From positions 124,001 through 188,000 of the IMG/VR virus record IMGVR_UViG_3300018962_000001: 64,000 nt of DNA. One strand, 5' to 3'. Below, in pieces: positions 1 through 64,000 of the stretch (positions are counted from its first letter, which is position 1; the number at the start of each line of letters is the position of its first letter). Made by a program: the position numbers and the translations under genes. This DNA is from a virus. The notes below the pieces were generated by a model. The model did not search any database and was not told where the DNA came from. It was given only the letters and a program-made list of their open reading frames with translations.

Positions 1-105
1 TTCTACGAGGACGGCACCTGGCATCAGCAGCGCGGTCTGTCGGGAGTCAAACGGGACGTGGAACGGTCCTATCGTGGATGGACCGCTGCCGTTGAGTTAG
101 GGTGA
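1..105 (+). CDS. C-terminal end of an unidentified protein (partial)
   Basis: An open frame enters from the left edge and stops at TGA 103-105, giving 34 residues rich in Arg, Trp and Gly. The start lies outside the window. It is in the same orientation as the small genes that follow, and 59 bases separate it from the next start. There is too little sequence to name it. Confidence 0.5.
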   Translation, partial: FYEDGTWHQQRGLSGVKRDVERSYRGWTAAVELG

Positions 106-164
106 ATCCCTAGCAAGGATCTCATCCTCCTGGATCATGGATGTCGGGCGAAAGGAGTGCTCTG

Positions 165-362
165 ATGCGAATCTGGGGGATTGGTTGGCTGGGCCGTCCG
201 TCGTTCTGGGAGGGCATCGCCCGCATTGTCGATCTGGGGGGGACGCTGAGTGATCCCTTGCCCGATTCCGACTATCAGGGATGGAACGCAGATCAGGCGG
301 CTCTTGCCGAGGATTGGCGTGTCGTGCTGGATGATCTGCTGCGGTTCCCACCACACGAGTAA
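165..362 (+). CDS. small conserved phage-type hypothetical protein, 65 aa
   Basis: The start ATG at 165 is chosen because AAAGGAG (151-157) precedes it at good spacing; an earlier in-frame ATG at 141 lacks a site. The protein begins with a short hydrophobic, Trp-rich stretch (residues 1-14, containing PSFWEG) and is acidic after that. Small proteins opening with a similar WPSFWEG-like motif are, from memory, common in phages of GC-rich hosts; no function is known to me. Its stop region provides the ribosome-binding site of the next gene (AAGGAG at 361-366). Soluble or peripheral location is likely. Confidence 0.65.
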   Translation: MRIWGIGWLGRPSFWEGIARIVDLGGTLSDPLPDSDYQGWNADQAALAEDWRVVLDDLLRFPPHE

Positions 363-372
363 GGAGCGCTGG

Positions 373-612
373 ATGCCATTTCGGCCATCGCCACGTCGTC
401 TGGTCCGCTGGGGATCAGCCGGTGCAATGCACCGGCTCTATGAGTATCTCTTTGCGATCCCGTACCTGGGCATGGTCTGCCCGATCTGTGATGTGCCGAT
501 TGACGATCTCGACACGTTTAAACAGGCCCGGTTCGGCCATCCCGGCGATCTGGTGCATCGGGCCTGTTGGCCGATCTACCTTATACGCTACCCGAAGGAT
601 CATCCACGATGA
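373..612 (+). CDS. small zinc-binding hypothetical protein, 79 aa
   Basis: ATG at 373 follows AAGGAG (361-366) with a 6-base gap. The protein has an Arg-rich N-terminus (residues 1-13) and one CPIC pair near residue 36, with a further His-Arg-Ala-Cys segment near residue 66. Together these could make one zinc site (C..C..H..C). The stop overlaps the next start as ATGA, implying translational coupling. No family is recognised. The in-frame extension upstream to 250 is out of phase with any ribosome-binding site and was left out. Confidence 0.6.
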   Translation: MPFRPSPRRLVRWGSAGAMHRLYEYLFAIPYLGMVCPICDVPIDDLDTFKQARFGHPGDLVHRACWPIYLIRYPKDHPR

Positions 613-1016
613 CACCGATACGACGACTTACCTCGGCTGAGGAGCACCAGGAAGCGCTGGAACGCCTGGGCACACTTGTGGAATCTGATCCGCCCCGCGA
701 TAGCCCACTCGGCCAGGAAGCGTATCTCCTGGGGCTGGTAATCGAGGACTATGAACGCCAGGCGTTCCCGATGCGATTTCCCGATCCCATTGACGCCATT
801 CACTTTCGGATGGAGCAGCAGGGTCTAGGATTGGGCGATCTCGTTCCCATCCTCGGAACACGCGTTGTCGTTTATGAGGTAATGCACCGACAGCGTCGTC
901 TGACTCTCTCGATGATCCGCAAAATCCATGCGGCCCTCAAGATTCCAGCCGAGAGCTTAATCCAACCGTACTTCCTGACTGGAAAGGGTCCATACGATGA
1001 TGCGAGGATCACATGA
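609..1016 (+). CDS. HigA-like antitoxin/HTH regulator, 135 aa
   Basis: The start ATG 609 follows an AAGGA at 596-600 and overlaps the preceding stop. The C-terminal half matches the HigA antitoxin pattern: an ExYExxxxP-like segment, then P-DPI-AI-FRMEQQGLGLGDL, then a helix-turn-helix region ending in RRLTLSMIRKIHAALKIPAESLI. HigA family proteins bind DNA and usually neutralise a HigB mRNA interferase. No HigB-like toxin is visible next to it, so it may be an orphan antitoxin or a phage regulator. It sits in an operon with a DUF4031 gene through an ATGA overlap. Family assignment is firm by motif; the toxin-antitoxin role is not. Confidence 0.75.
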   Translation: MTPIRRLTSAEEHQEALERLGTLVESDPPRDSPLGQEAYLLGLVIEDYERQAFPMRFPDPIDAIHFRMEQQGLGLGDLVPILGTRVVVYEVMHRQRRLTLSMIRKIHAALKIPAESLIQPYFLTGKGPYDDARIT

Positions 1017-1324
1017 TCTATGTTGATGAACTCCGTCGCTACTTCCAAGCGCCCAAGCCAGGATCGGAGCGCTGGTTTGGCAATGGCAAAGAGTCCTGCC
1101 ACCTGACCGCAGACACCCCGGAGGAGCTGCATGCCTTTGCCCAGCGACTCGGCCTCCGGCGATCGTGCGCACAAAGTAGTGGCTATACCCTTCACTATGA
1201 TCTCATTCCGCAGAAGCGCGCACGCGCCGTCGCGCTTGGGGCCAGGGAAGTCACCGCACGCGAGCGTGCGCGGATGATCGCGGCGCAGATTGAAAAGGAT
1301 CGCCCTGATGTGTCCGGCGTGTGA
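1013..1324 (+). CDS. DUF4031 family protein, 103 aa
   Basis: The protein opens with MIYVDELRRYF and contains ADTPEELHAFAQRLGLRR (about residues 33-50) and an HYDL segment near residue 62. This is the DUF4031 signature seen in many phages and actinobacteria. The length matches the family (about 85-110). The biochemical role is unknown; conserved Asp and His residues suggest a metal-binding or nucleotide-handling fold, which is inference. It overlaps the upstream gene by 4 bases and the downstream start by 17 bases, so it is in a tightly coupled operon. Confidence 0.8.
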   Translation: MIYVDELRRYFQAPKPGSERWFGNGKESCHLTADTPEELHAFAQRLGLRRSCAQSSGYTLHYDLIPQKRARAVALGAREVTARERARMIAAQIEKDRPDVSGV

Positions 1325-1565
1325 GGGGCGGGGGGGATCGGAGGTTATCGCCTGTCCGGGCGCACGGCTCCTGTGGAAGTCCTGCGGGGCATGCGGGGGA
1401 CGCGGAACCATGACCGAGGCCGAGATCGCGGCGTATCACGAGCGGCAGGTGGTTGCGCGGGCCTTGCGCGAGGACCGGCGGCGGCGGCGGCGGACGATCG
1501 CCGAGGAAGCGGCGGCGCGCGGGATGGATCTGGTTGCCTATAGTCGGTTGGAACGGGGGTATTGA
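1308..1565 (+). CDS. DnaJ-type zinc-finger plus HTH-like protein, 85 aa
   Basis: ATG 1308 follows AAAAGGA at 8 bases. There are two DnaJ-like CxxCxGxG motifs (CPACEGRG at residues 2-9 and CGACGGRG at about 26-33). They are followed by a run of six Arg residues encoded by a pure CGG run, then a segment ending in LVAYSRLERG that resembles the recognition helix of Cro/C1-type HTH proteins. Zinc binding and nucleic-acid binding are therefore likely. It overlaps the upstream DUF4031 gene and joins the next gene by a TGATG overlap. I know of no named family with this domain pairing. Confidence 0.7.
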   Translation: MCPACEGRGGSEVIACPGARLLWKSCGACGGRGTMTEAEIAAYHERQVVARALREDRRRRRRTIAEEAAARGMDLVAYSRLERGY

Positions 1566-2362
1566 TGGAGGGTGGATCGAGTCTCCAGGAAATCCGCGCG
1601 GTGGATCTGTGGATGGCGGTGCAGTATTTGAGTTGGGAACCGCTGGGCGAGGATCGCTACGCCACGCCTGACGGGGAGCGGCGGGCAGATGACGCTCCCT
1701 ATCTCACGAGCAGCTGGGATTGGATGCTTCCACACCTCCCGCCCGGATGGTATGTATTCCGGGTTGAGCGCCTTGATCTGTGGAATGTCTGTGAGCGACG
1801 TTGGCCGTATGCGCCTGATCGGATCTGGGCACAACACTGGAATGGCCCTCTGGCGATTGGCCTTGCCCTCCAAGCGCATGCCCAGGGCCAGATCCATCAG
1901 ATCCCGCTTGATCCCAAGAACCCGTGGCTCTACATCGATGTCGATGGCGTGTTGAACGGTACCTATGAGGGATGGGTCCAACTCCGCCCAAATGCGATCG
2001 GCTTTCTTCGGTGGTGTACGGAGCATTTTAATTGTTTCTGGCTGACACGCTGGCCGAAATCTGAGCGTGATCGGCTGCTGCGGCTCTTATACGCGAGTGA
2101 TTTGATCCCAAAGATCCGAGAAACGCCCTATACCTCCTCAAAAGTTGATGCACTCGACTTAACGCAGGATTTCTACTGGATCGAGGATGGTATTCTGCCC
2201 GATGAACAGGCACGGTTAGACAGCCTGGGGAAAGGCGATCGGTATCTTGCGGTGCATGCCGAAGGCAAAGATGAGCTGGATCGTATTCAGGGCGAGCTTC
2301 GGAAGATTCTCGTCGATCGGATCAAAGAGCGGCTCCAGGACCGACACCGGAGGACGGAATGA
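1565..2362 (+). CDS. HAD-like phosphatase-domain protein, 265 aa
   Basis: The start ATG 1565 overlaps the upstream stop (TGATG). The C-terminal half holds a HAD motif I, YIDVDGVLN at about residues 123-131, with both catalytic Asp residues (D125 and D127) present. A motif II-like FWLTRW follows, with a later DFYWIEDG segment that could be motif IV. Such proteins hydrolyse phosphate esters, and phage examples include polynucleotide 3'-phosphatase-like enzymes. The N-terminal 110 residues are Trp-rich and unassigned, possibly a specificity module. Substrate unknown. Confidence 0.7.
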   Translation: MEGGSSLQEIRAVDLWMAVQYLSWEPLGEDRYATPDGERRADDAPYLTSSWDWMLPHLPPGWYVFRVERLDLWNVCERRWPYAPDRIWAQHWNGPLAIGLALQAHAQGQIHQIPLDPKNPWLYIDVDGVLNGTYEGWVQLRPNAIGFLRWCTEHFNCFWLTRWPKSERDRLLRLLYASDLIPKIRETPYTSSKVDALDLTQDFYWIEDGILPDEQARLDSLGKGDRYLAVHAEGKDELDRIQGELRKILVDRIKERLQDRHRRTE

Positions 2363-2874
2363 CAGACACAGCAAAACCTCGCCATGCCGCAGGAACAACG
2401 GTCGGTGTGGATCGATCCCAAGCGGAGATTAAAAAGCTCCTTCGGGATCATGGGGCAACCGGCATCGCGTTCGGCTGGCGCGCTGATCCTCCGGCGCATG
2501 TGGTGGCGTTTGAAATCGACGATCGCAAGATTCGCTTCGTGCTGACCCTCCCGACACACGAATCCTTTCGTGTGCAATACCGTGGAGCGGTGGCTGCGCG
2601 CGAACGGACGCCAGGGGAGATTCGGAAGGTGGCGGACCAGGAAGAACAACGCCTGTGGCGAAGCCTGGCCGCGACCATCAAGGCTCGTCTCATTGCAATC
2701 GCCGACCATATTGAAACGGTCGAACAAGCCTTTCATGCCTATCTGGTCATGGCGAACGGACAAACGCTGGGAGAATGGTCAGCCCCGCAAATTGCTGCGA
2801 TGTATGACTCCGGCGCGATGCCACCCATCCTACCCGGCCTGCCGGATGCTGCGCCGCCGCAGTTAACGGACTAG
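2359..2874 (+). CDS. conserved phage hypothetical protein, 171 aa
   Basis: Coupled by an ATGA overlap to the HAD-like gene. Residues 90-160 carry a segment ending in MANGQTLGEWSAPQIA and then MPPILPG. I recognise this from memory as a recurring, functionally uncharacterised phage protein family in which 'F..Y....G.T.GEW..P.I' is conserved. The N-terminal part has beta-strand character around a DDRKIRFVLTLP segment. It is probably soluble. It is the last gene of the left-hand operon, as an extended -10 promoter follows directly after its stop. Confidence 0.6.
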   Translation: MTDTAKPRHAAGTTVGVDRSQAEIKKLLRDHGATGIAFGWRADPPAHVVAFEIDDRKIRFVLTLPTHESFRVQYRGAVAARERTPGEIRKVADQEEQRLWRSLAATIKARLIAIADHIETVEQAFHAYLVMANGQTLGEWSAPQIAAMYDSGAMPPILPGLPDAAPPQLTD

Positions 2875-2887
2875 AATATGCTATACT
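2859..2887 (+). promoter_or_regulatory. extended -10 promoter for the DUF892 gene
   Basis: TATACT at 2882-2887 with an upstream TG at 2879-2880 makes an extended -10 element. The -35 at 17 bases (GCAGTT, 2859-2864) is poor, which is normal for extended -10 promoters. It lies between the stop at 2874 and the next gene at 3105. Confidence 0.5.
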
Positions 2888-2889
2888 AC

Positions 2890-3104
2890 CCGTGTCTTGG
2901 ATCGAGGGGCGTGGTTGACACGCAGGCGGAGTGGCCCGGACCCGGAGCGCGCAGCCGAGTTCGGTGACCCAGCAAGTCGTCACGGGTGACATCCGATAGT
3001 CGGAATCGAGAACCGCGGCTCGTTCTGACCCGATCCTCGCCACGTCCGCGTGGCGGAACGATCTTTGCAGATGCCCTTCTGACGACCAACAGGAGGGCGT
3101 TTGT
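2890..3104 (+). promoter_or_regulatory. long leader with several potential hairpins upstream of the DUF892 gene
   Basis: About 215 bases without a gene lie between the promoter and the start at 3105. Visible short inverted repeats include CCGA/TCGG pairs around 2954-2963 and 2994-3004, GTCAC/GTGAC around 2979-2990, and CGCCACG/CGTGGCG with loop TCCG around 3039-3056. The ribosome-binding site AGGAGG is at 3091-3096. The region could be a structured regulatory leader; I do not recognise a known riboswitch class. Confidence 0.4.
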
Positions 3105-3785
3105 ATGCCAGCGAAACAAGAGCGACGGAAATCTCCCCAACGCACGCCACGGAAGGGCCTGGATATGCAGGCCAAGTTCACCCTGGAAGTCCGGCGTGTG
3201 CTCGGAGCCGAACAGAGTGGCCTGGAAGCGTTGCGCCAATTCAGCCAGGAGGCGCAGAATCCCAGTTTACGGGCGACGCTCGATCATCATGCGACGGAAA
3301 CCGAGCAGCAGATCGAGCGGTTGGAGGAAGTCTTAACGCTGTTGGGTGGGGCCACCAAGCCGGAAAAAGATGCCGTGACGGAAGCGCTGCGCAAGGACAC
3401 GGACAAACTGCTGAAACGCCTGACCGATCCAGCCCTAATCGACTGTGCCGTGTCGGCGGCGGCGGTGCGTGGTGAGCATCTGGAGATTGCCGCGTATCGC
3501 GATCTGGTCCAGGCCGCCGCAACCTTCCATCCTCAGATTCTTCAGTTGCTTCAGGCCAATCTTCAGCAGGAGGAGATGGCGGCATCACTGCTCGAAAGTA
3601 ATGCGCCAGGGCTCCTCCAGGCGATTCCCGCTGAGCTGCGCGGACAGCCGGTGGCACAGCCGTCAGCGGGAGCGCCGTCACAGATCGTCACTGCCGTTCA
3701 AGAAGCGCAGGCTGTGAGCGGTACCGCGTCTGGTGATCCGATTGCCCAGCAGGCCATCGCGGATGCCGCGCAGCGTGCCCCGTAG
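3105..3785 (+). CDS. DUF892 (YciE/YciF-type) ferritin-like protein, 226 aa
   Basis: ATG 3105 follows AGGAGG at 9 bases. After a basic N-terminal extension (residues 1-20), the body shows the DUF892 pattern. It has a helix with HATETEQQIERLEEVLTLLG (about 64-83), a second with GEHLEIAAYRDL (about 122-133) and a third with LQANLQQEEMAASLL (about 148-162). The Glu and His residues in these helices are the metal-ligand positions of the ferritin-like fold. YciE/YciF proteins are associated with stress in bacteria, and their biochemical role is poorly known. The C-terminal 50 residues are Ala, Gln and Pro rich and likely disordered. A stress-type bacterial protein in a phage accessory region is unusual. 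Confidence 0.8.
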   Translation: MPAKQERRKSPQRTPRKGLDMQAKFTLEVRRVLGAEQSGLEALRQFSQEAQNPSLRATLDHHATETEQQIERLEEVLTLLGGATKPEKDAVTEALRKDTDKLLKRLTDPALIDCAVSAAAVRGEHLEIAAYRDLVQAAATFHPQILQLLQANLQQEEMAASLLESNAPGLLQAIPAELRGQPVAQPSAGAPSQIVTAVQEAQAVSGTASGDPIAQQAIADAAQRAP

Positions 3786-3826
3786 CGTGGCCGATCGTCT
3801 TAGCCCCCCGAAAAGGAAGTGCTGAA

Positions 3827-4072
3827 ATGTCCACAGCCGACGAAAAAGAGCAAGCTGCTACGAAAGGGAATGAAGCGTTCCCTGATGGAAAAGTCCAGGT
3901 CGATGCGACGGAGGTGGGTGGCGAACACCGATCGACGAATCAGGCTCCCACGGATGATTATGATCACCGCCCGGCCCAAACGCAGAGTGCGGGAACCGTA
4001 ACAACACCCGCGTCAACGCCCCAACCGCCGCAGCCCGCAACCGAGTCCGGGCCGGAAAGCGTCGGTACCTAA
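3827..4072 (+). CDS. small disordered hydrophilic protein, 81 aa
   Basis: ATG 3827 follows AAGGAAG at a good distance, 41 bases after the DUF892 gene, so the two are probably co-transcribed. Composition is dominated by Asp, Glu, Thr, Pro, Gly and Gln with no hydrophobic core, so it is expected to be disordered. Bacterial DUF892 genes often sit near small stress-response proteins, but no family resemblance is claimed here. The gene ends 6 bases before a TTGACA element. Confidence 0.55.
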   Translation: MSTADEKEQAATKGNEAFPDGKVQVDATEVGGEHRSTNQAPTDDYDHRPAQTQSAGTVTTPASTPQPPQPATESGPESVGT

Positions 4073-4078
4073 CAAGGC

Positions 4079-4108
4079 TTGACACCGGCTGGGCAATTCC
4101 AGTATACT
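4079..4108 (+). promoter_or_regulatory. sigma70-like promoter P1
   Basis: TTGACA at 4079-4084 and TATACT at 4103-4108 are separated by 18 bases. A strong terminator begins only about 40 bases after the -10, so this promoter would yield a very short RNA. Confidence 0.7.
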
Positions 4109-4114
4109 CATCCT

Positions 4115-4178
4115 ATCTTCCCCAGCCGGGCACCTGCTCCCTGGCCCCCGCCGAGTCGCGACTCGGCGGGACTTTTGT
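4115..4178 (+). ncRNA. candidate ~60-nt RNA between promoter P1 and its terminator
   Basis: Transcription from the promoter at 4079-4108 should begin near 4115 and meet the intrinsic terminator at 4147-4176. No start codon with a ribosome-binding site lies between, so the product would be a short untranslated RNA. The existence of the RNA is inferred only from the paired promoter and terminator. Confidence 0.35.
4147..4176 (+). terminator. intrinsic terminator
   Basis: A 24-base perfect palindrome (arms of 12, from CCCGCCGAGTCG to its complement, 4147-4170) is followed by ACTTTTG. The GC-rich stem and short T run fit a rho-independent terminator separating the left operon and P1 RNA from the next promoters. 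Confidence 0.75.
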
Positions 4179-4189
4179 ATGGTCATCCC

Positions 4190-4218
4190 TTGACAAGCGT
4201 ATGTATCTGCGCTATGAT
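4190..4218 (+). promoter_or_regulatory. sigma70-like promoter P2
   Basis: TTGACA at 4190-4195 and TATGAT at 4213-4218 have a 17-base spacer starting AGCG and ending TGCGC. The spacer ends resemble those of the right-hand promoters near 52.0, 56.1 and 58.8 kb. Confidence 0.75.
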
Positions 4219-4245
4219 GGAGCTAGATAGATTGATGGCGCTGTC

Positions 4246-4274
4246 TTGACAAGCGCTTAAGGATACGCTACACT
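4246..4274 (+). promoter_or_regulatory. sigma70-like promoter P3
   Basis: TTGACA at 4246-4251 and TACACT at 4269-4274 have a 17-base spacer starting AGCG and ending ATACGC. The start of the 71-residue gene at 4291 lies about 10 bases after the expected transcription start, so its leader is very short. Confidence 0.75.
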
Positions 4275-4290
4275 ATGCGAGGAATGGTCT

Positions 4291-4506
4291 ATGCCGGAGA
4301 CAAAATTTACCGAAACCCGCGCGTTAGAATGTGTGCTTGCGGATGACGATGAGGGCTTAGCGCAGATTCTTGACGGGATGACGGAAACGGAGTTGGCACA
4401 TCTCGCAAGTGCCTGCCGGTATCTTGGCACCGAGGCAATGGATGTGTGGGCGCGCAAGCGGAATACCGATCGCATCCAGGGCACGGTAGCACCAGCAGCA
4501 GATTAA
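4291..4506 (+). CDS. small acidic helical protein, 71 aa
   Basis: The start ATG 4291 is preceded only by a weak GAGG, and lies just after promoter P3. The protein is acidic and appears all-helical, with a DDDEGLAQILDGMTETELAHL segment in the middle (about residues 20-40). It is followed 2 bases later by a tRNA gene, so processing of the tRNA from the same transcript is likely. No family is recognised. Confidence 0.65.
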   Translation: MPETKFTETRALECVLADDDEGLAQILDGMTETELAHLASACRYLGTEAMDVWARKRNTDRIQGTVAPAAD

Positions 4507-4507
4507 T

Positions 4508-4585
4508 GGGATGGTAGTTCAGCCTGGTTAGAACACTGGCCTGTCACGCCAGAGGTCGTGGGTTCAAATCCCATCCATCTCGCCA
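4508..4585 (+). tRNA. tRNA-Asp (GTC)
   Basis: The acceptor stem GGGATGG pairs with CCATCTC (one G-T pair). The anticodon stem CTGGC/GCCAG encloses the loop CTGTCAC with anticodon GTC at 4543-4545. The T-arm has loop TTCAAAT. The 3' CCA is encoded. It probably shares the P2/P3 transcript. Confidence 0.9.
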
Positions 4586-4704
4586 CCCCAATTGCTGCCG
4601 GTCTGAGGGAGCCTTCGGGCGACATACCTCTGGATTGGGACCTACGGAGGCCTCCTGCCGTGGGCAGACAAGTGGAGGCAATACCTTAGTCGTGCGGAGG
4701 ATGT

Positions 4705-4887
4705 GTGAAAATTCTTGAGCGCGGTACACCGCCGTCCGAGCCGAGCTATGAGGTTCGCTGCAAGGCCTGTGGGAGTCTCATTTGCTTTCAAGAATCCGAG
4801 GCCAAAAAGACGGAGACTCAGTTCTATGGGACATCGATTGAGATCGCGTGTCCGGTGTGCCAGCAGACGATCACCATAACTCTGTAG
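4705..4887 (+). CDS. small two-Cys-pair zinc-ribbon-like protein, 60 aa
   Basis: A GTG start at 4705 follows GGAGG (697-700 of the same kilobase), while the ATG at 4701 is in another frame. The protein has two Cys pairs, CKAC at about residues 19-22 and CPVC at about 49-52, separated by a strand-rich stretch, which fits a small zinc ribbon. It lies between tRNA-Asp and tRNA-Arg and may be co-transcribed with them. No family is recognised. Confidence 0.6.
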   Translation: MKILERGTPPSEPSYEVRCKACGSLICFQESEAKKTETQFYGTSIEIACPVCQQTITITL

Positions 4888-4910
4888 AGGGAGGTCCGTG
4901 TCGGCACTAC

Positions 4911-4987
4911 GTCCATGTAGCTTAGTTGGATAGAGCATCAGTTTGCGGAACTGAAGGCCGGGGGTTCGACTCCCTCCGTGGACGCCA
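4911..4987 (+). tRNA. tRNA-Arg (GCG)
   Basis: The acceptor GTCCATG pairs with CGTGGAC with one T-G pair. The anticodon stem TCAGT/ACTGA encloses TTGCGGA, giving anticodon GCG at 4945-4947. The T-loop is TTCGACT and CCA is encoded. A GCG-anticodon Arg tRNA would read CGC directly, where most bacteria use a modified ACG tRNA. Confidence 0.85.
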
Positions 4988-4990
4988 TGA

Positions 4991-5065
4991 TCGGTCGCAG
5001 CTCGACGGTCGAGCAACACCCTGATACGGTGCAGGCTGCTGGTTCGAATCCAGCCGACCGAACCA
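4991..5065 (+). tRNA. tRNA-Ile (GAT)
   Basis: The acceptor TCGGTCG pairs with CGACCGA. The T-arm GCTGG/CCAGC has loop TTCGAAT, and CCA is encoded. The anticodon loop CTGATAC gives GAT at 5023-5025; the anticodon stem has one mismatch at its outer pair. The first pair is T-A, unusual for tRNA-Ile. It starts 3 bases after the tRNA-Arg. Confidence 0.75.
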
Positions 5066-5092
5066 AGACAATTCTTTTGTCTGCTACCTGGC

Positions 5093-5117
5093 CTGCCCAT
5101 CCTTTTCGGATGGGCAG
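5093..5117 (+). terminator. hairpin after the tRNA cluster
   Basis: A perfect 10-bp stem (CTGCCCATCC and its complement) closes the loop TTTTC. No T tract follows, so it may be a weak terminator or a processing or stability element between the tRNAs and the next gene. Confidence 0.5.
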
Positions 5118-5138
5118 CGCTAGTTAAAGGAGCGGAAT

Positions 5139-5828
5139 GTGGATCATCCAATCCTATTGTGCTTTCGCTGCAAGGATCGACGCGCCGATGCCGGTGAACG
5201 ATGGAAATGGCGATGGAGCGGATTTTCGCGGGGACCGTGTGCTGACTGTGGACACCGCTACGCAGAGCAATGGGACCCATGTCGACTCCTCGTGGTTGAG
5301 TTTGACAAGGATCTCCACCCGCTCCGAGCAACGGTGGAAACGATCCGGGAGCATGGCCCACATGAGGAGGAATTTGACTGTGCCTGGAGTCGCGCCGACC
5401 AGCGTATGTACTATCATGGTGTTGGTGGTGGTCCAGCCCACTTTGGAAGGGGGAAGACCCCGTATATCGTTGCTCAGTTGCTCTGTGGGCCAGGCTCTGT
5501 CGAATCGACCCCGGATACTCCTGCGGGGATGGGGTTCGCGCCGCATTTCGTCTGGGCAACTCCTGATGTGCGTTTGGACATCCAAAGCCGAACGTGTACG
5601 CGCCTTCCGACTCTGCCCGCTGGCTACGCCGAGATGGAGTTAATTGAGGCCTTTGAGCTTGATACGCGGACCGTGTACTGCCAGATGTGCCAGGATGAGT
5701 ATGCCGATGAGATCGGACGGACCTGTGATCACTTGATCTGGTGTGACCAATGCAGTGCCTGGTCGGGGACGGGAATGGTGCGCGAGGATAGTGGCTGTGA
5801 GCATTATCCTGAAGCGGTGGAATCCTGA
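5139..5828 (+). CDS. multi-zinc-finger hypothetical protein, 229 aa
   Basis: A GTG start at 5139 follows AAAGGAG (5126-5132). A 168-residue frame from ATG 5137 overlaps it, but only the GTG frame carries ordered Cys pairs. They are CFRC (residues 8-11), CADC (about 34-37), CQMC (about 181-184) and CDHLIWCDQC near the C-terminus, which is the basis for choosing this frame. Several zinc sites and a central part without motifs suggest a nucleic-acid or protein-binding role. The 3' end converges on and overlaps the membrane-protein gene on the other strand by 25 bases. Confidence 0.65.
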   Translation: MDHPILLCFRCKDRRADAGERWKWRWSGFSRGPCADCGHRYAEQWDPCRLLVVEFDKDLHPLRATVETIREHGPHEEEFDCAWSRADQRMYYHGVGGGPAHFGRGKTPYIVAQLLCGPGSVESTPDTPAGMGFAPHFVWATPDVRLDIQSRTCTRLPTLPAGYAEMELIEAFELDTRTVYCQMCQDEYADEIGRTCDHLIWCDQCSAWSGTGMVREDSGCEHYPEAVES

Positions 5829-6238
5829 CTCCAGGCCGCACGGGCCGCCGCCGCCGCCGCCGGGATCGCCGACCGCACGGCCCGGCAGTGCGTCTCCACC
5901 AGGGCTGCGCCGCCGAGAACCGCCAGATGCGCCACTTGATCGCCCCAGATCGCGACGTGGATCGACACCGGATTCGCGGGATCAGTGGTTTGTCGAATCC
6001 GTCGTCGCCACCACTGGAGCGGTACGCGGGTGTCGATCAGGAGATGCGTGAGACCGATCGCGATTGCTACCGGCCAGGAATACACCAGGCGCTGCGCGAT
6101 CGTATGCAGGCCGCTATGCACGTAGGCCGCAGGATGGCGAAGGTCGGTCTTGTTGGTGGCTTGCCATTCGTTCTGCATCATCCAATCGACGATCCAATGA
6201 ATCAGCGTGCCCCAGACAAGCTTCTCGGTTGCGCGCAT
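5804..6238 (-). CDS. DUF3307-like membrane protein, 144 aa
   Basis: The start at 6238 (MRATEKLVWG) is preceded by AAGGA on the - strand; the longer frame to 6325 has no site. Residues 9-30 carry HWIVDWMMQNEWQATNK, followed by a histidine-bearing helix, a membrane-like stretch VYSWPVAIAIGLTHLLID and a C-terminal hydrophobic Ala-rich run. This order fits DUF3307, a small inner-membrane family common in phages and bacteria. The six-Ala run near the end is encoded by a GCC repeat. It is the last gene of the long - strand transcription unit, a usual place for lysis or envelope proteins. Its role is unknown. Confidence 0.7.
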   Translation of the reverse strand: MRATEKLVWGTLIHWIVDWMMQNEWQATNKTDLRHPAAYVHSGLHTIAQRLVYSWPVAIAIGLTHLLIDTRVPLQWWRRRIRQTTDPANPVSIHVAIWGDQVAHLAVLGGAALVETHCRAVRSAIPAAAAAARAAWSQDSTASG

Positions 6239-6351
6239 GGCGGTGGTCCTTCCAAAACGAGGGGAGCGGTTCCCGACCACGCCCCCCAGCATAGTCGATT
6301 CCCACTCCCGCTTGTATCCTAGCACACCCGGTCATTCCCTGCAAGCATCAA

Positions 6352-6633
6352 TCAGGAGCGCGGTGCGATTCGTCGCAAGATCTCCAGATGCTGCATGTTG
6401 GTTTCCTTGATCCCGCGATACCGCCCAATCTCGTGATTGGCATTGGCAACCATCTGTTCGAGCTGGGTATCAATTTGCTGATTCTCCCATTCCAACCGCG
6501 CGATCATTTCTTCCACCGTTTGGGGATTCCCCGATGGTTCAGGCGATCCGCCAGTCGGTGGGGTATAGGGCGGTGGGTCCAGTCGTTGGGTTGGGCCAGT
6601 GGCCGCCTCTGATCCCGTGGGATTCTGAGTCAT
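6352..6633 (-). CDS. small coiled-coil protein, 93 aa
   Basis: The start at 6633 follows AGGAGG. Residues 1-38 are rich in Pro, Thr and Gly and look disordered; residues 38-88 form an amphipathic helix with coiled-coil character (ENQQIDTQLEQMVANANHEI). It lies just downstream of the S74 fibre gene and a 98-residue gene, so a tail-fibre accessory or assembly role is possible by position only. Confidence 0.6.
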   Translation of the reverse strand: MTQNPTGSEAATGPTQRLDPPPYTPPTGGSPEPSGNPQTVEEMIARLEWENQQIDTQLEQMVANANHEIGRYRGIKETNMQHLEILRRIAPRS

Positions 6634-6641
6634 GGGTCCTC

Positions 6642-6938
6642 CTAGCGAAGTAAGTGATCGAGTTCTTTGGTGATGACATTCATCAACCCGGTTAATTGCC
6701 CGGCGGCGGCGGCGGGCAGGGGTCGCCAGCTTGGGGGTGGGCCGGACACCACCCCATTTCCTGCGATGGTTGGACCGGGCACCTCACGCCACAACGTAAG
6801 ACTTCCTTGCTCCAGGACACGTCCGCCCTGCTGCGCTGGCTTATCCAGCAACGCATACACCACCGTGATGGTCTGATCCGCCGGATTGATCGTGATCATC
6901 TGAATATCGTACGCGGTGATTGTAACATTTCGGGGCAT
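6642..6938 (-). CDS. small beta-rich protein, 98 aa
   Basis: The start at 6938 (MPRNVTITAYD) follows AAGGAGGAT. The first 60 residues alternate polar and hydrophobic residues as in beta strands (TITAYDIQMITI, QTITVVYALL). Then comes a Pro-rich stretch with a GCC-encoded Ala run and a C-terminal amphipathic helix. It follows the S74 fibre gene with a short gap, so it may be virion-associated or a fibre accessory factor. No family recognised. Confidence 0.6.
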   Translation of the reverse strand: MPRNVTITAYDIQMITINPADQTITVVYALLDKPAQQGGRVLEQGSLTLWREVPGPTIAGNGVVSGPPPSWRPLPAAAAGQLTGLMNVITKELDHLLR

Positions 6939-6948
6939 CCGATCCTCC

Positions 6949-9900
6949 TTATCCCGCGCGCAGGCGCGTGATTTCTGCTTCCAAGGTTTCCACACGCGCA
7001 ATGAGTTCTTTTAAGGCGACCAGCTCGGCCAGCGGCAGCTGCGATAAATCGCTCGTCAGCACCGGCGATCCGTCGATCAGGCGGTGATCGGCGTGGGTTC
7101 CCACCCATTCCGGGGCCACTCCCTGTAGCTCCTGGGCGATAAAGCCCACGGCAGATCGGCCAGCCGTGGTTCCGCCCAGACCATTGAAATCGAATCGATC
7201 AGGATGGGGCAGCCGCTTAATAAACTCAATCCCGTGCTCATAGGGCCGGATGTTCTCTTTCACACGCCGATCGGAGCTGTCGGCAAACGTGCCGCCACCC
7301 GGTTTGTACACGGTCGTGTCAAAGTACACGGCTCCTGGCGTGATCCCAATCTCACGATACCACGTGACGGACTCACCACGATACCCCGTCCCGGTTCGTT
7401 TGCGTGACCAGAAGAATCCCCAGGTTTGGGCATTCGCGTCCACTTCCATCATGGCCGCATTTGGATTGAAGGTTCCGGTATCCGTGCCCCATACACAGAT
7501 CCCCGGTGAGCGGAGCAGGTTGGCTTGGCTTGTTGGGTAGGCATGGAATAATAGCCCGATCGATTGCCCATAGGGATGATAGCCCCACCAGCTCCATCCG
7601 GCATTGCTTGCTGCGTTTAATTCCAGGCAGGGCCGACTGATCGAGGGCGATCCGTTGGCGTGGCGGAACGGACCCACCGAGATTGCGCTCATGCCGGTAA
7701 TAATGCCGGTGCCATTAATAGCATCGACCGTGACTTTTGCTCCTTGCAGAGTGGCCCCTGTTCCATTGAGCGTCACCAACGACGATCCACACACCAGGCG
7801 TGAGTCCGTTGTACCGACCTGAAGGAGTCCCTGATCGCCCACAATATGCGGGGCATTCGTGTACTGATCGCGCGCCAGTACCCGATACCGCGCTTGTCCA
7901 TAGACTCCCGCATGCACCACTTGAATGTAGTGGCCGATCCCGACCGGCGACCCTCCTCCATCGACCTCATGGGTGATGCGATCTTCGGACACCAGCCGCG
8001 CTGCGGTATCATACCAGCGATAGAGGAAGTAATCATCTGCACGGTTGATCGTCATACCTGCCGCACTTAAGATGAGATTCCCGCCTCCGGCCAGCACTCG
8101 ACCTGCCGCGCCGACAAACAGATCCCCGCTTACATTCAGTGACCCGGTATTCGCACTCACTGCCGATAGACTACTGGCCCGAATGGTATCTGACACAATC
8201 AAGTTGCCATGAATCTGCGCGTGGGCGATCTGCCGCAGGGACGGATTATAAAAGTCGTTGCGAACGGTCACTCCGGCATTATAGAAGTTCAAAAACCGAA
8301 GCCGAATATAGCGTGTGTTGGGAAGCATCCGATAATGCCAAAGCACGTTCTTGCCCTGCGGAATTTCCGGCTCCGTCGCACTTTGCCGAAGGAGATACAT
8401 CGCGAGATCGCGCCATTCACCGCCATACACCGATCCATACCACCAGTACGGGTTGAGCTGATCCGCTTCCCAGGTACGATTAATCGCGTGAAACGGCGTG
8501 ATCGCGATCGCTTGTTTATTCTCATCATAGGGCAAGAGGCCCACGAATCGGGTTCCGGTTGCGTCAGGATGATCGGAATACACGCTCAGGGTAAACTCGT
8601 AGGAACTATTCGGATCGACCTCGATCAAATCACTATGGACGATCGCATCACCACTGGTCGTGAGGCGTAACGTCCGCACCGGCACGCCCTGCTTGGTTCG
8701 ATCCATGACCAGAGTGCCCGCTGTTTCCCATCCGATCCAGCCGGTGAGTCGGTTGGTTTGTGAGAAGTTGTTGAGTAAATTGCTGGGTGATCCGAGGACA
8801 AGCTTTTGCGCGGTAATCGTTCCATCTTGCAGATGCACGCCACGCAGCTGCCGCCGTACATCGACCTCATCCAGATAGATGCTGAGGGGCGTTGCGGTGG
8901 TTGCGGTTGTGCGCACCGCGAACGATGCCCAGAGAACACCAGGAGGGACCGTATAGACATATTCGAACAACGTCCACGTTGCCGGGATCGGCACCCCACT
9001 GATGACATCCGACACGCTGGTCCTCGCGGTTGCGGTAATCCAGTCGCCCACGACATCAGCATTGGCTTCTTGCAGGCGTAGTGCGAACTGCCCCGCCCCG
9101 CCGGTGCCCATCACCTTGACGCGCACCGTATAGGTTGCGCCAGGGGTGACCGGAATCTTGCGTGCGCCCACCGCGCTGCTGGTGCTGGTGGTGCATTGAA
9201 TCGATGCTCGACCTTCGGTACGGTAGGTCGTCGAGATCCCCAGGGTGCCTGATCCTTCCACGATCGTCCACCCTTCGGTCCCGGCCTCGCCGGAGGGATT
9301 CAGGATCAGATTGTCACTCCAGGTTCCGATGGCAATCTTGGACGCCGTGATCGAGTTGGCGGCCAGCGCTGCCGCGGTGATCGTGCCGGTCTGAATGGCT
9401 CCGCCATTGATATTCGTAATCCCCCCACCATTCCCGACGACACTGAAAGCCGATCCATCATATTGAATATACTCACTGGCACTTCCGAAACGGAAGGTGC
9501 CATTATTTCGTATATAGACCGGCCAGGTGGTCCCCGTATAATAGCCGAGGTACTCTGCTGTCAGGTTTAACCCAGCCGTTGGCCCCCCGCCCGTCAAGGC
9601 TGCTCCATTGATAGCCGACGATCCCGGCTGAATCGTGACCTGGCCCTTCACGGCGAGAGTCGATCCATCCCAGCTCACGCCGCTCGTCAGTATGCCGTTT
9701 GCGGTTGCTCCAACGCGGAAGATACTGGTATGCGCGGGCACGCCATTGGGCGGGGTGGCTCCCGTGGTTTGCAGCCATACCCCGTTGCCGGACAACCAAT
9801 CCGTCGCCCCTGATCGGATCGCGCCACCACGCGCTACGACCAGGCCCGTGGATTCAAGCTGCACAGCGGGATTCGCCGCTGTGCCGCCAAAGCCGCCACG

Positions 9901-12873
9901 AGTCCACCAGAGCGTTCCTTGATTGTCGATGCGGCCCGTTTCCTGGCTGCCGAAATACCCCGAGATCGCCGACGTGGACATGACAAAGCCACTGCTTGTC
10001 GTCCCAACTCCCGGAGCACTTTCGACAATCAAGCCTTCGGTCAAGGACAGGCGGCGACCCATAAACAGCTGCGCGGCCTCATAGGTTTCGACCCGGATTT
10101 CACTTAAGGTGGTCGCCTGGGCAAAGTGGACGATCAACCGCCGTGTGGTGATATTCCGCACCAAGCGAGTTTCCGGGGCGATGTGGATGTCGCCGAAGCG
10201 CCAGGTTCGCGCATAGCTGGTCCCGATCGCCTGGAGTGGTTCGGCGACATAGAATGCTGCATGCGCTCCAGGGACCGTCTCGGCGACCCGCCGAAGGAGG
10301 ATATTGCCTGGTGTTCCAACGACCGTATGATCACTCGCACTATTGGCAACCAGGGCTGTTAACGTCCCATCAGTCTGCTCAAATTCGATCCACCAGGCGG
10401 GAGTCACCGCCGTTGCCGCGGCCAGGGTCAGTCCCGTGATATTGCGGGCAAGCGGAAACTCGATCGTAAACGACTCGCCAGCGGCGATCGGGATCGCGTC
10501 GGTATCCATCCGGCCATTGACCAGCGCCTCGATGCCTGGGTCGGACGCCGGGCGCAGCGTTGAAAACATGCGGAGCTGCTGCATCGTTGCCAGATCATGG
10601 AATCCGAGGTCGAGCGCCGCAACCATGATCTCCGCTGCCGGACTATACGGGCTTACCCGATTAAACACATCCTGCCAGCGATATTGGACCCGATAAGTCT
10701 GGGCCGCTGGGGCAAAGACGGTGGTGCGGCGATCCGGGGCCGGGATGGGGATCAGCAGATCCGGCGCGAGAATCGCATCACTATTGGGCGCACTCAGAAA
10801 GGGTGCTCCGTCAAAGAGCATCTGCGTGCTGCGAAGGAAGGCGGGCAACGGCTCTGTGACCGGAACACTGGCCGTCATTTGTTTAAAGATCGTCTCGATC
10901 GCGGGCGGGGTGCGGGGGGCTGCCGCGATCGGAGCAACACAGATCCGGGTGACCCACGCGCTGCGGCCCGCCGTGGGACTTGTCTGGGAAAAGACATCGA
11001 TGGATCGAATTGCAACCATCACGGTGGATTCCGGGTAGCGGGCGTGATCCGGCGACTCCGGGCTATCCTGAAGGTTCTCCGCAAGGGTGTATGTTGCGCG
11101 CACCGGCTGGCCCGGCAACCCGACCCGACGCCGAATCACTGCCTGAGACGATCGCCACTCCACCTCATAGCCCATCCAGGCCCGGCGCATCACTGGGGGC
11201 GTCCAGGTGACTTCCAGATCAGGGGTTGCGGTTTGTGCATTGTCCCAGGTGCTGATTAACTGGCTCGGCGGATCGGGCGGCGTTGGGTAGCGATTCACGA
11301 TCCCAACCCAGGCAGAGGTTCCGCCCAAGAAGACATCGCGCCGTCGTATGCGCAGGAATACCTCGCTTCGTAATCCGACCGTCACATGCGTGTCATACCG
11401 ATAGATGATCTGCGACGGATTCCCTGTCAGCAGCCCCGCGTGCAGCAGTTCAGTCTGATCGGCAGACCACCACTCGTACTCAATGCCCCGCCAACTATCC
11501 CGCGCCGCGACGTGATCCCACGTCACCACAATATCGAGGTCGGGTCCAGGTGCGGGTGTTTCGGGCGACCACGAGGTGCGTACTCCGGTCGGGGGACTCG
11601 GCGGCGAGGGATAGAGCACAGTCACGCGCTCCGATTCCGTCCTGCGCCCGAAGGCATCCTGCGCCGCGACGACCAGGCGCAGGTGCGCAACCGGCTGTTG
11701 GTCCGCCGCTTCGCTATCACTGGCATTTTGATCGAGCCGATACGTGTACTGCGGTGATCCTGCTGCAAGATCCACGATTCGCCGCGGGGACCCATCGAGA
11801 TTCAGAATGGTTAATTGATAATTTACAAGGGCCGGAAGGACCGGCTGGCTGTGCCAGCGCAGCGTCAAATCCACCGCGGGATCGGCCTCATCACGCCAGT
11901 TCATCCGGCTCCACAGGGGCGCAGGCAGCGGAGGATAGCGCGCACTAATTGCCGCTGGAGACGAGCGATTCCCATCGTGATCGCGCGTGCGGATGATGAT
12001 CGTCACCGCCGCCGCCGCCGCCGGGCCATCGCTCTGGTTGTCCTCAATCGCATAGGTGAACGTGCTCTGGATTCCGGCGATCTCCACGATCCGGCGCACC
12101 GATCCCTGGAAGTCTTGCACTTCCACGGTGTAGCCTGCGAAGTCGGACGGGATTAAGTCAGGATTCGTCCAGCGAATTGTAAGGCTGGGGTCCGGCAGCG
12201 AGGACGCCTCCCAGGAGGCACTATGCGTAGCCCCAGGCCGGAAATCAAAGCGGACGGGATCGGGCGGTGTGCGATCCGCCGTTGCGATCGCCGTATGTGG
12301 AGTGCTCCACTCGCCGGTTTCGCCAGTGCTTAGGACTGCCTGGACGTGGACCTGATACTCGCCAGGCGGAACGATGATCGTCCCTTGGTGGTCCGACGCC
12401 GGAACCCGGTGATCATGAATCGATCCTGTGGTCGATCGGGCTTGGAGTCGATACTCAGCCAGATGGGCGACCGCGACTCCTTCCCAGAACCCCGTTAGTT
12501 GCTTTACGCCACCCACCACAGCAGGATCACGCCACACGGGCGGCGCAATGCGTGGGGCGGTTGGGCGGGGGGCATACGATGGCGCGGAGCGGCGATCGGC
12601 GGTGGCGACCGCCGCCACCAGGCCCACGATCACGCCATCCCGGATCGTGACGGTTGGTGTTGTCCCCCGCTGCACAGCGGCAGCAAGGTGATCCGTGAGA
12701 TCGCGTCCGGCAATCGGCATCACGAGCGCACTGGGAGATCCCGCCATTCGAACGCGCGCGGTTTGATCATCTCGACTAACGCGATCCACATTCCCTTCGT
12801 GAAAACTCACCGAAGGAGTGGTGAGCGCGGACACCACGCGCCGCTGGATTGCTCGCAGATCTCGATTCGCCAT
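6949..12873 (-). CDS. tail hub/fibre with FN3-like repeats and C-terminal S74 chaperone, 1974 aa
   Basis: The start at 12873 (MANRDLRAIQ) follows GGGAG and nearly touches the upstream stop. Residues 25-85 resemble a small OB-like strand-rich domain. Five or more FN3-like repeats of about 105 residues follow to about residue 720, each with Trp-Thr or Trp-Asp strands and Pro-Pro linkers. CBM-like jelly-roll segments open with NLILNPSGEAG (about 1188) and NLLNNFSQ (about 1364). The C-terminal ~109 residues carry SSDRRVKENI (about 1866), the peptidase S74 signature in which Ser-Asp and Lys perform self-cleavage after trimer folding, and end in a coiled coil. Released trimeric fibre is therefore expected. 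The protein should sit at the tail tip and bind host surface glycans (inference). Confidence 0.85.
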   Translation of the reverse strand: MANRDLRAIQRRVVSALTTPSVSFHEGNVDRVSRDDQTARVRMAGSPSALVMPIAGRDLTDHLAAAVQRGTTPTVTIRDGVIVGLVAAVATADRRSAPSYAPRPTAPRIAPPVWRDPAVVGGVKQLTGFWEGVAVAHLAEYRLQARSTTGSIHDHRVPASDHQGTIIVPPGEYQVHVQAVLSTGETGEWSTPHTAIATADRTPPDPVRFDFRPGATHSASWEASSLPDPSLTIRWTNPDLIPSDFAGYTVEVQDFQGSVRRIVEIAGIQSTFTYAIEDNQSDGPAAAAAVTIIIRTRDHDGNRSSPAAISARYPPLPAPLWSRMNWRDEADPAVDLTLRWHSQPVLPALVNYQLTILNLDGSPRRIVDLAAGSPQYTYRLDQNASDSEAADQQPVAHLRLVVAAQDAFGRRTESERVTVLYPSPPSPPTGVRTSWSPETPAPGPDLDIVVTWDHVAARDSWRGIEYEWWSADQTELLHAGLLTGNPSQIIYRYDTHVTVGLRSEVFLRIRRRDVFLGGTSAWVGIVNRYPTPPDPPSQLISTWDNAQTATPDLEVTWTPPVMRRAWMGYEVEWRSSQAVIRRRVGLPGQPVRATYTLAENLQDSPESPDHARYPESTVMVAIRSIDVFSQTSPTAGRSAWVTRICVAPIAAAPRTPPAIETIFKQMTASVPVTEPLPAFLRSTQMLFDGAPFLSAPNSDAILAPDLLIPIPAPDRRTTVFAPAAQTYRVQYRWQDVFNRVSPYSPAAEIMVAALDLGFHDLATMQQLRMFSTLRPASDPGIEALVNGRMDTDAIPIAAGESFTIEFPLARNITGLTLAAATAVTPAWWIEFEQTDGTLTALVANSASDHTVVGTPGNILLRRVAETVPGAHAAFYVAEPLQAIGTSYARTWRFGDIHIAPETRLVRNITTRRLIVHFAQATTLSEIRVETYEAAQLFMGRRLSLTEGLIVESAPGVGTTSSGFVMSTSAISGYFGSQETGRIDNQGTLWWTRGGFGGTAANPAVQLESTGLVVARGGAIRSGATDWLSGNGVWLQTTGATPPNGVPAHTSIFRVGATANGILTSGVSWDGSTLAVKGQVTIQPGSSAINGAALTGGGPTAGLNLTAEYLGYYTGTTWPVYIRNNGTFRFGSASEYIQYDGSAFSVVGNGGGITNINGGAIQTGTITAAALAANSITASKIAIGTWSDNLILNPSGEAGTEGWTIVEGSGTLGISTTYRTEGRASIQCTTSTSSAVGARKIPVTPGATYTVRVKVMGTGGAGQFALRLQEANADVVGDWITATARTSVSDVISGVPIPATWTLFEYVYTVPPGVLWASFAVRTTATTATPLSIYLDEVDVRRQLRGVHLQDGTITAQKLVLGSPSNLLNNFSQTNRLTGWIGWETAGTLVMDRTKQGVPVRTLRLTTSGDAIVHSDLIEVDPNSSYEFTLSVYSDHPDATGTRFVGLLPYDENKQAIAITPFHAINRTWEADQLNPYWWYGSVYGGEWRDLAMYLLRQSATEPEIPQGKNVLWHYRMLPNTRYIRLRFLNFYNAGVTVRNDFYNPSLRQIAHAQIHGNLIVSDTIRASSLSAVSANTGSLNVSGDLFVGAAGRVLAGGGNLILSAAGMTINRADDYFLYRWYDTAARLVSEDRITHEVDGGGSPVGIGHYIQVVHAGVYGQARYRVLARDQYTNAPHIVGDQGLLQVGTTDSRLVCGSSLVTLNGTGATLQGAKVTVDAINGTGIITGMSAISVGPFRHANGSPSISRPCLELNAASNAGWSWWGYHPYGQSIGLLFHAYPTSQANLLRSPGICVWGTDTGTFNPNAAMMEVDANAQTWGFFWSRKRTGTGYRGESVTWYREIGITPGAVYFDTTVYKPGGGTFADSSDRRVKENIRPYEHGIEFIKRLPHPDRFDFNGLGGTTAGRSAVGFIAQELQGVAPEWVGTHADHRLIDGSPVLTSDLSQLPLAELVALKELIARVETLEAEITRLRAG

Positions 12874-12877
12874 TGCC

Positions 12878-15800
12878 TTACTCCCGTGGTTGATAGTAGC
12901 GAGCGCGGACCAGGGCGGTTGCATTTTGCTCCTGGAGCCGAACCGTCATTTGTGCGCTCATCGCAGGACTCTGCTCCTGCCGCTCCCAGGAGCGCTGCAC
13001 GCCCATGATATACAGGGGGCCATTGGTATCGTCGAGCGTGTTGGTAACCTCGACCAGATCAAACCGTTCATATTGAAGGGACGGATGCACCGGATACGCG
13101 CGCGGACGGAGACTTCGCTCAATGGTTAACAACTCTTGCCAGGCGCGCTCCCGACATTCGTCCTCATCGCGTAATCCATCAACCGAGATGACCCGCCACA
13201 GGAGTCGTCCGATTCGCTCCGCGATGGTTGGCGAGTACGCTGATCCCCAGATTTGAAGGCCACTTGCGGTTTTGGAGACGACCCGGATGGCGCACGGCAA
13301 CTGGTCATAGGCCACGCTATAGCCGCCCCCCATGATTCGCGCATCGCGCAGCGTTCCAACCGGCGTGTGGGCCAGGGTCCGCCCCACACGCAGCGTTCGT
13401 CCATCGGCGACCATCCAGGCTTGGCGACCCTCCAGCAGCGTCGTCAGATATTTATCGAGCGTTTCCCCTGGCGGAATCGGATCGTAGTTGGCGAGGCCAA
13501 GCCACGGAATGCGTACCTGATAAATCGTCGTCGTTTGATGGGTGCCACCGACCATCCCTAGTCCCGCCGAAAGACCCCAATACCCTTCGGCTACCAAGGT
13601 CTCATCGTAGAAGGTCCGGGCGAGGACGCCATTGGCGTACACGCTATACCACGGTCCATCGACGACAAAGCGAAACCATGTCCGCCCCTCCCCATTCCCA
13701 AAGATCGGCACGAGACTTTCCGACTCGGCAAATCCCACAAAGGTCGGGCCTTCCGGCTGGGGCGCGTTCACATATAAGCGGACACGCGCCCAGCGCGGAT
13801 CAGTGGCATCGACACACCCACCGCCAATGGAGATCGTGAGCAGGGCATACCGTTGTCCGTCCGGACTGGCGCGCGCCAAGATCCCAAATCCGCCGGTCCC
13901 CTCCATTTGCATATCGAGATCGATCACGAGATTCTGCGCCCAGACCCCGCTTTGCAGCCCCCAGATCCGATACATTGGAGCACGCCCAGTATCCACATAC
14001 TGGAGGCGGCCCGGATCGACACGCCAGTGGCTTTCCGCAGGCTGGCCCGCGAGATCGCGTCCGCCCAGGACCGTCCAGCCGTTCAGTGATCCCGAAGCCC
14101 AGCGCTCATCCAGCTGGGCTTCGGCGCGGAGATGGGTAAAGCCGCGTTGCGTCGCGATCCGGTGTAAGAATTCCTCAACGGTGGTTTCGCGCTCGTGACT
14201 CACGACCCGAATCATATCAAAATGTGTTGCGACTGCATAGTCGTTGATCGTAACGGGTTTTTCGGGATCATTGAGATCCTGATGGGAATACAGCGCCGTT
14301 TGGACCTCCAAGGGCGGAATCTCGACTCGAACCGCACAGTTGGCAGTGGATTGCAGCTCTCCGTAGCTCTGTCCATCTGGTCCAGCGAGCAAGACATCCA
14401 AGAGGGGCACCGGGTCCTCAATATTAATATAGGTAAATCCATCGATCTGCACGAGAATGCGGTGCATTTGGTGAGTCACTTCGACCTCATGGAATTGCGG
14501 CCAGGTCGTTTGCGCTCCCTCAATCATCGGCACGGCGCTGGATCGTGCCAGCAGGGTCCGATAGATGTTCTGCCGGAGGTCACGGGTGGCTTTGCCCGTT
14601 TGGGGATCGCGATACTCATACGTTGCTCGGACTTTCCACAGCTCCATCCCGACGCAAGTCCGCCCCCACTTCACAATATAGTATTGTGAGAAGTCGCTGG
14701 ATGCGCCGAACACAATGCCGACTGTTTGACGACCTCCCAGATCGGGATCTTCTGGCATCACCGTGATCGCATGATGCGGATGCATGGTGCGGACGTTCAC
14801 CGCAATGGTGACCCGCCCTGCCAAGCCGGTGGTAAATCCGAGCCAGTGGACACCGGGTTCCATGCCCCCCTCGTCGTGGGAAGCGGTCGTAATATACTGT
14901 TCGCCGTGCGCTTGATCATTAACCCAGCGCCATTTTGACTGGGCCACCGGCACCAGTGCTTGCAAATCCGATTCGGTATCAAAGCGATAGGTGACGCGCT
15001 CTCCCGGATCGGGCACCACAATGGCGCGATCGGTTTGGCCGTGCCGGATCTGATTGCTATAATCCGTGGCTTGTACCTGAAGGGTCCCCGCCACGTTCGC
15101 AACATCCTGGGGTCCGACCTGATCAATATGTCCTTGAAACACCCGCACAAGCTCGGTGTCTCGCCAGACTGATTCGCCGGTTGTGTACGCGCTCACCTGG
15201 GAGCCGTGTTCGAGCTGGGCTGCGTCTGCGAAAAAACTCTGGTGGAGATCCGTGACTCCGGTAAATCGCACAAAAAAGGCCGCGTGCGTCCGATCCGGCT
15301 GATCTGCCCGAAACGGGGCGGACACTCGTCGCCAGGTGCCAACTGCCTCGGCGACCAAACCGACGAGCAGCACCTGCGCCGCCGCCGCCACCGCGCCGCC
15401 GCGATACACGGCATGCAGCTCGATCGTCCCGGTGCCGGGAACTGTCTCATTGCGGACATGGATCGAGAAGGTATCGGTGACCGCAGGATCGATCGGCTGA
15501 TCCGTCACTCCGACCTGAAGAAACGTGGTTGGTTGGACCGCGATCACATGCAGCCCAACCACGCCGTCATAGGCCGCGTGGGCACTTCGCTCCAGATGAG
15601 AGGCCGAATCCCCCGTCGTCCATCCGACCGAATCTGACTCGACCGAAGGATTCCGCAGCCGGTTGACCAGCGTGCCCTGGCCGACATAGCCCGCCCGGAT
15701 CTCCAATTCTCCCCCATAGCGAACAAGGGGATGATCGTGATACAGGCGCAGCTCATTCTTCAGCGTAATATCTCCCTGTGCCGCCGCCGTTGGGTTTTCG

Positions 15801-17158
15801 GGTTCATCGACCCGAACACTGCGAACATGCGCCGTTACATCCAGTGCGGGGCCTTCAATCCCGCGCAGGGGATCACCGAACAGGCTCGTTGGTTCGGTGC
15901 GCCAGAGGCTATCATTCCCGACCAACCAGAGTGCCTTGCGCCACAGGATCGGCGTGCCCCAGTTATAGGGCGCTCCTTCATTGACGGGATCATAGCCGGG
16001 ATCACCCGGTCCTGCGCCGCTGGACTCTCCAATATAGTAGGCATCTGACCAATCTCGCCCATTGGTGCTGTAATACAGCACGCCGTGCCGGGCATGCACA
16101 AAATCGCTATCACTCAGGATACGACGGCCTGCGAGAACGACCTTATCTCCGATCCGACTTGCCCGAAACCCACGAATCTCATCTTGCTCAGGCTCAGCGA
16201 AATCGATAGCCTCGACGGGATAATGATCGGAAAACATGCGATTTTCATAGAGCACGGCAGCGGGTCGTCCCGCCAGATCATCCATATACACCAGCACACA
16301 GCTCCCGCGATCAGGGTCAACGATGGCCGCCGTAAACTGAAATTCTCCATCCCAGAATGCCTGCGAGGAGACCAACCGGGCACGAGTGCTACTCTTAATA
16401 TGCCGAGTCCGTTGCCAATAGGCGTTCGGACGGGACACGCCCTGGGAGTCCGTGCCGGAAGGGAAGAGTTGCCAGGCATGGAGATCAATCCACATGGTGC
16501 CCGGATCGCCATTGGTATGTCCGGCGTGTTGGCGCGAGGCAGCAAACAGGAGATCGGGCCGCGGCGCGGCCAGCGCCGTAAGATTCCAGTGACGACTCCC
16601 GTCGAGGCGCACTGGGTTAAGCCAGGACATCCCCGGTCGGGTTGGGTGCCGCATCGAATCTTGATACCAAATCGCGCCATCGTGCTGGCTAATCCAGAAA
16701 CAGCGGAGCCAGTGCCCAACCGAGGCTGAAAAGGCAGCGACCGCTTCGCGCGTCCCTTGCAACATGGTTGCGTTGGGGACGCGCGACCACTGCTGAAGCA
16801 GCGAAAGGACGCTGGTCTCGGCAGCCGTTCCAGGCACCGTGTTTAAAAAGATCGGTCCTTCCCGCCAATAGCGTTGGGGAACCCCAAAACTCCGCACCAG
16901 CGTATCGTCGGGAGTGACGCACACAGAGCCGGTGGTTCCACCTCCATGAATGGCGTCCGCTCCTTGCCACCCATAGGCCGCCCCAGGACTTCCAGCGGCT
17001 TCCATGCCGGTTGGAATGACACCGGCTCGGCCCGTCCGCGAATAAATGCGATTCCACCGCAGAACTGTTGGGTTGGGGCGGATAACCGCCTGGACTCGCG
17101 GCGTTTGAATCGCCGCGGAATCGGCGCGGAGAAAGTCGAGACTCAGATCCGTGCGCAC
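12878..17158 (-). CDS. large tail protein with propeller-like and CBM-like domains, 1426 aa
   Basis: A GTG start at 17158 follows AAAGGATA; the overlapping ATG is out of frame. Residues 60-450 have repeated strand segments with an Asp-box-like LYYSTNGRDWSD near 355, typical of sialidase-like beta-propellers. A jelly-roll (CBM4/9-like) module starts at NRLRNPSVES (about 501). Further strand-rich domains end with an ERQEQSPAMSAQMTVRL segment. Position between the barrel-bearing 2235-residue protein and the S74 fibre makes it a tail-tip or receptor-binding component. No catalytic residues can be assigned with confidence. Confidence 0.7.
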   Translation of the reverse strand: MRTDLSLDFLRADSAAIQTPRVQAVIRPNPTVLRWNRIYSRTGRAGVIPTGMEAAGSPGAAYGWQGADAIHGGGTTGSVCVTPDDTLVRSFGVPQRYWREGPIFLNTVPGTAAETSVLSLLQQWSRVPNATMLQGTREAVAAFSASVGHWLRCFWISQHDGAIWYQDSMRHPTRPGMSWLNPVRLDGSRHWNLTALAAPRPDLLFAASRQHAGHTNGDPGTMWIDLHAWQLFPSGTDSQGVSRPNAYWQRTRHIKSSTRARLVSSQAFWDGEFQFTAAIVDPDRGSCVLVYMDDLAGRPAAVLYENRMFSDHYPVEAIDFAEPEQDEIRGFRASRIGDKVVLAGRRILSDSDFVHARHGVLYYSTNGRDWSDAYYIGESSGAGPGDPGYDPVNEGAPYNWGTPILWRKALWLVGNDSLWRTEPTSLFGDPLRGIEGPALDVTAHVRSVRVDEPENPTAAAQGDITLKNELRLYHDHPLVRYGGELEIRAGYVGQGTLVNRLRNPSVESDSVGWTTGDSASHLERSAHAAYDGVVGLHVIAVQPTTFLQVGVTDQPIDPAVTDTFSIHVRNETVPGTGTIELHAVYRGGAVAAAAQVLLVGLVAEAVGTWRRVSAPFRADQPDRTHAAFFVRFTGVTDLHQSFFADAAQLEHGSQVSAYTTGESVWRDTELVRVFQGHIDQVGPQDVANVAGTLQVQATDYSNQIRHGQTDRAIVVPDPGERVTYRFDTESDLQALVPVAQSKWRWVNDQAHGEQYITTASHDEGGMEPGVHWLGFTTGLAGRVTIAVNVRTMHPHHAITVMPEDPDLGGRQTVGIVFGASSDFSQYYIVKWGRTCVGMELWKVRATYEYRDPQTGKATRDLRQNIYRTLLARSSAVPMIEGAQTTWPQFHEVEVTHQMHRILVQIDGFTYINIEDPVPLLDVLLAGPDGQSYGELQSTANCAVRVEIPPLEVQTALYSHQDLNDPEKPVTINDYAVATHFDMIRVVSHERETTVEEFLHRIATQRGFTHLRAEAQLDERWASGSLNGWTVLGGRDLAGQPAESHWRVDPGRLQYVDTGRAPMYRIWGLQSGVWAQNLVIDLDMQMEGTGGFGILARASPDGQRYALLTISIGGGCVDATDPRWARVRLYVNAPQPEGPTFVGFAESESLVPIFGNGEGRTWFRFVVDGPWYSVYANGVLARTFYDETLVAEGYWGLSAGLGMVGGTHQTTTIYQVRIPWLGLANYDPIPPGETLDKYLTTLLEGRQAWMVADGRTLRVGRTLAHTPVGTLRDARIMGGGYSVAYDQLPCAIRVVSKTASGLQIWGSAYSPTIAERIGRLLWRVISVDGLRDEDECRERAWQELLTIERSLRPRAYPVHPSLQYERFDLVEVTNTLDDTNGPLYIMGVQRSWERQEQSPAMSAQMTVRLQEQNATALVRARYYQPRE

Positions 17159-17162
17159 ATGC

Positions 17163-20100
17163 CTATCCTTTCAAGATATACCACCGATGTAAGCAGGCCG
17201 TCCCTTCACTGACCGCCAGCATTGCCAGCGGCACCTCGCTCAGAGTCACCGGCCACGGAATCGTTCCGACACTCACCATCCGTTTGCGATTCTGCCAGAT
17301 TTCGAGTCGTGCCCCCCCAGGCCGCGCCGCCAGCACGACGAGATAGCGGCCTGCCACACGACCGTCGACACTGCCCGCGACTCGTGCTGTCTGGCCGGTT
17401 GGATCAGCGGGGTCCACCCCCCATAGGAGAAAGCCCTGCGTTCGCCATTCTAACCAGATCCCGGCGCTGCCAAATCGTCGGTCGCGGGAGCTTGGGAGGG
17501 ACAATCCGATTTTGCCGGTTGCCGCCCCGCGCACGGCCTGAATCGTTAGATCGGCGACCAACGTGGGCTGGAATCGTGTCCCCGCTGCGCGTTCCCGAAT
17601 CGACGTACTTGCGAGGTGCGAGCCGTTCCCCGTCAAGACGATTCCAACATCCGGCTCATGGTCCACAACCCCCTGGATCGTATACAGCGGAGCAGGCAGA
17701 TCGCTATAGGCGAACGCCCCCGTGGCTGATCGCCAAAAGACATCGGCCAGGGCTACGTCATGGCGGACGCGCCAGGTCGTTTGATACTGATCGGTTCCGC
17801 GCGCATAGTGTCCCCGAACGCTGTGTGCGCGCAGCTCCGGCGTTTCGACCGCCACGCGCGTCCCATCCAGTAAAATCATGGGAAGAACGCCTGGGAGGGC
17901 CAGGAGACGCGGAAGGACTGCCGCCGTCGCCGCATCCGGCGGATAGGGTTCAACGGTCAGCGTTGTCAGATGGACGGCGCTCCGTTGGGCCACCGTTCGG
18001 CCACTCGTGGTTTCGGTAGCCTGAACCATGCCGCCACCAAAGCCGCGCTCAATCGTCCCTGCGCGGGTGTATAACGCCACCCCGCCCAGGAACAGCATAT
18101 TCCTGGGCACCTCCGACTCTGCCGGAAGGGTGGCTCCCGGTACCGGCGGCGACCACGGCGAGGGGCCACTTGGCCCCACGGTACGAATCTGGTACCAGTA
18201 CACACTTCCGCGTGGGAGGGGAACGTGATCCCACTGATAGGTGCGCTGCGTCGGATCGATCGGCAGCTGCGCGACGGGAGTCCACGTCAGCGCAGCTAAG
18301 GCATACGCGATTTCAAACCGCTGGGCAGTCGGGCTTGCCTGGGGATCGAAGGTCCAGTGGACTCGAATCCGATCAGCAAAGCCGCTCTCCGTCCGTACCG
18401 ACTCCGGCGGCGGCGGCAGGACCGGCAAGGAGCCACTGACAAAGGACGACCACGGAGACACGCGCATGCCACTGACGGCGCGAACCGCATACGTCACAAC
18501 GGTTCCGGGAGGCACCTGCGGATGCACCAACATCGGATGCGTCGCAGGCACGGATGGGAAACGGTACCACTGGCGGCGGTCAATGGTCCAGATCAGCTCA
18601 TTACTTTCTACCAGCGGCGTTGGATTGGTCCACTGGACCACGAGATCCGGTGCTTGCGGAATTACCACTAGATCAACGGGAGCTGCGAGCGACACTTCTT
18701 CGTGCCGGACGAGCGCGGCATGCTGGGTGGGGCGTCGCCCCGCTGCTCCGAGCAACATCGGCACCATGCGCAGGAGGACATGGTTTCCAGGGCGTCGTGG
18801 AATCACCGCCCCACCCTGGGCCAGAGTATGCAGGAAATCAAGTCCGGCGACAGCGGGGTGGCGATTCCACCCCGGACTTCCGCCCAATGGATGCCGCAGA
18901 CCACTGATCGTTGCCGCCGCTCCTGCCATTCGCACGGGCATGGCTCCCCCAAGCGGATGGTGGCGATCGAAGGCGGCGGTGGGTGCGCGGGGTGCGGCTG
19001 GGACCGATCCGCGTAGACTCACCTGGACCTGAAGCAGTGCGGCCCCGCCCTTCGCGGCTGCATGCTGGTGCCCCTGGATCGCGTGGCCGACTCGCACGGA
19101 GGCCGCCCCGGTAGGCCGGTGGCCGAAACTCGTCCCTTGGAGTGACGCGGCGGGAATCGCGGGCGTGCTACTCAGGAGCGCCACGGGCCGGACACGGCGG
19201 GCCGCCGCTGCCGCCCATAAGGTCGTCACTCCCCCACCCCAGGTAAGGCCACCCTGGATCGGGACGATCGCGGTCCCGTCCCGGCGACCCACGGTGCGCC
19301 GCAGGAGCCGCCCCTGGAGTCCCATACTGGCAGGAACCATACGGCGCAGGAGGGTACGGCGCAGGAGGGTTGTTCCCGGTGCTCCTGGGAGTGTAGGAAG
19401 GGCTACCGTGCGCCACTTCTGGCGATGAACGGCCAGGGCTGCTAGAATCGAGTGTGTGCCCGTGCGTTGGAGCACCACGCGCCGGAGCACACTTCCCTCC
19501 ACGCCCACCGTTGCTGCCACACCGCGCGCACGCCCCGTTCGCCACCCCACGGTGATGAGCAGCGCCGCCCCGGCCTGCTGGAACCGAGCACGGCCCACAC
19601 GGTATCCCAGGCTGGTCGTATTCGGGGTGGTCGCCGCAACAGCCCGCGGGACCGCCACACGGATCGTCAGATCCGTGGCGGCGCGACTCCGGCTCAAACT
19701 CGCCCCGGTAATGGCATGGGTCGTCATGAGGGCATTCACGTTATCGTAGGCGAGGGTATTCGGGGCACTTAGCGCTCCACCCGTACTGACATACGAATCG
19801 AATCGCACTCTGGTCGTGGCAAGCTGGCCCGCCGTGTAGAATCCTTGCCAGGCCAGATTCCATCCTGGCGGGTTCGTCCAGGTCGTGCCATCCGGCGAGA
19901 ACTCAGCATAGATCGTCCCGCCGGTTTCCCGAATTCGTGCCCAGCGATTAGCATTCAAGTCAAGCGGTGCGGAGGCAATCGTGGTATCCACGCCTGCCAC
20001 ACGCCGCTCAAAACTTAATGTCGCCCCAATGATTCGGATCTGAATCCAATGGCTTGAGTCAAAGCGGAGCGTGATTTGGTTGCGTTGCCGACTATCCAGC

Positions 20101-23100
20101 GTGCCGAAGTCCGTAAATTGCCAGTGCAACCCGGATTCGGTGAGATCATAGGTCCCAGCACTCTGAAGCACCGGGAAAATGCCCGGCGCACTGGTATCAA
20201 ACGCGATCTGGAGCACTTCCTGCTGGGTAATGGTCGCCCCCATCGCTGCCGTCATCGCCCAGCGGGTGGAATCGATCGTCGTCCCGGTAAAGCGATCGAC
20301 CAGATCACTCAATCGCCGAGATTCGAGTCGTCCTCCAAGACTAAAGGCCGTTTCCGACGCCTGGAGGTGCCCACTCACGCCAAAGCTCAGATCCTGAAGT
20401 GCCCGCAGCTGGCCGCTCACCAGAAATGACGCATCCAGTTGTTGCAGGAGCGCGGCCTTGATTTCGACCGCATGGAGCACCCAGTAGGTTGCGGCAGCAA
20501 AGGTGCCATCCAGAGTCACCTGCCCTGGCACCGGAACATCCGCGTACTCAATCGACACACTGGAGTTTGCGGATGCCGAGCTGGCTCCGGCGCGATGATT
20601 CAGGCGCAGGGGACTTTCGCCCTCACCCACGGCGAAGGTCGCATCCCGTGTCCCAACAATGGCAAGCGCACGCGCCTGGGCCGAGGTCGTCGATAACGCC
20701 ACACTTGGCGTGGTTTCTTGGGCCGTATCCTTCGTCGTCACGGGAACGCCGAATGCGCCACTCCCGCCGCTTCCCGTCGTGGCCGCATTGGTAAGCGGGA
20801 CTGCGAGAATAACCGCCGAGTCGGACACCGCACTGAGGGTGGCAGTGGTTGGCCCGGTGGTTGGCGCAGCGCCAATACCACGAAACACGGCGAGCTGCGA
20901 TCGTCCGCCACCATCAAAATCGTGAGTGATCCGAGTCCAGGTGATTCCATTCCCGGCCACCGAGTCGATCGTGAGGGGGACTTGCCGCCGCGCAACCACG
21001 GCGACCAGAATGGGCGTATTCGACGGCGGGGACCAGGTGCTCGTGGCGACCGTTTGCGCGGCAAGCGCTGATCCCACCACCTCGGTGCCGAATCCCAGCG
21101 GCGCAATCTGTGGCGGAGCTTGCAGCTTTGCTCCCACGCTGAAGCTGCACTCTCGTTCCTCAACGGTCATGATCGCAGGTTGAATCACCAGAACCGAGGC
21201 CGCCGCCGCCGCCGCATACGTGAACCCCGATGTTTTCACGCCACTGGGGGAAAGAGCACTGAGGTGTTGTGATGCGGTGGCGAAGCTGATTTGGACGCCG
21301 GAGGTTTTTCCCTGTGCCTGGATCGTCATCTCGCCTGGTGGGGTGATCGTATTCAGCGCGCCAATGGAGGAAACAAAAAGCAATAAGAGTCCATCGGCGA
21401 CATCTGGTTGGAGTGACGGAGCAAGGATCTGGGATTCGGTCGACAGATTGGTTGAGCCATCGATCACATTGACCAGGCTGGAACGGTCCACATTGTTGAG
21501 GGTATAGATCGTTCCCCCACTCGGGACCGCTTCTTCAAGGGTAAAGGTAAACGGCTGCGCTCCACCCGCCGGGGCGTAGCGTCCAAACACCGCGTCGGCG
21601 ACCGAATAGTCTTTGTTGGTTCGGATCAGGAGACTCCACCCTTCGGGCGGCGTAATCTCCACGCGCGGTAACGTCCCTGTATTACGAATGGCAACATGCG
21701 CAATCAGCGCCTGATCCGCGAGGGTCTGTGCCACGCTCGTGAGCGTGATCGTCCCCGCAGCGGCTTGGGGTGGCGTGACGCCCACCCCGACAATCGAGAT
21801 CGGCTTCGATTGCACACGCTGTCCAACGTGCAGCATGCCGCCAAGCGGAACCAGGAGCGAATGTTCGCCCGTGGTCGTGCCTGCTGCAATTTTGCCCCCT
21901 ACCGTAAAGGACCGATCCACAACCGTGATCCCGGCACTCGCTGCTAAGACCGAGATCGATCCCAGGAGATAGGAATCATCGGCTTGTTTTCCGTTCTGAG
22001 CGAGCCGGAGATTCGGGGCTTTGCCCGCCTGATCCACGATGACCACATGCAGGTTATACGATCCAGCGGGAACCGTGAGCGGTATATTGATGGTATCAAG
22101 GACGGTCACCGGCGCTTCGCCGGTGGGCAGCAGTTTCGTGAGATCGAGACTCGATGCGGGACTTTGCCACGTGACCGTTCCCGTCGAGGGATGGCGGAAT
22201 TGGTAATAGATTAGCCAGCGGAGAAAGCTGCGGCTCACGCCCAGGTTCTTCCACTCGCTGGTGATCGTCGTTTGTTGCCCTGCACGAATCGTGGTCCCTC
22301 GGATGCCAGTCATCGCATAGCGATACCCCGACGTGGACATACAGAGGATAAAGTTCTGCTGTTCTTCAAGCGTTAAGTTGCTATATGCCTGTGAGATGTT
22401 GCCATTCATCACCGAATCGACGCCGTAATAGCGGATGTGATCGAGGGTCAGGGCATAGTTCTCGCTGCCTCGGTACCATTCCCCGGTAAACGGCGCATCA
22501 TAGATCTGGGTCCGCAGCAGTGCCCATAGGGTACGACTCGCCCCCATTTTGCGGCGGAGGTCAAAATGCTCGATCTTGCCGAGGCTTTCGCGTCGCGCGC
22601 CGACCCAGGGATAGGTCGATCGGGCATATTCGTAGGAATAGGTGTCATCGGTCATGATGTACACAAACGTGTTTGGAAACATCGCCACCAGTTGATCGAT
22701 GACATATTGCTTGGTCGCGTTCGTTGCAAAATACGGGGCGTTGCCCGGAAGATACCCCTCCCCAAATTGTCCATACCAGAACAGATCGATCGCCTCGAAG
22801 TTCACATTCTTATCGTAGCGAGTCGCAATCGCTTGAAAGCAAGCGAGCAACCGTTCCAAGAAGTAGGCATGATTCCAGTTCGGACACCACAGGTCGCCGA
22901 GCCACGCGCCATACGGGGAAACCGTGAGGTAGCCGGGCACTTTTGATCCGGTATAACCGCCCCCACCCATCGGGTTTAACCCAAACTGGAAACGTCGCCC
23001 TTTCTGGGTTGCCCACCCGACCCAGGTATCCAGCGAGGACCAGTCATACACGCCCTGGCTGGTTTCAAAGTCATTCCAGAACCGCCGTCGATACGAGACG

Positions 23101-23870
23101 CGCCCCGGCATCGCAACGACCTGCGAACTAAACCATTCAACCGAGCCACGCATGGGATTGGGAATCTCATTGGCGGCAACCGTGGAATACGGGATCAGGG
23201 TGGGAGTAAACTGAAATGCGGGGGACGGCGGAACCGTGCCGGGCGCGAGCCGCAGGACAACCATTTGCCCGATATTGGTCGCCGCCGCCGCCGCCGAGGC
23301 GGTTAAGGAGGCAATCGTGCTGGCATTCAGGATCGTGCGATCGGCGACGGAGACGGTCAGGCTTAGGTTGGCGGCACGTGCTTGGGGAGTCCAGGTAGTC
23401 GGATCGGTGATCGTGGTTCCCGCAGCGGTCGCCGTAAAGACGAGGACATGGACATCCGCCACCTGGGGGAGCGTAACCCCAGGAATCGCGATCCCCGTGC
23501 TGGTACTGGTAAAGACGCCGGTGGAGTCGAGGACGGGAGCGGTCGGATCGAGTCCACCCAGACAGGCAATGGCACCCGCAGCTTGGTACTTGGTGTCAAA
23601 GGTTGCAAGATGATAGCGTGGCTCAGTCGCCGTCACCTTACGGATATACAGCGCCGAGGCGATCGTCGATCCCGACTGCGTACGTCGGATGGGCGTCCAG
23701 TTGGGCAGCGTGATCGTCACCGTGGCACTGGTGACCGCGATCTGCGCGATCAGCCATTCGCCGGGCACGGCATTATACGGAGTCACGAGGAGGAGAAAGT
23801 CGGCGAGCGCCGCTCCCCCACTCGTCGTTCCGTTGTGATCGGCGAGAATGCCGCGCCGGACAATTGGCAT
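17163..23870 (-). CDS. giant tail protein with glycoside-hydrolase-like (DUF4874/DUF4832) barrel, 2235 aa
   Basis: The start at 23870 gives MPIVRRGILA. After an N-terminal beta-sandwich (about 1-215), residues 235-617 match the DUF4874/DUF4832 pattern: NPMRGSVEW, a YDWSSLDTWVGWATQKGRR strand-helix, IDLFWYGQFGEGYLPG, and GVDSVMNGN. This is a TIM-barrel region related to glycoside hydrolases; acidic residues in the GQFGEG segment are candidate catalytic ones. Later come repeated SFxVGGKL-like strands, a second beta-sandwich, a LamG-like domain (about 1130-1370), an Arg-rich short-repeat region (about 1385-1725), two FN3 domains (about 1730-1923) and a C-terminal LamG-like module. It is a likely receptor-binding or polysaccharide-degrading tail spike. 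Confidence 0.75.
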   Translation of the reverse strand: MPIVRRGILADHNGTTSGGAALADFLLLVTPYNAVPGEWLIAQIAVTSATVTITLPNWTPIRRTQSGSTIASALYIRKVTATEPRYHLATFDTKYQAAGAIACLGGLDPTAPVLDSTGVFTSTSTGIAIPGVTLPQVADVHVLVFTATAAGTTITDPTTWTPQARAANLSLTVSVADRTILNASTIASLTASAAAAATNIGQMVVLRLAPGTVPPSPAFQFTPTLIPYSTVAANEIPNPMRGSVEWFSSQVVAMPGRVSYRRRFWNDFETSQGVYDWSSLDTWVGWATQKGRRFQFGLNPMGGGGYTGSKVPGYLTVSPYGAWLGDLWCPNWNHAYFLERLLACFQAIATRYDKNVNFEAIDLFWYGQFGEGYLPGNAPYFATNATKQYVIDQLVAMFPNTFVYIMTDDTYSYEYARSTYPWVGARRESLGKIEHFDLRRKMGASRTLWALLRTQIYDAPFTGEWYRGSENYALTLDHIRYYGVDSVMNGNISQAYSNLTLEEQQNFILCMSTSGYRYAMTGIRGTTIRAGQQTTITSEWKNLGVSRSFLRWLIYYQFRHPSTGTVTWQSPASSLDLTKLLPTGEAPVTVLDTINIPLTVPAGSYNLHVVIVDQAGKAPNLRLAQNGKQADDSYLLGSISVLAASAGITVVDRSFTVGGKIAAGTTTGEHSLLVPLGGMLHVGQRVQSKPISIVGVGVTPPQAAAGTITLTSVAQTLADQALIAHVAIRNTGTLPRVEITPPEGWSLLIRTNKDYSVADAVFGRYAPAGGAQPFTFTLEEAVPSGGTIYTLNNVDRSSLVNVIDGSTNLSTESQILAPSLQPDVADGLLLLFVSSIGALNTITPPGEMTIQAQGKTSGVQISFATASQHLSALSPSGVKTSGFTYAAAAAASVLVIQPAIMTVEERECSFSVGAKLQAPPQIAPLGFGTEVVGSALAAQTVATSTWSPPSNTPILVAVVARRQVPLTIDSVAGNGITWTRITHDFDGGGRSQLAVFRGIGAAPTTGPTTATLSAVSDSAVILAVPLTNAATTGSGGSGAFGVPVTTKDTAQETTPSVALSTTSAQARALAIVGTRDATFAVGEGESPLRLNHRAGASSASANSSVSIEYADVPVPGQVTLDGTFAAATYWVLHAVEIKAALLQQLDASFLVSGQLRALQDLSFGVSGHLQASETAFSLGGRLESRRLSDLVDRFTGTTIDSTRWAMTAAMGATITQQEVLQIAFDTSAPGIFPVLQSAGTYDLTESGLHWQFTDFGTLDSRQRNQITLRFDSSHWIQIRIIGATLSFERRVAGVDTTIASAPLDLNANRWARIRETGGTIYAEFSPDGTTWTNPPGWNLAWQGFYTAGQLATTRVRFDSYVSTGGALSAPNTLAYDNVNALMTTHAITGASLSRSRAATDLTIRVAVPRAVAATTPNTTSLGYRVGRARFQQAGAALLITVGWRTGRARGVAATVGVEGSVLRRVVLQRTGTHSILAALAVHRQKWRTVALPTLPGAPGTTLLRRTLLRRMVPASMGLQGRLLRRTVGRRDGTAIVPIQGGLTWGGGVTTLWAAAAARRVRPVALLSSTPAIPAASLQGTSFGHRPTGAASVRVGHAIQGHQHAAAKGGAALLQVQVSLRGSVPAAPRAPTAAFDRHHPLGGAMPVRMAGAAATISGLRHPLGGSPGWNRHPAVAGLDFLHTLAQGGAVIPRRPGNHVLLRMVPMLLGAAGRRPTQHAALVRHEEVSLAAPVDLVVIPQAPDLVVQWTNPTPLVESNELIWTIDRRQWYRFPSVPATHPMLVHPQVPPGTVVTYAVRAVSGMRVSPWSSFVSGSLPVLPPPPESVRTESGFADRIRVHWTFDPQASPTAQRFEIAYALAALTWTPVAQLPIDPTQRTYQWDHVPLPRGSVYWYQIRTVGPSGPSPWSPPVPGATLPAESEVPRNMLFLGGVALYTRAGTIERGFGGGMVQATETTSGRTVAQRSAVHLTTLTVEPYPPDAATAAVLPRLLALPGVLPMILLDGTRVAVETPELRAHSVRGHYARGTDQYQTTWRVRHDVALADVFWRSATGAFAYSDLPAPLYTIQGVVDHEPDVGIVLTGNGSHLASTSIRERAAGTRFQPTLVADLTIQAVRGAATGKIGLSLPSSRDRRFGSAGIWLEWRTQGFLLWGVDPADPTGQTARVAGSVDGRVAGRYLVVLAARPGGARLEIWQNRKRMVSVGTIPWPVTLSEVPLAMLAVSEGTACLHRWYILKG

Positions 23871-23872
23871 GC

Positions 23873-24271
23873 CTATGCTTCTCCGGTCGTCAGTTTCAGA
23901 TCACCGTTCGGATAGATGTACAGACGCACCGCGCGGACGCTGGTGATCTCAAGCTTGTCCGCAACGAGGCTCTGGGTCACCGTTCCCTGCATCACCTGGA
24001 GACTTTTCTCAACCACCCATGTTTTCGCCCAGCGTTCGTCAGCCGCCACCTCCAGGATGATCCGGCGGTGCGTTAAGTAGATGGGGGTGAGCACGATACG
24101 TCGCAGGGCCGACTCGCGCACCACGTCGATCGATTGTTCAACCCATCGATCGTGCTCCCAGCGATATTGGGAAATCGTGGTCCCATCCACCAGATCCGCG
24201 TTCCAGATGTACCCCCCGCGGAGATTCTCGACGCCCACCTGAGCCACCAGATCGACAACCGATAGATCCAT
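23873..24271 (-). CDS. small tail protein, 132 aa
   Basis: The gene lies 2 bases upstream of the giant spike and after AGGAGG. The protein is strand-rich with a GGYIWNADLVDGTTISQY segment (about 19-37) and an RAVRLYIYPNGDLKL end. It lacks membrane or catalytic motifs. Its place between the tape measure and the tail spikes suggests a baseplate or distal tail component. No family is recognised. Confidence 0.6.
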   Translation of the reverse strand: MDLSVVDLVAQVGVENLRGGYIWNADLVDGTTISQYRWEHDRWVEQSIDVVRESALRRIVLTPIYLTHRRIILEVAADERWAKTWVVEKSLQVMQGTVTQSLVADKLEITSVRAVRLYIYPNGDLKLTTGEA

Positions 24272-24280
24272 CCAGCCTCC

Positions 24281-24787
24281 TTAGGTTTCGTCATACCGAT
24301 ACGTCAGCGTATAGTTTGGAAGCACCCCGGCGGCGGCGGCGGCGGTCACGCCCATTTGCGCATGCACATAATCTTGTGTGCCAACGCCGGTGCTGGCACT
24401 CAGCACCGTCCCCGCATTCACCACAAGGGGACTGGCGGCGGTATAGGAGGCCGCACTGACTCCATTGGAAATCCGCGTGGTTTCTTCCGCCGCATTGGGC
24501 TGGCTATAGGTCGAAGTTGTGCGGAGATACAAGGTTACGCCGGTTGCCCAAGCCCCTGATCCAAACAGCCGCAGATTGCTAATGCTGCCACTTGGCGCGG
24601 TGGTCGCTTCCATCTTAAAATACTTCGACCAGGAAAAGACCTCCCCCTGTCCCGGTATCTGCACGGGAACCGTTGCGACATCGGTGGTCGGATCACTATC
24701 ACCTTTATGAAACCGCCCACCAGCAGCCAGCGCGGTCCCTGCCGCCACCGCACCGTGATAGGAAAGTGCCCGCGTGGTTGCTGGCAT
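24281..24787 (-). CDS. tail-associated beta-rich protein, 168 aa
   Basis: The start at 24787 follows GGAGG. The sequence is rich in Ala, Thr, Ser and Gly with alternating hydrophobics. It has PGQGEVFSWSKYFKM near residue 45, GSISNLRLFGSGAWATGVTLYL near 75 and a LPNYTLTYRYDET end. This composition resembles small phage decoration or fibre-tip beta-sandwich proteins. The neighbours on both sides are tail proteins. No named family is claimed. Confidence 0.6.
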   Translation of the reverse strand: MPATTRALSYHGAVAAGTALAAGGRFHKGDSDPTTDVATVPVQIPGQGEVFSWSKYFKMEATTAPSGSISNLRLFGSGAWATGVTLYLRTTSTYSQPNAAEETTRISNGVSAASYTAASPLVVNAGTVLSASTGVGTQDYVHAQMGVTAAAAAGVLPNYTLTYRYDET

Positions 24788-24798
24788 GGAGAGCCTCC

Positions 24799-25428
24799 TT
24801 AGCCTTCATAGAGCGCCAGTGCGCCGGGGGCAATCGACGGCGCACTATCGCCCGCGTTGATCGTGCGTGGCAAGCCCAGCAGCACGCCTGCGGAGTCCGT
24901 GTGCCCGGTTGCTCCAGCACCGCGCGTCACGGTCCACACGGTGGTTCCTTGCCCGGCGGTCACCGTCAGTTGCTCATCGTCGATCGTGATGGTATAGCTC
25001 CCGGAGGTGGGAAAGCCACTCGCAGACGCGACGGTGATCGTCGTCGCCACGGCAGTGATTGCGCCGACCAACAAGGTGTACGCGCCGACCGGACCACCTT
25101 CCCAATAATTGCCCCCCACCGCCGCATCCCAGATTCCAAAGAAGGCCACCGTTCCCCAGTTCGCGCCGGTCGGCACCGGAAACGTAATGGCATTCACATT
25201 CGTAATGCGCTGCACCTCATTCCCCACGGCAACGGGCGCAAACCACGAGGCATCGCCAACCGGCACCGCCACGCGGGCATAGCCTCCTCCGGACACCTCA
25301 TTCGCGCCGGTATCTCCTGGATCGCCGGTATGGAGGGATACATACACGGTGGTTGGTTTTGCCAGGGTGGCCGATCGGTAGCGATGATTCAGGAGGGCTG
25401 CCTCCAAGTAGTTCGACTTTCCAGCCAT
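24799..25428 (-). CDS. phage tail fibre-type protein, 209 aa
   Basis: The protein starts MAGKSNYLEAALLNH and then shows VYVSLHTGDPGDTGANEVSGGGYARV. This is a recurring phage virion-protein pattern ('SNYLE..LL ... VY..L.T.DP...G..EVSGGGYAR'), followed by a NWGTVAFFGIWDAAVGGNYWEGGPV segment. Residues 120-175 form an inserted repeat-like strand region with VTRGAGAT. The family is usually annotated as a tail or fibre-associated protein. It forms a run with adjacent small tail genes. Structural role by family and context; exact position in the tail unknown. Confidence 0.7.
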   Translation of the reverse strand: MAGKSNYLEAALLNHRYRSATLAKPTTVYVSLHTGDPGDTGANEVSGGGYARVAVPVGDASWFAPVAVGNEVQRITNVNAITFPVPTGANWGTVAFFGIWDAAVGGNYWEGGPVGAYTLLVGAITAVATTITVASASGFPTSGSYTITIDDEQLTVTAGQGTTVWTVTRGAGATGHTDSAGVLLGLPRTINAGDSAPSIAPGALALYEG

Positions 25429-25433
25429 ACGGC

Positions 25434-25742
25434 TTAGACTCCTTCCATGACAATTTCAAGGATCTCCAGCGTCAGCGTCACCGGGCGCTGCGGGTCGGGG
25501 ATCGCAACCGGCGTGATCGCTCCTGCCGGAAGGTGGATTCCAGATGGCAAGGTGATCGGGAGCGGCATGCCACCCATCGCCAGCAGCAGGGCGGATTCTT
25601 GGGCGGGTGTTTCCACCACCACACCGATTTGCCAGCGCCGTGCCGCCTGCCAGATCTGTCCCCCGCCGAGTTGTTGGGTTTCCGATCCGGCAACCGTGTA
25701 GAACGGGGTCGATCCGAGATAGAATGGGCTTAATAGTACCAT
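25434..25742 (-). CDS. small distal-tail candidate, 102 aa
   Basis: This is the first gene after the tape measure on the - strand. The protein is compact and strand-rich (FYTVAGSETQQLG, WQIGVVVETP, PVTLTLEILEIV), like a small beta-barrel. In siphophages the first gene after the tape measure is commonly a distal tail or tail-tip protein, so that is the leading guess from position. No sequence signature confirms it. Confidence 0.55.
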   Translation of the reverse strand: MVLLSPFYLGSTPFYTVAGSETQQLGGGQIWQAARRWQIGVVVETPAQESALLLAMGGMPLPITLPSGIHLPAGAITPVAIPDPQRPVTLTLEILEIVMEGV

Positions 25743-25754
25743 CCCCTGGACTCC

Positions 25755-28700
25755 TTAAATATATCCAGCGGCACGCAGATCGCGCAAAAAGCCTGCCCAG
25801 GCTTCTTCTTGCCGGGCATCAATCATCCGGGCAATTTGATCAAGGGTATAATTGACGCCCTCAATCTGGTAGGTCGGAGCATAGGTGATGGGCGGCAGGT
25901 TCAGCCGGGTCGCCACGGCAGCCAGCGCGGGCGCTGCTGTTTGTGCCCGGAATCGGTCAAAGGTCGCAGCGCCGCCACCAAGCGAACGGTCGAGCAATCC
26001 ATGCTCCAGCTCCTGTGTCAATGCGACTAATTGATCCTCCATCGCCGCCCGCAATCGCGCGAGTCGTTCGCGTAACCGATCGACGGGAACGACGACCTCC
26101 GGCCCAGCCTCGCCCAATAAGTAATTGGTACCAGTATGCGCCCCGATCCCGGTCACCGGCTCCCGAATGACGCCACCTGTGGCATACCCAACCCAGCCAC
26201 CACCACGCATCACCGACTGGACCCCAGGCAGATCACGAATATGGCCGTACCGGCGTTTAATATAATTAATCGCGGCGATCAGGTTTTCAATGGGATCATA
26301 GATGTCTCCGGGATTGCCAAGATCCCGTCCGTTCGCATAGCCCAGATCTCCGGTATAGGCACGGGCGGATGCCCGTTTGTTGGCATTAAAGGTTTGCGGA
26401 ATCGTTTGAGCCAGGCCGCGCGATGGATACCCCGCGCGAAAATTCGAGTCCCATAGATTGATAGATCGGGGATTCCAGCCTGACTCATACTTGCCAAGAA
26501 TGGACAGCCCCTGAAGCCAATCGCGGGTAACCGCAGCCCCTGCCAGTGCCTCGCTGATCCACGATCGCGCTGGCCCCGGTGTGCCCGGCCAGTACTCGCC
26601 ACCCCGTGGGTCCGGCGTGTCTTGAGTCACGCCCCGCAGTTCGCGGAGGAAGGCCGCGAGTTCCAGCTTGGGATCAACCCAATTGCCCCGTTTGTCACTA
26701 ATCTGATAGTGGAGGTGATCGACCATTTCCCCGTCGCGGTAGGGCGTATGCCCGACGTTGCCGATGTCATAGCCCCGCTCGATCTGCTGGCCCGCGCGGA
26801 AGTTGGCTGGATCAACGAGGTGGGCATAGTAGTGTTCGCGACCCGATTGCCCGCGAATTTGAATATAGTTTCCACCGAATCCGTTCCAGCCCTGATAGGA
26901 AACGACGCCGCTCTCCAGTGCTCGGATGATCGTCCCTTCATCGGCGAGAATGTCGATGCCCTCGTGTCTCCCGGTGGTATCAGGACGCGCATCCCCCCAC
27001 CACGATACGATCTCCCGGCTGCCGACCATAAACTCGGCAGCGTCATAGACATCGGTCCCGACCTGGGCATCCTCAAAGGCACGCAGTAAGCCTTCGACCA
27101 GCGCGAGTGCCCACTCTTTCACTTTGCCGAAGATCGCCGTGCCCACACCAGCAAAGGCATCACCAGCAAAGTCGAACGACTCGAATCCCACGGCGCTCAG
27201 CCCACGATCCAGCACCCACCCCGCACCTTGACTGATCCAGTTAATGACATCGCCGATCGCGTCGCCAATGCCAAGTTCATAGGCCGGGTAGTTCCCCGGT
27301 AGCAACCCACGCCGCCGCAGGCGCGCGGTCTCCTGATGCGGGAGGACCGTTGAGCCGCGCGGCAACATAACGATTTCCGGTCCCTTTTCTCCCACAATGG
27401 CCGGGCCACCTGGATGGTACCCCCGCCGCGTGCCCCGCGCATATTGGGGAATGGTCGGAAGATTAAAGGTATCGGGAAGCGGCGCGGCAGCACCGAGCTT
27501 CTCGGCAATCCAATTGATCGCGTCGCGGAATTTGTTGACAAAGAACTCAAACCCTTTAATGGCAGCATTAAGTCCCGACGATCCATCCGCCGGGCCGATG
27601 GCCGTGTTTGCCATCTTTTTCATAATGGTGCCGATCTCGTTAGCAGCTCCCACGAACGGGGCGAGAATGGCCTCCTTGATCTCGCTGATTCGGTCGCTCA
27701 TCCCTTTCCAGGCGCGATAGCCTCCATTGAGCACGCCATTGCCCCGGTCATCCCAGGTGCCGACAAAATCACGCATCGCGGTTTTGCCACCCTCGACGAG
27801 ATTCGCAAAGAGTCCCAGCACGCCAGGGCCACCAACGGTGTACGTTCCCACCAAATTGTTCCGAATAAGATTCGGAAGATTAACGACCAGTTGTGCCACC
27901 TGGCCGATTAAGGAGTCGCCGCTGGTATCACTCAGCCCAATCCACTGCTTCACGGTGCGACTGGTATCGTTGATTAACCCCCAGAATAGCCCAAGGACGC
28001 CGCCGCCGCCGGACGCATAGCGCCCGACCAACTCGCCGATGAGTCGGAAGAATCCATTCGCGAGGCGTTGGATCGTGCCTAACATCGATCCGGCAGCAGA
28101 ATCCGATCCGACCCAGGCAATCAGCGCATCGAGGCCTTCATTGACAAGCCAATACAGCCAGCCCAGTACCCCGTTCTGCCCGGACGCATACGTGCCAACC
28201 ATCCATCTGATCGCAGCGAGATAGTCATCCGCAAGCGTGCGGATCAGACCGAGCATCCCCCCCTGTTGGTAGGCTCCGATCCATCGCTCAATATTTGTTA
28301 GCGCGGTATCCACCAGCGTTGCCAGGAGTCCAAGCAGACCGCCGCCGCCGGGAGTCCACGTGCCGACCATCCAACGGATGGTCTGAAGCATGGCATCCGC
28401 GAGACCCTGGATTTTCGCAAGCCCCCAGTCCCATAAGTTCTGGAACCACCGCACGATCCCGTTGACCATATCGGGAATAATCGAGTGCCCAACCAGATCC
28501 ACCCACAGCTGGTAAAAGGCGTTTTTCACCCCTTCCCACAAGCCAACTGCCAGGCCGATCACCGTGGTCACTGCCCCGGTGAAGATCGATACTACACTGT
28601 CAATAATCCCCTGGACAAAATCGCCAACCGCTTGCCAAAGCGGCTGCCAATCGCCGGTATAGAATCCGTAGATGATTCCCGCAACAATCCGCACCACCCC

Positions 28701-31700
28701 GGTGATCACCGTCGCGATTAGTTGAATCACGCCAAGGAAGACCTCAATGATTCCGCCAAGCCCGACGATCACGCCCGGCAGCACCCCGGACAGCAGATTG
28801 ATGATGAATCCCAGGACATAGAGAAACGTCGTTCCCAGAATCGTGCCCACCGTCACCAATACCGCAGCGATACCTCCTAAGATGGGCATGAGCGACCGCA
28901 GGGTATTGAAAAAGATGGTGACCAGAGGACTCAGCACCTGGAACGCGGTTTGGAGATTCGCCCAGAGGCGTCCGAACGCTAACCCAACCGCTCCCACGGC
29001 ACGTTGAAAATCATGAAAGAGCGGTTGCAGGAAGGCGATGAATCGACTCCAGGTCGGCGTGACCGTGGTGTTCCAGTACTGAACAAACTCGGCGACGCGC
29101 CCCTGAATATTGCCCCAGTTCTTCAGCCACGCCACCGTTAACAGCCCGATCACCAGCGCGATCGCGCCAATCGCGAGGGTGACGGGGTTGATCGCGACCG
29201 CTAAGGCTGAGAAGATGGCTGGCCCGGTGCGGAATAGCCCCAGGAGGTTGCTGACAGGATTGGTCAGCATGGTGAGCGGGTTCAATGCCCGCCAGATTGC
29301 GCTGAACACCGGTCCCAGCCGTGATCCCACGGCTGCCAGGACCGGGAAGCGCGTGCCGAGGGCCGTAAATAGGCCCGTAACCGTGTTGACAGGGTGGATT
29401 AACAGTTGGAATGGATTCAGGATTCCGCGCAGCGCAGGGGCTAGGGGACCAAGGTAGGTTGTCACCCCTTGGATTCCAAGATGAATCGCACCGCCAACGC
29501 GGAAGACGGCAAAGGCCGTCCCAATCCCCGCGACGACACTGAGAATCGTCCCGCCATTGGTTTGCAAGAAGGCAAAGAAGGGCTGGATTTCGGCCCGCAC
29601 CCCTTGCATCGTCGCCCGCAGATTGGCAAACTCATCGGGGAGTTGACCGAGTCCGCCGAACTCGGATTCCCAATCCACCCGTGCTTCGCCCCCCGCAGGC
29701 ATCGGAGGCAGCGGGATGTCGGGAGCCGTCATGCCAAAGAGGGCAGTGACAAATTGGACAACCGCATTGCGGGCTAAGTCGATTCGCTCCTTAGCCGTAT
29801 CAATCGTGGTGCTGAATGATTGCCATGCTTGTTGGCCTTGGGCCAGGCCAGTCGTGATATTGTCGGTGAGCTGCGTGATCGCCTGGGTCGCGTCACCAAA
29901 GGTCGATTGTTGTCCACGAGCCGCTTGATCGGCTGCTTTTTGCGCCTTTTCCTGAATGTTCAGGATCATCTGCTCAATTTCTGAGTACTCTTGTGATCCC
30001 TCGGCATAGCGACTGCGAAGGCCCATCAACAGCTCAAGGGCTTCGTTATATCGTCCTTGATCCGTCAGGAGGCGCGCTTGGGCCTTGATCTGCCGCTCAT
30101 AGGCGTTTTCTGCCTTGATCCCCGAACTTGCGATCGAACGATCCCGCTGGGCTTGCAGACGCTCAATCTGCGCCTCGATGTTGAGCCACTCTTTCGATCC
30201 CTCGGCAAAGTGCGACTGTCGCTCCCGCAGCTTCGCAATCGCTCCATCATAATCGCCGGTTGCCTTTTCCAGATTGGCTTGCGCGGCGATCTGTTGATCC
30301 ATCGCCTTCGCAGCCTTGCCGGTTGCCTCCTCCTGCAACCGTGCCCGGCGTTCTTCGAGCACCTGGATCTGGCGCAGCGTGTCAAAGTACTCCTTGCTCC
30401 CCGGCTCCAAGCCCGCCAACTTTTCGCGCAAGATGGCGATCTGCCCGTTGGTGTCCTCCAGTTCCAGGTTGTATTTTTCCTGGGCGGTTCCCACCTTGGC
30501 AGCATCGCGGGCGGCGTCCTCCGCTTGCTGGCGTTGGAGATTGGCGATCTGCTCCATGATGCGGTAGCGCTCTGCCGGATCAGTGGTTCGTTCAAGCTCC
30601 TCGTTAAGCAACGCGATTTTGCCGGGCGTATCCGCAATGGCGAGCTGGTAGTCGAGGAGGGCTTTTCGCTGCCGTTCCTGTTCTTCCGTCGCTTCACGCC
30701 GGGCTTGATTGAGTTCTCGCTCCGCTTCCAGATATTCCAGTGTGCCGGGGGTCAATTCACTTAAGCGTTGCTCTAGGATCGCGGTCTTTTCCGCCGCCGT
30801 CGCCGTTTCGAGGGCATTGCGGCGCTGCGCCTCGGCCAAGGCTTCCGCTTCTTTGCGCGACTTTTCTTCAGCCGCCGCCTGAAGCTGCGCCAACTGGGTC
30901 CGCAGCCGGTATCCTTCTTCAGACTCTTCGCCAACCGCCGCGATCCGGTCGCGCAACATTTGCTGGCGTGTTGCATCATCGGCAATCGCGTATTGATAAT
31001 CCCACTGTGCGTCCGCTAAGCGCTTGAGCCGATCTTCTTCCTTTTTGGTCCCACTTTCGCGTTCATCGGCCAGGCGATGCTCCAGGTCATAGATCTGCGC
31101 GAGAATCTTGTAGTATTCTTCACTTCCATGCTCAACATTCGCAAGTTCACCGCGCAGGATCGCCAGTTTCCCGGCAGTATCGGCAATATGGAAGTTGTAG
31201 TCGCGCTGGGCTTTCGCGCGGCGGTTGGCTTCCAAGACCGCCTCGCGTTCCCCCGGCGTCATGCCCGGCAGCAGCCCAAGTTTGCGATCTTCATTGATCT
31301 GGCGTTGAATTTGCAGCACCTGCTCCATGAAGCGGAGTTCCCGCTCTTGGAGGCGGTCGGCGGCGGCAAATCCGGCCAAACGGTCGGCGACCACCTGCTG
31401 CTGCTGTTTCAAAATCTCAAGCTGCTGCTGGAGTTGGGTCTTTTGATCGTCTTGGGCCTGTTCCTGGGCCTCCAACATCGCCAGCTGATCGCGCGCGGCA
31501 CGTTGTTGCGTAAAGGTGCGTGCGTTGCGCAGGGCACGTTCTGCCGAGCGTGTTGCTTCTTGGAGACGGCGGCGGGCGGCGGGATCATCCAAGGCCCGCA
31601 GCTTCGCTTGCACCTCATCGATCTGTTGGGTAAGAACGGCCTGATTCAACCGCTCTTGAATACGTAGGAAGATGTCGCGGTTTTGTTCGCCGAGGCGCGA

Positions 31701-33398
31701 CTCGATCTGCATCAATGATTCGGCACTGATCCTCCCCGTTTGATTGATGGAGTCGATCGCCTGCGCGACCAGTTGCGTGATCCCCGGATCTCCATTGGTG
31801 CCCACGGAGATGCGAATCGCTTCCTCAGCACTAATTTTGCCCGCCGTAACCAGCGCCGTCAGCCGATCTTGAACCTCCTCGGCGATCGTCGTCAGTGCGC
31901 CAAAGTCCGAATCGTCCCACTCAAGATAGGCCCGGAGGACCGGACTAAACCACGTGTCAATGGTCGAGAGCGGCCCTTCTCGCGGCGGCGAGAAACCACG
32001 CAAGAACGCTTCGATCCGGCTAGTGATTGCCAGGATTGCCATCTCGACGTAGCTACTGGCTCCTGCTAACATGCCATCGGCGAAGGCTGCAATGCTGTTC
32101 ACACCGCCAAGGAACAGTTCACGCGACAGGTTCTGAATCAGGCGAAGAATGAGTCCACTTAATCCCAGCAGGAGATTCGTAATCTGGGTGGCAGCCGTGC
32201 CGAAATCGCCGCTAAACAGGGAGATCAAGGCTCCCCGGAGCGGCGCGAGCGCGGCCAGCACCTGCGCTGCAAACTGGCCGTATCCTCCCACGACCCGATC
32301 CACAAAGGCCAGCGCTGGGGCGGTTGCCTGGCTGAATCCGGTTGCCATTGCCTGAACCGTGCTGATAGCGAGGCGCATGCCTGCGGCAATGCCCTGCCCC
32401 AGCGTGGCGGCGGCGGCGAATAACGCCGGGTCTTTCAGTAAATTTTCGAGGCCAACCAACTGCTCTTTGATGACATCAAAGATTGGTGCTCCGAACACGC
32501 TGCGCAGCATGAACCAGCGGTCAGAAATATTCGACAGAATACCGTCCATCGATCGGGCGGCAAGTTGGGCGGCACCGCCGAACTTCTCGGCAAGAATCTC
32601 GTTGAGGGCGGTGAGCGCCTGATCCGCCGTGCCGAGATACGTTCCCTGCGCATCGAACTTGAGTCCCTTCATCTCAAGATCGGAGCGAGTCGCAATCGCA
32701 AGCTCTCGGAGGCGGCGGAAGGCATCGCCGAAGTCACCCGTTCCAACACGAGCAATCGCGAAGGTGACTTGTTCCAATTGGCTGCTTAAATCACGGATCG
32801 CCGGACGAGTGACGACCGCTGCGTTGGCGACGTTGAGGAGAAATTCTTGCGTGCGCGCGCCAGCAACCTGGAGTTGCCGATCCGCTTCCACCAGCGCGGG
32901 CAGATCAAACGGGGTTTGCACATTAATCGCCTGCAATTCGGCAAGGCGACTTCGGGCGCGCGCGAGCATCTGCGCTGTCGTATCGCCTTCCTGTCGCAGC
33001 AGGGTCATGTAGGAGATGATGCTGTTTTCGAGTTGCTGGTTGGGACCAACCAGCCCGGAGAGTGCTGCCGAGGCAATCCGGCCTAACTCACGGAATCCAA
33101 AGGTCAACGCGCCCACGCGCGTGATCAGGCCGACCATCCCCCCGCCTAAGACGTTGATCGACGATGACAATCCTGACGAGGTTTGCTGGGCACGGACGAA
33201 CGTGTCGCGAAGCACGGAAGCCAGGGTTCGGGCTGACGCGGTAAGTGAACTCATGGATCGCGTGCTCGTCTGCGTGTTGACGTTAAACCCCTGGAGCTGT
33301 GATCCAAGCGCTTGAAGATTTGACCCGATGGCGCGGAGGGCGTTCAGCGCCGACTGGGCATTGCCCGTAAAATTTAAGAGAACCTGAATTTGATTCAC
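25755..33398 (-). CDS. tape-measure protein with M23 endopeptidase and SLT lytic transglycosylase domains, ~2547 aa
   Basis: A GTG at 33396-33398 is preferred as start because GGAGGG precedes it at 6 bases; an in-frame ATG at 33485 lacks a site. Residues 720-1160 hold about eight ~60-residue helical repeats (IADTxGKxAxLxxEL ... GSxEYxxIxxQI). Residues 1400-1640 are hydrophobic helices, and 1660-1915 hold glycine-rich repeats (VGTYxxGGxGVLGLL). An M23 domain follows at about 2140-2235 (HEGID, YYAHL, DHLHYQI: the His/Asp metal ligands). An SLT domain at about 2295-2380 has KYESGWNP with the catalytic-type Glu and ends NYIKRRYGH. It sets tail length and opens the peptidoglycan at DNA entry. At 1.5 angstrom per residue the tail would be about 380 nm. 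Confidence 0.92.
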   Translation of the reverse strand: MNQIQVLLNFTGNAQSALNALRAIGSNLQALGSQLQGFNVNTQTSTRSMSSLTASARTLASVLRDTFVRAQQTSSGLSSSINVLGGGMVGLITRVGALTFGFRELGRIASAALSGLVGPNQQLENSIISYMTLLRQEGDTTAQMLARARSRLAELQAINVQTPFDLPALVEADRQLQVAGARTQEFLLNVANAAVVTRPAIRDLSSQLEQVTFAIARVGTGDFGDAFRRLRELAIATRSDLEMKGLKFDAQGTYLGTADQALTALNEILAEKFGGAAQLAARSMDGILSNISDRWFMLRSVFGAPIFDVIKEQLVGLENLLKDPALFAAAATLGQGIAAGMRLAISTVQAMATGFSQATAPALAFVDRVVGGYGQFAAQVLAALAPLRGALISLFSGDFGTAATQITNLLLGLSGLILRLIQNLSRELFLGGVNSIAAFADGMLAGASSYVEMAILAITSRIEAFLRGFSPPREGPLSTIDTWFSPVLRAYLEWDDSDFGALTTIAEEVQDRLTALVTAGKISAEEAIRISVGTNGDPGITQLVAQAIDSINQTGRISAESLMQIESRLGEQNRDIFLRIQERLNQAVLTQQIDEVQAKLRALDDPAARRRLQEATRSAERALRNARTFTQQRAARDQLAMLEAQEQAQDDQKTQLQQQLEILKQQQQVVADRLAGFAAADRLQERELRFMEQVLQIQRQINEDRKLGLLPGMTPGEREAVLEANRRAKAQRDYNFHIADTAGKLAILRGELANVEHGSEEYYKILAQIYDLEHRLADERESGTKKEEDRLKRLADAQWDYQYAIADDATRQQMLRDRIAAVGEESEEGYRLRTQLAQLQAAAEEKSRKEAEALAEAQRRNALETATAAEKTAILEQRLSELTPGTLEYLEAERELNQARREATEEQERQRKALLDYQLAIADTPGKIALLNEELERTTDPAERYRIMEQIANLQRQQAEDAARDAAKVGTAQEKYNLELEDTNGQIAILREKLAGLEPGSKEYFDTLRQIQVLEERRARLQEEATGKAAKAMDQQIAAQANLEKATGDYDGAIAKLRERQSHFAEGSKEWLNIEAQIERLQAQRDRSIASSGIKAENAYERQIKAQARLLTDQGRYNEALELLMGLRSRYAEGSQEYSEIEQMILNIQEKAQKAADQAARGQQSTFGDATQAITQLTDNITTGLAQGQQAWQSFSTTIDTAKERIDLARNAVVQFVTALFGMTAPDIPLPPMPAGGEARVDWESEFGGLGQLPDEFANLRATMQGVRAEIQPFFAFLQTNGGTILSVVAGIGTAFAVFRVGGAIHLGIQGVTTYLGPLAPALRGILNPFQLLIHPVNTVTGLFTALGTRFPVLAAVGSRLGPVFSAIWRALNPLTMLTNPVSNLLGLFRTGPAIFSALAVAINPVTLAIGAIALVIGLLTVAWLKNWGNIQGRVAEFVQYWNTTVTPTWSRFIAFLQPLFHDFQRAVGAVGLAFGRLWANLQTAFQVLSPLVTIFFNTLRSLMPILGGIAAVLVTVGTILGTTFLYVLGFIINLLSGVLPGVIVGLGGIIEVFLGVIQLIATVITGVVRIVAGIIYGFYTGDWQPLWQAVGDFVQGIIDSVVSIFTGAVTTVIGLAVGLWEGVKNAFYQLWVDLVGHSIIPDMVNGIVRWFQNLWDWGLAKIQGLADAMLQTIRWMVGTWTPGGGGLLGLLATLVDTALTNIERWIGAYQQGGMLGLIRTLADDYLAAIRWMVGTYASGQNGVLGWLYWLVNEGLDALIAWVGSDSAAGSMLGTIQRLANGFFRLIGELVGRYASGGGGVLGLFWGLINDTSRTVKQWIGLSDTSGDSLIGQVAQLVVNLPNLIRNNLVGTYTVGGPGVLGLFANLVEGGKTAMRDFVGTWDDRGNGVLNGGYRAWKGMSDRISEIKEAILAPFVGAANEIGTIMKKMANTAIGPADGSSGLNAAIKGFEFFVNKFRDAINWIAEKLGAAAPLPDTFNLPTIPQYARGTRRGYHPGGPAIVGEKGPEIVMLPRGSTVLPHQETARLRRRGLLPGNYPAYELGIGDAIGDVINWISQGAGWVLDRGLSAVGFESFDFAGDAFAGVGTAIFGKVKEWALALVEGLLRAFEDAQVGTDVYDAAEFMVGSREIVSWWGDARPDTTGRHEGIDILADEGTIIRALESGVVSYQGWNGFGGNYIQIRGQSGREHYYAHLVDPANFRAGQQIERGYDIGNVGHTPYRDGEMVDHLHYQISDKRGNWVDPKLELAAFLRELRGVTQDTPDPRGGEYWPGTPGPARSWISEALAGAAVTRDWLQGLSILGKYESGWNPRSINLWDSNFRAGYPSRGLAQTIPQTFNANKRASARAYTGDLGYANGRDLGNPGDIYDPIENLIAAINYIKRRYGHIRDLPGVQSVMRGGGWVGYATGGVIREPVTGIGAHTGTNYLLGEAGPEVVVPVDRLRERLARLRAAMEDQLVALTQELEHGLLDRSLGGGAATFDRFRAQTAAPALAAVATRLNLPPITYAPTYQIEGVNYTLDQIARMIDARQEEAWAGFLRDLRAAGYI

Positions 33399-33441
33399 GG
33401 TTGTCCCTCCTTGCCGAAGGGACGAACGTGATCTACAGTGC

Positions 33442-33530
33442 GGTGAACGCGGCCTGGATCGGCCTGAGACGGCATCGACGGGCAAGGCACGGTTGGGCTA
33501 TCCGTGGCTAGGTATGGTTGGGCGTGGCGC
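33442..33530 (+). repeat. degenerate GGYNN pentamer array in the tape-measure leader
   Basis: Between 33451 and 33527, GG occurs at 13 of 16 successive 5-base positions in a single phase, followed directly by a hairpin. The array is G-rich on the + strand, hence C-rich in the tape-measure mRNA. It is the same repeat type as the arrays at 35.3-37.3 kb but lies about 1.8 kb away from them. Confidence 0.75.
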
Positions 33531-33554
33531 AGCACCTCACATGTGTGAGGTGCT
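33531..33554 (+). other. hairpin ending the 33.5-kb pentamer array
   Basis: A perfect 10-bp stem, AGCACCTCAC and GTGAGGTGCT, encloses the loop ATGT. It starts in phase at the end of the pentamer array. No T run follows on either strand, so it is not an ordinary terminator. Confidence 0.75.
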
Positions 33555-33581
33555 GTTTGATTCTTGGGATGCCAACGGTGC

Positions 33582-33623
33582 CCCATCCGAGCCTCGCACG
33601 ATACGGATCATGTGTCGGATGGG
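33582..33623 (+). other. inverted repeat in the tape-measure leader
   Basis: CCCATCCGA at 33582-33590 and its complement at 33615-33623 could form a 9-bp stem with a 24-base loop. It lies inside the probable 5' leader of the tape-measure message. Confidence 0.45.
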
Positions 33624-33660
33624 CGAGCACGGGGGAATGGTGGCCCATATAGGAGAAGTC

Positions 33661-33686
33661 GGGGCAGATGCGCGGACTTCTGCCCC
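33661..33686 (-). other. hairpin next to the tape-measure promoter
   Basis: GGGGCAGA at 33661-33668 and TCTGCCCC at 33679-33686 form an 8-bp stem around a 10-base loop. It would be among the first transcribed bases of the - strand message. Confidence 0.5.
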
Positions 33687-33688
33687 GT

Positions 33689-33717
33689 AGTATAGCAAAG
33701 ACCAGCGGCGTCGTCTA
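33689..33717 (-). promoter_or_regulatory. candidate - strand promoter for the tape measure
   Basis: On the - strand, TATACT (33689-33694) lies 17 bases downstream of TAGACG (33712-33717), a 4/6 match to the -35 consensus. It overlaps the stop codon of the upstream 63-residue gene and would give a leader of about 285 bases containing the hairpins and the pentamer array. Confidence 0.45.
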
Positions 33718-33906
33718 GGATGGGTCGGTGGGGGACTCCCACGGGAAGGGAATCCCATTGGCGAGAAAATACTTCCGCCAAAACTCGGTGTCGAAGGGAT
33801 GGCGATCCGGCGGCGGCGGCGTGAGATGGCGCGTCTTAATGGCTGCCGCGATTGCCACCAGCGAACGGTAGATCACGGCCCAGAACAAGCGATCGGCGTT
33901 CTTCAT
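33715..33906 (-). CDS. small hypothetical protein, 63 aa
   Basis: The start at 33906 (MKNADRLFWAVIYR) follows AAGGAGGAA. It has an N-terminal hydrophobic helix (about 6-26) that could be a membrane anchor, then a Pro run encoded by the CGG/CCG repeat, then an aromatic-rich end (FWRKYFLANGIPFPWE). It follows the zinc-ribbon membrane protein and precedes the tape measure. No family is known to me. Confidence 0.6.
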   Translation of the reverse strand: MKNADRLFWAVIYRSLVAIAAAIKTRHLTPPPPDRHPFDTEFWRKYFLANGIPFPWESPTDPS

Positions 33907-33916
33907 TGTTCCTCCT

Positions 33917-34921
33917 TTAAGGAGCAGTGCGCTCCGCTGCTTCGATGGTGTGAATCCCGGTGAGAAGTTGATAATACGCCAAGCTTCCAGGCTGAAATAA
34001 GAGCAGATAGCCTTGGAGCAACTCTTTCCGCGTGGCACGCGCGGGTTCTAAGGTGATGCGTGCTCGAATCAGCGCCATCCGTTCGTCATCCGTCAACTGC
34101 GGATCGGCCAGCCGATCTTCAAGCAGCAGGATCTTCTGGACGCGCGCAGCGGCAGCGAGGGCCATTGTGGTCGGCGAGATGATCGAGTCGGAGTCGTCCT
34201 CCGGTGGCGTATAAGGCCGGGGGGCAGCTAATCGGGTGGTTGGCCCCGTCGCCGGACGCAGACGTTGATAAATCTCGACCCACGACAGGCCCAACCGCCG
34301 GAGTGCGAGGATTTCCGCACGCCGGTTCGGCAGATTCTGATAGGCCACCGACTGACGCAGATCCTCCCAGAGCGGCTGAATCTCGCTGAACCACTGCTGA
34401 CGGCGGAGAACATCCTGTGGCCCCGGATCAAGCACTCGCACCTCCTCCGGCCAGAAAGCAATCGCCTGATCGATCTGGAGATTAATGAGTCCCAGTGGCA
34501 CGCCCGCAGCATCGCACTCAACACCATCTTGATCGATCCACGGCTTGTGCGGTGATCGCCGGATGAGATGGGGTTTCGTTCCCTGGATGACCGGGAAGAT
34601 CGCCGGATCGAGTGGGGGGACAAAGGCCGCATGCGACGTGGGATCATCCACGCGGGCCAGATCTGGGATCGTGTGCCCACACCCGGAACAAAACTTCGCA
34701 CCGGGTTCGATTCCACGATACCCACAGCGGGTACACTGATTTGCTGCGCGCGCGCGCTGTAGGCACTGATTTGCGAGCAATGTCCGGGACCGAAACTCTG
34801 CCAGATCAGATCGATAGAGCAGGGTGGTCCGGTAGGCTGCATACAAGGTCGCCATCAGGACTCCTACCTGAACTCCCTCACTCGAAAGATGGAATAGGAG
34901 ATCCACGAACCAATCATTCAT
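33917..34921 (-). CDS. zinc-ribbon protein with N-terminal membrane segment, 334 aa
   Basis: The start ATG at 34921 overlaps the stop of the HTH regulator (TGATG), so the two are coupled. Residues 14-35 form a hydrophobic segment. A zinc ribbon follows, CTRCGYRG and FCSGCGH (about 62-83), the pattern of the zinc-ribbon domain of many bacterial membrane and regulatory proteins. The remaining 230 residues are helical, with a WFSEIQPLWEDLRQS stretch and an ILALRRLGLSWVEIYQRL segment that looks HTH-like. It may be a partner of the regulator rather than a tail protein; unusual in this position. Confidence 0.65.
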   Translation of the reverse strand: MNDWFVDLLFHLSSEGVQVGVLMATLYAAYRTTLLYRSDLAEFRSRTLLANQCLQRARAANQCTRCGYRGIEPGAKFCSGCGHTIPDLARVDDPTSHAAFVPPLDPAIFPVIQGTKPHLIRRSPHKPWIDQDGVECDAAGVPLGLINLQIDQAIAFWPEEVRVLDPGPQDVLRRQQWFSEIQPLWEDLRQSVAYQNLPNRRAEILALRRLGLSWVEIYQRLRPATGPTTRLAAPRPYTPPEDDSDSIISPTTMALAAAARVQKILLLEDRLADPQLTDDERMALIRARITLEPARATRKELLQGYLLLFQPGSLAYYQLLTGIHTIEAAERTAP

Positions 34922-35136
34922 CACTCCTCCCGTTCCTCCGGCGGCGGCGGCGCGAACAATGCCAGCAACGGCACACCGAGCGCGGCAGCCATTTTGTCAA
35001 GCGATCCGATCGTTAACGTCTCGACGTGGCGATTATGCCAGGCTTTGCGAACCGTCCCCACCCCCAGATCGGCCCGTCGTGCCAGCTTCGAGATATTTAA
35101 CGCCTGGGCGGTGGCGATAACAGCTACTTGAAACAT
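34921..35136 (-). CDS. Cro/C1-type HTH repressor-like protein, 71 aa
   Basis: The start at 35136 follows AAGGAGGAT. Residues 10-62 fit the Xre/Cro helix-turn-helix order: ALNISKLARRADLGVGTVRKAWHN, then LTIGSLDKMAAALGVPL. The remaining tail is short and Pro/Glu rich. It is read away from the + strand island, and the 40-140 bases between the two directions hold inverted repeats typical of an operator. It probably controls its own promoter and that of the RAMP-like/HNH island (inference). It is compact, without a dimerisation or protease-sensitive domain. Confidence 0.8.
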   Translation of the reverse strand: MFQVAVIATAQALNISKLARRADLGVGTVRKAWHNRHVETLTIGSLDKMAAALGVPLLALFAPPPPEEREE

Positions 35137-35176
35137 TCGATCCTCCTTCCTCGTGTGGAGCGCGCATCATTGTGCA

Positions 35177-35262
35177 TTGACAGACCGCATATCTATGTTA
35201 TACTGTCATTATAATGTATAGTATATAGAGTATAGCATACAAAACCTATGCTACATTATACT
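35177..35262. promoter_or_regulatory. divergent control region: + promoter and operator-like inverted repeat
   Basis: On the + strand, TTGACA (35177-35182) and TATACT (35199-35204) are 16 bases apart. Downstream is very AT-rich DNA with repeated TATA/AGTATA steps. A 7-bp inverted repeat, TAGCATA at 35233-35239 and TATGCTA at 35247-35253, has similar outer flanks on both sides and a 7-base spacer. A repressor binding here could cover both directions. - strand -10 candidates (35220-35225 and 35229-35234) lack good -35 boxes. Confidence 0.6.
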
Positions 35263-35359
35263 CCCACTCCCGGCAGAATGCTAGACATTCGACAGATGAA
35301 TTCGGACATGGTTGGGTGTGGATTGGCTAGGCTAGGAGAGGCACGGTGAGGTCTGGCAC

Positions 35360-35393
35360 GGATGACTCTGCACTGAGTCCAATCCCTTCGGGG
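35360..35393 (+). other. hairpin unit H1
   Basis: The flank GGAT is followed by stem GACTC, loop TGCACT, stem GAGTC, then CA and ATCC that can pair back to GGAT. A second small hairpin follows: CCC, loop TTCG, GGG (35384-35393), a stable UUCG-type tetraloop in RNA. Confidence 0.75.
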
Positions 35394-35490
35394 TATCTGG
35401 GTATGGCATGGGAACGGTTGGGTCCGGTAAGGATCGGCTGGGAGCGGCAAGGTGTGGCAAGGTCGGGCTGGGCCGGGCAACGCAGGGCAC

Positions 35491-35531
35491 GGATGGCGGT
35501 GTATTCCGCCACCATTCCCCACCAGGGGAAT
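35491..35531 (+). other. hairpin unit H2
   Basis: The flank GGAT is followed by stem GGCGG, loop TGTATT, stem CCGCC, then ACC. The second hairpin is ATTCCCC and GGGGAAT around loop ACCA (35514-35531), a perfect 7-bp stem. Confidence 0.8.
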
Positions 35532-35605
35532 ACGAGGATGGCTGGGCGCGGGCATGGCGAGGCGTGGCAAGTCGAGGCTGGGCCGCGCTAGGTGCGGCAA
35601 GGCAC

Positions 35606-35644
35606 GGATGATCGTGGATTCGATCACCATCCCTCACACGAGGG
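35606..35644 (+). other. hairpin unit H3
   Basis: The flank GGAT is followed by stem GATCG, loop TGGATT, stem CGATC, then ACC and ATCC that can pair with GGAT. The second hairpin is CCCT and AGGG around CACACG (35631-35644). Confidence 0.8.
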
Positions 35645-35720
35645 TTATTTGGCTCGGATCGGTCAGGATTGGCTAGGTCAGGTGGGGCTGGGTGAGGCTT
35701 GGTTTGGTACAAGGAGCAGT

Positions 35721-36359
35721 ATGATGGCATCCAACATGATTCAAGCGACGGTTGAGATCCAGGGAACGAAGCCACTGTTGTGGCACGCCTTTACGCCCGA
35801 CAGCATTCCGGCGGACGGCAAGAAGGAAAAGACCGGGGTGGCGGGTAACGATCCCCAGGAATGGCGGCGATCCTTCCTGGCGGATCACGAAGGCCGCTTG
35901 TTTGTGAACCCGGAATACATCTTCGGCTGCCTGCGCGATGGCGCGCGACACACCAAAAAAGGCCGTGGATCGATTATGTCGAATGTGGCGGCAACGCTTC
36001 AGATCGTGGACGAGCGGATCTACACCGATCGCTATTTCCCACGCAACGGCGCGACTGGCCCCTTTGATCCGGCATCGGCGGATCGCCCGCCGATCGAGAT
36101 CACCGAGCCGGTTTATCTCGACGTGCGATCGGTGAAGAACCCGTCCACGAAAGGTCGGAACGTCCGCTACCGGGTGGCGGCGAGTCCAGGGTGGCGGGCG
36201 AGCTTTACGATTCTGTGGGACAAAACCATTGTCAGCCGCACCGAGATGGAGGCGGTCATTACTGATGCGGGCCGACTCGTCGGGCTGGGTGATGGCCGAT
36301 CGATCGGCTTTGGTCGATTCATGGTGGTGCCAGGGTCCATCACGTTTACCGAGGTCTAG
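35721..36359 (+). CDS. RAMP-like protein with C-terminal Gly-rich loop, 212 aa
   Basis: ATG 35721 lies 5 bases after AAGGAG; longer in-frame starts fall inside the pentamer array and are rejected. The N-terminus is a strand (IQATVEIQGTKPLLWHAF, residues 7-24, with His22). The C-terminus carries GLGDGRSIGFG (188-198), an exact match to the GhGxxxxxGhG loop of the RAMP superfamily (Cas5, Cas6 and Cas7), ending in strand RFMVV. RAMP proteins are RNA-binding ferredoxin-like folds; related phage proteins with a similar C-terminal 'G..GRF' motif are common and uncharacterised. It is flanked on both sides by hairpin-containing arrays and followed by an HNH gene. RNA or ssDNA binding is likely; hairpin recognition is a hypothesis. 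Confidence 0.7.
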   Translation: MMASNMIQATVEIQGTKPLLWHAFTPDSIPADGKKEKTGVAGNDPQEWRRSFLADHEGRLFVNPEYIFGCLRDGARHTKKGRGSIMSNVAATLQIVDERIYTDRYFPRNGATGPFDPASADRPPIEITEPVYLDVRSVKNPSTKGRNVRYRVAASPGWRASFTILWDKTIVSRTEMEAVITDAGRLVGLGDGRSIGFGRFMVVPGSITFTEV

Positions 36360-36369
36360 AGTCTTTCGA

Positions 36370-36425
36370 GGCGAGGCATGGTGAGGTGAGGTATGGGGTG
36401 GTTGGCGAGGTACGGCCTGGCAAGG
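36370..36425 (+). repeat. degenerate GGYNN pentamer array 2 (between RAMP-like and HNH genes)
   Basis: GG falls at 36370, 36375 and so on to 36400, then shifts back by one base and continues at 36404, 36409, 36414, 36419 and 36424: 12 units with one 4-base unit. The last unit merges with the AAGGAG ribosome-binding site (36422-36427) of the HNH gene. There is no hairpin unit in this short array. Confidence 0.85.
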
Positions 36426-36434
36426 AGTTTGAAC

Positions 36435-36752
36435 ATGGGCATGAAACGACAACCTCCGAAGATCTGGGAAGGAACCCGCAAACGAATATTCGAACGCGAT
36501 CGGGGGATCTGCCAATCTCCCCTGGCTCCACCCCTGTGTCAAGGGAAACGCGGCGAGTTAACGCTTGCCACGGCGCATATCGACCACCGGCGAAGCGGTC
36601 GGTTTGGCACGAATGCGGATAGCAACCTCCGGGTGCTCTGCCGCGCGTGCCACGTCCTCCGCGACGATCCGCGCCACCGAGGCATGATCGGCGGAGCCTT
36701 GCGCGACGGGATCATCCCTCCCCATTGGCGGGAGCTAACCTGGGGAGAGTAG
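36435..36752 (+). CDS. HNH endonuclease, 105 aa
   Basis: ATG 36435 is 8 bases after AAGGAG; the in-frame ATG at 36393 lies within the array. The motif is complete: C26 and C35, HIDH at 48-51 (H51 the general base), N64 in NLRVLC, and C69/C72/H73 in CRACH. The four cysteines can hold a structural zinc, though the first pair has 8 residues between (usually 2). HNH enzymes of this size nick or cut DNA; phage ones often assist packaging next to terminase, but this one is in an isolated island beside a RAMP-like gene. An active nuclease is expected. Target unknown. Confidence 0.88.
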   Translation: MGMKRQPPKIWEGTRKRIFERDRGICQSPLAPPLCQGKRGELTLATAHIDHRRSGRFGTNADSNLRVLCRACHVLRDDPRHRGMIGGALRDGIIPPHWRELTWGE

Positions 36753-36974
36753 ATGGGTCGTCCAAGGCACAGAACGGGTGCCGTGCGCCAGCTGCCGTGG
36801 CGCAGAGTCGTCACGGCAGCACGTGATGGCGGAATCATGGGGGCGGTGCTGGGAGGGGTGTTCTTTGGCCCTTCTGGCGCGCTGGTGACCAGCTTAGTAG
36901 GAGCGGTGGCAGCGGCGGCGGTTCGCTGGTATCGAAGCGTCAAGGCGAGAGGTCGCATGGGAAGGCATGGATGA
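36753..36974 (+). CDS. small basic membrane protein, 73 aa
   Basis: ATG 36753 directly follows the HNH stop (TAGATG) with GGGGAGAG upstream, so it is translationally coupled. A basic N-terminus (residues 1-24) precedes a Gly/Ala-rich hydrophobic stretch with small-residue spacing (GGIMGAVLGGVFFGPSGALVTSLVGAVAAAAV, quoted by position 26-57 in part), then a basic tail. This fits a short membrane protein, perhaps holin-like or toxin-like in shape; neither is claimed. Its last 30 bases already follow the pentamer pattern of array 3. Confidence 0.55.
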   Translation: MGRPRHRTGAVRQLPWRRVVTAARDGGIMGAVLGGVFFGPSGALVTSLVGAVAAAAVRWYRSVKARGRMGRHG

Positions 36975-37011
36975 TCGTGGATCGATCCCACTTCTCGGTT
37001 GGGCAAGCGAG
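36969..37011 (+). other. hairpin unit H4
   Basis: The flank GGAT is followed by stem GATCG, loop TGGAT and stem CGATC, then CCA. It shares its first 14 bases with H3. A weaker second pairing is CTCG (36994-36997) with CGAG (37008-37011). The stop codon of the membrane-protein gene (36972-36974) lies in it. Confidence 0.65.
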
Positions 37012-37066
37012 GGTCTGGCAAGGACAGGCAAGGCTTGGCTCGGCAGGGTCGGGTTCGGCTGGGCAA

Positions 37067-37091
37067 GGATACTGGTGTTTCCAGTACCATC
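37067..37091 (+). other. hairpin unit H5
   Basis: The flank GGAT is followed by stem ACTGG, loop TGTTT, stem CCAGT, then ACC and ATC. No clear second hairpin follows. Confidence 0.75.
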
Positions 37092-37147
37092 GATTGGGTG
37101 TGGCGGGGCGGTGGTAGGGTGGGGCTTGGCTTGGTCCGGCACGGCAG

Positions 37148-37187
37148 GGATGATGGTGTCTCCATTCCACCTCATGGTCGGGCGAGG
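37148..37187 (+). other. hairpin unit H6
   Basis: The flank GGAT is followed by stem GATGG, loop TGTCT and stem CCATT (one G-T pair), then CCACC. A second pairing is CCTC (37170-37173) with GAGG (37184-37187). Confidence 0.7.
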
Positions 37188-37240
37188 AGGGGCGAGGCAG
37201 GGCTAGGCGGGGCAAGGTGAGGCCCGGCAAGGTTCGGCAC

Positions 37241-37265
37241 CGATCCTCGTGTCATCGAGGCCACC
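37241..37265 (+). other. hairpin unit H7
   Basis: The flank CGAT is followed by stem CCTCG, loop TGTCAT, stem CGAGG, then CCACC. This is the only unit with C instead of G at the first flank base. Confidence 0.75.
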
Positions 37266-37327
37266 ACGGGGTATGCCGAGGCGTGGTAAGGTGAGGCTAG
37301 GCTGCGGTGAGGTCCGGCGAGACGGGG

Positions 37328-37358
37328 AACAGGACGGGTGCTGGTCACCCGTCCTGTT
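37328..37358. terminator. 13-bp hairpin closing array 3 at the tail-chaperone stop
   Basis: AACAGGACGGGTG and its exact complement enclose loop CTGGT. The - strand gene ends within it (TGA at 37345-37347). There is no T tract on either side, so it may be a bidirectional or rho-assisted terminator, or the last array element. Confidence 0.6.
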
Positions 37359-37794
37359 GATTCTCCGGTGCCTGGTCGGCGAACTCATCAACCTTGTTGG
37401 CACGTTTGTAGGCTTGCCAGAAGGCTGACTGCATCGGCGGCGGCGGCGGCGGGGCGAATGGATCTTGATAGACCTTCTCAAACGGCGGCAGCGCCTGCGG
37501 TTTCTTGCCACCGAACGCGGGTCCAAGGACGCGGGCCAGGGCGGTTTCGAGGGCCATAATCTGACTCATTTGCTGGTCCCAGCGATTCCGCGCGACCTGC
37601 TGGTACTCGCGATGGAGTCGCCGCCACCGCCAGCCCAGCACCTCCTCCAGGGGCAAATGCCGGGTTGCCACGATCTCGGTCACCATGTCGTCGATCAGGG
37701 TGCCAATGGCTCCTATGATGTCGAAGGCGAGTTGACCACCGTTGCGCCAGCTGGTGGTGGAGTCTTGGCCGGTTGTTGATTGCGCTTGCCCCAC
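37345..37794 (-). CDS. tail assembly chaperone frameshift extension (gpT-like), 149 aa or fused
   Basis: The frame overlaps the end of the upstream chaperone by 82 bases and is in the -1 frame relative to it, as in lambda gpG/gpGT. A nominal GTG at 37794 has poor ribosome-binding spacing, so expression as a fusion is likelier. The protein is helical (LAFDIIGAIGTLIDDMVTEI near residue 20), with EEVLGWRWRRLHREYQ in the middle typical of tail chaperone second frames, and a Pro run (CGG repeat) near the end. No canonical XXXYYYZ heptamer is seen; GGGCAAG at 37791-37785 is the nearest candidate. The tape measure, its usual neighbour, is displaced by the island. Confidence 0.7.
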   Translation of the reverse strand: MGQAQSTTGQDSTTSWRNGGQLAFDIIGAIGTLIDDMVTEIVATRHLPLEEVLGWRWRRLHREYQQVARNRWDQQMSQIMALETALARVLGPAFGGKKPQALPPFEKVYQDPFAPPPPPPMQSAFWQAYKRANKVDEFADQAPENQQDG

Positions 37795-38378
37795 AGCTCC
37801 ACCGCTTGCCGGGCGAGCGTGAAGTTTCCCAGTGCCGCTGCCAAGTCTTCGGACTGCCGGATGCGCCAGGCCAGTGCCTTCACAATCGGCGCGACCTTTA
37901 CATCGTCCTCCGACAGCTGCCGGAAAAACAACTCCGCCTCTTTCTTCTGGTGATCCTTGCCACCGAACAACACGATCGCGGCAATCCGCAAAAAGTGTTG
38001 CACATTGATGGTTGCAAGCAAGGCGAAGATCGTGGCTTCAAATGGCTGCGCCGACTGGACCTTGCCGTTCACCAGCGCTGTAAACGCACTGCCCAGCTGC
38101 CCGGCGAGGTATTTTTCAGCCCGCAACGACACGTCCCCAATCACATTACACAGTGCCAAGATCGCGTGAATATCGGGTTCTCCGATCTCAAAGACTCGTC
38201 CGCCAAAGGTGACTCGATAGTCCACCACTTCCTCGACCACCGCCTCCGTAGGCCCGTCCTCGGCAGCTGGTGGAAACAAGGGTTCATCGGGCGCAGCGAT
38301 CGGTTCCGATCCCCAGAGCGATTGGTCGTTGGGCAAGGGAGCCTGGCCCCCCAGGTCGAAGCTATTGCCGTCTGCCAT
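37713..38378 (-). CDS. tail assembly chaperone (gpG-like), 221 aa
   Basis: The gene lies directly downstream of the major tail protein on the - strand. It encodes an acidic, strand-then-helix protein: VDYRVTFGGRVFEIGEPDIHAILALCNVIG (about residues 50-80) leads into helices and a Pro-rich end TPPPAGATVVNSPSTS. Small acidic proteins that bind the tape measure during tail assembly occupy this place in siphophages. The -1 overlapping frame supports the assignment. Acts in the cytoplasm during tail assembly and is not in the virion. Confidence 0.75.
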   Translation of the reverse strand: MADGNSFDLGGQAPLPNDQSLWGSEPIAAPDEPLFPPAAEDGPTEAVVEEVVDYRVTFGGRVFEIGEPDIHAILALCNVIGDVSLRAEKYLAGQLGSAFTALVNGKVQSAQPFEATIFALLATINVQHFLRIAAIVLFGGKDHQKKEAELFFRQLSEDDVKVAPIVKALAWRIRQSEDLAAALGNFTLARQAVELWGKRNQQPAKTPPPAGATVVNSPSTS

Positions 38379-38390
38379 AGCGAATCCTTC

Positions 38391-39056
38391 TTAGGTAAGC
38401 TCAAACAAGAGTCCGAAGTCCGAGCCGTCCGTGACGCCGGGATCGGGCAGGATGTTAAAGCTAAACTCGTTCGTGGTCGTGCCACGCGATTGAATTTGGA
38501 AGTCTCCGGCGGAGGCGATCCGCGCTTTCCGCAAGAAGAACATGCGAATCTTGCCGGTCACATCATTTTGCTGGAGCACCACCAGCGGGCGCTCGATCAA
38601 GGCAGATGGCGCACCAAGCCCTACCCGTCGCTGCGCAGCGTTGGCGGGCGTCCCGCTCGGGTTTGCGGAAATCGCGGTGATCGCGCCGAGTGCCCACAAC
38701 CATTTCATACGGTCGAGACTGGTATCCATACTGGTCCCGCCGAGCGTCATGGCAAAGTTATTCGGACGACCGCCGCGCAGCGGATAATCGCGTTGATCGA
38801 TATTGATGCCGTCTTGTATATCAAAGCTGCGACCGAGCGTAATTCCATCCTCACTGGTCGCCCCGAAGTCATGATAGCCATCTTCCAGGGCGTAGCTCGT
38901 CAGATTCAGGATGTCCTCAATGTAGCGCGGCACCGCCTGAGTCGGCACCGGCGTTTCCGGCGCGACCGCGGCATAAACGAGGCGTGCCCCGCCTTGCCAG
39001 ATGCGCGCATCTGCGCTGGCATCAATACTAATGGCACTAACCAGTTGCGTTGCCAT
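38391..39056 (-). CDS. major tail protein candidate, 221 aa
   Basis: The gene precedes the chaperone pair and follows connector genes, the canonical place of the tail tube subunit. The sequence is strand-rich with a central glycine/asparagine segment (RGGRPNNFAMTLGGTSM near residue 92) and an end TTTNEFSFNILPDPG..FGLLFELT, consistent with the beta-sandwich tube fold. It forms stacked hexameric rings around the tape measure. No direct signature; assignment rests on order, size and composition. Confidence 0.7.
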   Translation of the reverse strand: MATQLVSAISIDASADARIWQGGARLVYAAVAPETPVPTQAVPRYIEDILNLTSYALEDGYHDFGATSEDGITLGRSFDIQDGINIDQRDYPLRGGRPNNFAMTLGGTSMDTSLDRMKWLWALGAITAISANPSGTPANAAQRRVGLGAPSALIERPLVVLQQNDVTGKIRMFFLRKARIASAGDFQIQSRGTTTNEFSFNILPDPGVTDGSDFGLLFELT

Positions 39057-39069
39057 CTACTCCCTCCTT

Positions 39070-39579
39070 CTAGTCCGTTGAGTCGGTGCCACTGGTCCGA
39101 CTTCCGCGACTTCCTGCACCAGTGGCACGGGGGGGAGTTCCAGGCGTGCTACCCGGTGTGGGATCGGCGGCGGTGCTCGTGTGGACCGTACCGGGTGCGT
39201 CCACACCGCCCTGCCCAACGCTTCCGCCGCCGCCGTGTGGCGTGGTTGCGCCCGTCGTCAGCGCGGCCCCCGACTGGAGATGCGCACTGATCTCCGCGGA
39301 GTAACGCTGCTCGGCAAGCCGCCGCTGTTTCGGCGACAACCCCCGCAGCGCTTCGTCCCGGCTGGGCGGCGGCGTCGCTTCCTTGATGTGAAATTTAAAG
39401 TCAGGATGCCCGCGGAGATACTCGGCCATGTCGCCATCCACCGGAACGGCGACACCCCGCGCAAAGGTCAGGTCATCGATCTCGACCGCATCGGCGTAAA
39501 AGTGTCGCCCGGCCACGAACTCAGCCAGGTAGCTTGTGGGCTGATCCTGGGTGGGCGCATCATCTTGCTGCTTTGGCAT
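39070..39579 (-). CDS. low-complexity hypothetical protein, 169 aa
   Basis: The start at 39579 (MPKQQDDAP) lies 5 bases after the stop of the gp10-like gene. Residues 15-95 contain a compact region (FVAGRHFYADAVEIDDLTFARGVAVPV then HPDFKFHIKEA); residues 105-169 are Gly, Thr, Ser and Pro rich and disordered. It sits between the connectors and major tail protein. Phages often have a small unknown protein here. Confidence 0.6.
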   Translation of the reverse strand: MPKQQDDAPTQDQPTSYLAEFVAGRHFYADAVEIDDLTFARGVAVPVDGDMAEYLRGHPDFKFHIKEATPPPSRDEALRGLSPKQRRLAEQRYSAEISAHLQSGAALTTGATTPHGGGGSVGQGGVDAPGTVHTSTAADPTPGSTPGTPPRATGAGSRGSRTSGTDSTD

Positions 39580-39583
39580 CGCA

Positions 39584-40093
39584 TTATCCCATCGTTCCCA
39601 GCGCATCGCGCGCCACCTGCCGCAAACGAGCGATCGTCTCGGCCTGCGTCCGCTGCCACGCGCGTTCAATAAATGGATTGGGCCGAGTACCGGGATGATT
39701 GACCTTCCGAAAGAAGTAGATCCCCCCGGTCCCAAACGGCGCATTCGGCCATTCAAACGCCAAGGCCCGGCCACGGCGCGATCGAATGACGTGAGGCGGT
39801 GATCCTTCCACGACCAGCGGGATCAGATCGGCATGCGGGCCTTCGGCAATGATTTGTGCTTGTGCCCGACCTGGCCCGAGCGAACGAATCCGATACGTGA
39901 TCGAATCGGCCATGTGCGGATCGGCCCGATTCGCCTCAGTTCGCACACCGCGCGGCGCTTCGGCACGCAGCGCCTCCACGACTCGCTCGGCTTCTTCCCG
40001 CAGCCGTTGGATCTGGGCACGCTCTAAACTGCTGGAATACCGGGCATAGCGACCTTGCGCATCGCGGAGTCCCGTCGTCGTCAGGGTAATCAT
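39584..40093 (-). CDS. HK97 gp10-like tail connector, 169 aa
   Basis: The start at 40093 overlaps the upstream stop as ATGA. The pattern fits the HK97-gp10/minor tail family: an N-terminal helix with AQIQRLREEAERVVEALRAEAPRG, then DSITYRIRSLG, GSPPHVIRSRRGRALAF near residue 105, and HPGTRPNPFIERAWQ close to the end. These proteins form the tail-terminator or head-tail connection. Signature P-NPF-ERA-and position make it secure. Confidence 0.8.
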   Translation of the reverse strand: MITLTTTGLRDAQGRYARYSSSLERAQIQRLREEAERVVEALRAEAPRGVRTEANRADPHMADSITYRIRSLGPGRAQAQIIAEGPHADLIPLVVEGSPPHVIRSRRGRALAFEWPNAPFGTGGIYFFRKVNHPGTRPNPFIERAWQRTQAETIARLRQVARDALGTMG

Positions 40094-40623
40094 CGCGTGT
40101 ACCTCACTTGCAGGCCGATCGTGGTTGATCCTCCGGCGAGCAGGCCCAACTCCGCGCCAATGTTCGGGCCGGTGTCCGGGCGCAGGCTCGATGCTTGGCC
40201 TTCGTCCACCGGCGGCGTGATCGACATGATCTCGTAGGGCCAGCGTGGCTCTGCGGCGAGGATCGTTTCCAGCAGGGCTTCGCCATACCGCCAGCCCATC
40301 AGGGTTGCTTCTCGTACAGTTGGTCCCAGGACCTGCCATTCCACCAGCACGCTGTGGAGCGCCAGCGCAATCTTCTGACTTGTCTGGCCCGGTAGCGGCG
40401 ACCGAGGCGCAGCGATCACGGCTACGCGCGGAAAGTCGTCGATAAACAAATCCAGCACGTTCTCCCGAAAGCCGAACGTGATCTCGGCAGGCGGGGGGAG
40501 CACAATCGGCTCACGGGCTGCCCAGCGCGTTTGCACCGTGCTCAGCCAGGTAGGCAGATCCGCGCGAATGGCCTCCTCGACGGCCCGCGCCACATACTCG
40601 GTTTGCAGCGCTGGTGTTGCCAC
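40090..40623 (-). CDS. head-tail connector / tail completion candidate, 177 aa
   Basis: The start at 40623 is coupled to the upstream stop. An N-terminal helix (residues 1-35) precedes strands around EITFGFRENVLDLFIDDFPRVAVIAA and a mixed region ending in TTIGLQVRYTR. Such alternating folds occur in tail completion and terminator proteins (gp17-like). Position immediately upstream of the gp10-like gene and between connector genes supports a neck role. No specific signature. Confidence 0.6.
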   Translation of the reverse strand: MATPALQTEYVARAVEEAIRADLPTWLSTVQTRWAAREPIVLPPPAEITFGFRENVLDLFIDDFPRVAVIAAPRSPLPGQTSQKIALALHSVLVEWQVLGPTVREATLMGWRYGEALLETILAAEPRWPYEIMSITPPVDEGQASSLRPDTGPNIGAELGLLAGGSTTIGLQVRYTR

Positions 40624-40994
40624 TAGCTCGGTCCTCCTCGATTCCGGCGAAGATGAATGTCCAGGCGATACACGATCCCCATCCCACCCTCGTCGTTGAT
40701 TCGCCGGATACCATATTCGCCTTCTGTGACCATCCGATCATGCACAACCGTTGCTTTATCAGCGGTCGTGACCACGGGAATCCCGGTGGGAACGAGCGCT
40801 GCCGGAACGTACACCAAGAAATCCACATCATCATGATCGGGATCAGTCTGAATCACCGCCGCGAGATCCTGCCACTCCGGAATAGGCACCCAGGTTCGCG
40901 TTTCGTGAACAAAGCGCCAGATCGTGACCGTTCCATTAAACGCTTCGAGGTCTTGGAGCAGGCCGAGGGCATCCTCATCCGAAATCAGGCCCAT
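40623..40994 (-). CDS. head-tail stopper candidate, 123 aa
   Basis: This small strand-rich protein (FNGTVTIWRFVHETRTWVPIPEW near residue 19; GMGIVYRLDIHLRRN near the end) begins 10 bases inside the upstream gene. The SPP1 gp16-like or lambda FII-like stopper folds are small beta-barrels of this size and lie in this position. Assignment is by context and predicted topology only. Confidence 0.55.
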   Translation of the reverse strand: MGLISDEDALGLLQDLEAFNGTVTIWRFVHETRTWVPIPEWQDLAAVIQTDPDHDDVDFLVYVPAALVPTGIPVVTTADKATVVHDRMVTEGEYGIRRINDEGGMGIVYRLDIHLRRNRGGPS

Positions 40995-41482
40995 TCATCC
41001 TCCCGGACACCACCCAATGGGATCGGCGTCACGGACGCTTGGCGTCCGGCAACATGGTTGAGATGGATTAACGCCAGTTCCCAGGAGGCATCGGCTTCCA
41101 CGATCAGGCCGCGCTGCTGCATGGCAACCGCTGCCCCATACACTTTGTTATCCAGCAGATCCTTAAGATGGGCGAAGGTTTGGGATCGGGCCTTGCTCAT
41201 CGCCAGCCCACCGCCCATTTGGACATTCACCTGCGGCACGGCCTTCCGAAGAAAGCGCAGCAGCGCGAAATAGGTCGCCGCCCACTGCACGTCATCCACC
41301 GAGCTATAGTGCAGGCCGGGGATTAACTCAGCAGGCGGCGGATGAATTCCACTAAACAACCGCAGGGTTGCGTCGAGGACGGGCTTATAGCCATCGGGAT
41401 CGTCGCGATCCGACAGCTTAAGTTCAGCAGTGACCGCTGAAAACTCATTCCGTAGCCAACTCAGCAATTCCCCACGTAGCAT
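40985..41482 (-). CDS. head-tail adaptor candidate, 165 aa
   Basis: The protein is all-helical, beginning MLRGELLSWLRNEFSAVTAELKL and continuing through LQ-rich helices (ATYFALLRFLRKAVPQV; KARSQTFAHLKDLLDNKVYGAAVAM). Helical adaptor proteins (SPP1 gp15-like, HK97 gp6-like) attach below the portal and are the first neck gene after the capsid protein. Size is somewhat above the family's ~100. Assignment by order and helicity. Confidence 0.55.
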   Translation of the reverse strand: MLRGELLSWLRNEFSAVTAELKLSDRDDPDGYKPVLDATLRLFSGIHPPPAELIPGLHYSSVDDVQWAATYFALLRFLRKAVPQVNVQMGGGLAMSKARSQTFAHLKDLLDNKVYGAAVAMQQRGLIVEADASWELALIHLNHVAGRQASVTPIPLGGVREDEWA

Positions 41483-42036
41483 TAGCGCCTCTGCTGCTTG
41501 GTCGCGATCGGGACGCCATCGGCGTCCACTTCCACGCCACCGACGATATAGACCGGGCCGCCAGGTCCAGCCTGGTCTAAGCCCAGCCCGGCCAGTTCCG
41601 CAGCGGCACTCGCCGCCTGGGCGGATCGCAGGATTGCCTCACTAATCACGATCTGGCCGCCGCCGTGGGCCGCCGCCGCCGCCGACTGGGCTGCCTGAAC
41701 ATCCTGCGCCAACGTCCGTTCGCGCTGCGTTTGCTGCTGGATCGAGACCTGCGTGGTCGCCTGGGCTGCTTCCTCCGCGCGCGGCGCGCGCACTTCGCCC
41801 GTCGTTAGCTCTTTGCCATCCGGCGGATTCTGCGCCAAGGTGTCTGCGAGCGCCTGCTCCCGCGCCAAGCGTTCTTTTGTCGCCGCACGTAGCTCCTCGC
41901 GCCGGGCTTCCTGCTGCTCCTGTTCCTGGCGGGCTTGGGCCTCGGCGACCTCTTTCGTGGTCTGATCCGCGACCTTCGTGGCTTCCCGGTCCAGTGCCGC
42001 ATCCCGCTTGGCCTGCTCGTCTTTCTTCTCAGCCAT
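41482..42036 (-). CDS. coiled-coil hypothetical protein between capsid and neck genes, 184 aa
   Basis: Residues 1-120 are Glu, Gln, Arg and Ala rich with long coiled-coil character. Then comes GGQIVISEAILRSAQAASAAAELA and a short strand end PVYIVGGVEVDADGVPI, a pattern seen at the C-termini of small head proteins. The stop overlaps the adaptor start. It could be a minor capsid or scaffold-like accessory protein. No family match. Confidence 0.6.
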   Translation of the reverse strand: MAEKKDEQAKRDAALDREATKVADQTTKEVAEAQARQEQEQQEARREELRAATKERLAREQALADTLAQNPPDGKELTTGEVRAPRAEEAAQATTQVSIQQQTQRERTLAQDVQAAQSAAAAAHGGGQIVISEAILRSAQAASAAAELAGLGLDQAGPGGPVYIVGGVEVDADGVPIATKQQRR

Positions 42037-42078
42037 GATCGGTTCCTTTATGCCGTGCGCCCGGAGGCGCGATTCGGC

Positions 42079-43140
42079 CTAGATCGTTGGAGCCGTATAG
42101 GTTGCGCCCCCAACATAGAGGACGGCCCCGTTCGTCCTATTCCAGACCCCGATCCCAAACTCCCTGTCCATCGTCTGGGCGCGCAGTGGATAGTGCTCGT
42201 GGTCGGCAGCAATCGTCAGATCCCCGGCGAGACCACCATCACGGGTGCGCAGCACCAGCGGTTTCAGCGGCGAGGCGGCATCGAAGCAGAAAAGGTAGCC
42301 GGATGGAACCCACGGCTTCACCCACACCTCCGCTGGCCCGAAGATCCCGATGGCGCGGTTATACATCGTGCCCATATCGAGAGTCCGACCCGGTGCGGTT
42401 CGCTCGTTGGCTCCCGGCTGAATCCGCATATCGAAATAGGGCGTGAAGTTCGAGAATGCCCGGAACGTGGCTTCCGACGCGCGATTGATATACAGCCGGA
42501 CCCCTACGCCAAACCCGTGCTCGACCACCGTCTCAACCACGTTCAGCGCTGCCGCTTCGGTCAGCGTGGTGGTTGCGAGGTAGTGGGTATGTGTGCTTGA
42601 ATCAAACGGCTGCCCGTAGGGATCGTTGGGGATGGCCGTCCCATCCGCATTGACCAACGCCCGCAGCGGCACGTTGACGTTATCCACCAACCGATCGATG
42701 TAGGCAAGGTTGTTCGTTGGGGTAAATAACGCACGCTTAATCTGCCGTTGGATATTCCGAATATCCGCCGTGCGGGCCGCGACATATTGTGCGTCCAGCT
42801 CGGCGACGGTTCGGTTCATCATGTAGAGTCGCGTCCATTGAATCGAGTACTGGAACAGGCGCATCGGAAAGCCCACGGTAACACCGGCGGCGATCTTCTG
42901 CGCGTCTGCCGTGCCGTACTCGTCAACTTCGACCATCTCGCCCTCGGCCACGCCACCGTAGCGGCGCTGGCGATCGACGGTCGGATCGACCAGATCCCCG
43001 ATCATTTCGCGCACAATCATATTGTGGGCATCGAGGTTGGCTTGAATCGCGGCGAACGCACGGTCCTCCCCAAACTGCGCAATCGTCTGATTGGCGGCCT
43101 GGGTGTCAAGGACCTGTAAGGTACCGTATGAGGTTGCCAT
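42079..43140 (-). CDS. major capsid protein, 353 aa
   Basis: The gene follows the scaffold and decoration genes, the classical order. The N-terminal helix (residues 14-50, ANQTIAQFGEDRAFAAIQANLDAHN) precedes an extended loop region (DPTVDRQRRYGG). A long spine-like helix occurs around 110-150 (RTVAELDAQYVAARTADIRNIQRQIKRALF), and the C-terminal half has P-domain strands (GIGVWNRTNGAVLYVGGATY). Length fits HK97-fold capsid proteins without an N-terminal delta domain. About 40 bases without a gene follow it. Confidence 0.78.
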   Translation of the reverse strand: MATSYGTLQVLDTQAANQTIAQFGEDRAFAAIQANLDAHNMIVREMIGDLVDPTVDRQRRYGGVAEGEMVEVDEYGTADAQKIAAGVTVGFPMRLFQYSIQWTRLYMMNRTVAELDAQYVAARTADIRNIQRQIKRALFTPTNNLAYIDRLVDNVNVPLRALVNADGTAIPNDPYGQPFDSSTHTHYLATTTLTEAAALNVVETVVEHGFGVGVRLYINRASEATFRAFSNFTPYFDMRIQPGANERTAPGRTLDMGTMYNRAIGIFGPAEVWVKPWVPSGYLFCFDAASPLKPLVLRTRDGGLAGDLTIAADHEHYPLRAQTMDREFGIGVWNRTNGAVLYVGGATYTAPTI

Positions 43141-43152
43141 TGCAGATCCTCC

Positions 43153-43551
43153 CTAGTATGAGCGCATCGTATGGATGCGCGTGCCGTCGAGCGTTCGTCC
43201 AACCGGCACGGTGCCACCCGTCGAGGCCACCGTATCATAGCCACCCGGCACCGTGCCGGACAGGTACAAGAAGATTCCGGGCGTTAGGCCCGCGCCATAG
43301 CGCACGTTCACATCGTAGTTCAACGTGCATGCTTCACCAATGGCCGCTGCCTGTAACGCCATACCGTCCACCACGGCGGCGGCATTGGCCGCCGCCCCGG
43401 ACGAGCGGTAGATCCGCCCGTCCACTGCGGAGATATAGCACAGGTCACCGGCAGCGATCGGCTCGCCTGCGATCAAGCCCGTATAGCGATTAACGGCGGG
43501 CGGGACCACATGCGAGAGGGTTGGAACCCCACTTTTCGCGATAGCAGCCAT
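43153..43551 (-). CDS. capsid decoration protein (gpD/DUF2190-like), 132 aa
   Basis: The protein contains a compact beta-barrel pattern: AGEPIAAGDLCYISAVDGRIYRSSG (residues 28-52), an Ala-rich GMALQAAAIGEACTL, and GTVPVGRTLDGTRIHTM at the end. 'AG..I.AGD..Y....GR.' matches the small decoration proteins that stabilise capsids. The place between scaffold and major capsid genes agrees. Trimers on capsid threefold axes expected. Confidence 0.75.
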   Translation of the reverse strand: MAAIAKSGVPTLSHVVPPAVNRYTGLIAGEPIAAGDLCYISAVDGRIYRSSGAAANAAAVVDGMALQAAAIGEACTLNYDVNVRYGAGLTPGIFLYLSGTVPGGYDTVASTGGTVPVGRTLDGTRIHTMRSY

Positions 43552-43566
43552 AATGCTGAGACCTCA

Positions 43567-44370
43567 CTACAGGGAATACATGCCTGTCTGGTGCAGGCGT
43601 GCGCGCTGTTCATCGGTCGCTTGCTGCGAGGCCGATGGCTGCGCACTCCCATCTGGTTTCGGGGGGCGCGGATTACCGGGCGGGATTGGGGTCATGAGTC
43701 GCTGGGCAAGCGATCGTGCTTGTTTCGCCCACTGGACCCGCTGCTCCAGGGCAGCCGCTCCGGGGTCGAGCACTTTCACTTCAGTCGGCCATTCACCCGT
43801 TTCCGTGTCGATTAATTCATTGACCATCGCGGCATACCGCTCGGCCTGGGCACGCGCCGTGGCGAGTTCGCCCTGCGCTTGCTCCTGCTGCACGGTCAGC
43901 TGGGTCGTCAGTTGCGTGGTCTGGGCTTCCAACTCGGTGACTCGGCGTTTGTGATCACCGATCTCGCGTTCGCGTTTATCGGCGAGCTTTTGCCACTGTC
44001 GTTGTTTTTCAGCTTCCTCCTCCTCGGCTTTGCGCGCGGCCTCCGCGGCCTCCGCTGCTGCCGTCGCCGCCGCCGCCGCCGCTTCCTCCTGGGCCACCCG
44101 TTCCTGGGTTTCGCGGTCCAGAATTTGTTGCCGCAAGCGCGCCGCTTCCGCCTCCGCATCCTGCTTGGCCTTGTTCACTTCGTCAAACCGGGCCTTGGGG
44201 ATCATATGGTCCGCCGGGGCAGGCGTTGGTGCGGGGCTGGGCGTTGGTGCAGGATCGGTCCCCGTAGGCGCAGGATCACCGTCACCCGGCGCAGGATCAG
44301 TCGTGAATGACCGGGTAAGGAGGAATAACGACCACAGCGCCAATTGTGGGAGCATGAATGTGCCAAACAT
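43567..44370 (-). CDS. scaffolding protein, 267 aa
   Basis: The start at 44370 (MFGTFMLPQLAL) has GGAG eight bases before it; a GTG at 44418 in frame is weaker. After a hydrophobic N-terminus (residues 1-18, unusual for scaffolds), a Pro/Asp/Thr-rich linker leads into a ~110-residue coiled coil (60-170, with an Ala run from a GCC repeat). Then comes a basic-proline C-terminus ending in TDEQRARLHQTGMYSL. It is expected to chaperone capsid assembly and be removed later. It is the first gene after a strong - strand promoter and structured leader. Confidence 0.75.
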   Translation of the reverse strand: MFGTFMLPQLALWSLFLLTRSFTTDPAPGDGDPAPTGTDPAPTPSPAPTPAPADHMIPKARFDEVNKAKQDAEAEAARLRQQILDRETQERVAQEEAAAAAATAAAEAAEAARKAEEEEAEKQRQWQKLADKREREIGDHKRRVTELEAQTTQLTTQLTVQQEQAQGELATARAQAERYAAMVNELIDTETGEWPTEVKVLDPGAAALEQRVQWAKQARSLAQRLMTPIPPGNPRPPKPDGSAQPSASQQATDEQRARLHQTGMYSL

Positions 44371-44482
44371 ACAGGAATCTCCGGTACGATCCGTTTCGAG
44401 TTTTTCGTGCAACGCCACGGGATCAATACTGCTAGGATGGGGGGATTGAGCAGCTGCTTCAGCGGGGGAGGTTAAACAACAA

Positions 44483-44520
44483 CAGCGCTCGAACTACCTC
44501 GTGAGGTAGTCTGAGCGCTG
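44483..44520 (-). promoter_or_regulatory. two-part hairpin in the scaffold-gene leader
   Basis: CAGCGCTC (44483-44490) pairs with GAGCGCTG (44513-44520); inside, ACTACCTC (44493-44500) pairs with GAGGTAGT (44503-44510). The 2-base internal loops are symmetric and the terminal loop is GT. It lies about 25 bases after the expected start of transcription, so it may protect or regulate the message for capsid genes. Confidence 0.7.
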
Positions 44521-44556
44521 ACGAAACCGTGCTCCGCAGCTATACGTAATGCCCAT

Positions 44557-44585
44557 AGTATAAGGACCGCTGGTGCTGGTGTCAA
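44557..44585 (-). promoter_or_regulatory. strong sigma70-like promoter of the capsid genes
   Basis: On the - strand, TTGACA (44580-44585) and TATACT (44557-44562) are exactly 17 bases apart. It drives the scaffold, decoration and capsid genes. Confidence 0.8.
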
Positions 44586-44599
44586 TAGCGGGGGTTGAC

Positions 44600-44848
44600 T
44601 CAGGCGGGATCTCGCCTCGATTCTGGGTCGGAATCGAGCAGCGGTGAGCTGGAATCATGGCGCAGCCGCTGACGATCCGCGCGGCGTTCCGTTCGCGACA
44701 GCACGCTATGCGGGAGTCCCAAATAGTCCTCCAGGCTGGTCAACAGCAAAATCAGCGCCTGACGTGCCGCCATGCCGAGTCGATAGTGATCTCCTTGGGC
44801 ACTTGGCCGGAGCGGTACCGGAGATTTCGTGGGCGAATCGTGAGCCAT
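44600..44848 (-). CDS. small basic hypothetical protein, 82 aa
   Basis: The start at 44848 (MAHDSPTK) has AAGGA at 7 bases. The protein is Arg and Ser rich, with one helical hydrophobic stretch (ARQALILLLTSLEDYLGLP, about 26-44). It ends just before the capsid promoter. A membrane or DNA-binding role cannot be told. No family recognised. Confidence 0.5.
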   Translation of the reverse strand: MAHDSPTKSPVPLRPSAQGDHYRLGMAARQALILLLTSLEDYLGLPHSVLSRTERRADRQRLRHDSSSPLLDSDPESRRDPA

Positions 44849-44867
44849 ACCCATTCCTTCTTGCTCC

Positions 44868-45233
44868 CTACAGGGGATTCAGATCTTCGATCACTCGAAT
44901 GGTAAAATAATCGTCGGTTGGAATTGTGAGTCGCTGATCTGGCGACCCATACTGGACCTCGATTTCGGCGAGATAATCCCCCGGCGGGAGCGCGGTCTCG
45001 CCCGGAAGCCACTGAAACTGAAAGCGCGTGGTTACCCGCCCATCATACGTTCCGGTTTCCGCCGTTCCAGGACGTTGAATGACCAACACCCCCCGCTCAT
45101 TCCGCACGAAAAACCAGAACACGCCATTGAGTGTTGGGAGGGGCGTGCCATCCGCCTGCCACAGATCGGCCCGAAACGGCGTGAGTGTATCATTGCGCTT
45201 CTGATAATGAACCAGATTTGACCCGCGATTCAT
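44868..45233 (-). CDS. beta-rich virion-associated candidate, 121 aa
   Basis: The start at 45233 (MNRGSNLVHYQ) follows CGGAGG, 5 bases after the adhesin stop. The sequence is a compact Ig-like beta-sandwich: NGVFWFFVRNERGVLV (about 34-49), TTRFQFQWLPGETALPPGDYLAEIEVQY and ending TIRVIEDLNPL. Proteins with 'PGDYLAEIEV' strands are found as baseplate upper or fibre-attachment proteins. It may anchor the preceding large adhesin to the particle. Confidence 0.6.
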   Translation of the reverse strand: MNRGSNLVHYQKRNDTLTPFRADLWQADGTPLPTLNGVFWFFVRNERGVLVIQRPGTAETGTYDGRVTTRFQFQWLPGETALPPGDYLAEIEVQYGSPDQRLTIPTDDYFTIRVIEDLNPL

Positions 45234-45237
45234 TGTG

Positions 45238-48200
45238 TCACCTCCGTACCTGGGCGCGTGTTCGGCTGGGGAGCACCATGCTGCGACAACGATGGCTGAC
45301 CACTGCTGCGCGCATCCGCAGATCACGCACGACGGCGCGAATTGGGAGCGCGAGCGTCGGGATCGCGCCCTGAAGATCGCCTGCCACGACCGCAAAACTG
45401 AGCACGGCGTGGCCGATCGATCGACTCAGCACCTGCCCGGCCCGCAGGGAAGCCTCCACGCTGAGCACGACCAACAGCGCACGCTGTCGGTGCGCTGTCG
45501 CGCCTGGCCCGACATCAAGCGCGATTCCGGCAGTCACCGATCGATACCCCGCACGTCGGGTGCCAGCAGCAATGATACTCGGTGCTGCGCTGACCAGGCT
45601 CCGAGCCACCGTGCTTTTGGCATGGAGGCTTCCCGTTCCAGCGGCGGTGCTGGTGAGCTGCCGCTGGGAATCTCGTCGCACCTGGGCGGTCATCAGATCG
45701 AGGACGCTTATCGCAATCGTATGCCCCCGCGCACTGATTCGATCGACGGTCCCCTGTACCGGGCCATGCCATCCACCAGGCCGGTGCGATTCTTGTGCCC
45801 GCGCGCCGGTGATGGTGGTGGCATGATCCACCTCGCCGAACCGAGTAGCCCCACCCCGACGCAGCACGTGGGCTTCCCCAACGACCCCCGCCGACACTCC
45901 CTGCCGGACCAGTGCTTGCCGGGCCAGCTGGAGACCGGTCTCCAGCGGAACGCCGAGACCGCGCACGGTGCTTGCCTGCGACCCAATCACAGCCTCAGCT
46001 TCCGCGTCCACCGTCCCGCTTCGATCGCGTCGACTCCACCGTTCAGCAAAGGTGCTCCCCGGAATAACGAATCCCGCATGGCGGGCACTTTGCCCCCCCG
46101 GACTCACCAGCGGGACCGCTGCCAGGCTGTCGCTCACGGCCCGAATCAGGCGTTGATCGCCACGCAGCCACGCCACCGCCAGCGCCCCCCACGGAGCTGC
46201 GCGACCAAAGCCCCGTCGCGTCGCGCTGGCCGGGTCGATCCCTTGGCTCACTGAGGGCGCGCGCGCGAGGATCTGGCGGCCTCCGGTTGTCGCGACCGGA
46301 GCAATTGCCTCTGCCACCCACTGGATCATGGTTGTGACTCGATCCCCGATCGTGGTTGTGACGATGGCGATCGGAGCCGTGCGGCGCTGGGCAAGGATGC
46401 GCGTCCCAACACTCATGACTCCCGTACCCCAGCCTGGCACACGGCGCACGGCCTGATGGGCCGCGAGGCCGATCGCTGGAAGATTTGCAGTTGCCGTTTG
46501 GCGAGACGCCGCCGTTCCCGCAGCGATGCCGGTGCCGATCGGCATCACTTGACTACGCAGGCGGGTTAACGCTTGGGCAGTGCGTAGCAGGCCGATCCCT
46601 GGCAGGTCCAGTAGCACGCCCCGCAGCGCCTCACGGCGCTGGGTAAGTCCGGCGGCGGCGGCGGCGATCGCCATGATCCCCCGGCGAATCGTTTGCTGTC
46701 CGCCCAGCGCGAGGGTGCTGCCGGTTCCCGCCGCGATCTGGCGCTGGGTCATGGTGCGATACCCAAGCCCACTGTTCGCCGCCTGGGTGCTGCCGATCCC
46801 GCGCAGGCCGTGGGTCATACGACTCGTGGTCATGGTGATGGGGACGGGCACCGCTGGGACCTTCAGTGCGTGTCCGCCTTTTGCCAGAGGGACCCCGATC
46901 TCGGTGGCGATTGCCACCGAGCGCGTCACCACTTGGCCCGCAGCAACGGTTGTATAATCGAGGTGATAGTCGTCAACATCAAAGATTTGCTGGGTTCCCG
47001 CAGGGACATTATCGATCTGCAAGGCGGCAACAATCCGGGGTGAGTTCCACATATCCACCACGCCCGGATAGCTTTCGTTCAGGACAAACAGCACGCCATC
47101 CGAAAGAAGCCAGCGGTAGGTAATCTGGTCATTCGCGATGTCCACAACAAACTCCAGGCGATGCCATACATCTGGGTCTAGCTCCTGCGTGAATCCATAG
47201 GCTTGCTCCGTTGAGGGCCGGTTGGCATCCCAGCCACGAGTCGCGCCAAACGGTCGCCAGTGCCGCGTTGGCGCGGTGATGATGTACGTAAAGGCAGCCT
47301 CCAAGCGCCGTCCCTGCTGGTACACCGAAAACGGAAACTCGACGGCTTGCGGGGCATTGACCGTGCCCGCATAGCGCCAGTTGATCCGGTAGATCCATCG
47401 CACGGCATCGACCCACGGAAGATCCTGGTACCGATACACATTGACATAGACCGGCTCACTCCCCGTATTGACCCCACCTGAGGTGGTGATTTCGATTTGA
47501 TAGATCTGTCCATCGCCCGATGGAGCCGATGCGTCCGCGACGATTCGATGGGTCTGCGTCATCGTATAGCCGGGCGACCCATCATTCGGGTTGAAGGTTG
47601 TGAGCGCGCCGTGAGTCCAAAATGCCTCGGTGTAGAGTTTCCATGCACTCAGCGCCGCCTGATCCAGCGGACCAAAAAATCCCTGGCTGCTACTGTCTCG
47701 CCGGGTCAGCGCTCCACTTGCAGGGAGGTTGACCCCTCCAGCGCGCTGGAGTGCCCGCCGCCCAATAGGCAGAGCGGCACTGTTTGCGAGGGTTGTGACT
47801 GCCTGGCGGCGTGCGGCGATCGTCCGCCAGATGCCGCGACTTCCGGGCAGCAACACACTGAGTTGTTTCGTGGCCTGGCCGCGCAGGCTTAACGCGGCCA
47901 GGGCTGGCCCGACCCAGGAGCCAGCAAGATGGGCACCTATGCGACGGACCAGCAGGCCGTTAACAGGGATGATGTGGTCCACCCCGCGCGGCTGTCCGAT
48001 CCTCCGCCCAGCACTCGTCTCCAAGGCGATCGAGGTCGTGGCAGCGCGCGTGATCGCGTTGCCAGCCGCAGGCGGGGCATTTAGATTGTCAAAGCTCGCG
48101 GTGTAGGCAGCGGCAGCGGCTCCCGCCGAGGACGTGCGTGCCCCAAATTGGACATATACCGACTCCAGCTCCGCGCCGGTGAGGATGGAGGTACTTTTCC

Positions 48201-50298
48201 ACGCGGTTGTCCCATCCGGCAAGGCATCAGGATGACTCCAGGTCAGCCCGTCTGCCGATACATCTCCATACAGAACCCCCGCCGTTTCCCGAATCCGCCA
48301 CCATCGATGGGCTGCCTCCTGGTAGCTGATCGTAATCGCTCCAATCCCGGTTTGCTGCCATTCCAGCGCCTGGGTATTCCCGTTATACTGAATCCAGACC
48401 GCATCCGCACTGGGATTGACGACCGCGGTTGCTTGCACCCGCAGCAGCACCCGCACGTTCGTTGTTGCGACTAAGGGGAGCACTTCCACGTGAATCGCTT
48501 GGCCGGTCAGGCGATAGGCGCTCGCAGAGGTGTAATAGCCGTAGTCACTCCCTGCTCCGGCGGAGGAAAGACTGATCTGAAGAACGGCTCCCGTTTCTGT
48601 CAGCGTTGGGGTTGCTGTCTTGTGGACGGTCCACATCGGACTCGCCACCGTGTCACTAAACGTATCGACCAGGCTTCCAAGGTTGGCGGTACTACTCATC
48701 ATCTGGATCGTCGGTTCGACGCCAACACCCACCGCCGGACCGATAAAGGCACCGCGCGCCACCGAGTCGATCGAATTTACTCCCAGAGACGCATTCCCGC
48801 TGATCAGCGCTCCTCGGCCAGTGCTTCGGATCGGTGCGGGTCCTGCCGTGGCGGGTATCGCGACGGTGCTGGATCGTGGATAGGCGGATCGATCGCCAAG
48901 TCCTGATGTGTTTGGCGAGGCAATCGTGCTGGCACGGCGAATACTAACGCCCACGCCAACACCGGGGGTGACACTGACTCCGACCGTTGGCTGACGGATG
49001 ACCGCCGTGGCTCCGGCGGCGGCCTCCTTATAGGTCACAATACCGCCAATCCAGGTTGCCGTGGCCGACAGGGTAAAGCCCACGGTTTCCGCTGCCCCAC
49101 CCACAAGGTCGCGGGTCCCCACGGTTAACGCGGCAGTCGTGGCGTCAGGATAACTCCCGCGACTCGCGTATGGACTGGCAACGCTGACCGACGCGACGGT
49201 CGCCGCATTCGCCAGCAGGCCGATCGCGAGGCGATTGCCACTGCCAAGGGCGGCACTGGTCGTCGCACTCGCAGCAGTCCCCATCCCGCCGCTGAACCCC
49301 GTGCGATCAACGGGATTGGTTGTGGCAATGCCAACAAACTCAAATGCGATGATCGAAAGATTGCCGGACCCAGCGCCACGCTGCACGGTGATCAAGGGAT
49401 TCGTGGTTGTCTGATTGTTTGCGTAGCGCCAGATCTGAATTTCATCACTCCCGCTAACCTGAACAAAATCGCGCGTGAAGCCGAGACCGCTGTTGTAGCT
49501 GACACTGGTAATCTCACTGGTTCCCGACATGCGATTATTCAGGGCGACGATCAGGGACGATCCTGATCGCGCGGCTTGCGGGAAGGAAAGGTTAAAGGTC
49601 GTGGTCGAGATTCCCTGGTTCCGGGCGGATTGGCAGAGGCCAAACGCACTGGGGGTCGCTGGGACGAGAAACACCGTGAGTCCACTATAGGCTCCGCTTC
49701 CCGCGTCATGCGATCGTGATCCGGTGACTCCTTCGGCAAGATCGTAGCCATACGCGACAAACTGGCGGCAATGAGCCGTGGTGGTCCCACCACTATTTTG
49801 ATCGGTCTCCTTGAACATCCGCCAATCCGCGGTGTACGTCGTGCCGGGCACCGCGCTCGTCTCTACCGTTAACCGCATCGCGCCGCGATAGCCAAGCCCT
49901 GCCCCATTGGTGGCAGCCGCATCCGTATGGGTGGTTCCGGTGGTACCACTGTACGACAAGAGACCGACCGCGCGCGCGCCCGCCGTGGTGAGCACGCCAG
50001 AGATCCCGCAACATGACCAGACACCGCGGCCCGATGTTCCCCAGGAAATGACGGGCGCGGCGGCGTTCCAGGCCGCTGAGAACAGCGCGGTACAGGTGGC
50101 GTTCGTCGAATCCTGGACCTGGCCTTCCTTGGTCCATCCGGTCGTTGCCGTTGTCACGGTGATGGCCGTGCTCGTTTTGATCGACACAAACACCCACAGC
50201 GTATCCTCGCTTGTCAGTGCAGGCGAGGATGGCAACGTGGGCGTTACCGACGCGGCGCTGAAGGTGCCCGTGGTTTTGTTTTTATGGCGAATGGGCAC
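45238..50298 (-). CDS. giant modular virion adhesin, 1686 aa
   Basis: The N-terminal half has two ~200-residue beta-sandwich domains (about 1-215 and 220-430). Arg/Gly/Ile-rich short repeats follow at about 445-535, then a LamG-like domain at about 540-745 containing WWRIRETAGVLYGDVSADGLTW and ending FDNLNA. More short repeats precede a second larger concanavalin-like domain (about 870-1110: HRLEFVVDIANDQITYRWLL). About 570 residues of ~19-residue repeats rich in Arg and Gly complete the protein. The order LamG then repeats is shared with the 2235-residue tail spike. Located on the capsid-gene side, it may be a head or whisker fibre. Confidence 0.7.
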   Translation of the reverse strand: MPIRHKNKTTGTFSAASVTPTLPSSPALTSEDTLWVFVSIKTSTAITVTTATTGWTKEGQVQDSTNATCTALFSAAWNAAAPVISWGTSGRGVWSCCGISGVLTTAGARAVGLLSYSGTTGTTHTDAAATNGAGLGYRGAMRLTVETSAVPGTTYTADWRMFKETDQNSGGTTTAHCRQFVAYGYDLAEGVTGSRSHDAGSGAYSGLTVFLVPATPSAFGLCQSARNQGISTTTFNLSFPQAARSGSSLIVALNNRMSGTSEITSVSYNSGLGFTRDFVQVSGSDEIQIWRYANNQTTTNPLITVQRGAGSGNLSIIAFEFVGIATTNPVDRTGFSGGMGTAASATTSAALGSGNRLAIGLLANAATVASVSVASPYASRGSYPDATTAALTVGTRDLVGGAAETVGFTLSATATWIGGIVTYKEAAAGATAVIRQPTVGVSVTPGVGVGVSIRRASTIASPNTSGLGDRSAYPRSSTVAIPATAGPAPIRSTGRGALISGNASLGVNSIDSVARGAFIGPAVGVGVEPTIQMMSSTANLGSLVDTFSDTVASPMWTVHKTATPTLTETGAVLQISLSSAGAGSDYGYYTSASAYRLTGQAIHVEVLPLVATTNVRVLLRVQATAVVNPSADAVWIQYNGNTQALEWQQTGIGAITISYQEAAHRWWRIRETAGVLYGDVSADGLTWSHPDALPDGTTAWKSTSILTGAELESVYVQFGARTSSAGAAAAAYTASFDNLNAPPAAGNAITRAATTSIALETSAGRRIGQPRGVDHIIPVNGLLVRRIGAHLAGSWVGPALAALSLRGQATKQLSVLLPGSRGIWRTIAARRQAVTTLANSAALPIGRRALQRAGGVNLPASGALTRRDSSSQGFFGPLDQAALSAWKLYTEAFWTHGALTTFNPNDGSPGYTMTQTHRIVADASAPSGDGQIYQIEITTSGGVNTGSEPVYVNVYRYQDLPWVDAVRWIYRINWRYAGTVNAPQAVEFPFSVYQQGRRLEAAFTYIITAPTRHWRPFGATRGWDANRPSTEQAYGFTQELDPDVWHRLEFVVDIANDQITYRWLLSDGVLFVLNESYPGVVDMWNSPRIVAALQIDNVPAGTQQIFDVDDYHLDYTTVAAGQVVTRSVAIATEIGVPLAKGGHALKVPAVPVPITMTTSRMTHGLRGIGSTQAANSGLGYRTMTQRQIAAGTGSTLALGGQQTIRRGIMAIAAAAAGLTQRREALRGVLLDLPGIGLLRTAQALTRLRSQVMPIGTGIAAGTAASRQTATANLPAIGLAAHQAVRRVPGWGTGVMSVGTRILAQRRTAPIAIVTTTIGDRVTTMIQWVAEAIAPVATTGGRQILARAPSVSQGIDPASATRRGFGRAAPWGALAVAWLRGDQRLIRAVSDSLAAVPLVSPGGQSARHAGFVIPGSTFAERWSRRDRSGTVDAEAEAVIGSQASTVRGLGVPLETGLQLARQALVRQGVSAGVVGEAHVLRRGGATRFGEVDHATTITGARAQESHRPGGWHGPVQGTVDRISARGHTIAISVLDLMTAQVRRDSQRQLTSTAAGTGSLHAKSTVARSLVSAAPSIIAAGTRRAGYRSVTAGIALDVGPGATAHRQRALLVVLSVEASLRAGQVLSRSIGHAVLSFAVVAGDLQGAIPTLALPIRAVVRDLRMRAAVVSHRCRSMVLPSRTRAQVRR

Positions 50299-50300
50299 CG

Positions 50301-50612
50301 TCAGGCTCCAAGATCATCAAATCCGTAGGAGAACTCGTCGCTAACCGTATTGACGTTAAACAGCCCCGCACCGATCGGCGGGGTGCTCGCTATGGGACTG
50401 CCGGTCGTGGGATGGCGTGGACTGGGGGGCACCTCATAGGTCCACCGCCGCCGCCGCCGGACGTTGGCGGCCCAGAACCGCAGGGTGTTGGGCGTGAGGT
50501 TCGTAATCACGATTCCGTTTTCGACATTCGCGCCGGTCACCGTGTCATACGAAACAAGGACTCGAATCAACCCCTGCTCGTATTCAGCCACCAGATCCGT
50601 CACCACAGCCAT
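50301..50612 (-). CDS. small beta-rich virion candidate, 103 aa
   Basis: The protein starts MAVVTDLVAEYEQGLIRVLVSYD and includes ENGIVITNLTPNTLRFWAANV, a run of Arg encoded by a CGG repeat, and the end SDEFSYGFDDLGA. It is separated from the adhesin by 2 bases and from the upstream gene by 15. It is strand-rich and could be an adhesin adaptor. No family known to me. Confidence 0.6.
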   Translation of the reverse strand: MAVVTDLVAEYEQGLIRVLVSYDTVTGANVENGIVITNLTPNTLRFWAANVRRRRRWTYEVPPSPRHPTTGSPIASTPPIGAGLFNVNTVSDEFSYGFDDLGA

Positions 50613-50627
50613 GATCCCTCCTTCGCG

Positions 50628-51272
50628 CTAGTTGGAGATGGTCCAATCCACGCGCAGGGTGTCATTGGTGGCTAAGACGGCATTCGACGAGAAATTGTCC
50701 TCCGCATACAGCACCGATCCCGCCACTGTCGCCGAGTCAAATAATCCGGCTCCATACGCCGTGGCCGCGCCGGTGGCGGTATAGGTGTACTGGACAAGCT
50801 GGCTGAATTGTGCGCCGTTGGTGGCGGGAGCCGTGTAGTTGCCCGTAATCACCGTTGCCGCCGCACGCGCGAGGCCCAGGGTCGTGAACTCGTTGGTGGT
50901 AACCCCCGCCGAGGTTGACCCGAGCGACAGATTGGCTTTCGATTTGGTGAGGGCAGCGCTGGCAACAGCGATAATCTTAAACTGGTTGGTATTGACCGCC
51001 CCCGGCGAGGCTCCGCCCCCAAAGATCTGAAGCGCCTGACGATTCGCACCCGAATCGACGCGCTCGTTACAGGACAGATCGACCCAGAGGGTGTCCCACC
51101 TCAAGATCTGCCCCGCCTCCATCACAGGTCGCCGTTGCACGGCGACGACCAACCCAAATTCTCCCGGCTGCCGGGTGGCTTTCCGGCCACCAGGGTAGAT
51201 CCGCATGGCATCCCAGGAGGCCGGGCGAAAAATGCGTCCCAGCAGGGGATGCGTATAGAGCACCTGCGTCAT
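50628..51272 (-). CDS. probable virion protein, 214 aa
   Basis: The start overlaps the upstream stop (ATGA at 51269-51272). Residues 1-75 hold YTHPLLGRIFRPASWDAMRIYPGGRK and strands; the rest is a Thr/Ala/Asn-rich beta pattern (FKIIAVASAALTKSKANLSLG, TYTATGAATAYGAGLFDSATVAGSVLY) with an end TLRVDWTISN. 'ATAYGAGLFDS...' resembles segments of phage head or tail fibre proteins. Structural role probable by context. Confidence 0.6.
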   Translation of the reverse strand: MTQVLYTHPLLGRIFRPASWDAMRIYPGGRKATRQPGEFGLVVAVQRRPVMEAGQILRWDTLWVDLSCNERVDSGANRQALQIFGGGASPGAVNTNQFKIIAVASAALTKSKANLSLGSTSAGVTTNEFTTLGLARAAATVITGNYTAPATNGAQFSQLVQYTYTATGAATAYGAGLFDSATVAGSVLYAEDNFSSNAVLATNDTLRVDWTISN

Positions 51273-51940
51273 GACCCGGACTCCTTCTGCTGTGTGGCGG
51301 TGGCATCGCTACTCAGATCCTCGCCTTGGCGGGACCGTTCGGCACGAGCGAGCGTTTCGGCGGCCTGGTCGGCTTGCTGCCGGAGCTGTTCCTCCGGCGG
51401 CGGCGCAGTCTGATTCGTCGGATTGAGATTCATCGCCCGAAACCCGTCCCCCTTCCGGTATAACCGCTCCTGGCTGGGATCAACGTCCCAGGATCGTCCA
51501 TGTGGATCAGTGACCGTGACCGGGGTGGACCGGGGACTCGTCTGGTACTGGCGGAGCGCACTATCCCGCAAGATCGTCCACTGGGCGACCAGGGTATTCA
51601 CCGCAACCTCCGCCGCCGCCAGTGCGCCTTCATCTGCCGCATCGACGACTCCGTCGTCTTCCACGCCTTTGAGAAAGGTGGTAATCGCGGTTCGTGCGCC
51701 ATCAAAAACCGGCTTTAAGTCACGGGCCAGGGTTTTGAGGTCAGCCCGATAGGGATTCCAGCCCTGCGCCTGGAGCGCGGCCACGGCTGTTTGGGGGGCT
51801 TTAATACAGATTTCGCCGCGCGCATCCCAGAGATCAACGAGCACATCACCATTGACCTCAACCGTGGTCGCTGCCTGAGAGGCAAGCTGAACAGCCCCGC
51901 CACTTTCGACGGTCGCGCCGATGGCTTGTGGATCAGCCAT
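51269..51940 (-). CDS. helical hypothetical protein, first gene of the - strand late unit, 223 aa
   Basis: The start at 51940 lies about 35 bases after a - strand promoter. Strands dominate residues 1-55 (TVEVNGDVLVDLWDARGEICIKAP); helices follow (ADLKTLARDLKPVFDGARTAITTFL, EGALAAAEVAVNTLVAQWTILRDSALRQY). The last 45 residues are polar and probably disordered. No portal or terminase motif is present. Confidence 0.6.
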   Translation of the reverse strand: MADPQAIGATVESGGAVQLASQAATTVEVNGDVLVDLWDARGEICIKAPQTAVAALQAQGWNPYRADLKTLARDLKPVFDGARTAITTFLKGVEDDGVVDAADEGALAAAEVAVNTLVAQWTILRDSALRQYQTSPRSTPVTVTDPHGRSWDVDPSQERLYRKGDGFRAMNLNPTNQTAPPPEEQLRQQADQAAETLARAERSRQGEDLSSDATATQQKESGS

Positions 51941-51976
51941 ACGTATCCTCCTGGTGTCGGTGGGGGGCGTGCCTAC

Positions 51977-52004
51977 AGTATAGCATCTGCCACGCGGTTG
52001 TCAC
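51977..52004 (-). promoter_or_regulatory. - strand late promoter
   Basis: On the - strand, TATACT (51977-51982) follows GTGACA (51999-52004) with a 16-base spacer. It stands back to back with a + strand promoter at 52035, making this the divergence point between the virion unit and the right-hand genes. Confidence 0.65.
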
Positions 52005-52034
52005 ATGGTCCGTGCAAACTCCGATCGATGCCCC

Positions 52035-52063
52035 TTGACATACGCTGATACATGCGCTAAGCT
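52035..52063 (+). promoter_or_regulatory. sigma70-like promoter of the right-hand genes
   Basis: TTGACA (52035-52040) and TAAGCT (52058-52063) have a 17-base spacer starting TACGC and ending ATGCGC. It belongs to the promoter family with CG-type spacer ends. Confidence 0.75.
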
Positions 52064-52090
52064 GGGAGCAAGCAAGGGAGGTACCGGACA

Positions 52091-52486
52091 ATGAGGGATC
52101 GTGAACTGCTGAACCGGGTCCGCGAAATATTAGCCCGCATCGGATTGAAGCCGACGCACCAGCAAAGCGGCCTGGATACGCGACGGATCGATCCGACCAT
52201 GCTTGCCAGGAGCGGCGGGCGCATGCCGTATCGGATGAAACCACAGCACCGCGCCGGGTATCGACTCGCCAACCATGTCCTCCGAGTTGCGGATCAGCAC
52301 CAGCACACGATGCGGATCGTGTGGCAACCGGAGTCGGACAACTACGCAGCGACCACCATGCCCCAATACCAGTATGTGTTGGAGCGTGCCCGTGCCGCCT
52401 GCGAATCCGCAGGCGTTCGGGTCATCACCGATACGCAGTATCCATATGATCTCATTCTTTTGCCCACTGAGGAGGATCGCCCATGA
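52091..52486 (+). CDS. hypothetical protein, 131 aa
   Basis: ATG 52091 follows AGGGAGG. An N-terminal helix with RELLNRVREILARIGLKPT precedes a basic stretch (RMKPQHRAGYR, about 49-59), then strands TMRIVWQPE and a helix YQYVLERARAACESAGVRVI ending in PYDLILLP. The alternation of helix and strand fits a small alpha/beta fold. First gene of the right-hand unit. Function unknown. Confidence 0.65.
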   Translation: MRDRELLNRVREILARIGLKPTHQQSGLDTRRIDPTMLARSGGRMPYRMKPQHRAGYRLANHVLRVADQHQHTMRIVWQPESDNYAATTMPQYQYVLERARAACESAGVRVITDTQYPYDLILLPTEEDRP

Positions 52487-53205
52487 CTCGATCGATTGGC
52501 CCTGGATGGAATGGCTACGCCACCATCGATAACCTGGAGGCCATTGCCACGGCCATCAGGACGCTTCTCGCCGGACGCCGCTATGTATTTATCGCGGTTA
52601 ACGAATCGTATCCCTACCGAGTCGACGCCCGCACCGGCCAGCGACTTAGCCCGGAAAAAGCCACCTCGCGCCAGTCCCTGCGAGTCTGGTATAACGATGA
52701 CGTGAAGCACCCGGCGACCGCGCGCTTTGGCGGCCTCACCGCGATCGATACCTATGGAACCTGGGGAATTACGACCAGCGCGCGGGACACCATGAAAGTT
52801 AATGAGCTGGACACGTTGCAAACCCCTTACATCAGCTTCGATGGGCGCGGGGAGCACGCGAAAATCCAGATCCGGCACTACAATGGCATGAGCGAGGTGT
52901 TAAACTGGACCATCGCCGTTGAAGCCGAGCCGGATGCCGATGCGACTTGGTGGCCGCGCCTGTCGCCGGAGCGGGTCATGGAGCGGCTTACGCAGCAGCG
53001 AGTCAACGTCACCGCCTGCTATATGGACGGGGGAACGCATCATCCCTATTGGGTGATCGCAGGCTATACCAGCGGCGGCGAATTTGCGGTGCTATACGAC
53101 GATACCACCTGGAGCGTTCGGGGTGATCGATCGATGCAGCCGGTGGTTGAGGAGTGGCTCGCGCCGATCCTGGGTGGGCGAGTCTATCGGGAACGCCCGG
53201 TATGA
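52483..53205 (+). CDS. hypothetical protein, 240 aa
   Basis: Overlaps the previous gene by 4 bases. The protein is rich in Trp, Tyr and Thr with strand pattern; it includes AIRTLLAGRRYVFIAVNESYPYRVD (about 25-49) and RFGGLTAIDTYGTWGITTS. It ends with an MQPVVEEWLAPILGGRVYRERPV helix. No catalytic or metal motif is evident. Operon context with other small unknown genes. Confidence 0.65.
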   Translation: MTRSIGPGWNGYATIDNLEAIATAIRTLLAGRRYVFIAVNESYPYRVDARTGQRLSPEKATSRQSLRVWYNDDVKHPATARFGGLTAIDTYGTWGITTSARDTMKVNELDTLQTPYISFDGRGEHAKIQIRHYNGMSEVLNWTIAVEAEPDADATWWPRLSPERVMERLTQQRVNVTACYMDGGTHHPYWVIAGYTSGGEFAVLYDDTTWSVRGDRSMQPVVEEWLAPILGGRVYRERPV

Positions 53206-53513
53206 GCCCTCATACCCCTGGCTACTTTTACGCGATCCGGTGTGTCTGTGGGTGTATTCACGGCTGGATCACCCACCCTGCCGTTCGCAAAGTGACCCGC
53301 GAATCGCGAACGGCGATGGAAACTGTCTGGTACTGCCCGGCATGCGGTCGCCAACATCGCACCACCGATGGTACCTGGCTAGGCCAACCTCGCAAAGCCT
53401 ATGAGGAAATCACGGACGAATCGCAGCTGCCCACACAAGGCAGTCGTGGTCATGGGCCAAGGCGGATACGGAACGGGCAGATCTTCGAGGTTCCTGAGGA
53501 GGATAGCTGGTGA
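53202..53513 (+). CDS. zinc-finger hypothetical protein, 103 aa
   Basis: The start ATG 53202 overlaps the upstream stop. The first half has two Cys pairs, CVCGC (about 14-18) and CPAC (about 45-48) in a ribbon arrangement around ETVWYCPACGRQHRTTDGTW. The second half is hydrophilic. A small zinc ribbon, possibly DNA or RNA binding. It overlaps the next gene by 4 bases (GTGA). Confidence 0.65.
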   Translation: MSPHTPGYFYAIRCVCGCIHGWITHPAVRKVTRESRTAMETVWYCPACGRQHRTTDGTWLGQPRKAYEEITDESQLPTQGSRGHGPRRIRNGQIFEVPEEDSW

Positions 53514-53950
53514 GTGATTCATTGGTGTCGGAGGGAGCGTATCGGCATCCGCGTGGCGTCTATTTTGCGCACGAGTGGGATGCGTGGCGCAAGCGCGTTG
53601 TCGCCGCCCAGGAGGCCGTGAGTGCCGCCAATCGGGCAGCAGAGCGTGCTACGGAGGAGTATGATGCCGCGATGGCCGAGTATGCCGAACGGCTGGTGAC
53701 GCGCTGGGCCACATATAGCGCGGGTGGGGTGCTGCCAGATGTCATCTATGCCCGGCTGCGGCAGGAGGGACATCCCGGCCAGCTCATTGCCGATAGCATC
53801 TGGTGGGTCTGGCGGCGACTCGATCGCGAGTTTTATGCCATCGAGCATATTACGGACGATCAGGCGCGGACAGGGTATGAACAGCTCGATCAGTTTCGCA
53901 CGTGGTGGTCGATCGCCAATCGCTGTGCCGAACAGGAAGGCACCGCATGA
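53510..53950 (+). CDS. hypothetical helical protein, 146 aa
   Basis: A GTG start overlaps the upstream stop. Residues 22-65 form a long helix (WRKRVVAAQEAVSAANRAAERATEEYDAAMAEYAERL, quoted in part by position), followed by IWWVWRRLDREFYAIEHIT and another helix. Trp-rich C-terminal half. The gene is coupled to the macro-domain gene by ATGA. Function unknown. Confidence 0.65.
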   Translation: MSDSLVSEGAYRHPRGVYFAHEWDAWRKRVVAAQEAVSAANRAAERATEEYDAAMAEYAERLVTRWATYSAGGVLPDVIYARLRQEGHPGQLIADSIWWVWRRLDREFYAIEHITDDQARTGYEQLDQFRTWWSIANRCAEQEGTA

Positions 53951-54426
53951 TTCTGCAAGTTGGGAATATGTGGGATATGTGGGATACTGCCGACCTGTTT
54001 CTCATTACGACCAACAGCACGATCAAAAAGAACGGCGCGCTCGTGATGGGTCGCGGGATTGCGCACCAGGCACGCGACCGTTTTTCAGGGATCGATCATA
54101 CGTGGGGCCAGCACATTGAGCAGCTGTGTGGACATCTCGGAGTCTATGGCCTGCTCATCAGCGCCGCGTGGCCCGACAAGAAGATTGGGGCGTTCCAGGT
54201 CAAACAACATTTCCGCGATCGGGCAGATCCGGCGCTGATTGCCGCCAGTGCTGCTCGCCTGCGGGCGTGGTGTACGACTCATCCCCAGGCCACCGTGCAT
54301 CTCAACTTTCCCGGCATTGGGAATGGTCGTTTAGATCGATCGGTCGTCCTGCCCCTGCTTCATCGCTTACCGGATTCGGTAACGGTCTGGGAATTGCCCA
54401 AGGAGACTCACGATGACCCGGCCTGA
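53947..54426 (+). CDS. macro-domain protein (ADP-ribose binding), 159 aa
   Basis: The start ATG 53947 overlaps the upstream stop. The macro-domain signature is clear: TNSTIKKNGALVMGRGIAHQAR (residues 22-43) is the adenine/ribose-binding loop with the conserved Asn, and NFPGIGNGRL (about 118-127) is the phosphate loop. Such domains bind or hydrolyse ADP-ribose, ADP-ribose-1''-phosphate or ADP-ribosyl groups. In phages they may counter ADP-ribosylation or support NAD-related defence evasion. It sits in the early operon, as expected for a host-takeover or counter-defence function. Confidence 0.82.
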   Translation: MILQVGNMWDMWDTADLFLITTNSTIKKNGALVMGRGIAHQARDRFSGIDHTWGQHIEQLCGHLGVYGLLISAAWPDKKIGAFQVKQHFRDRADPALIAASAARLRAWCTTHPQATVHLNFPGIGNGRLDRSVVLPLLHRLPDSVTVWELPKETHDDPA

Positions 54427-54754
54427 TTCCCCCATTGTCACCATTTCCGGCGATGTCAGCAGCCCGACAGAGGGGTCGGCTACCTATGCCATCGGAGCAC
54501 TGCGCGGTGGGCCGGTTCGCCGGGTCTTTGTGTATGGTCCCGGCGAAGGGATGCCGCCCATGTTTGAAATGATCGGTGTCGTCCGTGGGCGCACCCCTGG
54601 GGACGCAATCGCGACGTGGCTCCAAGATCGCTTTCGCGAGGCCAGGGAAATTCACGCCAGCATCTTCTGGCATCCGAAAAATGTCCAGCTGCGCCGATTT
54701 GTGTACGATGTTCATATCCAGATTGCGGGAGAAGAACGCGATGCCACGATTTAA
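54413..54754 (+). CDS. hypothetical protein, 113 aa
   Basis: Overlaps the macro-domain gene by 14 bases. A strand-rich first half (PIVTISGDVSSPTEGSATYAIG, RRVFVYGPGE) precedes a helix (GDAIATWLQDRFREAREI) and a strand end (LRRFVYDVHIQIAGEE). Compact mixed fold of unknown role. Confidence 0.6.
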   Translation: MTRPDSPIVTISGDVSSPTEGSATYAIGALRGGPVRRVFVYGPGEGMPPMFEMIGVVRGRTPGDAIATWLQDRFREAREIHASIFWHPKNVQLRRFVYDVHIQIAGEERDATI

Positions 54755-55049
54755 CCGCTCCAAGACCTTATTCCGGGTGTATCGATTGCTGTGCATTCCC
54801 TTGCCCCAAGGCGGCGGCGGCACGAAGTCTGCCGCAACGACCGGCTATGTATCCTTTAGCGAAGATATGCGCCATGCCTTGCCGCTGATTCAGGACGTGA
54901 TCCGCCAGTGTTATCAAGGCGAGGATTACCAGGGATCGGTAGAGGAAACGTTAACCAAACTGGAAGCCTGGCATGCCGCGCGTACCCGTGCGAATTGGGA
55001 TTTTGCCGGGTCTGGGTGGAAACAACGGGTGTCGGAGGACGGCCAATGA
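54741..55049 (+). CDS. hypothetical protein, paralogue A, 102 aa
   Basis: ATG 54741 follows GGAGAAG and overlaps the upstream gene. The second half reads ALPLIQDVIRQCYQ then ETLTKLEAWHAARTRANWDF. The next gene has the same spacing of residues (ALPKIEAVIDECSR then QTLQLMERWHAIRVEEGWSY), so the two are tandem paralogues. The N-terminal 25 residues are basic and contain a glycine run. Function unknown. Confidence 0.65.
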   Translation: MPRFNRSKTLFRVYRLLCIPLPQGGGGTKSAATTGYVSFSEDMRHALPLIQDVIRQCYQGEDYQGSVEETLTKLEAWHAARTRANWDFAGSGWKQRVSEDGQ

Positions 55050-55309
55050 CGATTCAAGAAGCACTCCAACGACTCGGACGGGTGATCCGCATCCCGATTC
55101 ACAATGGCAGTAATCAGTATGCTGCCGACCTGATGTATGCCCTGCCAAAGATCGAAGCGGTTATTGATGAATGCTCTCGCAACACCCCCGATATGGAGAT
55201 CATCGAGCAAACACTCCAGCTCATGGAACGCTGGCACGCCATCCGCGTCGAGGAGGGGTGGAGCTACCTGGGCGCGGGCATTGTGGGCGTGATCCGGCGC
55301 GCTCCCTGA
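55046..55309 (+). CDS. hypothetical protein, paralogue B, 87 aa
   Basis: The start ATG 55046 overlaps the preceding stop (ATGA). The pattern L-KI--VI-EC and LE-WHA-R---W matches the preceding gene over about 60 residues. Small, helical, with a C-terminal Gly-Ala-Gly stretch that could be a turn. Last gene of this operon segment before a 74-base gap. Confidence 0.65.
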   Translation: MTIQEALQRLGRVIRIPIHNGSNQYAADLMYALPKIEAVIDECSRNTPDMEIIEQTLQLMERWHAIRVEEGWSYLGAGIVGVIRRAP

Positions 55310-55383
55310 TATTATTTCCGGTTGTGGCCCTCCGAGACGATTAACAGAGTGGGAGCCTTTTCCCGTCGTAGGAGTGTCACGAT

Positions 55384-55692
55384 ATGCCACGGAAACCAAT
55401 CACGGAAATCCTGCGCGAAGTAACGGAGCAACTGGAGCGCGAAACCCCGGAAGAACGCGAGGCGCGGCATCGCGCGCAAATCCCTGGCGATCTGGTGTGT
55501 GAGTGGTTGATCCAGAAAGAGGACGAGCGGCAGGCACGCGAGTCAGGGACTCCCATCCCGACCCTGCGCCTGCACACCTTTGTCACCCGGTTATACCACC
55601 ACTACGGCCAGGAGGTGGCCCATGAGGTCGTCGAGTTGATCCTGCTCCATCACCAGATGACCGACTATGAAAGCCTCGAACCCGAAGTCTAG
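55384..55692 (+). CDS. hypothetical helical acidic protein, 102 aa
   Basis: ATG 55384 follows AGGAGTG. The protein is Glu- and Arg-rich and helical, with a central AQIPGDLVCEWLIQKEDE and a histidine-bearing C-terminal helix (HTFVTRLYHHYGQEVAHEVVELILLHH). The His-rich helix may bind metal. It converges with an opposite-strand gene, overlapping by 4 bases. Confidence 0.6.
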   Translation: MPRKPITEILREVTEQLERETPEEREARHRAQIPGDLVCEWLIQKEDERQARESGTPIPTLRLHTFVTRLYHHYGQEVAHEVVELILLHHQMTDYESLEPEV

Positions 55693-56057
55693 GTTTCGTC
55701 GCGGGGGCGCGTCTCGCCCGCCCGCTTACATGCCAGGAGCTGGCGCGCGGTATCAGTTGGCATCGATTCGATATGGAGATCATCGCCCACGACAACCGTG
55801 GGCGATCGTTTCGTCCATCCCGCCACCAATGCTTCACCGAACGACTGCGCAAACGCCGCCGCCGCCGGATCATCGGCATCGAACCCGATCAGGACAATGG
55901 CGCGTGCCGACGAGACCACCTCGCGAATAGTTGTCCGCAGCCCCAACTGTTCTTCAAGCCACTGAATGCGCGCGTAGCAGCGCTCCAGATGGTCGTGTGC
56001 AGCCCGTTCTCCATCGGTTAAGGGACGGGCATCGGGCGGCCAGGTTGCTTCACTCAT
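55689..56057 (-). CDS. hypothetical protein, isolated on the - strand, 122 aa
   Basis: The start at 56057 follows GGGAGGAT. A helical N-terminus (ERAAHDHLERCYARIQWLEEQL) leads to strand-helix repeats REVVSSARAIVLIGFDADDPAAAAFAQSFGEALVAGW. These resemble a small Rossmann-like or nucleotide-handling fold with a 'D-DDP' segment. It stands alone against the + strand operon and has its own promoter, as lysogeny or moron genes often do (inference). Function unknown. Confidence 0.65.
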   Translation of the reverse strand: MSEATWPPDARPLTDGERAAHDHLERCYARIQWLEEQLGLRTTIREVVSSARAIVLIGFDADDPAAAAFAQSFGEALVAGWTKRSPTVVVGDDLHIESMPTDTARQLLACKRAGETRPRDET

Positions 56058-56091
56058 CGAATTAATCCTCCCTGATAGGCATACCAGGAGC

Positions 56092-56119
56092 AGTATAGCG
56101 ACCTTTGGAATCTGTGCAA
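56092..56119 (-). promoter_or_regulatory. - strand promoter of the isolated gene
   Basis: On the - strand, TATACT (56092-56097) follows TTGCAC (56114-56119) with a 16-base spacer. It is divergent to the + promoter at 56137. Confidence 0.5.
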
Positions 56120-56136
56120 TCTGCGCGATGTGCCTC

Positions 56137-56165
56137 TTGACATTCGCGTGTATATGCGCTATTCT
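56137..56165 (+). promoter_or_regulatory. sigma70-like promoter of the DUF932 gene
   Basis: TTGACA (56137-56142) and TATTCT (56160-56165) have a 17-base spacer starting TTCGCG and ending ATGCGC, as in the other right-hand promoters. Confidence 0.75.
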
Positions 56166-56224
56166 ACCCTCATCGGAACCGCGTGACGAAGAAACGGGCC
56201 ATATACGAAAGGACAGGAAGCCAC

Positions 56225-57304
56225 ATGGACAACATTCTCGGCGATCGCTTCATTATGCACGGGACGGATGAACGGGACAAAGCCTGGCACCGCAAGGGAA
56301 ACACCTTCACAAAGGATGTCATGTCAGCAATGGAAGCCTACGAGCGCCTGGGGCGCATGCCGGTTCGCCTGGTCCCACTGCAAACCGCGCCGGAGATCGC
56401 GCCTGATGGCAGCACCATCCCTGGGATCACGATCCCGAATCGGGCGATCATGCGCGGCCCGATCCCGGAGGACCAAACGGATGTGTGCTTCGGAGTCGTC
56501 GGGCCGGAGTATGTCCTCATCACCCCGGAGCAAGTCGCCCGTATCTGGGACGAGGTTTCAGGGCAGGGTCGAATCGAAACGATGGGCTTTCTGGGCCAGG
56601 GCGAGCGTCTGTTCGTCACGCGCAAGGAACGCCCGCTGGAAATCGACGGCGACGAGGTGGAGATGTACACGGTCCTCGACTCGCCGATGCAGCAGGGCTA
56701 TAGCGCCCAGATCTTGATCACGCCCTGGCGAGTTGTCTGCCAAAATACGCTGATTGCAGCGATCGAAGGGGCACGCGAACGCTGGCAAATTGCCCACAGC
56801 GAGGGGGCACATATCAAGCTGATGGAATGGCTCTCGCTCGCCTTCGCGCGCACCGACGAGAAGGTTAACAACATCAAGACCGCCTTTGAAGCCCTGGCTG
56901 CCGGAGGCTCCTGCACGATCGAGGAGATCGAATACGTCGCGATCCAGACCTATCCCGATCCGAAAAAGCCCCGCCGCAACTGCCCGCCCGCGCAGTACAC
57001 GCAGCGCATGGAAATCTTCGAGGACGTGCTGACTCGGCAGCGCAACCGGCGCGCGGCGGCGATCGAGTTTGCGCAGGGGAAGGGTGCAGGGCTGGCGGAT
57101 CGCGCGATCACCCCCTGGGTCATCTATAATGCAATGGCCGAGCACGCCCAATACTGCTCATCCACACGGGGCAAGATCGGTGCGGACACGTTGTTCGGAG
57201 AGCGGGCAAAGTGGATCGCGAATGCCTTTAACGCATCGATGGATCTGGTGACGGGCAAGCGGCACGCGACTCCCGAAGTCGAAATGGCCGCGCTCGCCAA
57301 CTAG
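56225..57304 (+). CDS. DUF932 phage/plasmid-like protein, 359 aa
   Basis: ATG 56225 has AGGAAG upstream; an in-frame GTG at 56183 lies very near the promoter and is less likely. The signature sequence GTDERDKAWHRKGN near the N-terminus, FGVVGPEYVLITPEQV, YTVLDSPMQQGYSAQILITPWRVVCQNTL and the C-terminal YNAMAEHAQYCSSTRG identify DUF932 (also TIGR03299). Members are widespread in phages and plasmids, often highly expressed early, with unknown function. It has its own promoter and a downstream hairpin, so it is a single-gene unit. Confidence 0.85.
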   Translation: MDNILGDRFIMHGTDERDKAWHRKGNTFTKDVMSAMEAYERLGRMPVRLVPLQTAPEIAPDGSTIPGITIPNRAIMRGPIPEDQTDVCFGVVGPEYVLITPEQVARIWDEVSGQGRIETMGFLGQGERLFVTRKERPLEIDGDEVEMYTVLDSPMQQGYSAQILITPWRVVCQNTLIAAIEGARERWQIAHSEGAHIKLMEWLSLAFARTDEKVNNIKTAFEALAAGGSCTIEEIEYVAIQTYPDPKKPRRNCPPAQYTQRMEIFEDVLTRQRNRRAAAIEFAQGKGAGLADRAITPWVIYNAMAEHAQYCSSTRGKIGADTLFGERAKWIANAFNASMDLVTGKRHATPEVEMAALAN

Positions 57305-57314
57305 AATCGCTCTG

Positions 57315-57340
57315 GGGGGAAGCAACCTCTCGCTTCCCCC
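57315..57340 (+). terminator. hairpin after the DUF932 gene
   Basis: GGGGGAAGC and GCTTCCCCC form a perfect 9-bp stem around AACCTCTC. The following sequence is C/T-mixed rather than a pure T run, so termination may be partial. Confidence 0.6.
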
Positions 57341-57372
57341 ACCGTATCTCTCCTTAAGAGAAAGGAATCGCT

Positions 57373-57954
57373 ATGTTAAGCTTCATGCACCGCTGGATTG
57401 GCCTGCTGCTCGTACTCCTGATGCTGGCCGCTTGCGGCACGAACAACGCCCCGCCACCACAAAGTGATGCGCGCGGGACGAGCTGGAATGTCTCAACCTT
57501 CGGCGGTGATCTCGCCGTCGATGTCGATCGCGCCTACTACCGGATTGAAGGCGAGGTGATTGGGGAGCTGCGCGATCTGGAGCGCTATCGCAGCAGCAGT
57601 TCCTTTACTGCCGTGAATGGGGTTGCGTCCGGCTCCAGTTGGAGTGAAACAGACGGAAAAGGGTTTGTCCGGGTGCGTGTCTCTCGGATCGAACCCGCAG
57701 CGCCCCATATCGGCACGGTCGAGCAAGTGCTCCTGCTCAAATCCACGGATAGCAAGATTAAGGCGGTCTTGCCCGGCGATCGGGTGACCTTTATCTGCCG
57801 GGCGAATTTTGAAGCGGTTGCCCCCGTCCTCGTCGATCAGGTGTACACCGCCGAGGATAAAGAGCAAGGCGGCGTATGGGAATTCGATTACTGCCGTATG
57901 GACACGCCGCAGCTGGGCGTTCCCGACCCCACCCCCACCATCCCCAAGGAGTAA
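57373..57954 (+). CDS. phage-encoded lipoprotein, 193 aa
   Basis: ATG 57373 follows AAAGGAAT. Residues 1-21 make a lipoprotein signal peptide, with the hydrophobic core IGLLLVLLML and lipobox LAAC (cleavage before Cys20 or 21). The mature part has a Thr/Asn/Pro linker, then strands FGGDLAVDVDRAYYRIEGEVIGEL (in part) and VTFICRANFEAVAPVLVDQVYT, like an OB-type fold, and ends in a PTPTIP tail. Exported lipoproteins of phages often block superinfection. Mature protein would be lipid-anchored; function inferred only by analogy. Confidence 0.75.
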   Translation: MLSFMHRWIGLLLVLLMLAACGTNNAPPPQSDARGTSWNVSTFGGDLAVDVDRAYYRIEGEVIGELRDLERYRSSSSFTAVNGVASGSSWSETDGKGFVRVRVSRIEPAAPHIGTVEQVLLLKSTDSKIKAVLPGDRVTFICRANFEAVAPVLVDQVYTAEDKEQGGVWEFDYCRMDTPQLGVPDPTPTIPKE

Positions 57955-57975
57955 CGACTCAATCCACACACGGAA

Positions 57976-57998
57976 GGGGGGATCATCACGATCCCCCC
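57976..57998 (+). terminator. hairpin after the lipoprotein gene
   Basis: GGGGGGATC and GATCCCCCC form a perfect 9-bp stem around ATCAC. It is followed by TCGGCTTGC with no T run; likely a partial terminator or stabiliser. Confidence 0.6.
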
Positions 57999-58023
57999 TC
58001 GGCTTGCTGAAAGGAAGAACGCG

Positions 58024-58761
58024 ATGCCTAAATATCACACGGCACACGATACGCTGCGCACCAAGAACCAGCTTCACGTGGTAGGGCACTGTCCAATCTC
58101 GCACAAGCGCCAGTTTGCTGCCTTGGAACCGGCGACCAGCGAGGCCAAGCGACTCAGCGACGAGTCCGGGTATGTCATCCTTCCCTACCAAGCAGTGTGT
58201 TGCCCGTATTACCACGTCGGCAAGCAGCGGTGTCCCCGTTGTTCGGGGTATCTGAAGCTGGCAGGCCATGTGTGCCCCAATCCTGATATGACCGTGCCAC
58301 CACGCGGCTTCGATCTAGCCGATCTTCCCGCGATTGACTCCGAGTATGCTGCGCTGGGCGCGCAGCTCACGGCCCTTTCACGCGATCTCGCGCAGATTCG
58401 CCAGGGCATTCTCGATCCGGCGCTCCGGGCGGGCCAGCCCGTGGCGGTGTATCGGGCAATGGCAATCGCTGAATGTGAGCGAATCAAAGATCGCCGCCGG
58501 GAGCTTCAGCCGATTCGCCATCGCCTCCATCAGTTTCGCGACTATCAGGCAAAAGTCGCGCGGATCAGCACGTGGAGCGCCGATCCCCCGGATCTCGCCG
58601 ACACCCGTGATCTCCTCATGCAGATTCGGACCTATTTTGCCATCCGTGAGATCGAGGGCGATCTCACGCCTGTGGAACAGGCACTCCGAACGGCAATCTC
58701 ACGCTGGCTTGTGGCAAATCAGCCCCCCGACCCACTGGAAGCTGCCGATGAAGCCCCTTGA
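58024..58761 (+). CDS. zinc-finger and helical hypothetical protein, 245 aa
   Basis: ATG 58024 follows AAAGGAAG. The first 90 residues have Cys/His sites: HVVGHCPISH, AVCCPYYHVG, RCPRCSGYLKLAGHVC; they could form one or two zinc sites. Residues 95-240 are long helices (GAQLTALSRDLAQIRQGI; ECERIKDRRRELQPIRHRL), like a coiled hairpin. Nucleic-acid binding is plausible. It ends just before the next promoter. Confidence 0.65.
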   Translation: MPKYHTAHDTLRTKNQLHVVGHCPISHKRQFAALEPATSEAKRLSDESGYVILPYQAVCCPYYHVGKQRCPRCSGYLKLAGHVCPNPDMTVPPRGFDLADLPAIDSEYAALGAQLTALSRDLAQIRQGILDPALRAGQPVAVYRAMAIAECERIKDRRRELQPIRHRLHQFRDYQAKVARISTWSADPPDLADTRDLLMQIRTYFAIREIEGDLTPVEQALRTAISRWLVANQPPDPLEAADEAP

Positions 58762-58786
58762 CTTGCGCGCCGGAATACGCTAAGAT
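58758..58786 (+). promoter_or_regulatory. sigma70-like promoter overlapping the preceding stop
   Basis: TTGACT (58758-58763) and TAAGAT (58781-58786) have a 17-base spacer starting TGCGC and ending ATACGC. The -35 overlaps the stop codon of the upstream gene (TGA at 58759-58761). Confidence 0.7.
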
Positions 58787-58814
58787 GAGTGAGTAGCAAG
58801 ACAGGAGCGCACGT

Positions 58815-59468
58815 ATGACATATCCACTCACGCAGGAGGGACCGGCGGCGGCGGGCCGGTATCTGACACGCGAGGAAGCCCGGCAGATCTACCACCAGTA
58901 CGACTCGGAGCATACCGCCCTGAAGGGTCAGATCGATCGTCTCAGCGAGTGTGTGCTGGCACGCGAGATCGCTGAAGGGGCAGCGGCGGCGGTTCGCTTT
59001 GCCGATGATCTGACCTCTGACCCGTGGACCGGATTCTTTCTGTCGGTTGCGGAGCAACCGACGCGGTTTCCCGGCGTCTTTTGCAATGCCCGCTGCGAGG
59101 CAGAGGGACGAATCGCGTATCCCGACAAGTCCGATGCCGCGTGGCATGGCGCGCAAACGGGACATTGCCATGCCCCGACCTGCGGCCAATGGGATGTACG
59201 GCACGAGGCTCCGTTATGGAGTCCCCAGAACCCCATCTATCTGATCGTGCGGCACCGCAGCGCGGCGCTGGACTATCTGGATGGCTATGCCGTGATCGCC
59301 GCGCGCGTGGGAGCCTTCCTGATCGCCGCTGTGCGGCCCCAGGATGCCGTCTATTGCCGCGACCGCATGATCAGCGGTATCCGGGTGCTGGGCGCGCGCG
59401 AGTTCTTTCCCACGCTCGCCACGGCGGTCACGGTGGCGGCGGGGCTGGATCGGTTTGAAAGAGTCTAA
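58815..59468 (+). CDS. hypothetical protein, 217 aa
   Basis: ATG 58815 follows AGGAGCG, 28 bases after the -10 box. An N-terminal helix region (LTREEARQIYHQYDSEH) leads to a Cys-rich middle (VFCNARCEAEGR near residue 90, and GHCHAPTCGQWDVRH near 112). The C-terminal half is hydrophobic mixed (NPIYLIVRHRS, YAVIAARVGAFLIAAV). One zinc site is likely. Heads the right-hand operon. Function unknown. Confidence 0.65.
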   Translation: MTYPLTQEGPAAAGRYLTREEARQIYHQYDSEHTALKGQIDRLSECVLAREIAEGAAAAVRFADDLTSDPWTGFFLSVAEQPTRFPGVFCNARCEAEGRIAYPDKSDAAWHGAQTGHCHAPTCGQWDVRHEAPLWSPQNPIYLIVRHRSAALDYLDGYAVIAARVGAFLIAAVRPQDAVYCRDRMISGIRVLGAREFFPTLATAVTVAAGLDRFERV

Positions 59469-59469
59469 C

Positions 59470-59787
59470 ATGGTACAGCCATTTACCGAGAAAACTCCTG
59501 CCCACACGATTGCGCAGGAACCATTGTCGGAGCAGCGCCAGAGTGATCAAAGCATTGTGATTGTTGCCGCGCGCCGCCTCCTGCGAATCTCGCCCTATCC
59601 GTGGACCTTTCGCCGATGTACACCGGGAAGTCAAGTCGTCGAGTTTCAAGCCCTGATCCCAGGGGACGGCGTGATTGCGACCTATTACCCGTTTACACGG
59701 CTCATCACCTTCGCGTTCATGTCCGGGTTACAGGCGCGGATTGAGTTTACCGCGCCGCTGGAGCCGGACTCAACCGGCACTAGCTAA
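59470..59787 (+). CDS. hypothetical protein, 105 aa
   Basis: ATG 59470 is one base after the upstream stop, with GAAAGAG before it. The protein has a polar N-terminus (residues 1-26), then SIVIVAARRLLRISPYPWTF and strands QVVEFQALIPGDGVIATYYPFTRLITFAF. Small mixed fold without known motifs. Confidence 0.6.
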   Translation: MVQPFTEKTPAHTIAQEPLSEQRQSDQSIVIVAARRLLRISPYPWTFRRCTPGSQVVEFQALIPGDGVIATYYPFTRLITFAFMSGLQARIEFTAPLEPDSTGTS

Positions 59788-59800
59788 AAGGAGCGTGTGC

Positions 59801-60211
59801 ATGTCGACTCAGGATGATCTGATCCCACCACGATCCAAGGAGCGATTCCTGGTTCAGTTTGAATCTACCCGTGAGGAAGTGGACGCCCTGCTGCGGTTGC
59901 TCGCTTGCGCGCCATCGATTGTGTCGATCGTCGATCCCGACAGCTTCCATCTTCTGCGCATCGAACCAGCCGTGCATAGCGCGCTCCTCCTCCCTCTGCC
60001 GCTGGATGGGCCGACCGTGCCATCCTTGGAGCTGTATCAGCTTGAAATGCAGCTCGCGCAGGCGCGGCAGAACGCCTGGGAGTCGCTGACGCGCTCGGTA
60101 GCGGAGGCGGATCGCAACGCCGCCTTCGAGGCGCTGGAACGGGCGCGAGTCGCCTACGATCAAGCACTGGGGCGACTTCCAGGCCGCGAAGCACCTGAGG
60201 AGTCCCGATGA
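59801..60211 (+). CDS. hypothetical helical protein, 136 aa
   Basis: ATG 59801 follows AAAAGGAG. The first half has strand-helix segments (ERFLVQFESTREEVDALLRLLACAPSIVSIV); the second half is one long helix (LELYQLEMQLAQARQNAWESLTRSVAEADRNAA, in part) with coiled-coil character. Overlaps the next gene by 4 bases. Function unknown. Confidence 0.6.
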   Translation: MSTQDDLIPPRSKERFLVQFESTREEVDALLRLLACAPSIVSIVDPDSFHLLRIEPAVHSALLLPLPLDGPTVPSLELYQLEMQLAQARQNAWESLTRSVAEADRNAAFEALERARVAYDQALGRLPGREAPEESR

Positions 60212-60681
60212 AACCACCCCTGTTTGACGAGCCGCCCCCAGTTGACGAGCCGCCGCCGGATCTCAGCCTTGCACTCCGGCAGGTGGCGGCCTGGGAGCAG
60301 ATCGCCGCCGCCGCCGCCGGGAGGGTTGCCATTCTCCGGGCAATCTTCGTTCTTCTCATCCTGTATATCTTGATGTACGGGTACTTCCTCTCTCCAAGCG
60401 CCGACGATCTGCGCATTCAAACCCTGCCCGGCGCAACCTGCGTCTGGATTGAAGGCCAAATGCGACTTACGATGCAGTGCGTCCCGAATGGTCGGGCCAC
60501 GATTCCATCACAGGAGGAGACCCCCGATGACTCTGTCCCGATGGGGCGAACTAACCACCGTTCAGGTAGCCTACTTTCGCACGGGCGATCACCCCTGGAC
60601 GGCGCTGGACGGACCGATTGCCACGAGCGCAGAGTCGGACTCTGCGCTCGTGGGGACCGTCATTGCCGGGTTGTCGATTGA
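60208..60681 (+). CDS. membrane-anchored small protein with suspicious 3' end, up to 157 aa
   Basis: The start ATG 60208 overlaps the upstream stop. Pro-rich residues 1-18 precede a helix with an Ala run (GCC repeat) and one transmembrane segment (AILRAIFVLLILYILMYGYFL, about 42-62); a short periplasmic part follows. From about residue 107 the frame runs under the next gene for 155 bases and turns Arg/Ser/His rich, unlike real coding here. A single-base change in the CCCCC run just before 60526 would place a stop at 60528-60530, so the true protein probably ends there. Confidence 0.55.
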   Translation: MKPPLFDEPPPVDEPPPDLSLALRQVAAWEQIAAAAAGRVAILRAIFVLLILYILMYGYFLSPSADDLRIQTLPGATCVWIEGQMRLTMQCVPNGRATIPSQEETPDDSVPMGRTNHRSGSLLSHGRSPLDGAGRTDCHERRVGLCARGDRHCRVVD

Positions 60682-61540
60682 GCCATTTTCGACCGATGAG
60701 CTGGAGCGGCTCGTCGACGCAGCGGAGATGCCCGCACCCTCCGAAGCCAGTCCTCTGCGACTGTGCGGCTGTTGCGGGGCGGTATTAAGCGGATCGCCGC
60801 CGTTTGATCCGGTCTGGTGGCAAGGTGGCGAACTCTGGTGGTTGGCCGACCAAGACTATGGCACCGTGGAAACCGCCTGGGACGAGGCGACCGGCCTGCT
60901 GTTGTGCGACGCGGCACGATTCGAGATCGCGGCGATCGCCTGGGGATCGACCGATGAGCCAGGAAACGGTCCCAGCTATCTCGCCACAGAGATCGGGAAT
61001 GTCAGTATGCGCGACCTGTTTGCGCCGTTTCTCGGGGATCTGAAGGTCGCTGCCGATTGGGTCCGCTGGCGGCGCGGTGAAGGGCGCGATCGGTTCGTCA
61101 GCTTCGTGGTCTTGTGGGAATGTTCCCAGGAGATCGGAGGCGGCTATTTTGGCGATGATTGGGAGGTGGCGGTGGATTTCGTCGGGATTGTGCGGCCCAC
61201 ACGCACCGGCCTCGATGTGATCCCTCCCGCCCAGTACGATACACGAGGAGGACCGCAGATGCAAATTACAACCCAGCGCCGATCCGGCGATTGGATGGCG
61301 TGCCTGGATGGGGATCTCACCAAGTTTGAAACCGGACGGACGGAGGAGGAGGCGGTTGGGACGCTGATTCGGACTCGTGCCGCCGAAGTGCCCGATCATA
61401 CCGTGATCCAAACGCAGCTGACCAACTGGCGGGCAAGCCGGGCGGGCGTGGCGGTGCTCGGAGCGGAGGCGATCGCCTCCGGCAGCGTCCAGATCCGGCG
61501 GCTTCCTCCCGAATCGGGTGGAACTGGAGCCCCACGATGA
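60527..61540 (+). CDS. hypothetical two-part protein with HicB-like C-terminus, 337 aa
   Basis: ATG 60527 follows AGGAGGAG. Residues 1-245 are unassigned, with one LCGCCGAVL Cys site near residue 86 and a Trp-rich middle (PPFDPVWWQGGELWWLAD). From residue 245, MQITTQRRSGDWMACLDGD and FETGRTEEEAVGTLI resemble HicB-type antitoxin folds. A good ribosome-binding site (GAGGAGGA, 61246-61253) precedes the internal ATG at 61259, so a separate 93-residue protein may also be made. The fusion looks like loss of a stop between two genes. Confidence 0.6.
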   Translation: MTLSRWGELTTVQVAYFRTGDHPWTALDGPIATSAESDSALVGTVIAGLSIEPFSTDELERLVDAAEMPAPSEASPLRLCGCCGAVLSGSPPFDPVWWQGGELWWLADQDYGTVETAWDEATGLLLCDAARFEIAAIAWGSTDEPGNGPSYLATEIGNVSMRDLFAPFLGDLKVAADWVRWRRGEGRDRFVSFVVLWECSQEIGGGYFGDDWEVAVDFVGIVRPTRTGLDVIPPAQYDTRGGPQMQITTQRRSGDWMACLDGDLTKFETGRTEEEAVGTLIRTRAAEVPDHTVIQTQLTNWRASRAGVAVLGAEAIASGSVQIRRLPPESGGTGAPR

Positions 61541-61893
61541 GCACCGAGACTCCCGATTCCTTGGATCTGTTGCGCCATTGGCCGACCCCGTGGACCGTTC
61601 GCCCCGTAACCCGGTATCACATTGGACTCTATGATGCCGTGGGAAAGCTGGTGCTATCCGCAGAAACGAGTCACCAGACCTTGCTGCTCAGTCTCATCGC
61701 TACCTGTGTGAATCAGGCCGCGGCAACGAAGGACCTGATCGCCGCTGCGCGCGCGCTGTCGGCGGATTGGGAGCCGTTCACCGATGATCAGGAACGGCTG
61801 GTCGTTGCCCCGCCGTATATCCGGGCTGTCCAGCGGGCGGTCGCCCGCTACGACGGCAAACCAACCTGGCCCTATGAAGGAGGTCCGGCATGA
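61537..61893 (+). CDS. hypothetical protein, 118 aa
   Basis: Overlaps the upstream stop (ATGA). A strand-rich beginning (PWTVRPVTRYHIGLYDAVGKLVLSAE) leads into a long helix (HQTLLLSLIATCVNQAAATKDLIAAARALS). Small alpha/beta protein of the operon; no family recognised. Overlaps the next start by 4 bases. Confidence 0.6.
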   Translation: MSTETPDSLDLLRHWPTPWTVRPVTRYHIGLYDAVGKLVLSAETSHQTLLLSLIATCVNQAAATKDLIAAARALSADWEPFTDDQERLVVAPPYIRAVQRAVARYDGKPTWPYEGGPA

Positions 61894-62177
61894 CCCAGTG
61901 CAGTCATCAGCGGGCCGTGGAACACCACCAGTACAAATCCCTGATTCCACGCTTGGATCAAGGACACCTTTTTACCGAGCGCGTGCCCTGCCCGGATTGC
62001 GCGCTCCCCGTTACCCTGATCCCGCAATATAGTCGTCCGGTTCCTCATCTGTTGGTCGTCACCGACGACTACGCGATCACGGCGGATTTCGCGTTCTACG
62101 GCGGCCAGCTCTATCAGACGGTGCAAACCGAGCCACGGACCTATCCGCCGCCGTACGAACGGGAGGTGGGTGGATGA
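61890..62177 (+). CDS. small zinc-binding hypothetical protein, 95 aa
   Basis: Overlaps its neighbours at both ends (ATGA). The first half holds CSHQRAVEHHQ near the N-terminus and CPDC (about 33-36), together a candidate zinc site, followed by a strand-rich region (HLLVVTDDYAITADFAFYGG). Trp-free, Tyr and Pro rich at the end. Confidence 0.6.
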   Translation: MTQCSHQRAVEHHQYKSLIPRLDQGHLFTERVPCPDCALPVTLIPQYSRPVPHLLVVTDDYAITADFAFYGGQLYQTVQTEPRTYPPPYEREVGG

Positions 62178-62536
62178 CGATCTCGTTTCCGAATGATCCA
62201 CAAGCCTTCTTTCTCCACCTTGCCAACTATTGTGACGGGCCGGTCACGGCGGTAACCCTGAGCTTCCACGCCGATCCGGTGGCCTTTGGGTGGCGAATCT
62301 CGGCAAATTACTATCCTGAGTCCCGGCGGCTGATGCGCGACCACTTTTATCTCACCGCTGATCCGCAGATGGATCGGTTGATCCAACTCAGCATTGAGGG
62401 GCGCATCATTGAGGCCGTGCCAGGCGGGATTCCAGGGCCGGATGGTGATCCGCCGTATCGCCTGTGTGCGGGGATTATGCCCGATACCGATTCCCGGTCC
62501 AACCCGCTGCGCCTGGAGGACCGACATGGCGCTTAG
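62174..62536 (+). CDS. hypothetical protein, 120 aa
   Basis: Overlaps the upstream stop. Strand-rich (VTAVTLSFHADPVAFGWRISANYY near residue 24; HFYLTADPQMDRLIQLSIEG). It ends overlapping the first of three related genes by 11 bases. No family recognised. Confidence 0.6.
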   Translation: MTISFPNDPQAFFLHLANYCDGPVTAVTLSFHADPVAFGWRISANYYPESRRLMRDHFYLTADPQMDRLIQLSIEGRIIEAVPGGIPGPDGDPPYRLCAGIMPDTDSRSNPLRLEDRHGA

Positions 62537-62822
62537 CCCGGATCTGGTGTGTGCGATTAATACGTGGTTTGCCTTTCGGCGAACTCCGCGATGGATCAAT
62601 CACGAAGGCCGGAGTCGCCGGGCTGGTGGTCGCGCGGTGCAGATTCTGACCTGGCCGGATGACCGGACCAAGCAGATGATCGAGGAGCATGTCATCACCG
62701 TGGCCGCTGCGCACGGGATCGCGGTCACGATCCGGCAGTCGGGCATGCTGCTGCTGGCGTGCGGCGATGATCGCTGGATCATCACGGAGCCGATTCCTCC
62801 GTGGGAGGACCGAACGCAATGA
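62526..62822 (+). CDS. tandem-paralogue protein 1, 98 aa
   Basis: ATG 62526 follows GGAGGACC. Pattern: CAINTWFAFRRTPRW, then VQILTWPDDRTKQMIEEHVI, then AHGIAVTIRQSGMLLLACGDDRWIITEPI. The next two genes share the same order of elements. This suggests a small alpha/beta protein expanded by tandem duplication. Overlaps the next start by 4 bases. Confidence 0.65.
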   Translation: MALSPDLVCAINTWFAFRRTPRWINHEGRSRRAGGRAVQILTWPDDRTKQMIEEHVITVAAAHGIAVTIRQSGMLLLACGDDRWIITEPIPPWEDRTQ

Positions 62823-63286
62823 ATCTCAGTATGAACCTGCTGGCCGCGCTAAACACCTATTTCGCCTTCCAGACCATGCCACACCAGCACGGCACGGTCC
62901 AGGTGGTTGGATGGCGCGATGACCCCACGCGCCAGCGGGTCTGTGCCGCGCTGACGGCTACTGCCGAGGAGGATGGGTGGCGGATCGCCATCCGTTCGGA
63001 CGGTATTGCCCTGTTTCGTGATGACGAGTCCCATCTCATCACCGGCCCGATCGAGATTCCACGCCACGCGCCCGGACGGATTCCTACCCGGCTGGCGGAG
63101 TATCTCTGGACCTATACGTGTCTGTGTTTGGGTGATCCGCGCATGACCGGGCCAATTGCCCTGTTTGCCCTGTCGGTGGATGCCGACGCCCACCGGGAGC
63201 AGCTTGCCAGCACGTATCACCAACGCGAGGTGGTGCTCCTTGGCTTCGACGACTGGTGTGATCGTTTTGAAGGAGGATCGGTCTAA
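62819..63286 (+). CDS. tandem-paralogue protein 2 with C-terminal extension, 155 aa
   Basis: Residues 8-85 show the shared pattern: AALNTYFAFQTMP, VQVVGWRDDPTRQRVCAAL, WRIAIRSDGIALFRDDESHLITGPIEI. An extra 70 residues (TYTCLCLGDPRMTGPIALFALSVD, in part) follow, unlike its neighbours. Coupled at both ends. Confidence 0.65.
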   Translation: MNLSMNLLAALNTYFAFQTMPHQHGTVQVVGWRDDPTRQRVCAALTATAEEDGWRIAIRSDGIALFRDDESHLITGPIEIPRHAPGRIPTRLAEYLWTYTCLCLGDPRMTGPIALFALSVDADAHREQLASTYHQREVVLLGFDDWCDRFEGGSV

Positions 63287-63546
63287 TGCGCCTGAGTGCT
63301 GCGATGAAAGCCGCGATTAATACCTATTATGCGTTCCGGCGGACCCCAACCCGCGTGGCAACACTGGAACGTGGTGGATCGCTCTACAACGTCGGCTGGC
63401 CCGACAGTGCGACCAAGGAGCGGATCTGCCAACACGTGTGTGATGTTGCCGCTACGCACGGGATCAGTGTGTCGATTGTGCCGGGGACCATCTTCCTCCG
63501 GCGTGGCACGCAACGCCTGCAAGTGAATGGACCAATCGAGCCATGA
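63286..63546 (+). CDS. tandem-paralogue protein 3, 86 aa
   Basis: A TAATG overlap links it to the previous gene. It has the shared pattern AAINTYYAFRRTP, YNVGWPDSATKERICQHV, THGISVSIVPGTIFLRRGTQRLQVNGPIE. It lacks the extension of copy 2 and is closest to copy 1 at the N-terminus. Confidence 0.65.
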   Translation: MRLSAAMKAAINTYYAFRRTPTRVATLERGGSLYNVGWPDSATKERICQHVCDVAATHGISVSIVPGTIFLRRGTQRLQVNGPIEP

Positions 63547-64000
63547 GTGACCACCGAACCCTGCGCAGCGATGGGACGCTGCGCTATGCTGATGGAATCT
63601 ACCGACTCGCGCAGTTCGAGGGCGGCGACCCTGACGGCGAGTGGTGGAATCAACGAGTTGATCCGTATCTAGGAAAGCGGGTGGAGGTGGAGCTGGACGA
63701 CGGGATTCAACTCGGAAAATTGGCCGTGTCTGATCCACGCACGGGCGACTTCCTCTTTTATATGTTTCGCGATCAGGACGTTGGTCCGCCGCCGCCGCCA
63801 CTGGATACCCAGGTGGCGGAAGATGGCGCGGTGTATTATTCCTGGCGCTGGTGGATGCCGGAAGCCCCCGCTTCAGTCTGGCGGCGCTGGATCGGCAAGG
63901 TGGTGCATCTCCATGATGATCCCGACGCGCCCCAGGATCGAGTTCAGGTCGTTGATCCGGCGACCGGCACCACCCTGTGGTGGGCGCTCATCGTGCCACT
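63543..64000 (+). CDS. Trp-rich hypothetical protein (partial, runs off the window)
   Basis: ATG 63543 overlaps the upstream stop (ATGA). The frame stays open to the end of the window (152 residues seen). Two similar halves are visible: GEWWNQRVDPYLGKRVEVELDDG then VSDPRTGDFLFYMF, and WWMPEAPASVWRRWIGKVVHLHDD then VVDPATGTTLWWALI. This suggests an internal duplication of a strand-rich ~70-residue domain. A CCG-repeat-encoded Pro run links the halves. C-terminus lies outside. Confidence 0.6.
   Translation, partial: MSDHRTLRSDGTLRYADGIYRLAQFEGGDPDGEWWNQRVDPYLGKRVEVELDDGIQLGKLAVSDPRTGDFLFYMFRDQDVGPPPPPLDTQVAEDGAVYYSWRWWMPEAPASVWRRWIGKVVHLHDDPDAPQDRVQVVDPATGTTLWWALIVP

Follow-up and report, generated by a model that had tools for sequence, protein, structure and literature searches.

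A probable VIPR locus with an HNH accessory gene in a jumbo phage: compensating hairpins as 3' tails of putative guide RNAs

The window analysed here, a stretch of 64,000 nucleotides, is part of a 204,685-base virus record. Toward its middle lies a locus (Table 1) in which seven hairpins, all of them present on the + strand between 35355 and 37260 as the first-pass annotation had reported, each cap a tract of GGYNN pentamers. The stretches between the hairpins, which that annotation left uninterpreted, are not filler: they are these GGYNN tracts, with a period of 5, and the informative part of the RNA is the tract lying 5' of the hairpin. At positions 1 and 2 alike, G is present in 103 of 107 units; the third base is a pyrimidine in 94 of 107, and positions 4-5 are open. 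Tract length is roughly 8-19 units, depending on the parse (A2 is the longest; B1, C3 and C5 are irregular), and hairpin C1 has only a degenerate guide, almost none. Elsewhere in the record a single solo tract, D1, is found at 33451, 1.7 kb from the locus and adjoining the start of the tape-measure gene; it could be an orphan guide RNA.

The region has the look of a single transcription unit: a sigma-70-like promoter matching 11 of 12 consensus positions stands at 35177, preceding the first array and facing the gene of a divergent helix-turn-helix (HTH) protein, and a 13-bp inverted repeat, with a TTGATT-like sequence after it, lies at 37328-37358. The latter drew no call in a strict terminator scan; it is the probable end of the unit. 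The HTH protein may be a repressor of the locus. Tail-less GGYNN tracts abut the GGAG of vipr or of the HNH gene (35651-35716 and 36370-36431), an arrangement suggestive of guides that double as translational leaders. The phage itself is far from cultured relatives; tblastn over 50,697 phage records returned nothing for its candidate capsid (42079-43140) or for a 1426-aa protein (12878-17158).

Table 1. Features of the locus and of the solo tract outside it, in window coordinates
Feature	Position	Strand	Basis or remark
Solo guide tract D1, 15-16 units, ending in 12-bp terminator hairpin	33451..33556	+	Outside the locus
Cro/C1-type HTH regulator, divergent, 71 aa	34921..35136	-	PF13443, E=1.6e-5
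Sigma-70-like promoter, TTGACA-16-TATACT, TG before second hexamer	35177..35204	+	11/12, consensus match only
Guide tract A1, 11 GGYNN units, the first of 6 nt	35304..35359	+	
Tail hairpin A1, GACTC/GAGTC, loop TGCACT, then second hairpin	35355..35379	+	
Guide tract A2, 19 units	35395..35490	+	16 most 5' NN spell RQRFTLAHELGHLIMH
Tail hairpin A2, GGCGG/CCGCC, then second hairpin TTCCCC/GGGGAA	35486..35510	+	
Guide tract A3, 13 units	35540..35605	+	
Tail hairpin A3, GATCG/CGATC, then second hairpin CCCTC/GAGGG	35601..35625	+	
Guide tract A4, 12 perfect units, tail-less	35651..35710	+	Abuts AAGGAG ribosome-binding site of vipr
vipr, RAMP (Cas7/Csm3-like), G-loop GLGDGRSIGFGRF	35724..36359	+	PDB 36pp, phrog_4652, Foldseek; start at 35721, 35724 or 35736
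Guide tract B1, 11-12 irregular units, tail-less	36370..36428	+	Ends in GGAG before HNH gene
HNH endonuclease	36435..36752	+	PF01844 at its cutoff; PHROG HNH families
Small hydrophobic protein, glycine-zipper-like, 73 aa	36753..36974	+	All matches below cutoff
Tail hairpin C1, GATCG/CGATC	36964..36987	+	Overlaps end of preceding ORF
Guide tract C2, 14 units	36997..37066	+	
Tail hairpin C2, ACTGG/CCAGT, loop TGTTT	37062..37085	+	
Guide tract C3, about 10 units	37097..37147	+	
Tail hairpin C3, GATGG/CCATT, one G.U pair	37143..37166	+	
Guide tract C4, 13 perfect units	37176..37240	+	
Tail hairpin C4, CCTCG/CGAGG	37236..37260	+	
Guide tract C5, 8-10 units	37280..37327	+	Capped by terminator-like hairpin, no tail
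Intrinsic-terminator-like hairpin, 13-bp perfect stem, then GATTC	37328..37358	+	13-bp inverted repeat

The details of the hairpin units needed some adjustment. Each stem had been said to face its complement; this is so for all units but the sixth (C3), where it is not exactly so because of one G.U pair. A loop of 5-6 nt beginning with TG is indeed common to all seven array copies. The constant 5' flank exists but is longer than the GGAT or CGAT originally noticed: it reads GGCA-N-[CG]GAT. The 64-kb window holds 11 copies of this motif, and a 5-bp stem closing a loop of 5-6 nt follows 7 of 7 copies in the arrays and 0 of 4 copies outside them, the chance of such a stem being 2.7% of positions in the regional background. 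The 3' flank, described as usually ACC, is looser (three units have ACC, three CC and one CA), and the second small hairpin attributed to at least three units is clear only in the upstream A1, A2 and A3.

The covariation of the stems is real. All 35 stem positions are paired, and exchange of 3' arms between units lowers this to a mean of 22; only two of the 5040 arm permutations reach 35, namely the unpermuted order and the one that interchanges the two identical stems; in the four gap-free units all five pairs change on both sides, with a covariation score matched by none of 500 shuffles; and when a covariance model is trained on these four, its next matches in the 64-kb window are the three units left out, at 24.7, 19.9 and 18.2 bits as against 12.4 for the top background match. 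The selection for a folded RNA that had been read from the stems is supported by their compensation and by the held-out recovery, with the amendment that a longer RNA is involved, of which the hairpin forms just the tail. Rfam, at gathering and at relaxed thresholds, returned nothing relevant on the locus, a hammerhead ribozyme included.

The identity of the protein encoded by the first open reading frame, Vipr, did not emerge from domain databases: Pfam gave no significant match, and Pfam, NCBIfam and PADLOC together only sub-threshold RAMP and Cas6 matches (Cas6 at E about 0.03). A profile of its family searched against the PDB has one significant match, over most of its length, to 36pp, the 'SUSP1 Vipr protein' (E=5e-8 when the profile holds three sequences, E=3.8e-9 when it holds eight). 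A first AlphaFold model, from three sequences, was set aside as too poor (pLDDT 38); Foldseek of the model then used, itself of moderate confidence (pLDDT 62), leads to the Csm3/Cas7 RAMPs at E=2e-5. The Vipr G-loop is conserved among relatives, as are the HNH residues of the second protein, whose gene follows vipr here and in relatives. In the phage collection neither Vipr nor the HNH protein has a match.

VIPR (Viral Interference Programmable Repeat) is a recently described, CRISPR-like phage weapon (PMC13142463), known chiefly from SUSP1 and Pseudomonas prophages through a preprint of 2026 (PMC13142463). It combines a RAMP protein with RNAs of 9-16 GGY/NN units that end in a structured 3' tail (PMC13142463); the NN letters recognise double-stranded DNA with one base skipped, usually the codon wobble (PMC13142463), and the product of an accessory gene, vap, interacts with DNA (PMC13142463). 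In types III-V the vap is an enzyme, typing being by Vipr phylogeny and vap (PMC13142463); HNH is not named in the main text (PMC13142463). Every sequence-level feature of VIPR is found at the locus except a SUSP1-type pseudoknot: a Vipr RAMP with an RRM core and G-loop; GGY/NN tracts with variable NN; a structured tail in the form of seven compensating hairpins (A4 and B1 have none, and C5 and D1 end in terminator-like hairpins); an HNH gene after vipr, its product a candidate vap accessory protein; and a reading with 1-nt skips at codon wobble, seen for guide A2 only.

SUSP1 VIPR (type II, PDB 36pp) is likewise phage-borne, with a Vipr RAMP, GGYNN tracts and 3' tails, and its arrays also lie both upstream and downstream of vipr. 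Its tails begin with GGAT or a similar sequence and continue with compensating 5-bp stems (GGTAG/CTACC, GTCTC/GAGAC twice and GGCAG/CTGCC), so that fixed flanks with changing stems are common to both systems. The accessory differs, being an HNH nuclease here and vap1 in SUSP1; Vipr identity is remote; and guides are more numerous here, including tail-less ones fused to ribosome-binding sites. The tail loop differs too: 5-6 nt from TG here, about 14-16 nt with an NNGG/CCNN pseudoknot in SUSP1. Such a pseudoknot, claimed for the SUSP1 clade only (PMC13142463), is absent here by inspection, the TG loop having no CCNN of the kind that pairs with NNGG in SUSP1; a 2-bp CA/TG contact in the tail is possible. 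With the class 1 CRISPR RAMPs (Csm3/Cas7, Cas6) Vipr shares the fold and the G-loop, but the guide here is gapped, with a period of 5, and there is a single small RAMP; the locus contains no CRISPR repeat/spacer array and no cas genes.

Array, Vipr and HNH occur together in seven viral contigs (L011, L012, L013, L014, L015, L017 and L024) and in Paenibacillus cellulosilyticus (L155). The seven are divergent: their Vipr is 46-59% and their HNH protein about 50-56% identical to the window proteins. As in the window, a GGYNN tract precedes or follows HNH (in L024 the array lies after it). Tails of this HNH group vary widely, from the long stem-loops of L013-L015 to a type II hammerhead ribozyme that comes immediately behind the GGYNN array in L155. 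The last is consistent with the hammerhead-interspersed arrays that the preprint mentions (PMC13142463). At 4866-5106 of L155 the hammerhead is accompanied by a similar, unscored sequence before the array, in a stretch unannotated in the plasmid table. The short TG-loop tail is found only in this phage: none of the fetched relatives carries it, and a tail-pattern scan of viral contigs turned up many GGYNN arrays, all with other tails. One covariance-model match at 20 bits (L003, 5809-5834) was dismissed, having no GGYNN tract before it. In a guide common to L013 and L015 the NN differ at 1 of 32 positions and the GGY at 9 of 48 (Fisher P=0.045); greater conservation of NN is as expected if NN carry information. 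At 3905-3998 of these two contigs this conserved kind of guide stands beside a hypervariable one, one guide being kept and its neighbour wholly different. Tail-less tracts running into GGAG recur at 5750-5812 of L011 and at 3905-4000 of both L013 and L015.

What the guides say is legible in one case. Guide A2, reversed (as the reverse complement) and read with a 1-nt skip, spells RQRFTLAHELGHLIMH, the active-site motif of ImmA/IrrE proteases, and the skips coincide with codon wobble positions. Eight NN of A2, set out with 1-nt skips as a search pattern, match 25 viral stretches. Most of these lie antisense in genes that encode the motif RFTLAHELGH, where the majority of the matches also fit two 5' NN that were absent from the query. 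A 26-base version has exact matches in 22 bacterial genomes out of 84,980 genomes, all in ImmA/IrrE genes, for a chance expectation of about 1e-4 (2 x 257e9 / 4^26); these 22 belong to one protein family and are not independent, but how many there are has no bearing on the shuffle and Pfam controls. The top match (L118) agrees at 16 of 16 NN, or 32 of 32 bases, and comes from a Bacteroidota MAG, which need not be the natural target; the HTH-ImmA gene that holds it has a tyrosine-recombinase-like gene within a few kb. With skips of 0, 2 and 3 the best agreement is 20-21 of 32, and among 200 guides shuffled in order none exceeds 23 of 32. The decoded peptide matches PF06114 above cutoff (E=1.1e-6), and the best of 29 other decoded peptides has E=0.05, none being significant. 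The match of A2 to ImmA/IrrE is not a coincidence, given 32 of 32 at wobble skips and the PF06114 match.

The fit has its irregularities: the three tail-proximal NN of A2 do not fit the ImmA/IrrE matches, and its 5' extension holds only if one unit of 6 nt (GGGAAC) and one that lacks GG (ATCTG) are allowed. It was for the SUSP1 type that the 1-nt skip rule was established, and A2 is the one guide, of about ten, that carries it here. Guides A4, C2 and C4 gave chance-level matches in viral contigs, and the other guides no outlier in 1.2 Mb of fetched loci. The 204.7-kb record holds no self-target and no A2 site. A3 was considered as a guide to a pPIWI-associated nuclease and rejected (E=0.05, not significant over 30 queries). 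Here, in a jumbo phage unrelated to the described systems, a guide read by the published 1-nt skip yields a protein motif that can be recognised, which is independent support for VIPR.

We put the probability that this is a jumbo-phage VIPR locus with an HNH accessory, its hairpins being structured 3' tails of guide RNAs (vrRNAs), at roughly 0.93. Transcription, processing, protein binding and repression or cleavage, which we infer by analogy with the described systems, would run as follows. A single transcript from the promoter near 35200 to the hairpin at 37358 would carry the tailed guides together with vipr, the HNH gene and the small ORF. Vipr subunits would coat the GGYNN tract, each GGY held and each NN exposed, and the tail hairpin would cap and delimit each guide; since only pairing would matter, stem sequence drifts, and the tail is held by pairing and not by sequence. 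On double-stranded DNA the exposed NN would do the reading, passing over one base in each unit; binding would repress the target by silencing its transcription, with the HNH protein possibly cutting it. ImmA-type metalloproteases are anti-repressors in integrative elements and prophages (PMC10233336, PMC6872733), so that silencing or cutting an ImmA/IrrE gene would leave rival prophages or integrative elements dormant; keeping such rivals from switching on would be the purpose. This is in line with the Pseudomonas VIPR guides, which concentrate on lysogeny regulators (PMC13142463). Because the skipped base is the codon wobble, A2 could recognise ImmA/IrrE genes of many mobile elements, which suggests that the best-conserved codons of a protein family can serve to target it over a broad range. 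The fuller proposal is doubtful: that one A2 guide acts, with HNH cutting, on the whole ImmA/IrrE family of many unrelated mobile elements, that short tails have replaced pseudoknots and ribozymes, with stems whose divergence between units perhaps keeps the tandem array from recombining, and that tail-less tracts tune the operon. For reporter assays of an HNH-bearing VIPR type, the A2 site offers a target at once.

The tail-less tracts invite another reading, improbable in our estimation: a VIPR locus for which ImmA/IrrE is not a working target and whose tracts act mainly on their own transcript, for example with Vipr autoregulating translation. A4 and B1 do abut the ribosome-binding sites of vipr and HNH, and the order tract-GGAG-HNH recurs in L011, L013 and L015; this reading is opposed by the 32 of 32 bases (shuffled guides, no more than 23) and the Pfam match of the decoded peptide, and autoregulation may coexist with targeting. 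Quite unlikely is a role for the hairpins as attenuators or intrinsic terminators punctuating the transcript: the second hairpin of A3 was called terminator-like and C5, D1 and a relative (L026, which has no tail) end in terminator-like hairpins, but six of the seven units have no T run after them and the downstream genes need transcription through them, even if some 3' ends could have a dual role. We give still less credence to the idea that the hairpins are a structured noncoding RNA or riboregulator family in their own right and that the repeats only happen to separate them, for which the stem covariation and the lack of an Rfam match at the locus would speak; the repeats are a regular, conserved element that relatives keep without the TG-loop hairpin, and the adjacent first reading frame matches Vipr. 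Hairpin DNA sites for recombination or replication (attC-like, iterons or protein-binding single-stranded hairpins), brought to mind by an array of spaced inverted repeats next to the gene of an HNH nuclease, are the least plausible of all, with every unit on one strand of one apparent transcription unit directly after a GGYNN tract and with an adjacent RAMP gene that points to RNA binding. The attC, iteron and attenuator readings were rejected on anatomy.

Several observations on other loci may be recorded. Ahead of guide tracts in SUSP1 (L153; 2260-2310 and 3850-3890) stands an inverted sequence that recurs, CACTTAAGAGTCTTCTAAGAGGGTTTTTAAGTG, possibly a processing or promoter element. On the Nostoc plasmid pNsp_f (L156), where Vipr, array and HNH also occur together, the stretch between Vipr and HNH (4600-4720) contains pentamers of the form GTYNN, not GGYNN, so that the consensus of the repeat is altered. 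GGYNN arrays with other recurring tails (GGATACTTTTGTGGATT, GGATTTTAGTG and GGATTTGTTTGATG) are present in L032, L053, L040, L054, L055, L036 and L029, and these are probably further VIPR loci.
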